Origin: a virus
Reading direction: 5' to 3' (one strand)
Length of the DNA stretch: 29,218 nucleotides
Virus record (IMG/VR): IMGVR_UViG_3300002488_000044
Coordinates: 1-29,218 of that record
In this document: one piece after another, positions 1-29,218 of the stretch
How the letters are laid out: each line of letters begins with the position of its first letter
How positions within the stretch are numbered: position 1 is the stretch's first letter
Position numbers and translations under genes: made by a program
The notes under the pieces: model-generated
What the model saw: only the letters and a program-made list of their open reading frames with translations
Told to the model about the DNA's origin: nothing
The model's database searches: none

Positions 1-105
1 GCTTATGTCGGCGGTCGATGCGAGACACTTTTCTCTGGCGTTTATGTCAGAAAGAATGTGCCCGGATTGATTGCGATACTAAGTATGAATGGATTAGCGA
101 CATGA
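1..105 (+). CDS. possible 3' end of an upstream gene (partial)
   Basis: Frame 1 is open from the left edge for 34 codons and ends at TGA 103-105, which overlaps the ATG at 102 in the ATGA arrangement common in phage operons. The readable residues begin AYVGGRCETLFSG. I do not recognise the family from so short a piece. The alternative is that this is a chance open frame and the next gene begins further left, since frame 3 is also open to the edge. Confidence 0.3.
   Translation, partial: AYVGGRCETLFSGVYVRKNVPGLIAILSMNGLAT
76..96 (+). repeat. 21-bp direct repeat, copy 1
   Basis: This 21-bp stretch is identical to 389-409. It starts with the perfect palindrome ATACT-A-AGTAT (76-86), and the similarity continues weakly to the start codon (xCxACAT). 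It contains ACTAAGTA at 78-85, close to the ACTAWWTA octamer seen before the structural genes. It lies 5 nt upstream of the ATG at 102. It may be a promoter or operator duplicated in front of two consecutive genes. Confidence 0.85.
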
Positions 106-395
106 AGCAATTATTTGAAAATTGGCGAAAGCATTTGGTAGAATACGGATTAGATCAGGATGGCCAAGCTAACGCGTATGATCATTATTACGATATCAAA
201 CAAGCCATCGCAGCTGCTTTGACAGAGCAGGGCGATGATTGGGCTCTTGATGAGTCGGAATGGGAGGAAATTATAATTCCATCTGGCGGAAGCGAGCAAG
301 ATCATAATAGATTTATTCAAGAACTGCAAGCATTTATGCAAACTATGCAACTTGGTAAGGTAGAAGATTTAGGTGTCTCAATCGAACCATACTAA
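102..395 (+). CDS. small phage protein of unknown function with N-terminal helix tag
   Basis: A protein of about 97 residues if the start is ATG 102, beginning MKQLFENWRKHLVEYG. I chose this start because that N-terminus is a typical small amphipathic tag like those of several other genes here, because the ATG overlaps an upstream TGA, and because the repeat element lies just before it. An in-frame ATG at 18 (125 residues) and an open frame to the left edge are alternatives; neither start has a good Shine-Dalgarno. The body is acidic and helical with a WxxDExEWEE stretch. There is no transmembrane segment or known motif. It lies at the head of a run of tightly spaced small genes. The function is unknown; a minor virion or prohead-core protein is possible by analogy only. 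Confidence 0.6.
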   Translation: MKQLFENWRKHLVEYGLDQDGQANAYDHYYDIKQAIAAALTEQGDDWALDESEWEEIIIPSGGSEQDHNRFIQELQAFMQTMQLGKVEDLGVSIEPY

Positions 396-409
396 GTATG
401 AATGGATTA
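389..409 (+). repeat. 21-bp direct repeat, copy 2
   Basis: Exact second copy of 76-96, including the palindrome ATACTAAGTAT (389-399). It overlaps the stop codon of the preceding gene (TAA 393-395) and lies 22 nt before the ATG at 432. ACTAAGTA occupies 391-398. Confidence 0.85.
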
Positions 410-431
410 TCAACATAATAGGAGATTTATA

Positions 432-812
432 ATGGCTAGACGTAAAAACACAAAAAGGATTGATCCTCGTTACTTTTTGAACGAGACAACACACAGAGAT
501 GAGATTGAAGAAGGCTTCTCCGGAGGAGATTACTCCGGCGCCGACAGCACTGCCCGAGCAATGGGAAGAGATGATGCGCCGATAAGCACATCGTCAGGTG
601 CTAGAGTACCAGAAGCATATCAGGCGCTAGCCGATAAACTTATTCAACAGGGCAATGATGCTCGCAAAGTAGAGAAGTCAATTAATGCCTGCTCAGAAGA
701 GTCCCTTCAGGGCGGCCGTGATGCTTTTGTAAAATGTATGTATCGTAAAAACACTTCTTCTATCTATGCTATGCAAGATTTAGGAATGATTCCACAACAA
801 AAAGGCGCATAA
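432..812 (+). CDS. small basic/acidic phage protein with paired cysteines
   Basis: 126 residues, starting MARRKNTKRIDPRYFL. ATG 432 is preceded by AGGAG (420-424) at good spacing, so it is preferred to the upstream in-frame ATG at 402. The N-terminus is basic, followed by a Gly/Ser/Asp-rich linker. The C-terminal part is helical and contains a Cys, 14 residues, then Lys-Cys (INAC...VKCMYRK). The same C-x14-C spacing, also with KC, appears in the next gene, so the two may share a small helical-hairpin module. There is no signal peptide or membrane segment. The next gene begins 2 nt after the stop, so the two are likely co-translated. I do not recognise the family and the role is unknown. Confidence 0.65.
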   Translation: MARRKNTKRIDPRYFLNETTHRDEIEEGFSGGDYSGADSTARAMGRDDAPISTSSGARVPEAYQALADKLIQQGNDARKVEKSINACSEESLQGGRDAFVKCMYRKNTSSIYAMQDLGMIPQQKGA

Positions 813-814
813 AA

Positions 815-1255
815 GTGAGAATTTCCAGAGCCAGACTTAGAGAGATCATTAAAGAAGAAGTTACTGTAGCCCTAGACGAAGAAGAAGACGGCACTTTGGA
901 AGATCTTGCCAGTATGTTTGGTGAGTTGGCTCCGGAATTAGACGATATAGTGGCGGTGTTGCAAGACATGCCAGAGGATCAAAAGCAGTTGGCTGTAAAG
1001 CAATTGCTTTCTCAGCTTGGCGATGAAGGCGACGTTGAAGGTTTAGATGACCCCCTTATGCAAGGTATTGAGATGCAGAATGAATATGGATTTGGTGGCA
1101 AGACGGGTGGCTTGGCTGCAGTCGCTGGGCGCCAGCCAGGAAAACGCGATGATGAAGATAATCCTTGGGCAATTTGCACGGCATCAGTCGGCCGCGAAGA
1201 CAAAGAGAAGTACGAGAAGTGCGTTAAGAGCGTGAAAAAACAAAACAGGAAATAA
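815..1255 (+). CDS. small acidic phage protein with N-terminal RLREIIKEE tag and C-x14-C tail
   Basis: 146 residues starting at GTG 815, two bases after the previous stop. It begins MRISRARLREIIKEE, a short basic-then-acidic amphipathic helix shared in pattern with the genes at 2608 and 3471. The middle is strongly acidic (DEEEDG, then a helical stretch with PEDQKQLAVKQLL). The C-terminus contains NPWAICTASVGR...KYEKCV, with two cysteines 14 residues apart, followed by a lysine-rich end. I know this tail only as a pattern of small marine-phage proteins, without a function. The N-terminal helix could be a capsid-targeting peptide removed by the prohead protease, as in T4 internal proteins, which is an inference. 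Confidence 0.7.
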   Translation: MRISRARLREIIKEEVTVALDEEEDGTLEDLASMFGELAPELDDIVAVLQDMPEDQKQLAVKQLLSQLGDEGDVEGLDDPLMQGIEMQNEYGFGGKTGGLAAVAGRQPGKRDDEDNPWAICTASVGREDKEKYEKCVKSVKKQNRK

Positions 1256-1256
1256 G

Positions 1257-1457
1257 ATGATGGCACAAACAAAAGCTTTTGTTGACACGTGGTTGGAGAA
1301 ACTAACGTCCAGAAAGCTAATGGTTTGGGCTACAGCAACCGGCCTAACTTTCACCGGACATGTGACAAGTGAGGATTGGGTAATCATTTCTGCTATATAT
1401 ATTGGTGGTCAAACCATTATCGACGGTATCGCAAGATTGCGAGGTTATAATGATTAA
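1257..1457 (+). CDS. small two-helix membrane protein, holin-like
   Basis: 66 residues with two predicted membrane helices: about residues 20-36 (rich in A, T, G and W) and about 42-58 (WVIISAIYIGGQTIID), ending in a short basic tail RLRGYND. The size and topology fit a class II holin. The SRKLMVW...TSEDWV...YIGGQ pattern resembles small phage holins as I remember them. AGGA at 1247-1250 suits ATG 1257; ATG 1260 is an equally possible start. It overlaps the next gene (ATG 1450), whose product looks like an inner-membrane spanin, which supports a lysis role. No endolysin is visible in the window, so lysis function is inferred rather than shown. Confidence 0.6.
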   Translation: MMAQTKAFVDTWLEKLTSRKLMVWATATGLTFTGHVTSEDWVIISAIYIGGQTIIDGIARLRGYND

Positions 1458-1833
1458 AAAGCAGATTTTAGAATTTGCATTAAAAAACTGGAAAGCAATA
1501 ACAATAATATTGCTTCTTGTGGTGGTAGCAATGAAGAACCGCCGCGACTATAACTTAATGCAAAAAGCGTATGAAACTCAAGCGGAATCACACATAGCAC
1601 AAATTGAAGGCCTGAAAGAAATACACCAACGAGAAATAGAGGAGCAAAAGCTACTTGCAGAAAGCCACCTAGAATCTCTGGCTGTAATTGAGGAAGAATA
1701 CGAAGATGCTTTACAGATGATAAAGGAATTAAGAGAAGATAAAAAAGGTAAATATAGAAACAAATTCAATCAAGATCGAGAACAACTAATTAAAGATATA
1801 GAGAATACTTTTGGGATTCAGTATGTTCCTTAA
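1450..1833 (+). CDS. inner-membrane coiled-coil protein, i-spanin-like
   Basis: 127 residues from ATG 1450, which overlaps the end of the holin-like gene by 8 nt. A longer in-frame start at 1402 would lie deep in that gene and is disfavoured. Order: a short basic N-terminus (MIKKQ), one hydrophobic helix at about residues 18-31 (ITIILLLVVVAM), then about 90 charged residues rich in E, K and Q with heptad-like character. A single N-terminal membrane anchor followed by a long periplasmic coiled coil is the architecture of inner-membrane spanins (lambda Rz type). The position directly after a holin-like gene and overlapping a signal-peptide gene fits a spanin pair. Sequence homology to a named spanin is not evident. 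Confidence 0.55.
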   Translation: MIKKQILEFALKNWKAITIILLLVVVAMKNRRDYNLMQKAYETQAESHIAQIEGLKEIHQREIEEQKLLAESHLESLAVIEEEYEDALQMIKELREDKKGKYRNKFNQDREQLIKDIENTFGIQYVP

Positions 1834-2245
1834 ATTTTTATTAATGTTTTCTTTGACGGCAAATGCAACCGAACCGGCCAAGTTTACTTTTTTAGAATAC
1901 AAACAGCCAGCGCCCTTCGAGGGTGTTTTGTTTGATGAGTTTTCGATAGCAACTATAATGTCCGACTATGACATTGCAGCATACGCATGTCAAATAAGAA
2001 TGGATTATGAATTAAAAAAACTAGAAGAGAAGCATCGGTTTGAATTTGAAAGCCTGAAAATAGAACACAGGGCCTTAACAGATGAGTACGATTTGTTTAT
2101 AATGCAAAAGGATAAAGAGATTGACCTACTGGCCAACGCTCTAAAAAAAACTTCACCCCGTCACAAGTGGTTGTATTTTGCTGGTGGGATCCTAGTTGGT
2201 ACTGCGGCGTCATATGGCGCATATAAGGCATTTAATGAAAGGTAA
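1823..2245 (+). CDS. exported coiled-coil protein with C-terminal membrane helix, possible spanin partner
   Basis: 140 residues from ATG 1823 (the longer start at 1811 would precede the signal peptide with MGFS). The N-terminus MFLKFLLMFSLTANA looks like a cleavable signal peptide with an ANA-type site and no lipobox cysteine. It is followed by a PAPFEGVLFDEF segment, a charged coiled-coil stretch (about residues 60-110), and a C-terminal hydrophobic helix WLYFAGGILVGTAASYGA. The combination of signal peptide, coiled coil and C-terminal anchor, overlapping an i-spanin-like gene, suggests a role in envelope disruption. It is not a classical lipoprotein o-spanin. It could also be an unrelated inner-membrane protein. 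The next gene overlaps its last 11 bases. Confidence 0.55.
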   Translation: MFLKFLLMFSLTANATEPAKFTFLEYKQPAPFEGVLFDEFSIATIMSDYDIAAYACQIRMDYELKKLEEKHRFEFESLKIEHRALTDEYDLFIMQKDKEIDLLANALKKTSPRHKWLYFAGGILVGTAASYGAYKAFNER

Positions 2246-2621
2246 AGACATAAATAAAATAGCAGCAGTTGAGAAGGCTATATCTGAAAAGTACGGAGAG
2301 GACACCGTTGCCAATCCTCGCGCAAATTGGGATGAGGAAAAAGAAAAAGAATATCTCTCTCAAATGAAAGACTTTTATAAAAAAATAGATAAGAATGAAC
2401 AGTGGCAAAAGAAAGTTGATATAAATGGCATAAAGGTATCAAAAAAACTACTTAATAGAGAATCTTTAGGATGTTGTCCTGTCTGTGAATCCTTTTCAAA
2501 GATATCTATGGACGATGTTTGCCTCGCCAAATTTGATTGCTGCAGTAAATGCTACTATCAATATGTCGAAGGCAGAGAAGAAAGATGGCTAAAAGGATGG
2601 AGACCAAATGAAAATAAGTAA
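2235..2621 (+). CDS. small CxxC zinc-binding-type protein
   Basis: 128 residues from ATG 2235, overlapping the previous gene. The first two thirds are charged and helical. The C-terminal part has CCPVC, about 21 residues, then CCSKC, followed by YYQYVEGREERWLKGWRP. Two CxxC knuckles suggest a structural zinc site of treble-clef or ribbon type. The conserved aromatic and basic tail could contact nucleic acid or protein, but that is a guess. There is no membrane segment. I recognise the CxxC...EGREERWxxGWRP arrangement only as a recurring marine-phage pattern of unknown role. It overlaps the following gene by 14 nt, consistent with translational coupling. Confidence 0.65.
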   Translation: MKGKDINKIAAVEKAISEKYGEDTVANPRANWDEEKEKEYLSQMKDFYKKIDKNEQWQKKVDINGIKVSKKLLNRESLGCCPVCESFSKISMDDVCLAKFDCCSKCYYQYVEGREERWLKGWRPNENK

Positions 2622-2922
2622 AAAACAACTTAAAGAAATCATCGAAGAAGAACTTAGTAAAGTAAAGGAAAATGTAAGACCTGATGTTGCACGCACTCAA
2701 AAGATGATGGACACAAGAGGAATCACTAAGCTGGTTGCTGCAAAAATTAATACTTGGCAAGAGCTACAAGGGTTCCTTGCAGGTATGTTGCAGAGTGTCA
2801 AAGTCAAAGATAACCAGAAAACAATGGTCTTAAGAAAGCTCTTAAGACAACTCCAGGGTCAGGGTGGTGGAAGCGCCCCGGGTGCGGAAGCACCGGCACC
2901 TCAACAAGGAGCAGCAGAATAA
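2608..2922 (+). CDS. small protein with N-terminal KKQLKEIIEEE tag
   Basis: 104 residues. The N-terminus MKISKKQLKEIIEEELSKV is nearly the same pattern as MRISRARLREIIKEEV at 815 and MNISRPDLYRIIVEEY at 3471. The middle is helical (TWQELQGFLAGML, VLRKLLRQL). The C-terminus is a disordered Gly/Ala/Pro/Gln tail. It starts inside the previous gene, and its stop overlaps the next start (TAATG). The function is unknown. If the N-terminal helix is a prohead-targeting tag, this would be an internal or core protein, but nothing else in the sequence proves that. Confidence 0.65.
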   Translation: MKISKKQLKEIIEEELSKVKENVRPDVARTQKMMDTRGITKLVAAKINTWQELQGFLAGMLQSVKVKDNQKTMVLRKLLRQLQGQGGGSAPGAEAPAPQQGAAE

Positions 2923-3467
2923 TGGCAACAGTATATGAAATAGTTCAAGGACTCTCGCAAGCCGCGGCTAACGCATATGATGGTGCTCACAATGCCGATG
3001 GCGAATTGGTAGAGATAGGCTTACGACGCGAGGATGGGGATCCAATCCTTGATAAGAGAGTAATGGATGGCTTCAATGTTAAATTTTATGGTAACATGAT
3101 GTGCCTGACTTACCAATCTGAAATCCAACTCAAGGAAGTTTACGCTAAAGGTTTTGAAAACGAAATCAACCAAAAGCTGGGAGCTATTGCATCCTTCCTC
3201 AAGAAAGAGTATAGGAAAATTAATAAAGAATCAGTTCAACTTACCGAAGAAGGAGAGACTGACATTCGAGCAGAAAGTGTTTCTCGTCATCGTTCTTGGG
3301 TAATAGCTAAGCGCCACTATAAGATCGGCGGCATCGACAAAGAACAACGAATCGAAGAAGAATCTAAAGATCGCTTGGATAAAGGATGGAAGTCGTTTCT
3401 TGAATTAGGTGGCTGGGATGGAAAGCGACCAAAGAACGACAAGAGACCAAAGAATTCGGGGGAATAA
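2922..3467 (+). CDS. conserved phage protein of unknown function
   Basis: 181 residues, with its ATG at 2922 overlapping the upstream TAA. It starts MATVYEIVQGLSQAAANAYD, continues with an alpha/beta stretch (EIGLRREDGDPILDKRVMDG, FNVKFYGNMMCLTYQSEI), then a helical FLKKEYRKI region, and ends in a Lys/Arg/Asp-rich tail that is probably disordered. I recall similar proteins near structural genes of marine myoviruses but know no function. There is no signal peptide, membrane helix or catalytic motif. Its place three genes before the terminase makes a head or packaging accessory role possible. Confidence 0.65.
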   Translation: MATVYEIVQGLSQAAANAYDGAHNADGELVEIGLRREDGDPILDKRVMDGFNVKFYGNMMCLTYQSEIQLKEVYAKGFENEINQKLGAIASFLKKEYRKINKESVQLTEEGETDIRAESVSRHRSWVIAKRHYKIGGIDKEQRIEEESKDRLDKGWKSFLELGGWDGKRPKNDKRPKNSGE

Positions 3468-3470
3468 TTG

Positions 3471-4001
3471 ATGAATATTTCTCGTCCTGATTTATACCGG
3501 ATTATTGTCGAAGAGTATGTCAAGGACACATACCTCGACGAAGCACTTAGTCCAGAAAAGACAGCTGAGCTTTTAGCTTGGATTAAGGGCGAAGGCCCAA
3601 GGCCCGAGTGGGCAACTGATGATTATGGCTCCTCTGGCTTAGGCAAAGGAATGCAGTCTGCTACAGATTCTAATGTAGATAGATCTGCAGACACTATGCC
3701 ATTTCCCGCCGATGATATTCCATCAGATGACGCACCAGAGAGTGAGTATAGCGGTTTCCAAGATCGCGCCGGTCCACCTTTGGAAGATCAGCTTATGGAT
3801 CTGATTCAAGGTTTACCACCAGAAGAAGTGTCCGATTTATTTCAGGCAGTATTTGAGAAGATCCCCGGTGTTGAGATGGGCCCCGCAGAAGAAGAGCCGG
3901 AAACACTTTATTCTCCTGGCGCCGAGGGCCGACCACAAGTTGGATTTAGACTTGAAGAACTTGTGCACCTTATTCGGGAAGTATTAGCAGAAAATGTATG
4001 A
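3471..4001 (+). CDS. acidic protein with N-terminal ISRPDLYRIIVEEY tag, directly upstream of terminase
   Basis: 176 residues from ATG 3471, 7 nt after GGGGGA (3458-3463); this beats the TTG at 3468. The N-terminal helix MNISRPDLYRIIVEEY matches the tag pattern of neighbouring genes. The middle is a long acidic, Pro/Ser/Gly-rich linker. The C-terminal end RLEELVHLIREVLAENV is another amphipathic helix of similar style. The terminase start overlaps its stop (ATGA), the place where T4 has the small terminase gp16. However, I see no helix-turn-helix or central coiled-coil ring domain, so I do not call it small terminase. A core or packaging accessory role is an inference. Confidence 0.6.
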   Translation: MNISRPDLYRIIVEEYVKDTYLDEALSPEKTAELLAWIKGEGPRPEWATDDYGSSGLGKGMQSATDSNVDRSADTMPFPADDIPSDDAPESEYSGFQDRAGPPLEDQLMDLIQGLPPEEVSDLFQAVFEKIPGVEMGPAEEEPETLYSPGAEGRPQVGFRLEELVHLIREVLAENV

Positions 4002-5581
4002 GCTTTCAATTAGACAAAAAGCAGAGGGTCCAAGAAATATTAAAATGTGGCAAAGACCCATCGTACTTTCTTAAAAACTATGCCCGTATATCTCACCCGA
4101 TGCACGGGCTAATCCTTTTTGACACATATAGTTTTCAAGATGATTTGTTGAAAGATTTCAACGACTATCGATTTAATGTTATTTTAAAAGCACGCCAACT
4201 TGGAATCTCGACGATTACCGCTGGTTACATTGTGTGGATGATGCTTTTTCATCGCGACAAAGCCATTCTTGTTATGGCCACCAAGTTCGCAACAGCAGGA
4301 AACCTTGTAAAGAAAGTAAAGAACATCATGCGCAACATACCAGACTGGCTCAAGATTGCAACGATCACTGTCGATAACCGCACTTCATTTGAACTTTCCA
4401 ACGGTTCTTCAATTAAAGCGGCCTCGACCTCTGGAGATGCAGGCCGCTCAGAAGCATTGTCTCTCCTGGTGCTTGATGAGGCCGCACACATTGAAGGTTT
4501 GGAAGAATTGTGGACCGGACTGTATCCTACTCTATCAACTGGTGGCCGGTGTATTGCACTTTCCACACCTAACGGTGTAGGCAACTGGTTTCATAAAACC
4601 TGTACGGACGCAGACGCTTCTGCTAATAATTTTAACTTAACGACGTTGCCATGGGATGTGCACCCAGATAGAGGGGAAGAATGGTACAAAAAAGAAACTA
4701 GAAATATGTCCAAGAGACAAATTGCACAAGAGCTTGAGTGCAATTTCAATACTTCTGGTGAAACGGTAATCGATCCGGAATGTATGGATTGGCTTTTGGG
4801 CAATGTGTGCGAACCAAAACACAGAACGGCCTTCGATCGCAATTTTTGGATTTGGGAAGAGTTTGATCCGACTTGTAATTATTTAATGGTAGCCGATGTC
4901 GCAAGAGGCGATGGCGCAGACTATTCTACATTTCATATTATAAAACTAGAGACCTTAGAGGTTGTTGGTGAATACCAAGGAAAACCAACTCTAGACATGT
5001 TTGCAAACTTGTTGAACCAAGTTGGAAGAGAGTTTGGTGGCTGTATGCTAGTAGTAGAAAACAATAACGTTGGTTATTCCGTACTGGATAAGTTACTTGA
5101 ATTTGGATACCCGAATTTGTATCATTCAATAAAGTCGACTCACGAATACATAGAACAACACCAGGCAGAAGTACGAAACAGTGCGGTACCAGGTTTTACG
5201 ACCTCTATGAAGACACGCCCACTCATCGTAGCTAAATTAGAAGAGTTTATAAGAAACAAACTAATTAAGGTATATTCTACTCGAACAATTAATGAGTTGA
5301 AAACATTTATTTGGAGAAACGGAAAACCACAAGCAATGAAAGGCTATCACGATGATTTAATCATGGCACTCGCTATAGCATGCTGGGTTAGAGATACGGC
5401 CCTTCAAGCGAACGCTAGGGAACTCAATTATCAAAAAGCTTTTGTAAGTGCTATCAAAACATCAAAAACAAGCTTTAACACTAGAATTTCAGGGCAACAT
5501 GGCTACAAAAAAGATAACGCATTTGATAAAATGACAGAAACCAAAAAAATGTATGAACAATATAAATGGATTATAAAGTGA
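3998..5581 (+). CDS. gp17: terminase large subunit, gp17-like
   Basis: 527 residues; the DNA-packaging motor, with an N-terminal ATPase and a C-terminal headful nuclease that docks on the portal. Visible motifs: Walker A-type KARQLGIST (64-72), Walker B LLVLDEAAHIE with catalytic Glu (156-166), coupling motif STPNG (189-193). The RNase H-like nuclease has acidic residues in ADVARGDGADYS (D300 and D305/D308), VVENNN (E354) and HDDLIMA (D452/D453). T4 gp17 is 610 residues, so this one is shorter mainly at the ends. ATG 3998 overlaps the preceding stop, and the portal gene follows 8 nt after the stop. No recognisable gp16 lies beside it. The assignment is secure from the complete motif set. Confidence 0.95.
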   Translation: MSFQLDKKQRVQEILKCGKDPSYFLKNYARISHPMHGLILFDTYSFQDDLLKDFNDYRFNVILKARQLGISTITAGYIVWMMLFHRDKAILVMATKFATAGNLVKKVKNIMRNIPDWLKIATITVDNRTSFELSNGSSIKAASTSGDAGRSEALSLLVLDEAAHIEGLEELWTGLYPTLSTGGRCIALSTPNGVGNWFHKTCTDADASANNFNLTTLPWDVHPDRGEEWYKKETRNMSKRQIAQELECNFNTSGETVIDPECMDWLLGNVCEPKHRTAFDRNFWIWEEFDPTCNYLMVADVARGDGADYSTFHIIKLETLEVVGEYQGKPTLDMFANLLNQVGREFGGCMLVVENNNVGYSVLDKLLEFGYPNLYHSIKSTHEYIEQHQAEVRNSAVPGFTTSMKTRPLIVAKLEEFIRNKLIKVYSTRTINELKTFIWRNGKPQAMKGYHDDLIMALAIACWVRDTALQANARELNYQKAFVSAIKTSKTSFNTRISGQHGYKKDNAFDKMTETKKMYEQYKWIIK

Positions 5582-5589
5582 GAAAATAA

Positions 5590-7572
5590 ATGGCAGGCAA
5601 CGACAGAAACCCAGCAGATCAAGAATCTAGACTATTCAAAGCCCTAACGAGGCTTTTTTCCGGTCCTATTGTAAACTATCGTTCACAGACTGGCCGCAGA
5701 ATTAGAAGACAGCATTTGGATAAATTTGCGTCTAGATTCAGAACAACCTCTGGTCAGCAGTTTAAAAAGACCCTCTATAATCCATTAGACAAATTGGCTG
5801 CCAATGCAATTGCTAACCAAAGAAGAGGCGAGCGATATGTAGACTTTGATCAAATGGAGTACACTCCTGAGATTGCATCTACGATTGACATATATGCTGA
5901 TGAGATGACCACATATTCTGATTTGCGGCCAATGTTGAACATTAAGTGCCCCAATGAAGAAATTAAAGCCGTTCTTTCTATTTTGTATGATAATATCTTA
6001 AACGTACAATACAATCTATTTGGATGGGCAAGAACAATGTGCAAGTATGGAGATTTCTTTCTATACTTGGACGTCGACGAAAAATATGGAGTCAAGTCGG
6101 CAATATCCCTTCCAGTTGGGGAGATCGAGAGATTGGAAGGACAAGACTCAACGAACCCAAATTATCTCCAATATCAGTGGAACTCCGCCGGCATGACTTT
6201 TGAAAACTGGCAGATTGCACATTTCCGTATTCTTGGAAACGATAAGTATGCACCATACGGCACTTCTATTCTTGAGCCAGCACGTCGTATCTGGCGCCAG
6301 CTTACGCTTATGGAAGATGCGATGATGGCATATCGTGTCATTCGTTCTTCTGAGCGTCGTGTTTTCAAGATTGATGTAGGTGCAATCCCTCCCCAGGAAG
6401 TTGAACAATATATGGAAAAGATTGTATCTCAACTTAAGCGCCACTCTGTTGTGGATCCAGAAAGTGGAAGAATTGATTTGAGATATAACCCTATGTCGAT
6501 TGAAGAAGATTATTTCATCCCGGTAAGACAGGGTTCTGCTACGGCAATTGAGTCGCTAGCCGGCGCCCAAAACATTACTGCGATTGATGACATCAAGTAT
6601 CTCCGCGATAAATTATTCTCTGCGTTAAAGATTCCCCAAGCTTACCTTACGATGGGAGAGGGAGCCGAAGAAGATAAAACTACACTAGCACAAAAAGATA
6701 TTCGTTTTGCTAGAACAATACAGAGATTGCAGAGAGTGATTATTTCTGAACTTACTAAAGTCGGAATTATCCACTTATATACTCTCGGTTTCCGCGGCGA
6801 TGATTTGCTGGCGTTTGAATTAGCGCTAAACAATCCATCGAAGATTGCAGAGCTTCAAGAGCTTGAACACTGGAAGCAAAAATTTGATATCGCAGCGTCT
6901 GCCACTGAAGGATATTTTTCTCGTAGATGGGTTGCGGAAAAGGTGTTCGGAATGTCTCACGAAGAGTTTATGCGTAATCAGCGCGAGATGTATTACGATC
7001 GCAAACATGACGCGTCACTTCAACAAGTGGCCGAAGCCGCCGCCGCCGGCGAGACTGGTGGCGCCCTCGGAGGTGACCTAGGGGGAGACTTAGGCGGTGA
7101 TCTTGGCGGCGATCTTGGTGGAGATCTTGGCGACGATCTCGGCGGCCCTGCCGAAATGCCAGCTGGAGATGCCGGCGGAGGCGATGCCGGAGGAGAAGAC
7201 TCGGCGTTACTCGCAGCACCTCCAGGTTCACGTAATGCACCAAGACTTACACCGGGAGCAAAAGGTAAGAAATACCACCCAGTTAAAGTTGATAAAAGGC
7301 AATCCGGCGCAAGAACTCGCGCGTATGCTTCAAAACATTCAGCAGAAAAAAGCAGTGCTACAATTAGAAATATTATGCCTGGATATGGCGACTTACGGTC
7401 ACTTACAAGTGCAGATGGTATGTCAGCAGGTATTTATGAACAAGAACAACCTACTTATAGTTTAGAGGAAAGCTCTGAAGAAGAGAAAATTTTCTCTATT
7501 AATGAATCAGTTAGAAGTCTGATTCTCGGTTTAGAGACTAAAACGGAGAAAGAAATTGAAAGTGAAACATAA
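5590..7572 (+). CDS. gp20: portal protein, gp20-like, with C-terminal extension
   Basis: 660 residues; forms the dodecameric ring at one capsid vertex through which DNA enters and onto which the neck assembles. Family features visible: the YTPEIASTIDIYADEMTT helix, NLFGWARTMCKYGDFFLY, the WQIAHFRI...YGTSILEPARRIWRQL stem region, and the LFSALKIPQAYL...TLAQKDIRFARTIQ region. T4 gp20 is 524 residues. Here the recognisable part ends near residue 485 and is followed by an extra region of roughly 170 residues, which opens with six GGDL/GDDL repeats (494-517) and then has Gly/Ala/Pro, basic and acidic stretches. The extension is unusual and probably flexible. The next gene starts 17 nt before this stop. 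Identification is firm; the role of the extension is unknown. Confidence 0.92.
   Translation: MAGNDRNPADQESRLFKALTRLFSGPIVNYRSQTGRRIRRQHLDKFASRFRTTSGQQFKKTLYNPLDKLAANAIANQRRGERYVDFDQMEYTPEIASTIDIYADEMTTYSDLRPMLNIKCPNEEIKAVLSILYDNILNVQYNLFGWARTMCKYGDFFLYLDVDEKYGVKSAISLPVGEIERLEGQDSTNPNYLQYQWNSAGMTFENWQIAHFRILGNDKYAPYGTSILEPARRIWRQLTLMEDAMMAYRVIRSSERRVFKIDVGAIPPQEVEQYMEKIVSQLKRHSVVDPESGRIDLRYNPMSIEEDYFIPVRQGSATAIESLAGAQNITAIDDIKYLRDKLFSALKIPQAYLTMGEGAEEDKTTLAQKDIRFARTIQRLQRVIISELTKVGIIHLYTLGFRGDDLLAFELALNNPSKIAELQELEHWKQKFDIAASATEGYFSRRWVAEKVFGMSHEEFMRNQREMYYDRKHDASLQQVAEAAAAGETGGALGGDLGGDLGGDLGGDLGGDLGDDLGGPAEMPAGDAGGGDAGGEDSALLAAPPGSRNAPRLTPGAKGKKYHPVKVDKRQSGARTRAYASKHSAEKSSATIRNIMPGYGDLRSLTSADGMSAGIYEQEQPTYSLEESSEEEKIFSINESVRSLILGLETKTEKEIESET
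7069..7140 (+). repeat. six 12-bp tandem repeats coding GGDL
   Basis: Six consecutive 12-base units encode GGDL five times and then GDDL. Third-position bases differ between units (for example CTA, TTA, CTT, CTC for Leu), so selection has kept the peptide while the DNA diverged. They lie at the start of the portal's C-terminal extension. Confidence 0.9.
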
Positions 7573-8389
7573 TAAGAAACGAAACACAGCATTTGTATAT
7601 GAAGCATTAGTCCGCGAGGCAACTGTTTCAATTCTTAAGGGAGACCAGGAAAGAAAAGACAAAGTTGTGTCTGTAATTAAAAAGCATTTTGGTCAAAATT
7701 CAGTACTTAAAAAGGATCTAGAGTGTTACCGTTCTTTGTATGAGAATCAAAACATTGGCCGGTTCCATTCGGAAAAGATCATCAAAGAGGCCAAAATCGC
7801 AAGTAGGCTGATTGACCCTAACGGCTTATTTAAAGCTCAGACTGAATTGATCGACGATATTAATAAAGATATTTCTCCTTCCGTATTTGGAAATTATGTT
7901 CCAAATTATAAAACACTTGCAACCATCGCGCAAATATTCTCAAAGAATATTTCTCCGAAAAGAAAAGTCATGCTTGAGAACCTTATAGCTGAAAATATGG
8001 CTAAAGATGTAGAAAGAAAGGTAGAAACTGAAAAAATTGATAATCTAGTTTATAAGACATTTATCGACAAATTCAATCAAAAATATGATGATAAACTCCT
8101 GAAGGAGCAGAAGGACTTATTAAACTACTATGTGTCTTCCTTCTCAGACAATGCTCTAGAGTTGAAAATTTTCTTAAATGAGGAAATATTAAGATTAAAA
8201 GAAGAATTAAAAAAATCCTTGGCAGCTGAAGAAATTGCTAACGACAAAGAAATGCAAGACAAAACGCAAGAAATCATCGCCCGGCTGGCTTCTTTTTCGA
8301 GAGAGCAGATCAGCGAACACGTCCTTTTGACTATCTTAAGGACACAAAAACTAGTAAAGGAAATCAACACAGATGGCAATAACGGTTAG
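7556..8389 (+). CDS. conserved helical protein downstream of portal, unknown function
   Basis: 277 residues if it starts at TTG 7556, which sits 7 nt after GGAG (7545-7548). GTG 7562, giving MKHNKKRNTAFVYEALVRE, is the alternative. The protein is almost wholly helical and strongly charged, with no membrane segment. NKKRNTAFVYEALVRE at the N-terminus is a pattern I recall from T4-like marine phages next to the portal, without a known function. In T4 this slot holds the prohead-core genes 67 and 68, but this protein is much larger and shows no clear similarity, so a core or portal-vertex role is inferred only from place. It overlaps the portal gene upstream and the next gene downstream by 17 nt each. 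Confidence 0.7.
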   Translation: MKVKHNKKRNTAFVYEALVREATVSILKGDQERKDKVVSVIKKHFGQNSVLKKDLECYRSLYENQNIGRFHSEKIIKEAKIASRLIDPNGLFKAQTELIDDINKDISPSVFGNYVPNYKTLATIAQIFSKNISPKRKVMLENLIAENMAKDVERKVETEKIDNLVYKTFIDKFNQKYDDKLLKEQKDLLNYYVSSFSDNALELKIFLNEEILRLKEELKKSLAAEEIANDKEMQDKTQEIIARLASFSREQISEHVLLTILRTQKLVKEINTDGNNG

Positions 8390-8912
8390 AGTTGGCTCCG
8401 GAGCACAACAAACAAAAATAGTTTTAGAACTTGATGTCAGAAAAAGTATCGCCGGCGATCTGATGATCTTTGATCACGGCGACATAGACATCGTGCTGTC
8501 TCCTATAAATAATAAAATTACGGCATTTCCAAAAGAGGTTATGAATGATTTGGTTTATGGGGCGCAAAACAGACTGTTTACCCATCTACAAAAGAAGGGC
8601 CTTCTAATACCTGAATCCATTCAGGCAGGCTCCTTTTACGGTTCTTTTGAGGGCACCCTTCAGACAGCGGCTGATGAAAACGTCAGTGCGCCAAAATTAG
8701 CTCTTATTAATATTTCAAATTTTATCGATGAAGAACGACCATATTTTGAAGCGGTCGAGGCTATAGTTGCAATGGACGACGATGCTCTGATACACCCAGA
8801 TAAGGAACACTCTACGGAGCTTGGAGAGGTTCCACAAGCCGCAGAGAAGGGCTCAATGCGCTCAAGTTACATTAGAGACCCATATTCAATGAATTACATG
8901 TATACACTTTAG
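8373..8912 (+). CDS. conserved phage protein of unknown function
   Basis: 179 residues with ATG 8373 inside the previous gene. The N-terminal half is predicted beta-rich (AITVRVGSG, KIVLELDV, DLMIFDHGDIDIVL), followed by FPKEVMNDLVYGAQNRLFTHLQKKGLL, which looks helical. The C-terminal tail is acidic and ends in SYIRDPYSMNYMYTL. There is no signal, membrane segment or catalytic motif. I do not recognise a named family. Its setting between portal and prohead protease suggests a head-assembly role, which the sequence itself does not show. Confidence 0.65.
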   Translation: MAITVRVGSGAQQTKIVLELDVRKSIAGDLMIFDHGDIDIVLSPINNKITAFPKEVMNDLVYGAQNRLFTHLQKKGLLIPESIQAGSFYGSFEGTLQTAADENVSAPKLALINISNFIDEERPYFEAVEAIVAMDDDALIHPDKEHSTELGEVPQAAEKGSMRSSYIRDPYSMNYMYTL

Positions 8913-8920
8913 AGGATTTA

Positions 8921-9277
8921 ATGGAGCTTATATATTTTGTTTTGGCAGCCTATGGTCTTACGCAGATTTTAGTCTATAGCGATTTGCCACTACTGAGCCG
9001 TTTACGGCCATCAAAAGACTTTCTTGGAGGATACGGAAAAGTATTTCATTGTCCAATGTGCATGGGTTTCCATGTGGGTTGGTTTTTAATGCTGCTTTCT
9101 CCGTTTACGGAACTATTTAGTTTTGATGTAACTGTTACCAATTTTTTTATTTTGGGATGGTTATCTTCCGGAACATCTTATATATTTAATATGATTTTTG
9201 GAGACGAAGGAATTAAACATGAACATAAACATTTGGACACAAAAGTGGATGCTTCAGCCGGTCCGACACTGCTGTAA
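8921..9277 (+). CDS. integral membrane protein with CPMCMGF motif
   Basis: 118 residues, probably with three membrane helices: about 3-18 (IYFVLAAYGLTQILV), 48-62 (GFHVGWFLMLLSPF) and 72-92 (VTNFFILGWLSSGTSYIF). FHCPMCMGFHVGW just before the second helix resembles the CPxCxxxWxG motif of small DUF1360-type bacterial membrane proteins, which have no known function. The tail is His/Lys/Asp-rich (IKHEHKHLD). A membrane protein inside a capsid gene cluster is out of place. It could act at the host membrane during head assembly, since T4 proheads assemble at the membrane, or in exclusion; both are guesses. ATG 8921 follows AGAGGA closely. Confidence 0.6.
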   Translation: MELIYFVLAAYGLTQILVYSDLPLLSRLRPSKDFLGGYGKVFHCPMCMGFHVGWFLMLLSPFTELFSFDVTVTNFFILGWLSSGTSYIFNMIFGDEGIKHEHKHLDTKVDASAGPTLL

Positions 9278-9292
9278 AGGATCTTAGCTGAG

Positions 9293-10348
9293 ATGAATAA
9301 GAATCAGAAATTGATAAAAAAATTTCTTATCAAGGAATTTAAAAAACTTCCTCATGTCGATATGGTTGACGAGGGTGTTTTAGATCGTATGGGCGCCAGA
9401 GTTGCCGGAGCTTTTTCGAGAGGGCTGTCAGGCGATGCTAGCAGATCCATAGCAAAGAAAGTTCAGCGTATAATTAATACGCATAGAGTTGAGATGGAAT
9501 CTGATTTTGCCAAGCTGGACATCACAGATACACCAGCAGTTGAGCAAGTTCTTGATTCAATGCGAAAAATGGAAAACGCAGCCAAGCAGTATCTTGATGG
9601 AGAAAAAGCACGCTCAGGTGGTTATGTAACAAAACAAGGTGACGCTGCGCCACCAATAGACACAAATAACGACGGCAAGCCAGATGCACAAGACACCGAT
9701 GGAGATGGAAAGCCGGAAGTTTTTGATACTGATGGCGACGGCCAAATAGACGCGCAGGATACGAATGATGACGGAAAGCCTGATGCAGCACCAGCAGCCA
9801 CGTCAACTGTTAATGTATACAAAGGAAAGGGTGGTAAAGGCCTTCAAAGCACACTAGATAAGCTTAAATTAGCTCCGGCTGTTCGCAATGCAGTGTTGAA
9901 AAGCGTTGCAGCGCAACTAAAAGATCAGGGCGTCGATGTGTTAGAAGAAGACGAAGAAATAGATGAAATGGCTGGTGCACGACCCGCCGGCCGCGCTCGT
10001 CAGCCTCGAATGCAAAACAAGCAAAAACGACCTGATGTAAAATTTTCAACTGGCAAAGCTAAGGACACGGTTCCAGGCGGCAGTGCACCAAGTCCAACGC
10101 CTACAAAAGCAAACAAAGGTACGCCAACCATAACTTTAAGCGGTAAAGATGGGATTCAGTCAGCACTCAACAAAGCAGGAATAAAAGGAACCCAACAAAG
10201 TCAAATAACTAAAGCGATTCAAGCTTGGGCGCAGGCTTCAAATTTGCAGATTAACGAAGAGCGCTTACTGAGTGACTTGTCTCGGGCCCTGATTACAGAG
10301 AGCAGATTTGATCGCTGGCGTGAGATTGCAGGATTATTAAGGAGCTAA
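9293..10348 (+). CDS. probable prohead-core-type protein with four Ca-binding-like DxDxDG repeats
   Basis: 351 residues. Order: a basic N-terminal helix (MNKNQKLIKKFLIKEFKKL), a helical region to about residue 105, four perfect 11-residue repeats at 123-166 of the form DTDGDGKPExx, then two related helical modules (about 181-219 and 284-323, sharing GLQS/GIQS...VLEE/INEE) separated by a basic, Pro-rich linker. The end is RFDRWREIAGLLRS. The DxDxDG loops match EF-hand or thrombospondin-type-3 calcium loops. The R-x-x-(I/L)-A-G-(I/L) tail resembles the end of gp22 (RMKKLAGIKS), hinting that both interact with the same partner. The position directly before the prohead protease supports a core role, but no homologue is named. 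Confidence 0.65.
   Translation: MNKNQKLIKKFLIKEFKKLPHVDMVDEGVLDRMGARVAGAFSRGLSGDASRSIAKKVQRIINTHRVEMESDFAKLDITDTPAVEQVLDSMRKMENAAKQYLDGEKARSGGYVTKQGDAAPPIDTNNDGKPDAQDTDGDGKPEVFDTDGDGQIDAQDTNDDGKPDAAPAATSTVNVYKGKGGKGLQSTLDKLKLAPAVRNAVLKSVAAQLKDQGVDVLEEDEEIDEMAGARPAGRARQPRMQNKQKRPDVKFSTGKAKDTVPGGSAPSPTPTKANKGTPTITLSGKDGIQSALNKAGIKGTQQSQITKAIQAWAQASNLQINEERLLSDLSRALITESRFDRWREIAGLLRS
9659..9790 (+). repeat. four 33-bp tandem repeats coding acidic DxDxDG loops
   Basis: Units at 9659, 9692, 9725 and 9758 encode 11 residues each: DTNNDGKPDAQ, DTDGDGKPEVF, DTDGDGQIDAQ and DTNDDGKPDAA. Spacing is exact. Each unit has the Asp/Asn ligands and Gly of a calcium loop. Confidence 0.9.
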
Positions 10349-10352
10349 CGAG

Positions 10353-10961
10353 ATGTCTAAAAAACTTTTAAGAGAATACTATGCTTTATGCGACGGTGGC
10401 GTATGCCAGGATCTTTTGACCGAGGATGAAAAGCGTTATGTTGCCGATGGCGGCATGATTCTTTCTGGCATTATGCAGATGACCGAAACTAAAAATGGTA
10501 ATGGTCGGGAGTACCAGCACGAAACTATGATACGCGAAGTCAAGAACTATCAAAAGCTTATTAAGGAAAACCGCGCTCTTGGGGAACTTGATCACCCTGA
10601 TGATTCGGTGATCAATTTAAGAAACTGCTCCCATATGGTCACTGCTATTTGGATGGAAGAAAAAAATGTTATGGGCAAAATTAAAGTGCTCGATACTCCA
10701 TCTGGAAAGATATTAAAAGAATTAGTAAATGGTGGAGTTACCGTTGGTGTCTCGTCACGCGGTATGGGTTCTGTCCGCGAAGAAGCAGGAAGGACAATAG
10801 TAGAAGATGATTTCCAATTGATCTGTTTTGATATGGTTTCCGAGCCATCAACACCCGGCGCGTTTATGATGCGCGAAGCAAAAGAATTTAACAATAATGT
10901 TTTCACAAAGGCCGACAAAATTAACCGGCTCTTAAATGAGGTTTTAAGTGAACAAGACTGA
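10353..10961 (+). CDS. gp21: prohead maturation protease, gp21-like
   Basis: 202 residues, close to T4 gp21 (212). A serine protease of the T4 prohead endopeptidase family that cleaves the scaffold core, the gp23 N-terminus and internal proteins before packaging. Diagnostic blocks: NGNGREYQ (48-55), RALGELDHP with catalytic His81, GKIKVLDTPSGKILKEL (108-124), and GVSSRGMGS with catalytic Ser134 or 135. DDFQLICFDMVSEPSTPGA follows. It starts 4 nt after the previous stop, with GGAGC upstream of ATG 10353. The next gene begins inside its end at GTG 10948. The N-terminus MSKKLLREYY resembles the small tag seen elsewhere in the cluster. Confidence 0.94.
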   Translation: MSKKLLREYYALCDGGVCQDLLTEDEKRYVADGGMILSGIMQMTETKNGNGREYQHETMIREVKNYQKLIKENRALGELDHPDDSVINLRNCSHMVTAIWMEEKNVMGKIKVLDTPSGKILKELVNGGVTVGVSSRGMGSVREEAGRTIVEDDFQLICFDMVSEPSTPGAFMMREAKEFNNNVFTKADKINRLLNEVLSEQD

Positions 10962-11355
10962 TTTAAAAAAATTAATTAAGCCACTCGTAAAGGAGTGTAT
11001 TAATGAAGTCCTTATAGAAGAAGGGCTTCTTTCCAATGTTGTTGCAGAGGTGACTCGCGGTATGCAGACCGGCTTAGTGGTCGAACAAAATACTCAAAAG
11101 TTGACACAACAGGCGCCACAATCTGGCAGAGAAGCAACACAAAAAATAAACGAACACCGAGAAAAGCTTATGAAATCAATTGGTGCTGACGCATACAATG
11201 GTGTAGATCTTTTCGAAGGAACAAACCCGATGGCAACTCATGAAGTGTCAGAACCCAAGCCGGGACAAATAGATTTGGGAAGCCCAGTAGACCCGGGAGT
11301 TGATATTAGTTCCCTTGTGGGAGGTGCATCCAAAATGTGGGATGCAATGAAATAA
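10948..11355 (+). CDS. small protein with N-terminal helix tag after prohead protease
   Basis: 135 residues starting at GTG 10948, overlapping the protease gene by 14 nt, with ATGAGG upstream. The N-terminus MNKTDLKKLIKPLVKECINE plus VLIEEGLL is a longer version of the basic/acidic amphipathic helix found in other genes here. The rest is low in structure, Gln/Pro/Gly-rich, and ends SKMWDAMK. I recall the DLKKLIKPLVKEC...EVL.EEGLLS pattern from marine myovirus head clusters, with no known function. A core or internal virion protein is the simplest guess from location next to the protease. Confidence 0.65.
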   Translation: MNKTDLKKLIKPLVKECINEVLIEEGLLSNVVAEVTRGMQTGLVVEQNTQKLTQQAPQSGREATQKINEHREKLMKSIGADAYNGVDLFEGTNPMATHEVSEPKPGQIDLGSPVDPGVDISSLVGGASKMWDAMK

Positions 11356-11365
11356 AGAGAGAAAT

Positions 11366-11611
11366 ATGAAGAAGCCGAGCAACGTTGTAGTCAGATCAAG
11401 AGAATGCAAAAACAATCACGAAAGAATGATTCGTAGATTTATTAAAAAATGCAAAAAAGAAAAAATCATTGAACAAGTTAAAGAAAGAAGGTATTATAAG
11501 AAACCCTCTATAGCGAAGAAAGAAAAGCAAAAAAGAGCTGCTCGTCTTCGTAAGCGAGAAGAGCGAAAAAGAATAAGAGCGCAAGAAAGGCGCAATAGAA
11601 ACAAAAGGTGA
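11366..11611 (+). CDS. rpsU: phage-encoded ribosomal protein bS21
   Basis: 81 residues, very basic. The central part aligns by eye with bacterial bS21: ERMIRRFIKKCKKEKIIEQV corresponds to the ALRRFKRSCEKAGVLAEV block, followed by KERRYYKKPS (compare RRREFYEKPT) and a KxKxxxAxRxxKREERK basic tail. bS21 sits at the 30S platform near the anti-Shine-Dalgarno end of 16S rRNA and influences initiation. Phage-encoded bS21 is known from aquatic phages, including some that infect SAR11. It may replace the host copy and bias ribosomes towards phage mRNA, which is a hypothesis. It is placed between prohead and surface-protein genes, ahead of the first ACTATTTA box. Confidence 0.9.
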   Translation: MKKPSNVVVRSRECKNNHERMIRRFIKKCKKEKIIEQVKERRYYKKPSIAKKEKQKRAARLRKREERKRIRAQERRNRNKR

Positions 11612-11618
11612 CTATTTA
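11611..11618 (+). promoter_or_regulatory. ACTATTTA box, candidate late promoter
   Basis: ACTATTTA begins at the last base of the bS21 stop codon and lies 31 nt before ATG 11650. It is one of nine exact ACTAWWTA octamers in intergenic positions of this window. No recognisable -35 element is seen, as expected of a T4-type late promoter. Confidence 0.5.
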
Positions 11619-11649
11619 TAATGAATGTATTTAAATTAGGAGAATTTTG

Positions 11650-12105
11650 ATGTCGACATTTAAACATAGCAGTTGGGGAAGAACCCGCGGCCCTAAGAGC
11701 TTGGTTAACACTCCGGGAGGCTCAGTCGAGACCTTGGCTAACACGACTCCCCTGAAAGGTGTTGAGGCGAGTAACGCCGGTTATGCAACAGAAAACCAAA
11801 GATACTTACATGTTTTAGTTGAGGACACCAATGTGGGCACACCGACTGTAGTAGAAGTTTATGGATACTGCCACGCCTTTCAGCGGTGGTTCTCGCTACC
11901 TGTAACGCAGGCTGCTGGCTGGGGCACCAATGCATCACCCGCTGCCAGTTCCATAGCCATTAGTACTTCTGGCAACAATCCAGCGGTCCAAACTCCAGAC
12001 GAAAGGTCTTACCGGCGGTACGATATAACTGGAATAGATAAAGTTGCATTTGTAACCGCTACGGCCGCCAATGTTAATGTATTCGCAGCATGTAGCACAT
12101 TTTAA
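11650..12105 (+). CDS. probable virion surface/structural protein, unknown
   Basis: 151 residues from ATG 11650, 7 nt after AGGAG (11638-11642). The protein is beta-rich and Thr/Ala/Asn/Ser-rich with short hydrophobic strands (RYLHVLVEDT, PTVVEVYGYCHAFQRWFSL) and ends YDITGIDKVAFVTATAANVNVFAACSTF. This composition is typical of phage decoration or fibre domains. It heads a cassette of surface-type genes between bS21 and gp22 and has its own candidate late promoter, so strong late expression is likely. It lacks the C-terminal NWFV-type module of the next genes. No homologue is recognised. Confidence 0.65.
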   Translation: MSTFKHSSWGRTRGPKSLVNTPGGSVETLANTTPLKGVEASNAGYATENQRYLHVLVEDTNVGTPTVVEVYGYCHAFQRWFSLPVTQAAGWGTNASPAASSIAISTSGNNPAVQTPDERSYRRYDITGIDKVAFVTATAANVNVFAACSTF

Positions 12106-12114
12106 GGAGAAGGT

Positions 12115-12819
12115 ATGGCGAAGTTCGGTTGGGCATATGTAGACTGCGATGAAATTACTCCGGGTTCGGGATCCTTTGGTCCACCACATTCAATTCAGTT
12201 TGTAACTGAGTCTGGTGGTCCGACTACTGGATCAGCTTATCTTACATATTACACTAGTTCCCACACCGGCCTTGGTCGTGATGGGCACACTCTATATCTT
12301 ACCGGCACACTTATTGTCACAGGCGCTATATCAGCTAGCAGTTATCACATCGCGAACATAACTCAGATTGGTACCACCGGTTCGACATTCTTCGGTAATA
12401 CGAACGATGACGTACATATTCGTACCGGTAGCCTAACAGTCTCAAAGGTGGGCTTCGCCGGCACCGCCGACTATATCCTTAGCGCTTCTGCGCATGATGA
12501 ATCCGTAAGAGTTAGGGGCTTTGGTGGTGAATACACCCAAATCTTGGCCTCCACATCATATGTTGTCCAATCCAAGGATTATATCATTGGCGTATTCGAA
12601 CCCAACACGGTCACCATAACATTGCCCGGACCCTCTGGTTCCAATACTGGGCGCTTATTGGTTATCAAAGATGAGCTTGGAGTCAGAGGCACAGGTAGTA
12701 TTATTGTGACGGGCTCAAAAAATAGCAGTTACATCGACGGTGGTGTTTCTTACACAATGACAGGTTCTCGCCCAGCGATTAACCTTTATTCTAATGGAAG
12801 CAATTGGTTCGTCTTCTAA
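12115..12819 (+). CDS. virion surface/fibre-like protein with C-terminal SNGSNWFVF module
   Basis: 234 residues, beta-rich, Gly/Ser/Thr-rich. The C-terminal 80 residues read VTITLPGPSGSNTGRLLVIK, a variable IIVTGS...IDGG stretch, and LYSNGSNWFVF. This is a compact beta module that I recall from the ends of phage fibre and head-fibre proteins. Four other proteins in this window end with a related module. ATG 12115 follows AAGGAGAAGGT closely. Location among capsid genes favours a head decoration or head fibre rather than a tail fibre, though this is inferred. Confidence 0.65.
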   Translation: MAKFGWAYVDCDEITPGSGSFGPPHSIQFVTESGGPTTGSAYLTYYTSSHTGLGRDGHTLYLTGTLIVTGAISASSYHIANITQIGTTGSTFFGNTNDDVHIRTGSLTVSKVGFAGTADYILSASAHDESVRVRGFGGEYTQILASTSYVVQSKDYIIGVFEPNTVTITLPGPSGSNTGRLLVIKDELGVRGTGSIIVTGSKNSSYIDGGVSYTMTGSRPAINLYSNGSNWFVF

Positions 12820-12822
12820 TTA
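12815..12822 (+). promoter_or_regulatory. TCTAATTA, weak match to ACTAWWTA box
   Basis: TCTAATTA overlaps the stop codon of the preceding gene, 22 nt before ATG 12845. It differs from ACTAATTA at the first base. Placement fits the series but the match is imperfect. Confidence 0.3.
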
Positions 12823-12844
12823 AAGTAATAGGAGACGATATAAA

Positions 12845-13474
12845 ATGGCTTACAATATAATTACTGGCTCTATCCTGGCCGCTCAAATATACAGTCCAAT
12901 GTCTGGAACTGTAATAGAAAATATAGTCTCCGGAAATTTGAGCACGTCCAACGGAGAATCAATCATTAATGTACCCAGATTGTCCAACGCAACAAACAAT
13001 GCTCTAATAACAAATGTTGGTGGCGATGCTAATGATATTACATGTGAGTCAAATTTAACATTTGATGGAAGTGCTCTTACTGTAGCTGGGGAACTCACGG
13101 CCAGCATTGGAGTGAAGGCTTCTTTTTTCGAAGGAGATGGCAGTCGACTCACTGGCTTGGCAAGTGCTGATTTACAGGTCGAGCAATATGGCGCACCTCC
13201 TCTTGGTACTACTATATCCTCTTCCGTGGATTTTGCTTTAATTCAGTCCGGCTCCTCGACCGGCTTGGGGGGTGCAATATACACACTGCCAACCGCCGCA
13301 GAAGGTAAAAAAATATTTGTTAAACTTTCCGCCTCTGTTGCGAATGTTTCAGTTATTGCCAGCAGTGGAGATAGGATCGAGGGAGGCACCACAGGCAACA
13401 GTATCTACCTTGAATCAACCGGCTCTGCTGTTACTTTGATCGCTTTTAATACAAGCGACTGGTGGGTGGTGTAA
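12845..13474 (+). CDS. virion surface/fibre-like protein, paralogue with DWWVV end
   Basis: 209 residues from ATG 12845, preceded by AATAGGAGACG. The N-terminus MAYNIITGSI resembles that of the gene at 15348 (MAYNVIKGSV). The middle has the fibre-type pattern LTFDGSALTVAGELTAS and FFEGDGSRLTGL. The C-terminal module (VDFALIQSGSSTGLGGAIYT, GNSIYLESTGSAVTLIAF, DWWVV) is closely related to the C-terminus of the next protein, and 27 bases of DNA are identical between them. Probably a trimeric, beta-structured attachment on the capsid or tail. The precise location on the virion is unknown. Confidence 0.65.
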   Translation: MAYNIITGSILAAQIYSPMSGTVIENIVSGNLSTSNGESIINVPRLSNATNNALITNVGGDANDITCESNLTFDGSALTVAGELTASIGVKASFFEGDGSRLTGLASADLQVEQYGAPPLGTTISSSVDFALIQSGSSTGLGGAIYTLPTAAEGKKIFVKLSASVANVSVIASSGDRIEGGTTGNSIYLESTGSAVTLIAFNTSDWWVV

Positions 13475-13505
13475 AATACTTTATATCAAAAAATAATAGT
13501 ATTTT
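13473..13505 (+). other. AT-rich inverted repeat after the stop
   Basis: AAAATACT (13473-13480) and AGTATTTT (13498-13505) can pair with a 17-nt loop, overlapping the stop codon of the preceding gene. It is AT-only apart from one C-G pair, so it is a weak terminator candidate at best. Confidence 0.3.
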
Positions 13506-13577
13506 GTATCAAAGCTAAACGTTCTTATGTTTTGTTACTCGCTACGAAAAAGCCAATAAAAGATCCCCCCAGAAGAC

Positions 13578-13585
13578 ACTATATA
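13578..13585 (+). promoter_or_regulatory. ACTATATA box, candidate late promoter
   Basis: ACTATATA lies in a 172-nt gap, 61 nt upstream of ATG 13647 and just 3 nt before a strong stem-loop. If this is the promoter core, transcription would begin inside or just before that stem-loop. Confidence 0.5.
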
Positions 13586-13588
13586 AGA

Positions 13589-13611
13589 GCGGAGAGGCTT
13601 ATCCTCTCTGC
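13589..13611 (+). promoter_or_regulatory. leader stem-loop upstream of the repeat-rich surface gene
   Basis: GCGGAGAGG (13589-13597) pairs with CCTCTCTGC (13603-13611) across a 5-nt loop: 9 pairs including one G-U. No T-run follows, so it is not a terminator. It lies 35 nt before ATG 13647 and could protect the 5' end of an abundant late mRNA. Further downstream, TGGAGGG is the ribosome site. Confidence 0.5.
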
Positions 13612-13646
13612 CTACATAAAACTATAATAATGGAGGGTTTTTAAAC

Positions 13647-15224
13647 ATGGCTTATAAATTTCAAATCGGCCAAGCAGCACTTTCAGGTGCGCTTGAACAA
13701 GCCGGTGAAGTTACATTCCTTAATGGTCAAGGACCTGAAGGCGAAAACATTACTAGGTTGAAAAACTTAGTTATCCTTGAGGATGGTAACGTCGACGTTC
13801 CACGACACAACGGTACTATCGGGCTTCAACTCGGTGGCGCTGCAGTTACTTCGACTGCTGCCGAGATTAACTTACTCGACACAGCGGTTGCTGGAACAGT
13901 TGTCAACAGCAAAGCTGTAATCTACAGTGCTGCTGGTATTGTTCAGGCTACTGACTTTAAAGGTCCTGATGGATTCGATATCGGTAACGCTAGCAATGCA
14001 GACGCAATGAATTTTGGTGCTGCGGAAATCACTGTCAAAGATGGCGTTGATTTCTCGGTTGCTACAGTTGGTGGCTTCAACTATGGTGGCGCTGCAGTTA
14101 CTTCAACTGCTGCAGAGCTTAACTTGCTCGACACCGCGGTGGCCGGTACAGTTGTTAATAGCAAAGCTGTTATCTACAGTGCTGGTGGTATTGTGCAAGG
14201 TACTGGCTTCAAGGGTCCTGACGACGCTGAAGTTGGTAACGCAACTAACGCTGACTTGCTGGTACTTGGTGCAGCCAACGTTACTGTGAAAGCGAACAGT
14301 GACTTAACTGTTGCTAAGGCTGGTGGTCTTAACCTTGCTGACGGCGCAGTTACTTCGACTGCTGCTGAACTTAACTTACTCGACGGCTCATCCGCTGGCA
14401 CGGTTGTTAACAGCAAAGGTGTAATCTACGGCGCTGCAGGTCAGGTTATCGGAACATCATTGTCTGCTTCTACTGGTATTACCGGTAGTTCAATCGTAAT
14501 CGGTGCTGCTGGTACTACAGGTGCTACCATCACTAACACTGGAGTTATCCTGGGTACTCAACACTTGGCAGTTGGCCCAACCGCGACAGTATCCTGCTCG
14601 GCGGGTATCACTGGTAGTTCGTTCCTCGTAGCGGGCGGCTTTGGTGTAACAAACTCTGGTTTCGTTACTATTCCTAAGCTTGGCGCTGAATTAGATGCTG
14701 ATGGTGAAAACATTATCGGTATTGGTGATCTTGGTGTTGATGGCGTTGCATCGTTCAACGGAAACATTGATCTTGGTAACGCAACTTCTGACACCATCAC
14801 AGCTACTGGTCGTTTCGACTCGGACCTCGTTCCTTCTACCGACTCTGCACGTGACTTAGGTACCGATGCTCTTCGCTGGAGAAAAATCTACGCTGATGAA
14901 ATCGTTGGTGCTGATACGACCTTGGATGTTGGACACTATGGTGCGTCCCCGTACGTAACTACCATCTCTGGTTCAACTGACTTCGCTCTTATCAAGTCTG
15001 GATCTACCACTGGTCTTGGCGGTGCTATCTATACACTTCCATCGGCTGTTCAAGGTAAGGTTCTTCATGTCAAGCTTTCGGGCTCACAAGCGAACGTTAC
15101 TCTTAAATGTGCTGCAGATGATTCAATCGAAGATTCCGCAGCCGCTGGTTCAATTTTCCTTGAATCAACCGGCTCTGCTGTTACCTTGGTTGCTATGGAT
15201 GCAACTCACTGGTTCATCATCTAA
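13647..15224 (+). CDS. large virion surface/fibre protein with TSTAAELNLLD repeats
   Basis: 525 residues from ATG 13647, with a strong GGAGGG ribosome site. Order: an N-terminal region (MAYKFQIGQAALSGALEQ), three 84-residue repeats each opening with AAVTSTAAE(I/L)NLLD and AGTVVNSKAVIYS, Gly/Thr-rich strands, then the fibre motif STDSARDLGTDALRWRKIYA, and a C-terminal module ending HWFII. The TSTAAELNLLD motif is common in fibre-like proteins of marine phages. Codon use is visibly more biased (GCT, GGT, AAC, GTT) than in nearby small genes and resembles that of gp23, suggesting high expression. A bidirectional-looking inverted repeat and a clear terminator follow the gene. It is likely an abundant head or tail surface protein; which one is unknown. 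Confidence 0.72.
   Translation: MAYKFQIGQAALSGALEQAGEVTFLNGQGPEGENITRLKNLVILEDGNVDVPRHNGTIGLQLGGAAVTSTAAEINLLDTAVAGTVVNSKAVIYSAAGIVQATDFKGPDGFDIGNASNADAMNFGAAEITVKDGVDFSVATVGGFNYGGAAVTSTAAELNLLDTAVAGTVVNSKAVIYSAGGIVQGTGFKGPDDAEVGNATNADLLVLGAANVTVKANSDLTVAKAGGLNLADGAVTSTAAELNLLDGSSAGTVVNSKGVIYGAAGQVIGTSLSASTGITGSSIVIGAAGTTGATITNTGVILGTQHLAVGPTATVSCSAGITGSSFLVAGGFGVTNSGFVTIPKLGAELDADGENIIGIGDLGVDGVASFNGNIDLGNATSDTITATGRFDSDLVPSTDSARDLGTDALRWRKIYADEIVGADTTLDVGHYGASPYVTTISGSTDFALIKSGSTTGLGGAIYTLPSAVQGKVLHVKLSGSQANVTLKCAADDSIEDSAAAGSIFLESTGSAVTLVAMDATHWFII
13830..14450 (+). repeat. 252-bp tandem repeats inside the surface gene
   Basis: Matching GCAGTTACTTC(G/A)ACTGC blocks start at 13842, 14094 and 14346, exactly 252 bases apart. 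The second unit keeps the peptide almost unchanged, and the third diverges after about 100 bases. Codon-level differences between copies are mostly synonymous. The outer limits are approximate. Confidence 0.85.
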
Positions 15225-15232
15225 TCAATCTT

Positions 15233-15250
15233 GTTTTGTCTCGACAAAAC
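15233..15250 (+). other. perfect inverted repeat GTTTTGTC/GACAAAAC
   Basis: GTTTTGTC (15233-15240), TC, GACAAAAC (15243-15250) lies just after the stop codon, 15 nt ahead of the terminator. It may be a second small hairpin at the 3' end of the transcript. Confidence 0.5.
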
Positions 15251-15265
15251 TCATTGTTTATTCTT

Positions 15266-15299
15266 GGGTGCCCTCCTTTGTGGGGGCATCCTCTTTTTT
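15266..15299 (+). terminator. intrinsic terminator after the large surface gene
   Basis: GGGTGCCCTC (15266-15275) pairs with GGGGGCATCC (15282-15291), 10 pairs with two G-U, loop CTTTGT, followed by TCTTTTTT. Confidence 0.85.
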
Positions 15300-15321
15300 G
15301 TGGATATTAAAGATACGATTG

Positions 15322-15329
15322 CCTATTTA
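15322..15329 (+). promoter_or_regulatory. CCTATTTA, near-match to ACTAWWTA box
   Basis: CCTATTTA lies 22 nt after the terminator T-run and 18 nt before ATG 15348. The first base differs from the consensus. Confidence 0.35.
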
Positions 15330-15347
15330 ATGTTGGTGAGGTAAAGT

Positions 15348-16481
15348 ATGGCTTACAATGTTATTAAGGGCTCCGTCGAGGGCTCTGTTGATCAGCACGC
15401 GGATCAAGAAATAGGTGGAATAAAAATATTTAAAAACACTATCAGTGCAAGTGTTTTTTATGATACAAGCGCTCAGAGCCCTTGTGCCACAATAAAAGAA
15501 GTGGCTTTAAGGGAGATTAAGCCGAGAGCCAGTGATTCTATTATTATACATGGCAATGGCAATGATGCATATACACATCACACTCTTAAGTTTGATAAGA
15601 AAAATCAAACTCTCCTGGCTAAAAAAATATCTGCCCAAAATTTTGAAGGCTCCGCGGAGGGGCTTAGAAACCTACAAGCCCAATCCGTAGTTGGTAAGTT
15701 AAACGCAGATAACATAAACTATGACTTGGGGCTCCAAGATATCAGAGGCAACCTGCAGGTAAAATCTTCATCCGGGATTAGGTTATCCGTGGATGGCATA
15801 TCCGTCGATATTTCGCCCAACGGAGGACTTTCGCTTGAATCAGATAAGTTATCAGTAGATCCAAGAAAAACAGAAGCAATTAATAGGCACGGACAAAATT
15901 TGAGTGATCAAGACTTATTGTTGGTGGCAGATATTTCAAGGGGAACTGTCGAGCACACAACTCTTTTAAACTTATACGAAAAATATATTAAAACAAAATC
16001 CTTGACGGCAGCAGGAAACTTAAATGAAATACAAATAAAAGGTCGACGCGATCTCACAGCATCCTCTAACTTGTTATATGACACGGAAAAAAATGTGCTC
16101 ATGGTGAATGGTTCTGTGAATGCGGCATCGGTCAAAATTGATGGTAGTCTAGAAATAGAAGGCCAACTAATAAAGAATATAAAAAAAGTACACTCAAAGA
16201 TTTATCAAGTTCAAAAAACCGATTATACCGTAGTGTGCGATACGATAGAAAACAAGATAACAGTTGTTCTGCCTCCTGCTTGTAATTCGAAGGGGAGGGT
16301 AATTGTTGTCAAAAAAGCGAATTCACAAAAACATAAGATTAATTCAAATGTCGTAAACATCAAAGTTGAAGAAGGCACAATAGACTTAAAAGATACAGTG
16401 GTCCTAAAAATGAATTACTCCTCTAGAATTTTACAATCAGATGGAGAAAGCTGGTGTATCATAGGCTCGGTTGGAACATAA
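15348..16481 (+). CDS. virion surface/fibre-like protein with SWCIIG end
   Basis: 377 residues from ATG 15348 (GTGAGGT upstream). It begins MAYNVIKGSV, as in the gene at 12845. It has repeated short beta motifs of fibre type (LSVDGISVDISPNGGLSLES, LMVNGSVNAASVKIDGSLEI). The C-terminal part reads TDYTVVCD...KITVVLPPACNSKGRVIVVK and ends LQSDGESWCIIGSVGT, a divergent copy of the C-terminal module. Codon use is AT-richer than in the gene before it, so expression may be lower or the origin different. Role inferred: capsid or tail surface appendage. Confidence 0.62.
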   Translation: MAYNVIKGSVEGSVDQHADQEIGGIKIFKNTISASVFYDTSAQSPCATIKEVALREIKPRASDSIIIHGNGNDAYTHHTLKFDKKNQTLLAKKISAQNFEGSAEGLRNLQAQSVVGKLNADNINYDLGLQDIRGNLQVKSSSGIRLSVDGISVDISPNGGLSLESDKLSVDPRKTEAINRHGQNLSDQDLLLVADISRGTVEHTTLLNLYEKYIKTKSLTAAGNLNEIQIKGRRDLTASSNLLYDTEKNVLMVNGSVNAASVKIDGSLEIEGQLIKNIKKVHSKIYQVQKTDYTVVCDTIENKITVVLPPACNSKGRVIVVKKANSQKHKINSNVVNIKVEEGTIDLKDTVVLKMNYSSRILQSDGESWCIIGSVGT

Positions 16482-16513
16482 AGGTAAAATAAGTGATTTT
16501 TGGATGATATAAT

Positions 16514-16521
16514 ACTATTTA
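16514..16521 (+). promoter_or_regulatory. ACTATTTA box before scaffold gene
   Basis: AATACTATTTA (16511-16521) is identical over 11 bases to 23561-23571 upstream of the sheath gene. It lies 33 nt before ATG 16555. Confidence 0.55.
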
Positions 16522-16554
16522 TTCTTGATCTATTATCAACTTAGGAGACATTTA

Positions 16555-17766
16555 ATGTCAAGTTTACTCAAAGAGGCGATCGTAGACGCGCAAGCACTCC
16601 GTGAAGCTGCTTTAAAAAGCGCCGAATCTGCAATTGTCGATAAATATTCTAACGAAGTTAGAGAAACATTAGAAAAACTTATTGAGCAGGAAGAAATGCC
16701 TCTCGATGACACTGCGGCCGAGCCAGAAATGGACCTCGGCCTTGATGCTGAAGCGCCAGCAGAGCCCGATTTGGGTTTAGGCGCCGATGCTCTTGGGGAC
16801 GACCCGGCCAGCACCCCCAGCGTAACAGCAGACGACGTTGCGCCAGGAACATCTTTTGCAGCAACGGACGGCCTTGCAGAAATGGAGGGTGAGAACCTTA
16901 AAAGGTTTCCCGAGGAAGGTGAAGAAACCGAAGTTACTATTGACTTGGGCGCACTTCAAGAAGCAATCCAGCAAATGCAGGAAGAAATTGAAGAAGAAAT
17001 TGAAATTAGCGAAGAAGCTATCGCAAACGTTCTTTCCGAAGAAGAGGAAGAACTTGAAGAAGCTACCACTGCTGGCTCAGCAGCAGCTGCCGCAGACGCA
17101 GAGCAAATGAAAGATCTTGAGGACTCTCCAAAAGATTCAGACTCTGATTCAGAAGAGGACGAGGTAAACGCTGGCACAATGTCAACCAATGAAGAAATTG
17201 ACACCGACGAGCTTGTCGATGCAATTATGGAAAAACTTACCGTTGACATGTCTGCAGAGTTATCTGGGTGGGCCGGCCGCCCAAGCGAAGACACCAAGTA
17301 CGAGATGGAGCGAGAGTTAGCTCATCGCCGCAGTACTGAGGTGGAAGAAGATTTAAAAGACTTGAAGAAGGCTCAAGAAGAATTGGTTTTCGAAAATAAC
17401 CAAATCAAAGAGCAAAATTCACAATATAGACAAGTATTAGAAGAGTTGAAGGGAACTTTACAAGAAGTAAATCTCTCGAATGCTCGCTTGCTCTATACGA
17501 ACCGCATTTTGAAAAATGCCTCCCTAAATGAGCGACAAAAATCTAAGATTGTCGAAGCCATTTCAAAAGCTGGTTCTGTAACAGAAGCGCGTACGATTTA
17601 CAACACGCTTGAAAGCGCAGTGGAGTCAACTCCTAAGAGTGGACCAAAATCACTGAGCGAAGCAATAACAAATCGTTCATCTGTTATTCGAGCGACTCGC
17701 CAAGAGTCGCAACCTACCGACACATTCTCACTGAGAATGAAGAAACTAGCAGGTATTAAATCATAA
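16555..17766 (+). CDS. gp22: prohead core scaffold protein, gp22-like
   Basis: 403 residues from ATG 16555, 7 nt after AGGAG; the in-frame start at 16525 has no ribosome site. It forms the inner scaffold of the prohead and is degraded by gp21 before packaging. Family features: an N-terminal helical region (LLKEAIVDAQALREAALKSA), a long acidic, low-complexity middle (about 45-210, many E/D/S/A), then a coiled coil and the characteristic LLYTNRILKN...LNERQKSKIVEAI block near residues 310-340. It ends RMKKLAGIKS. T4 gp22 is 269 residues; the acidic insert explains most of the extra length. It lies directly before the capsid gene, as in T4. Confidence 0.88.
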   Translation: MSSLLKEAIVDAQALREAALKSAESAIVDKYSNEVRETLEKLIEQEEMPLDDTAAEPEMDLGLDAEAPAEPDLGLGADALGDDPASTPSVTADDVAPGTSFAATDGLAEMEGENLKRFPEEGEETEVTIDLGALQEAIQQMQEEIEEEIEISEEAIANVLSEEEEELEEATTAGSAAAAADAEQMKDLEDSPKDSDSDSEEDEVNAGTMSTNEEIDTDELVDAIMEKLTVDMSAELSGWAGRPSEDTKYEMERELAHRRSTEVEEDLKDLKKAQEELVFENNQIKEQNSQYRQVLEELKGTLQEVNLSNARLLYTNRILKNASLNERQKSKIVEAISKAGSVTEARTIYNTLESAVESTPKSGPKSLSEAITNRSSVIRATRQESQPTDTFSLRMKKLAGIKS

Positions 17767-17787
17767 TTAAAAGGAGGTATTTATATA

Positions 17788-19623
17788 ATGTCTAGTATTA
17801 TTGAACGTTTGACCGAAGGTATGGTCAATCGTGATATGCATGCCGAAGGACATGCATTGTTAAACAAATGGGAAAAGACTGGTCTTCTCGAAGGACTTGA
17901 TAGCAGTCGCACCCGTAGCACTATGGCTCGTTTGCTTGAAAACCAAGCTAAAGAGCTTCTTCGCGAGAGCAGCAGCATGGCTGGTGGTGACGTCGAAGGT
18001 TTCGCAGCCGTCGCATTCCCCATCGTCCGTCGCGTTTTCGCAGGACTGATCGCAAACGATCTCGTTTCCGTTCAGCCGATGAGTCTGCCAAGTGGTCTCA
18101 TCTTCTTCCTCGACTTTACAGTCGCAACTCCAATCAGCAGCGCTGATGACAACAACGACATGACCCGTTTGGGATATGTCTCGGCGAGTTCACTCTATGG
18201 TGGCGGTCGGGTTGGTTCCGATATCATCAGTGGTGCCATTCTTAAGGATCAAGGCAGCGTATTCGCTGATCAAGCTCCTTACAACTTGGCAAACGGCTAC
18301 TCGTCTCCGACGGGCTCAGCCGCTGGTAATGGTGTAACGCTTACACCACAGAAGGTAAGCTGGAGTGCTTGGGGACACGCAACCGGTTCTGCAGTAGACA
18401 AGTTGGCTCGTTATGATGCAGACTTTGTTTCTGGTTCAACTGTTGTTGCTGTTGTATCCGTACTTCTTAGCGGTCTTGATCAAGTCGACAGGGACAACAT
18501 TGGTCCTCAGTCGTTCACGGTCTCTAGCTCCGTTGGTGATGGATTCCTTATAAACGGTGAAGATGAGGTTGTTGCACGTCAAATTCGTCGTCTTACTCGC
18601 GCAAGTGGTTCCGACGGCACTCGTCTGTTGGCATTCTTCACCGGCCCAGGTACAGACGGAAATGTTGTTCATACTGGTCACACTTCGGGTGATAAGCAGG
18701 CTGGCCATCTTGCTACGGCGGTTGCTCTCGCACTTACTGGTGCTAAGGCTCAAGTTAGCTGGCAACAAACTGATGATATCGTTCAAGCAGAAACGCTTGG
18801 TGCTGTTATTGGTCAAGCTGAGTGGGGCCTTGAAGGTGAGGCAAACATCCCAGAGATCGACATCAAGGTCGATTCTTCGGCGATTACTGCGCGTACCAAG
18901 AAGCTCAAGGCGAAGTGGACACCAGAGTTGGGTCAAGACCTCAACGCTTACCACAACCTTGATGCAGAGGTCGAGCTTACAAGCATCCTCTCTGAGCAAA
19001 TTGCTCTTGAGATTGACCGTGAGATCCTTGCGGACCTCATCAACGGTGCTAAGGCTGCTACCTACTACTGGTCACGCTCACCTGGCTTGTTCGTGAACCG
19101 CGATACTGGTGCCGAAATCGGTGCAAGCTCTGCGGCTCCTGACTTCACAGGTACCGTGTCCGAGTGGTATGAAACTCTCGTTGAAACTATCAACGATGTT
19201 TCTGCACAAATCCACCGCAAGACTCTGCGTGGTGGCGCTAACTTCATCGTCTGCGGACCTGAAGTTGCCAACATCCTTGAGTTTACCGCTGGATTCCGCG
19301 CTTCCGTCACACATGATGACGAGAAGGGTTCAATTGGAGCAGTTAAGGTTGGTTCCTTGACTAAGAAGTTCGACGTTATCGTTGATCCATACTTCCTCCG
19401 TAACGTGATCCTTGTTGGTCGCCGCGGCTCCTCTTTCCTTGAAAGCGGATATGTGTACGCACCATACGTACCACTGCAAACTACACCTACGATCTTCGGA
19501 CCAGAAGACTTCGTGCCACGTAAGGGAGTCATGACTCGTTACGGCAAGAAGATGGTCCGTCCAGATATGTACGGTCTAGTTGTTGTACGAGGACTCCTCG
19601 GAGAAGCCGGAGCTACTTCCTAA
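17788..19623 (+). CDS. gp23: major capsid protein, gp23-like
   Basis: 611 residues (T4 gp23 has 521). HK97-fold capsid protein whose N-terminal segment is cut by gp21. Diagnostic: GFAAVAFPIVRRVFAGLIAN followed by DLVSVQPMSLPSGLIFFLDF (about 71-110), IPEIDIKVDSSAITARTKKL with AKWTPELGQDLNAYHNLDAE, and the C-terminal PTIFGPEDFVPRKGVMTRYGKK. The extra length lies between about residues 115 and 330, the region that varies in T4-like capsids. AAGGAGGT before ATG 17788 is the strongest ribosome site in the window, and codon use is highly biased. No separate vertex protein gp24 is seen here. A strong terminator follows. Confidence 0.95.
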   Translation: MSSIIERLTEGMVNRDMHAEGHALLNKWEKTGLLEGLDSSRTRSTMARLLENQAKELLRESSSMAGGDVEGFAAVAFPIVRRVFAGLIANDLVSVQPMSLPSGLIFFLDFTVATPISSADDNNDMTRLGYVSASSLYGGGRVGSDIISGAILKDQGSVFADQAPYNLANGYSSPTGSAAGNGVTLTPQKVSWSAWGHATGSAVDKLARYDADFVSGSTVVAVVSVLLSGLDQVDRDNIGPQSFTVSSSVGDGFLINGEDEVVARQIRRLTRASGSDGTRLLAFFTGPGTDGNVVHTGHTSGDKQAGHLATAVALALTGAKAQVSWQQTDDIVQAETLGAVIGQAEWGLEGEANIPEIDIKVDSSAITARTKKLKAKWTPELGQDLNAYHNLDAEVELTSILSEQIALEIDREILADLINGAKAATYYWSRSPGLFVNRDTGAEIGASSAAPDFTGTVSEWYETLVETINDVSAQIHRKTLRGGANFIVCGPEVANILEFTAGFRASVTHDDEKGSIGAVKVGSLTKKFDVIVDPYFLRNVILVGRRGSSFLESGYVYAPYVPLQTTPTIFGPEDFVPRKGVMTRYGKKMVRPDMYGLVVVRGLLGEAGATS

Positions 19624-19678
19624 TATAAGCTCATTTGAGCATAGTAAGTAAATTCCACGGCTAATCGTGACACAGAAA

Positions 19679-19713
19679 GCCCCTGCCTCGAAAGAGGCAG
19701 GGGTCTTCTTTTT
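19679..19713 (+). terminator. strong intrinsic terminator after gp23
   Basis: CCCCTGCCTC (19680-19689), tetraloop GAAA, GAGGCAGGGG (19694-19703): a perfect 10-bp stem, then TCTTCTTTTT. A second AGGCAGGGGT copy of the 3' arm occurs at 19734-19743, which could compete for pairing. Confidence 0.93.
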
Positions 19714-19719
19714 GCCAAA

Positions 19720-19727
19720 ACTAATTA
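19720..19727 (+). promoter_or_regulatory. ACTAATTA box after gp23 terminator
   Basis: ACTAATTA starts 7 nt after the terminator T-run and 75 nt before ATG 19803. The rest of the gap contains the AATGGAGGGTTTT leader. Confidence 0.5.
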
Positions 19728-19802
19728 TATGTAAGGCAGGGGTGCTTCCTCTGTCTTTCCTATTGTGTTTTTAACATGATTAAAAATGGAGGGTTTTAAA
19801 CT

Positions 19803-20288
19803 ATGGGATCAAAAAGAGTAGGCTTGGCTAGAACCCAGGCACTAATCGAAAACTTAAAGAGAGATTTAAACTTGGGAGGAAGTCAACTGGCCGGTGTTAA
19901 AGATTTTGTCTTAACAACGACAGCGGATGCGACAACCACATTAAGTGCTGCTGATAGCGGCAAAGTTATCATGATGACACCAAACGCATCTGCGATTGCA
20001 TTGCCAGACGCAGCAGCAGGATTGTCATTCAAAATCATTCTCGCAGGTGATTACTCAACAGCCTCTTGCACAGTTACAGCAAAAGCGGGTGAATTCTTCG
20101 CCGGCCACGCAATTGCAATGGACAGTAACCACGGTAACGAAGCTAACGGAAGCAGCCACCTTGTTGCTACTTTTGGCTCCGCCACATTAGCTGGGGATTA
20201 TCTTTACTTGCACTGCAATGGTTCCTTGTGGTTCGTCAATGGCGCATCCAAGGTGAAAGCTAATGGTATTGTTTTTAGCGACAGCTAA
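19803..20288 (+). CDS. small virion surface/decoration-like protein downstream of gp23
   Basis: 161 residues from ATG 19803, behind AATGGAGGGTTTT, a leader nearly identical to that of the gene at 13647. It starts MGSKRVGLARTQALIENLKR, a basic helix that could anchor on the capsid lattice, followed by a beta-rich domain with IALPDAAAGLSFKIIL and LYLHCNGSLWFVNG, the shared surface-module ending. Gene position between gp23 and its own terminator, with strong expression signals, favours a capsid decoration protein analogous in role to T4 Soc or Hoc, without visible homology to either. Confidence 0.62.
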   Translation: MGSKRVGLARTQALIENLKRDLNLGGSQLAGVKDFVLTTTADATTTLSAADSGKVIMMTPNASAIALPDAAAGLSFKIILAGDYSTASCTVTAKAGEFFAGHAIAMDSNHGNEANGSSHLVATFGSATLAGDYLYLHCNGSLWFVNGASKVKANGIVFSDS

Positions 20289-20324
20289 GATTTAGTAAAT
20301 TTAAAATATATCTCTTATGTTTTG

Positions 20325-20351
20325 CCCCCTCTTCGGAGGGGGTTTTTATTT
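20325..20351 (+). terminator. intrinsic terminator with TTCG loop
   Basis: CCCCCTC (20325-20331), TTCG, GAGGGGG (20336-20342), then TTTTTATTT. In the following 80 bases there is only a second AT-rich inverted repeat (TCAAAAATT 20381-20389 with AATTTTTTGA 20399-20408) before the next box. Confidence 0.92.
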
Positions 20352-20431
20352 GAAACAAAAGATCTTAATATGGTGATCCTTCAAAAATTTTCCCCGGCAA
20401 TTTTTTGAGATTTTCGTTTTCAAGATTTCAA

Positions 20432-20439
20432 ACTATTTA
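20432..20439 (+). promoter_or_regulatory. ACTATTTA box before Thr-rich gene
   Basis: ACTATTTA is 24 nt before ATG 20464, with CAAGGAG between them as the ribosome site. Confidence 0.5.
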
Positions 20440-20463
20440 CTATACACACAAGGAGCACCTATC

Positions 20464-20784
20464 ATGGGCAAAAAACGCAGAATTATAGCTTCGGCAAAAT
20501 TCAAAACCAAACACTCAAATCATCCAACGATCAAAGGGTTGAATGTAACTAGTGAAACTACCACAACAGCTGACACAACAACAGATGAAACAACTGTAAC
20601 AGCCACCAACACGACAACAGGCACAACAGCTGTGACGACCGCCGGTGCAACTACCAAAACCGATACAGCACCCAAAATTAAAGTGACGGAAACGACAACA
20701 ACCGCAACAACCAAAAATACGACAAAAAAGACCACTAAGGCCACAATTAAGAGCACAAAGAGCACCAAAAAGAAGACATCCTAA
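20464..20784 (+). CDS. small Thr/Lys-rich low-complexity protein
   Basis: 106 residues from ATG 20464 with a good AAGGAG. Basic N-terminus MGKKRRIIASAKFKTKHSNH; 40 of 106 residues are Thr, arranged in TTTT and TTT runs with Ala/Asp/Glu in the middle and Lys in the last third (TTKNTTKKTTKATIKSTKST). It has no fold that I can predict. A Lys/Thr/Ala tail of this sort resembles histone H1-like DNA-condensing tails, which would fit an internal DNA-bound protein, while the Thr runs could equally be a flexible surface linker. The start pattern GKKRRIIAS...KF recurs in marine phages in my memory, without function. Confidence 0.55.
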   Translation: MGKKRRIIASAKFKTKHSNHPTIKGLNVTSETTTTADTTTDETTVTATNTTTGTTAVTTAGATTKTDTAPKIKVTETTTTATTKNTTKKTTKATIKSTKSTKKKTS

Positions 20785-20821
20785 TAAAGTGACGTCATCT
20801 ACGCTGTTTGTCTTCAACAAA

Positions 20822-20829
20822 ACTATTTA
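20822..20829 (+). promoter_or_regulatory. ACTATTTA box before gp13
   Basis: ACTATTTA is 20 nt before GTG 20850, with AGGAGGG between at 7-nt spacing from the start. Confidence 0.5.
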
Positions 20830-20849
20830 TGAAATAGGAGGGCCCACGT

Positions 20850-22145
20850 GTGCCAACAAATCTTAGTCCAAATTCAGAAACGAGCGCAATAGTCCTAACT
20901 TCGACCGGAAGTTATGACGACGTGGCTGGTTCTGTTCCATTTGGAATGTACACAGCATCAGTTGATTTCCTTAGCGGAGCAGAATCTCAAGTTGCATATG
21001 TTTTTAAGAAACTTGGTGGTGATGTTGTCGATATTGAACTTACACCAGCAAACGTATATGCCGCCTACGAAGAAGCGGTATTAGAATATTCTTACATCGT
21101 CAATCTACACCAAAGCAAAAACATGCTTTCTGATGCGCTCGGTGACGCAACTGGAACGTTTGATCATATGGGTATGATGAAATCTAGTTCGTTCTCTGCC
21201 AGCTTAGGACCATCGAGAGTCGAGTTAAAATATCCAAGGTTCCAGTTTTCTTATTCAAAGAAAGTCGGCGACGGAATGTCCTCTGTTGCGGGTTTCGGTG
21301 GTACAGTAAGACAATACTCTGCTTCTTTTGCACCAAAAGAAGATCAGCAAGACTACGATTTACAAGCAATTATAGAAACTGCATCTACTTCGGGCACTGA
21401 TTCAGCAGGAAACACTATAGACTTTGCCAATAAAGTCGGAAACAAACGTGTTGTTGTCACAAGAGTATTTTATAAGTCTCCGAGGGCAATGTGGCGTTTT
21501 TACGGCTATTATGGTGGTATAAACATGGTTGGAAACATGTCAACTTACGGTATGTACGCTGATGACTCAACATTTGAATTGGTACCTACCTGGCAAAACA
21601 AAATGCAGGCCATAATGTATGAAGATGCAATATATACGAGAACATCACATTATTCATATGAATTGGTAGATAACAAATTGAGGTTATTCCCTCCACCAAG
21701 TACGTATGGTTTATCGGGTATGGATGATAGGATTTGGGTTAAATTTTATGTAGATGCCAATTCGTGGGATGATGATGGTCGATATGAGTCCGGAGCACAA
21801 GGTGTCAATAACATGAACACACTGCCATTCGGAAATCTTCCGTATGAAAATATCAATGCAATTGGTAAACAGTGGATTCGAAAGTATTCATTGGCCTTAT
21901 GTAAAGAAATGCTTGGTCAAATTCGAGGTAAATTCCAAACCCTACCGATTCCTGGAGACAACGTGACGCTGAATCACTCAGAGCTGCTTTCTCAAGCGAA
22001 AGATGAGCAACAACAGCTTAAAGACAAGCTGATGGAGATATTGAAAGAAATGGAATATACGGCCTTAGCGAAACAAGACAGTGAAAAAGCTGATTCGGCG
22101 ACTGCTACGCTGAAGAATTCGCCGCTGCCGATTTTTGTGGGGTAA
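20850..22145 (+). CDS. gp13: neck protein, gp13-like
   Basis: 431 residues starting at GTG 20850, 7 nt after AGGAGGG. In T4, gp13 closes the filled head together with gp14 before tail attachment. Visible: YVFKKLGGDVVDIELTPANV followed by YAAYEEAVLEYS near the N-terminus, a jelly-like middle (WRFYGYYGGINMVG, RLFPPPSTYG), and the C-terminal helical block NAIGKQWIRKYSLALCKEML with GQIRGKFQTLPIPGDNVTLN and a coiled-coil helix. T4 gp13 has 309 residues, so this form is longer. Assignment rests on the C-terminal block, the order with gp14 and gp15, and my recollection of marine homologues. Confidence 0.75.
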   Translation: MPTNLSPNSETSAIVLTSTGSYDDVAGSVPFGMYTASVDFLSGAESQVAYVFKKLGGDVVDIELTPANVYAAYEEAVLEYSYIVNLHQSKNMLSDALGDATGTFDHMGMMKSSSFSASLGPSRVELKYPRFQFSYSKKVGDGMSSVAGFGGTVRQYSASFAPKEDQQDYDLQAIIETASTSGTDSAGNTIDFANKVGNKRVVVTRVFYKSPRAMWRFYGYYGGINMVGNMSTYGMYADDSTFELVPTWQNKMQAIMYEDAIYTRTSHYSYELVDNKLRLFPPPSTYGLSGMDDRIWVKFYVDANSWDDDGRYESGAQGVNNMNTLPFGNLPYENINAIGKQWIRKYSLALCKEMLGQIRGKFQTLPIPGDNVTLNHSELLSQAKDEQQQLKDKLMEILKEMEYTALAKQDSEKADSATATLKNSPLPIFVG

Positions 22146-22151
22146 TGAACA

Positions 22152-22640
22152 ATGGGAGATGAATGGAAAAAACCAGCTGCACCGCCCCCTCCCTTGTTTC
22201 TTGGCAAGAAAGAGCGCGATCTTGTAAAGCAGGTTAACGATGAGCTTATTGAAAAAGTCATCGGACAGCAAATTTTATATTACCCAATTGACATGGCATC
22301 CACCAATTTTCACGATTTATACGGTGAGGCAATAGAAAAGACATATTTGCCACCCGTCAGAATTTATGCACTTGTAGAATTCACAGATTATTCAACGGAT
22401 TACCTTGAAAGCGGTGGAATTGACAAGACTTGGGAAATTAACGTACACTTCCACAAAAGAAGATTAGAAGAAGATCAAGATATGTATGTAAGGGAGGGCG
22501 ATTTTGTGCTTTATGGTGATTATTTTTATGAAATTGTAAAATTGTCTGAGCCTCGCAAGCTTTTTGGCCAAGTTGAACATGGTTTTGAAATATCTGCACG
22601 ATGCAGAAGAGCAAGAAAGGGATTATTCGATGCTACCTGA
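22152..22640 (+). CDS. gp14: neck protein, gp14-like
   Basis: 162 residues from ATG 22152. The pattern IGQQILYYPIDMASTNFHDL, YGEAIEKTY and REGDFVLYGDYFYEIVKLSE with a closing FEISARCRRARKGLF corresponds to T4 gp14 (GVECYYVPRE, FGED, KEGDLIYFPMD, FEINWVEPYDPF). T4 gp14 has 256 residues, so the C-terminal tail is lacking here. With gp13 it seals the portal and forms the tail docking site. A Pro-rich N-terminus (KKPAAPPPPLFLG) is unusual. The next gene starts 11 nt before its stop. Confidence 0.75.
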   Translation: MGDEWKKPAAPPPPLFLGKKERDLVKQVNDELIEKVIGQQILYYPIDMASTNFHDLYGEAIEKTYLPPVRIYALVEFTDYSTDYLESGGIDKTWEINVHFHKRRLEEDQDMYVREGDFVLYGDYFYEIVKLSEPRKLFGQVEHGFEISARCRRARKGLFDAT

Positions 22641-23517
22641 TAACTTTGATTTTGCAATGCTACCTAAAGACGCAGATAGTTTAACTTTAAAAGAAATCGG
22701 GATGTTAGACTCTTCAATTGAGACAATAGATTATGCTCTTGTTTCTTGGTTAAAGAAAGATCTTGATTTAAGTGCAAGAACAAATGAGGGCTTCCGGAGA
22801 GTGCCGGTTTTGTGGCAAGCGCCAGAGCGAGCATACCAAATAAAAAACAACGAAGACCTCAGAGACGACGCCGGCGCACTCAAAATGCCACTTATTAGTA
22901 TTGAGAGAACAGGCATAACTAAAGATCCTGAGATGAAGGGAGCATACCAAGCACACATCTATTCTACAGATAAAAACGGCAGATCTGGCCGAATGACGAT
23001 AGCAAAAAGGATAAAACAAGACAAAACCACCAATTATGCAACAGCGACGGGCACTAGAAATGCAGCATTTGGAACAAAGAAGCAGCCTTTTTCACCAAGA
23101 GTGAACAAGAAGGTCGTTATTGAGACACTTTCGATTCCAATACCAGTATATGTCAATGTAGAATATAAGATCGTCATAAAAACAGAATACCAACAGCAAA
23201 TGAATGAATTAATGGCCCCATTTATTGCTAGAACAGGACAAATAAACTCATTTGTAATGAAAAGAAACGGCCATTTATACGAAGCGTTCATTGATCAGAA
23301 TTTCACACACAATAACAATTCCAGCAACTTAGACGAAGACATGAGAATGTTTAGCACAGAAATAACCATCAGAGTTCTGGGATATTTAATTGGCGAAGGA
23401 GAAAATGATGATCGACCAATAGTAAGGATCGATGAGAACATCGTGGAGGTAACATTTCCACAAGAAAACGTTGCTCCACAGGGTCTTCCCAATCTTTTTG
23501 GTGACATCCTGAAGTGA
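22630..23517 (+). CDS. gp15: tail sheath terminator, gp15-like
   Basis: 295 residues from ATG 22630, which has AAGGGA 8 nt upstream; the longer in-frame start at 22564 lies deep in gp14. In T4, gp15 caps the end of tube and sheath and binds the neck. Matching features: FRRVPVLWQAPERA (compare RVPITYAS), PLISIERTGI, a beta block IPIPVYVNVEYKIVIKTEYQ, then a helix with QQMNELMAPF (compare EQILPYF), and the C-terminal ITIRVLGYLIGEG. T4 gp15 has 272 residues. The order gp13-gp14-gp15 is the T4 order. A gap of 104 nt with a candidate promoter follows. Confidence 0.78.
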   Translation: MLPDNFDFAMLPKDADSLTLKEIGMLDSSIETIDYALVSWLKKDLDLSARTNEGFRRVPVLWQAPERAYQIKNNEDLRDDAGALKMPLISIERTGITKDPEMKGAYQAHIYSTDKNGRSGRMTIAKRIKQDKTTNYATATGTRNAAFGTKKQPFSPRVNKKVVIETLSIPIPVYVNVEYKIVIKTEYQQQMNELMAPFIARTGQINSFVMKRNGHLYEAFIDQNFTHNNNSSNLDEDMRMFSTEITIRVLGYLIGEGENDDRPIVRIDENIVEVTFPQENVAPQGLPNLFGDILK

Positions 23518-23563
23518 AAGGGCATATTTTATTAGTTCCTGACATCCTTTTGGATTTGAAAAT

Positions 23564-23571
23564 ACTATTTA
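23564..23571 (+). promoter_or_regulatory. ACTATTTA box before sheath gene
   Basis: AATACTATTTA (23561-23571) is 11 bases identical to the copy before gp22. It is 50 nt upstream of ATG 23622, and AAGAGGAAAG is the ribosome site. Confidence 0.55.
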
Positions 23572-23621
23572 GATAATGATTACGCTATCATTTATGCAGT
23601 GATTAATAAGAGGAAAGCAAA

Positions 23622-26600
23622 ATGTCAGTAAAAAACTTCAAATTTGTATCTCCAGGGGTGTTTATCAACGAGATAGACAAATCCTTTAGACCAAAACAAG
23701 CAGAAAATATCGGTCCAGTTATTGTTGGACGCGCCCGTCGAGGCCCAGCGTGGGTACCGACAAGAGTTGAATCCTATTCTCAATTTGTAGAAATATATGG
23801 AGAAGCAGTCCCCGGTAACGGTGGAACAGATGTATATCGCGATGGAAACCTAGTTTCTCCGATGTACGGAACGTACGCAGCAAAAGCCTTCTTGCGTTCG
23901 AACGTTGCTCCTCTTACTTATATACGCGTACTTGGCGAAGAGCACACCAGTGCTACGACCGCCGGAAAAGCCGGCTGGCAAACAACCAACCCTATCGGTA
24001 AGGACAACGCGACCGGCAAAGCAACCCCTGGTGTGCCGGGTATCGGTCCTAATGCCGGCGGTGCGTATGGAATGTTCTTGTTCCGGTCTGGTTCCGCGCA
24101 AGTTCGTTGTGCTGCGCCTCATGTTGTCACCCCAGGTCGCATCTCAGGAAACGTGTATCCCGATACATATGCTATCTCTCAAGGTCAAGGTAATAACGGC
24201 GACACACCCGGCACGCCAGATGCGCTAGCTCCCGCAGCGATGGACGAAGGCGGCGTACTCGCTGCAATCTTCTATATGAACTCTGGTTCAGTTTCTCTTT
24301 CTGGAACAATTGCAGGAAATGGCGCCGGCACCAACACGACGTTTAAGGCAAATGCCCCAGCCTATGACGGGATGAAAGCTGGCGTTGGTGTTAACGGTGT
24401 TATTGTCGGCTCGGCCACAGGAACAAACTTGTTCACAGCACACGTCACAGACTCAGATGGTACTGTTACCAAGGTTCAATTTAACTTTGATCCAGACTCT
24501 CCAGACTTCATTCGCACAAAGTTCAACACTAACCCACAAATGATTAAAGATAGCGCAACGCAATTTTATCCACGACTTGAACCCGTCTGGCTTGGCGAAA
24601 CATTCGAGCAAACCCTTTTAAACTGGAATATCTCAGGTTCTAGTATTGTTGGACAAGAAGCTCAAGCAGTTATAATGCAAATTCAAGAAAAGGGCTCTAC
24701 GACTCGCAGTGCGGCTGCTATGAGAGCAGCGTCACAGAAAGCGAAAGCAGGATGGTTCATTGCTCAAGATCAGGGCCCCGCAACTGCTTATAAGCCTCAA
24801 GATTCGCAAAAGCTTTTCCGCCTTAAAGCACTGGGCGGTGGAGAATGGCTTCACAAAAACGTGAAGGTCTCCATCGAAAGAATCCAACCTAGCCCCGCAC
24901 TCGGCGGTGGTTACGGTTCATTCTCGGTTGTTTTTAGGAGTCTACATGACACAGATAGCGCCAAGCAAGTAATGGAGCGCTTCGATAACTGTAACTTAGA
25001 TCCGACTTCTCCTAACTTTGTTGCAAGAAAAATTGGTAACAAATTTACGCAATGGGATGATACATCGAAAACTCTAAGAACTTATGGAGAATACAACACT
25101 AATTCAAAATTTGTTTATGTCGAAATGGACGCAGACGTCGAAGCCGGCGCAACTAGTGCAGAGCTTCTGCCAGTTGGCTACTTCGGACCTCCGCGCTGGA
25201 AGAGTGCAGTCTCTGGCAACGCCGCTACGATTGACACGGCGACAAACATGGGCTTTATCGGACTCTCAGGCTCGACTGCACAAGTACCAAGAGCGCAAAT
25301 TCATGATCACGAAGTCGGCGGCGCCGATGGACACTTCATCTCTGCGTCCTTCCCCTACGCGTTTGAGCAAGGTTTGACAGCTAGCCTCTATTTCCCAACC
25401 GACTTGCTTGTTAGATCCGCATCCGATGCCGGTCTTCAAGATCCTAGAGATGCAAACTTTGGCTTCATGTCAAACCGCACACACGGTTCGTCCCGAGCCG
25501 CGCAAGGTCTAGGAGACTTACATAGATATCTGTACTCAGATATGCCAGATGATCCAACTTCTGCCGGCGAATTAAACCCAGTAGTCGGTTCAGCTTACCC
25601 ATACGATGCGTATGGTTATGTCTTCTCGCTCGACGACGTACAAGTAAGTTCAACTTCGAACTATTACTATGAATCCGGCTCGCGTCAGCGCAACGTGTCG
25701 CTCACTGCGACAGGCTCGCTGAACGACTTGTTGCTTCGTGGCTACAACGGATTCACGGCACCATTCTGGGGCGGATTCGACGGATTCGACATTACCAAGC
25801 CAGATCCCCTCTATAACAAGGGAATGGTGGATGGAACTTCGACTGAAAAGAATAACTACATTTACAACACTTGGGGCAGAGCTATTGATTCCCTGACAGA
25901 TCCTGAACAACTCGATATGAACGTATTGGCTGCTCCAGGATTAACACTGCCATCTCTTACCAAGAGAATGATTGATGTATGCCAAGACAGAGCAGATTCA
26001 TTAGCAGTTATCGACTTGCCAGATGTTTACACTCCGATGCATGAGGAGTTCAAAACAAGCAAGCCTCTTCGAATCACCTCGACACCTAAGCAGGCCGTTG
26101 ATGCTCTCAAGAACCGTAGAATTGACTCCAGCTATGGTTGCACTTTCTATCCTTGGGTTCAAACAAGGGACGATGAAACAGGTCAATTACTCTGGATTCC
26201 GCCTTCTGTTGCGATGTTGGGTGTCTTTGGTTCCTCTGAGTCGCGCTCTGATGTATGGTTCGCACCTGCAGGGTTCAACCGCGGAGGCCTCTCCGACGGC
26301 GCCGCAGGAATTCCGATTACCGGAATTACCGAGAAGCTTACCTCCAGGCAAAGAGATCAGCTTTACGACGGTAAGGTTAACCCAATCGCCTCATTCCCAT
26401 CCACCGGAATTGTGGTCTTCGGACAAAAGACTCTCCAAGAGCGTCAGTCTGCTCTTGACAGGATTAATGTAAGAAGATTGGTAATCTTCATGAAGAAGCA
26501 AATCGCCATTCTTTCAACTCAAGTGCTTTTCGAACAAAACGTACAAGCTACTTGGAACCGCTTCAAGGGACTCGTTGAACCCTTCCTGGCGACAGTTAAG

Positions 26601-26774
26601 ACCAGATTTGGTATCACGGATTACAGACTCATCCTGGATGAAACAACCACAACACCAGATCTTATCGATCAGAACGTAATGTACGCAAAGATTATGATTA
26701 AGCCCGCTCGCGCAATTGAATATATTGCCATCGACTTCGTCATTCTCTCCACGGGTGCATCATTCGACGACTAA
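23622..26774 (+). CDS. gp18: contractile tail sheath protein, gp18-like
   Basis: 1050 residues; T4 gp18 has 659. N-terminus FVSPGVFINEIDKSFRP with RARRGPAW and YSQFVEIYGEA is the classical sheath start. The C-terminal domain is also clear: RINVRRLVIFMKKQIAILST, WNRFKGLVEPFLATVK, TRFGITDYRLILDETTTTPD and PARAIEYIAIDFVI. The conserved core ends contain the linker strands that knit subunits together. The middle (about residues 110-700) is enlarged by Gly/Ser/Thr-rich beta domains presumably exposed on the tail surface. This makes the sheath unusually large. A hairpin follows the stop. Confidence 0.93.
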   Translation: MSVKNFKFVSPGVFINEIDKSFRPKQAENIGPVIVGRARRGPAWVPTRVESYSQFVEIYGEAVPGNGGTDVYRDGNLVSPMYGTYAAKAFLRSNVAPLTYIRVLGEEHTSATTAGKAGWQTTNPIGKDNATGKATPGVPGIGPNAGGAYGMFLFRSGSAQVRCAAPHVVTPGRISGNVYPDTYAISQGQGNNGDTPGTPDALAPAAMDEGGVLAAIFYMNSGSVSLSGTIAGNGAGTNTTFKANAPAYDGMKAGVGVNGVIVGSATGTNLFTAHVTDSDGTVTKVQFNFDPDSPDFIRTKFNTNPQMIKDSATQFYPRLEPVWLGETFEQTLLNWNISGSSIVGQEAQAVIMQIQEKGSTTRSAAAMRAASQKAKAGWFIAQDQGPATAYKPQDSQKLFRLKALGGGEWLHKNVKVSIERIQPSPALGGGYGSFSVVFRSLHDTDSAKQVMERFDNCNLDPTSPNFVARKIGNKFTQWDDTSKTLRTYGEYNTNSKFVYVEMDADVEAGATSAELLPVGYFGPPRWKSAVSGNAATIDTATNMGFIGLSGSTAQVPRAQIHDHEVGGADGHFISASFPYAFEQGLTASLYFPTDLLVRSASDAGLQDPRDANFGFMSNRTHGSSRAAQGLGDLHRYLYSDMPDDPTSAGELNPVVGSAYPYDAYGYVFSLDDVQVSSTSNYYYESGSRQRNVSLTATGSLNDLLLRGYNGFTAPFWGGFDGFDITKPDPLYNKGMVDGTSTEKNNYIYNTWGRAIDSLTDPEQLDMNVLAAPGLTLPSLTKRMIDVCQDRADSLAVIDLPDVYTPMHEEFKTSKPLRITSTPKQAVDALKNRRIDSSYGCTFYPWVQTRDDETGQLLWIPPSVAMLGVFGSSESRSDVWFAPAGFNRGGLSDGAAGIPITGITEKLTSRQRDQLYDGKVNPIASFPSTGIVVFGQKTLQERQSALDRINVRRLVIFMKKQIAILSTQVLFEQNVQATWNRFKGLVEPFLATVKTRFGITDYRLILDETTTTPDLIDQNVMYAKIMIKPARAIEYIAIDFVILSTGASFDD

Positions 26775-26778
26775 AATA

Positions 26779-26797
26779 TGAGGGGATTTTCCCCTCA
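26779..26797 (+). terminator. hairpin after sheath gene, no U-run
   Basis: TGAGGGGA (26779-26786), TTT, TCCCCTCA (26790-26797): a perfect 8-bp stem starting 4 nt after the stop. What follows is GACCACTAATTA rather than a T-run, so full termination is doubtful. It may protect the 3' end or attenuate. Confidence 0.5.
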
Positions 26798-26801
26798 GAC
26801 C

Positions 26802-26809
26802 ACTAATTA
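26802..26809 (+). promoter_or_regulatory. ACTAATTA box before tail tube gene
   Basis: ACTAATTA starts 5 nt after the hairpin and 28 nt before ATG 26838. CAAGGAG lies between. Confidence 0.5.
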
Positions 26810-26837
26810 AAAGTAAGAACAAGGAGTACCCCAAAAA

Positions 26838-27419
26838 ATGGCTTTCTGGTCACAAAATTTCAAGAACGACACAACGTTAAAAGATCCTAAAAGAAAATTT
26901 CGATTTACGGTAGAATTCCAAGGAATCGATGGGCCGGGAGGCGCAGTTTTATGGTATGCAAAGACGGCGCAAAAACCTCAATTCGAGATTGAGTCAACTG
27001 AGCACCAATATCTTAACCATACATTCTATTACCCAAGCAACCTTAAGTGGAGCCCTTTGGATATAGAAGTCATCGACCCGGTCGATCCCGACGTGGCTGC
27101 CACAGTTTCAGATATTATCGAAGCTTCTGGTTATGCTCCCCCTACGGACGTAAACTCTTTAGCAACCATGTCAAAAGCAAAATCTGTGGGCGCATTGGGC
27201 ACCGTTATTATCACTCAGTTTGATTCGAATGGTAACCCTCTTGAGACTTGGACGCTTTGGAATGCTTGGATTGCAAGCGTAAACTATGGCGACCTTGCAT
27301 ACGGAGATACCGAGCTTTCAACAGTTCAGATTTCATTAGCGTACGATTGGGCCCGTATTACCACAGACAACAACTCTTCCGCAGTTATTGGTGGCGGTTC
27401 TGAGTTCTTCAAGGTTTAA
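26838..27419 (+). CDS. gp19: tail tube protein, gp19-like
   Basis: 193 residues, against 163 in T4. It polymerises as hexamer rings to form the inner tail tube. Matching features: KFRFTVEFQGI near the start, WYAKTAQKPQFEIESTEHQY, LNHTFYYPSNLKWSPLDIEV, ITQFDSNGNPLETWTLWNAW and LSTVQISLAYDWA. These are the standard blocks of the T4-like tube family. It directly follows the sheath gene, as expected. The C-terminus is a short Gly/Ser tail. ATG 26838 has AAGGAG 10-15 nt upstream. It has its own candidate promoter, consistent with high copy number in the virion. Confidence 0.92.
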   Translation: MAFWSQNFKNDTTLKDPKRKFRFTVEFQGIDGPGGAVLWYAKTAQKPQFEIESTEHQYLNHTFYYPSNLKWSPLDIEVIDPVDPDVAATVSDIIEASGYAPPTDVNSLATMSKAKSVGALGTVIITQFDSNGNPLETWTLWNAWIASVNYGDLAYGDTELSTVQISLAYDWARITTDNNSSAVIGGGSEFFKV

Positions 27420-27449
27420 TAATAAGACAAACAAAACGAGAGGTGTATA

Positions 27450-28304
27450 TTGTCTAGAAATAAAGAGCGCACAGGCGCTCAGAACGTAGATACGAGCCCT
27501 CCGCCGCAGGCACTGCAAGATGCAGCATCGGACGGGTTTTCCTTCGTAGTTCCAACTGAATTTGTGGAATTACCATCAAAAGGAAGGTATTACCCAGAAA
27601 ATCATCCGCTTCACAATGCCGATAGCATTGAAATAAAGCAGATGACTGCAAAAGAAGAGGATATCTTAACTTCGAGAACTCTTCTTAAAAAGGGTGTGGC
27701 ATTGGATCGTGTGATCCAAAATATTATAGTTGATCGAAAGATTAACCCTGATTCGCTATTGGTTGGCGATAGAAATGCAATTGTTATTGCTTGTAGGGTT
27801 TCGGGATATGGAAGTGAATATACTACGCAAGTAACTTGTCCCGCTTGTGAAGAAAAGCAAAAATATTCTTTTGATTTAAACGAGGCAGAAATACAACATG
27901 GAGAAGAGCTTCAAGATGCCGGCATCACAGACAACGAAAATGGAACATTTGACATTACTTTACCCAGAACAGGGGTTACAGTAACATTCAAGCTTTTAAA
28001 TGGTATCGATGAGAAGAAGTTGCTTTCCGGAATGGAAAAAGATAGGAAGTCTAAGTCCTACGAGAAAACTGTTACAAGGCAGCTCGTAAACACCGTTGTT
28101 GCAGTTAACGGTGATACTTCTGCTGATGCAATAAATTATTTAGTTCTTAATATTCCATCAATTGATTCTCGTCATTTGAGAATGGCTGTCAAGCTAGCTT
28201 CGCCCAATGTGGACTTAACTCAAGTATTTCAATGCGCACATTGTAGTCACGAACAAGATATGGAGGTGCCGCTCACCGCGGACTTTTTTTGGCCTGACTC
28301 ATGA
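27450..28304 (+). CDS. gp26: gp26-like baseplate hub/tail assembly protein with four-Cys zinc site
   Basis: 284 residues starting at TTG 27450 behind GAGAGGTG; no ATG is available near the N-terminus. The block FVELPSKGRYYPENHPL, IEIKQMTAKEEDILTS, DRNAIVIACRVSGYGSEYTT and VTCPAC matches the pattern of T4-type gp26 proteins as I recall them. CPAC (about residue 132) and CAHC (about residue 267) could form one zinc site. It ends DFFWPDS. Its place between tube and tape-measure genes is the one occupied by tail-assembly chaperones (lambda G/GT) in other tailed phages. A run of seven T before the stop could allow a +1 shift into the next gene. Confidence 0.7.
   Translation: MSRNKERTGAQNVDTSPPPQALQDAASDGFSFVVPTEFVELPSKGRYYPENHPLHNADSIEIKQMTAKEEDILTSRTLLKKGVALDRVIQNIIVDRKINPDSLLVGDRNAIVIACRVSGYGSEYTTQVTCPACEEKQKYSFDLNEAEIQHGEELQDAGITDNENGTFDITLPRTGVTVTFKLLNGIDEKKLLSGMEKDRKSKSYEKTVTRQLVNTVVAVNGDTSADAINYLVLNIPSIDSRHLRMAVKLASPNVDLTQVFQCAHCSHEQDMEVPLTADFFWPDS
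28284..28290 (+). other. T7 run, candidate +1 frameshift or slippage site
   Basis: Seven T in TTT TTT TGG near the end of the gp26-like frame. A +1 shift here continues through GGC CTG ACT CAT GAG TAT into the ATG of the next gene without a stop, whereas a -1 shift meets TGA after two codons. Confidence 0.35.
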
Positions 28305-28308
28305 GTAT

Positions 28309-28545
28309 ATGGAAAACATATATGAACAGTTTTTCTTTTTAAAATATTCTGGCGGATGGTCATTTTCAGAAGCATACAATCTTCCTGTTGGGCTCAGAAA
28401 CTGGTTTGTAAAGCGTTTAGTTAAGCAACTAGAAGATGAAAAAGAAGCAATAGAGAAGGCTAGCAAAGGCAACGGCAGAGGTGGAAGCAGGACTCAAACT
28501 TTGAGCGCACATAACCAGCCGGCGATGCCCACTGGATTAGGCTAA
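28309..28545 (+). CDS. small protein, possible tail-assembly chaperone partner
   Basis: 78 residues: MENIYEQFFFLKYSGGWSFS followed by EAYNLPVGLRNWFVKRLVKQ, then a disordered Gly/Arg/Ser tail. The pattern of a short aromatic helix, a YNLP turn, and LRxWFVxxL helix recalls the small helical domains of tail-assembly chaperones. ATG 28309 lies 4 nt after the previous stop and lacks a convincing ribosome site (only GAG 3 nt before), so it is either coupled to or fused by frameshift with the gene before. In T4-type phages such small ORFs sit next to gp26 and gp51, but I cannot name it. A terminator follows. Confidence 0.6.
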   Translation: MENIYEQFFFLKYSGGWSFSEAYNLPVGLRNWFVKRLVKQLEDEKEAIEKASKGNGRGGSRTQTLSAHNQPAMPTGLG

Positions 28546-28552
28546 GGATAAG

Positions 28553-28577
28553 GACGGGGATAACCCGTCTTTTTTTT
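28553..28577 (+). terminator. intrinsic terminator before tape-measure gene
   Basis: GACGGG (28553-28558), loop GATAA, CCCGTC (28564-28569), then eight T. Confidence 0.9.
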
Positions 28578-28583
28578 GACTAA

Positions 28584-28591
28584 ACTAATTA
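28584..28591 (+). promoter_or_regulatory. ACTAATTA box before tape-measure-like gene
   Basis: ACTAATTA begins 7 nt after the terminator T-run and 25 nt before ATG 28617. TAAGGA lies between as the ribosome site. Confidence 0.5.
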
Positions 28592-28616
28592 CATTAGCGA
28601 TTAAGGAACTTTATGC

Positions 28617-29218
28617 ATGGCGACCAGCGACGAGCTTAAAGCGGAATTACAACAATTAACAGAAGAAATTGTCAAACTCAGAGAACAAATGGAGGGTGGC
28701 GCCGATTCTGGAGATGGTGGTGGCACTGGCGCCGCCGGTGATCCTACTAATTTAGATCAGCTTAAGCAAGAAGAAGAAGCGGTCACAAAAATGGTCGGAG
28801 CCTACGAAAAAAGAAATCGCGCTGCAAAAGGCGACAACTTATTCAATAAACAAAAAACTGAATTACTAAAAAATCAAAGCCAGCAGATAGAAAAGCAAAA
28901 CGAAGATCTTTTCAAGAAAAAAAATCTCGGCAAAGATGATGTCAAAAAACTTGAGAAAGAGGTAGAGCTTCTTAAAAAGCAGATCAAAGAACAAAAGAAA
29001 AGCAACAAACAAGCTCAAAAAAGATCGGATTTACTGTCCACACATAAAGACCATATAAATAATACATTCAATGTCATAGAGTCTAAGTTCGCACCCTCTA
29101 TTGCTACGCTTACCAAGACAATAGAAGCTGCACGTGATCCATTCGGCGCCCTCCACAAAGCAGCGCTTGGTGTTGGTGCGGCAATGATTAATAATTTCAT
29201 AAAAATGCCATTTATGCT
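28617..29218 (+). CDS. tape-measure-like coiled-coil protein, N-terminal part
   Basis: The frame is open from ATG 28617 to the right edge, 200 codons with no stop. AAGGA is 9 nt upstream; ATG 28613 is in another frame. Order: a short helix (MATSDELKAELQQLTEEIVK), a Gly/Asp-rich linker, a long Lys/Glu/Gln coiled coil (about 55-140), then a less charged part with PFGALHKAALGVGAAMINNF that looks amphipathic or membrane-active. A long coiled coil with later hydrophobic helices, directly after the tube and chaperone-type genes, is the usual picture of a tail tape measure. T4 gp29 has no obvious sequence match that I can see. The gene continues beyond the window. Confidence 0.65.
   Translation, partial: MATSDELKAELQQLTEEIVKLREQMEGGADSGDGGGTGAAGDPTNLDQLKQEEEAVTKMVGAYEKRNRAAKGDNLFNKQKTELLKNQSQQIEKQNEDLFKKKNLGKDDVKKLEKEVELLKKQIKEQKKSNKQAQKRSDLLSTHKDHINNTFNVIESKFAPSIATLTKTIEAARDPFGALHKAALGVGAAMINNFIKMPFM

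Follow-up and report, generated by a model that had tools for sequence, protein, structure and literature searches.

The window analysed here is a complete virus record of 29,218 bases (IMG/VR record IMGVR_UViG_3300002488_000044) in which family searches find the T4-type head genes, namely terminase, portal, prohead protease and Gp23. Its left edge cuts through a gene whose 3' end is followed by a series of small genes, and a short repeated element, referred to below as the joint, lies at the first two boundaries of this series. The features on which the argument depends are the following.

1..105, + strand: 3' end of an FtsZ/tubulin-like gene (the anchor gene), its start off the window; translation AYVGGRC...GLIAILSMNGLAT, then stop
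76..105, + strand: joint copy 1 (core 82-103), the anchor's last codons I-L-S-M-N-G-L-A-T-stop
103-105: anchor stop TGA, which overlaps the ATG at 102-104 of ORF 102-395 (ATGA)
102..395, + strand: cassette gene, 97 aa, with an LFENW-type N-terminal leader
102..143, + strand: leader of this cassette gene, MKQLFENWRKHLVE, ending in L-V-E; helix 2-14 in a low-confidence model
389..418, + strand: joint copy 2 (core 395-416), with the cassette gene's TAA stop (393-395) inside it
398-418, + strand: six-codon mini-ORF MNGLST-stop in joint copy 2
420..424, + strand: AGGAG, Shine-Dalgarno-like, for gene 432-812, seen in the sequence
432..812, + strand: next cassette gene, 126 aa, with an RKN...DPRYF leader (432-485) ending in L-N-E
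815..1255, + strand: gene with a K-I-T-K-type leader, MRISRARLREIIKEE, from its translation; beyond the repeat-flanked part
2608..2922, + strand: gene with a K-I-T-K-type leader, MKISKKQLKEIIEEEL, from its translation; beyond the repeat-flanked part
3998..5581, + strand: large terminase, T4 gp17-like (Pfam Terminase_6N, 1e-9), the right-hand landmark of the variable locus
10353..10961, + strand: prohead protease of the T4 gp21 family (Pfam Peptidase_S77, 1.5e-27)
17788..19623, + strand: major capsid protein Gp23 (Pfam Gp23, 1.6e-73)

An identical 21-mer had been described at 76-96 and 389-409 in the initial annotation, and this is exactly what lies there: the 21-mer is confined to these two places in the 29,218-base record even when 3 mismatches are allowed, the 11-base palindrome ATACTAAGTAT is present, and the two copies do stand 5 and 22 nt from the ATGs at 102 and 432. 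The further statement that the repeat precedes two genes is right as regards both ATGs, but the first copy is not intergenic; it supplies, in frame, the final codons of the FtsZ-like gene that is cut by the window's left edge (...KNVPGLIA-ILSMNGLAT, then stop). The second copy is not coding in the frame of the first and contains the stop of ORF 102-395. Similarity between the copies reaches 28 nt at 93% (76-103 and 389-416), and the unit gained, which consists of a joint and an ORF, measures 313 bp from start to start. Elsewhere in the window, three 252-nt tandem units, of which the two full ones are 74% alike, occupy positions 13821-14441 of a long ORF (13647-15224) that is fibre-like as judged by these repeats, and the six-frame list includes a small ORF at 20464-20784 that is largely threonine (TTTADTTTDETTVTATNTTTG...).

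In full-length relatives the anchor protein is FtsZ/tubulin-like and about 379 aa long. One such relative (L026:3487-4626) matches Pfam Tubulin at E 1.4e-7 with 32.4 bits, just under the cut-off of 33, and PDB FtsZ at 3e-10; against the NCBIfam ftsZ model it scores 9e-12 and 45 bits, far below the cut-off of 295, and by this measure the anchor protein is not an FtsZ equivalog. A GGGTGS-like motif is typical of the tubulin/FtsZ superfamily, and the anchor protein contains GGGGGTGSS; the GTPase domain match and this motif together place the anchor gene, as far as its sequence goes, in that superfamily. No match was obtained for the anchor protein by tblastn against 50,697 named phage records, or for the locus DNA against named phages. 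In the T4-superfamily phages of this clade the FtsZ/tubulin-like GTPase gene adjoins packaging genes. One contig, represented by L073 and L256, carries an endonuclease VII/HNH-like gene (L073:7916-8581, PHROG 1.5e-20) as an insertion at the 3' end of the anchor; the anchor C-terminus is replaced there, and the original 3' end now lies behind the endonuclease gene.

A search of relatives for the 21-mer found it exactly in 111 IMG/VR stretches, which is not attributable to chance. The full comparison comprised 275 loci including the window (2.8 Mb, some overlapping), gathered by scans with the 21-mer, the FtsZ-like protein (the best 80 of 156 relatives), the terminase (the best 80 of at least 599 relatives) and a second pattern; searching with the 21-mer selects for loci that have it, so the set is enriched, and two loci that could not be oriented (L019 and L105) were read as given. 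When up to 5 mismatches are allowed, a 22-base core of the element has 400 matches in these 275 loci, all of them on the gene strand and none on the opposite one; because the loci overlap, the copies are not independent. The reversed core pattern has 9 matches in the same 2.8 Mb. A nearly complete anchor end is present in 212 loci, 128 of them distinct, and further copies, up to six, follow downstream in 60 of the 128; as many as seven successive gene boundaries behind the FtsZ-like gene can carry the 22-28 bp repeat. The array lies between the FtsZ-like gene and the terminase gene, and several of its gaps hold leader genes (described below) that have no recognisable joint. Extra joints were found in 33 of the 72 anchor-scan loci in which the anchor ends in the element and 2 kb or more of sequence follows; sorted by anchor C-terminus, they accompany MNGLAT in 32/59, MNGLTT in 1/2, other MNG endings in 0/17 and the endonuclease-bearing locus in 1/1. 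Among whole records, 26 element matches are distributed over 14 of 15, with one cluster per genome, the fifteenth having none; one record (G006) has two copies 5.8 kb apart.

Comparison of 117 distinct anchor copies with 96 distinct other copies delimits the part that is shared, which runs from about offset -1 to +21 (AAGTATGAATGGATTAGCAACAT). Within it the commonest base accounts for a share of 0.71-1.00 at each place in the 96 non-anchor copies, against mostly 0.3-0.5 at offsets -30 to -11; the non-anchor copies do not have the coding sequence that lies to the left of the shared part in the anchor, and the DNA just 3' of this part varies together with the start signals of the downstream gene. 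The layout of a joint is the stop of the previous gene, TAAGT, and then ATG-AAT-GGA-TTA-GCR-ACA-stop, with this last stop overlapping or directly preceding the next start signals. The mini-ORF is intact in 84 of the 96 non-anchor joints and broken in 12, and its stop is kept in 95. A one-base overlap between the joint and the TAA of the previous gene is seen in 43 and a two-base overlap with another stop in 8, while in 5 the reading frame of the upstream gene stays open until the mini-ORF ends. An ORF follows 218 of 219 elements, with 96 ORFs starting at the ATGA overlap; a further 121 begin at a distance of 29-37 nt from where the core starts, and one at 23 nt. The conserved stop-start layout hints that the mini-ORF may act as a translational coupler; we infer this tentatively, because the stop-start pattern could also come by inheritance from the coding anchor copy. 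The 11-base palindrome, which is intact in 91/117 copies in FtsZ-like genes and in 24/96 other copies, is incidental. No compensated version of it occurs in any of the 117 anchor and 96 other copies, and its candidacy as a binding site was rejected, since the dyad is neither kept outside the anchor nor maintained by compensation.

The window's near relative L006, which lacks ORF 102-395, keeps a single copy of the repeat and has gene 432-812 directly behind the FtsZ-like gene. It aligns with the window over 1-103 at 97% and over 389-1300 at 95.5%, and the 313 bp between are absent. One suggestion in the initial annotation, that the repeats are the scar of a gene insertion at short repeats, is well supported by this single-copy site and by the extra copies at the boundaries of shuffled arrays. 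The gene family of ORF 102-395 was not found in any relative without the repeats: the window, L086, L108 and L194 all have both joints, the second of which differs from the 22-base core by 1, 5, 2 and 5 mismatches, respectively. (L065 and L114 are the window's own phage, 100% identical over 13.5-15.6 kb, and give no independent support.) A presumed transfer tract at 88-90% identity joins window positions 1-434 to L086, 1-427 to L108 and 1-416 to L194, in each case ending just past the second joint, while the remaining alignments of the window with these loci reach only 68-76%. Joint 2 of the window has the downstream form ACATAATAGGAGATTTATAATGG, as in L047 and L097 and unlike its near relative L006, so exchange took place within the joint. 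At a short similarity in L077, the first part of an RKN leader passes into the anchor 3' end; L077, L079, L081 and L073 have a longer left flank in common with the anchor than other copies do.

The genes between the joints are shuffled. The family of ORF 102-395 is followed by an RKN-type gene here, by an LLKxLW-type gene in L086, by a K-I-T-K-type gene in L194 and by an LFENW-type gene in L108. When families are defined at 65% identity and 80% cover, the 210 distinct cassette proteins form 166 families, 139 of them seen once; of the 10 families with a follower in two or more loci, 9 have different followers, and of the 29 seen in two or more loci, 21 have different predecessors. The loci L015 and L022 are near-duplicates. 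All of the joint-bearing loci are metagenomic, and short repeats could favour assembly chimeras; against this, the same units occur in different contigs, and alignments continue across joints. Taken as a whole, these patterns indicate that the repeat is almost certainly the joint of a hypervariable gene-cassette array in a marine T4-superfamily clade.

A second regularity lies in the cassette proteins themselves. One of four N-terminal leaders, recognised by regular expressions, begins 190 of the 210 distinct proteins: 75 are like MKITKQQLKQIIKEE, 52 like MKKLFENWRKHLNE, 45 like MARRKNTKRIDPRYFLNE and 18 like MNLLKRLWTGLV, and the classes are named K-I-T-K, LFENW, RKN and LLKxLW. The remaining 20 proteins begin otherwise, although several are plainly K-I-T-K variants missed by the expression. 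When one protein per body cluster is taken, and the three commonest classes (K-I-T-K, LFENW and RKN) are considered, leader conservation ends at a glutamate: E14/E15 at 98% (the next residue at 54%), E14 at 88% (next 29%) and E18 at 100% (next 61%). As a rule L, I or M stands two residues before this glutamate, often M in the RKN class, and the LFENW leader has another, earlier L-F-E at residue 6. The leader codons are nearly fixed across unrelated bodies (CCT in 23/23 cases and CTA for 21/23 leucines, as examples), which points to exchange of leader DNA. In 160 protein pairs the bodies match and the assigned leaders differ, a few of these being artefacts of class assignment, and more than one main leader occurs in 7 of 99 body clusters. 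Internal modules start at L-x-E in 9 of 17 cases against 4.2 expected, in a weak test whose cases are not independent.

Outer relatives with other anchor ends have genes with K-I-T-K leaders at the same place and no repeated joints, which implies that the leaders are older than the joints, and leaders and joints therefore need not form one system. In a 194-kb relative, LFENW-like leaders are also found at about 82.5-88.3 kb and at 183 kb, and K-I-T-K leaders near the contig end; the first of these groups (L281, G001 82.5-88.3 kb) is a second cluster of LFENW-like leaders (MKLLLENWRKYLNE, MKLLLENWRQYINE, MKLLIENWRRYLSE), far from the terminase locus. Two short leader queries gave no match among named phages, searches with queries this short being insensitive and no argument for absence. 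Pfam, PADLOC and PHROGs, applied to 150 of the 158 cassette representatives that reach 60 aa, returned only scattered single matches, FliG_C among them, and named no internal protein. Structure models of the window's cassette protein (pLDDT 65) and of a common body domain (L090, pLDDT 63, with an alpha-beta-beta-beta-alpha core) gave nothing below E 0.07 in a fold search of the PDB.

According to passages of PMC9026906, the gp21 protease of T4 cleaves after L/I-X-E, and the internal proteins of T4 carry targeting propeptides of 10-19 residues; further facts for this comparison come from passages of PMC3012670 and PMC5694885. Because the leaders end at L/I/M-x-E, and in view of the T4 cleavage site and propeptides, they can be read as capsid-targeting leaders, and on balance we favour this reading. 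The cassette proteins are most likely packaged in the head, with leaders of 14-18 residues that would be cut by the prohead protease, and the gp21-family protease of the window is the enzyme expected to cut them. Like the T4 internal proteins (IPI, IPII, IPIII and Alt), the cassette proteins combine short conserved leaders with small, diverse, non-conserved bodies, the leader end falls at L/I-x-E, and a gp21-family protease is encoded in the same genome. Unlike them, they have three to four leader types rather than one, their arrays contain up to seven joints made of a repeated DNA element, their bodies are unrelated by sequence search, and their packaging is deduced from sequence. The likeness to the T4 internal proteins is accordingly used as a working comparison, and the cassette proteins are not classed as members of that group.

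The way in which such an array might turn over follows from the form of its units. The joint reproduces the 3' end of the FtsZ-like gene, and each unit of the array consists of a 22-28 bp joint plus a small gene. Since the joints are alike and the 5' leader-coding DNA is alike, single genes could be added, dropped or swapped by ordinary phage homologous recombination, and exchange at the joints would leave reading frames and translation starts unbroken. The window would record one such step, with a 313-bp unit that is absent in L006, and the stop/start of the mini-ORF (MNGLAT) would couple the translation of any unit dropped in. The products would be packed in the head, trimmed of their leader by the prohead protease and injected, with an anti-host role. 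That the route is homologous recombination rather than the action of a dedicated recombinase seems likely. Recombination of T4 at microhomologies of 6-10 bp, by which it loses and gains genes including ipIII, is reported in a passage of PMC9391042, which adds that loss of ipIII blocks growth on one host; joints of 22-28 bp together with leader DNA would be ample for a route of this kind.

The best of the alternatives makes the repeats the scar of a homing endonuclease, whose cut at the 3' end of the FtsZ-like gene would drive the insertion of genes and leave the 3' end regenerated. The endonuclease VII/HNH-like gene of L073/L256, which lies exactly at the anchor 3' end as a free-standing homing endonuclease of T4-like phages would, speaks for this idea, but such an insertion is found in 1 of 128 distinct loci and is not the general rule. 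No homing endonuclease was found by family searches in the window's cassettes, and Pfam (E 0.001) found none in the 150 cassette representatives, although the L073 gene itself is also missed by Pfam. We regard this explanation as unlikely; homing at the anchor 3' end may be part of the array's origin, and it need not drive the array now.

Integron cassettes are single genes lined up in an array, every one bordered by a similar element of attC-like structure, and are moved by an integrase. The array described here resembles them in its units of site plus gene, its single orientation and its sharp border, and site-specific recombination by an unknown recombinase recognising the joint would produce such a form. 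Unlike integron cassettes, however, the joints have no attC-like structure or conserved inverted-repeat core, no integrase was found at the locus, and Pfam detects no recombinase domain among the 150 cassette representatives; the borders, moreover, are variable in L077, L079, L081 and L073, as expected from homology-driven joining. Recombination of this type is very unlikely.

The other suggestion of the initial annotation was a duplicated promoter or operator, with the palindrome as the binding site of a regulator, or the repeat as a promoter providing each gene with equal expression. The position of the repeat before two consecutive genes, and before many array genes, is what such an element would show, yet the data leave the suggestion unsupported. 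The element is restricted to one locus per genome in 14 of 15 whole records, the palindrome is lost in most non-anchor copies (kept in only 24/96), and copy 1 is coding sequence. Sigma-70-like sites occur at chance (2 found against 2.2 expected), terminator-like sites number 0, and RNA folding is no better than that of shuffles (z -0.35 and -0.66). The late-promoter box of T4 is TATAAATA, and none lies nearby. Regulation by the repeat is accordingly highly improbable. Another class of repeated DNA, the PeSLs, reportedly consists of early promoter and stem-loop cassettes of T4-type phages (work said to be that of Arbiol 2010 and Comeau 2014). Like the PeSLs, which a passage of PMC4503421 mentions, the joint is a short repeated DNA that borders shuffled genes in T4-type phages; unlike them, it copies a coding 3' end and carries stop/start signals, and no promoter or stem-loop was found in it. 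Neither the locus nor the joint is described in the titles, abstract openings or passages of the literature that were consulted. Ordinary tandem duplication, in which slippage copied the 3' end once and protein-level selection kept the anchor copy, agrees with the identity of the joint as the anchor gene's own 3' end but is hardly credible, and is refuted as a full account, given copies at many boundaries with shuffled genes and a second window copy of the ACATAATAGGAGATTTATAATGG form seen in L047/L097 and not in L006.

With homologous recombination at the joints retained as the preferred route, a likely description of the locus is a bank of swappable genes for head-packaged proteins, similar to the T4 internal proteins, that are exchanged by such recombination. 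A bolder version, which we put forward tentatively, is a head-packaged effector bank that would be integron-like without an integrase, in which the joint would supply both homology and a six-codon coupler and the products would be packed, trimmed and injected.

The closest terminase among named phages is that of Flavobacterium phage immuto (45%), and immuto and Microcystis phage Mel-JY01 have terminase, portal, protease and capsid genes in the same order as here; neither has an annotated FtsZ-like gene in the 9 kb upstream of the terminase. In immuto 13-6C (L287), K-I-T-K-like N-termini were seen by eye on several small proteins encoded near terminase, portal and prohead protease (MKKSQLRQIIKEALD and MKKSQIVKAVQEVLEE, for example), and the K-I-T-K leader type may thus occur in a cultured phage. 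Marine Bacteroidetes viruses include Far-T4-like viruses, as a passage of PMC7198788 notes. A contig in a Flavobacteriaceae metagenome-assembled genome (L289, PAAD01000063.1) contains an exact match to the 21-mer, an FtsZ-like gene, a joint and a gene with an RKN leader, and is probably a phage contig in a host bin. The Flavobacteriaceae-bin contig and the terminase match to immuto are weak hints of a Bacteroidota host.

T4-type phages are known to have a small number of internal proteins which, once injected, block the defences of the host. The uncultured marine clade described here apparently maintains an open-ended store of genes of this kind in one recombination locus with uniform joints. 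If this is true, the leaders would provide a simple sequence rule for finding candidate injected anti-defence proteins, and the joints would show how genes can be swapped without loss of expression. The exchange of leaders and bodies makes targeting directly testable.
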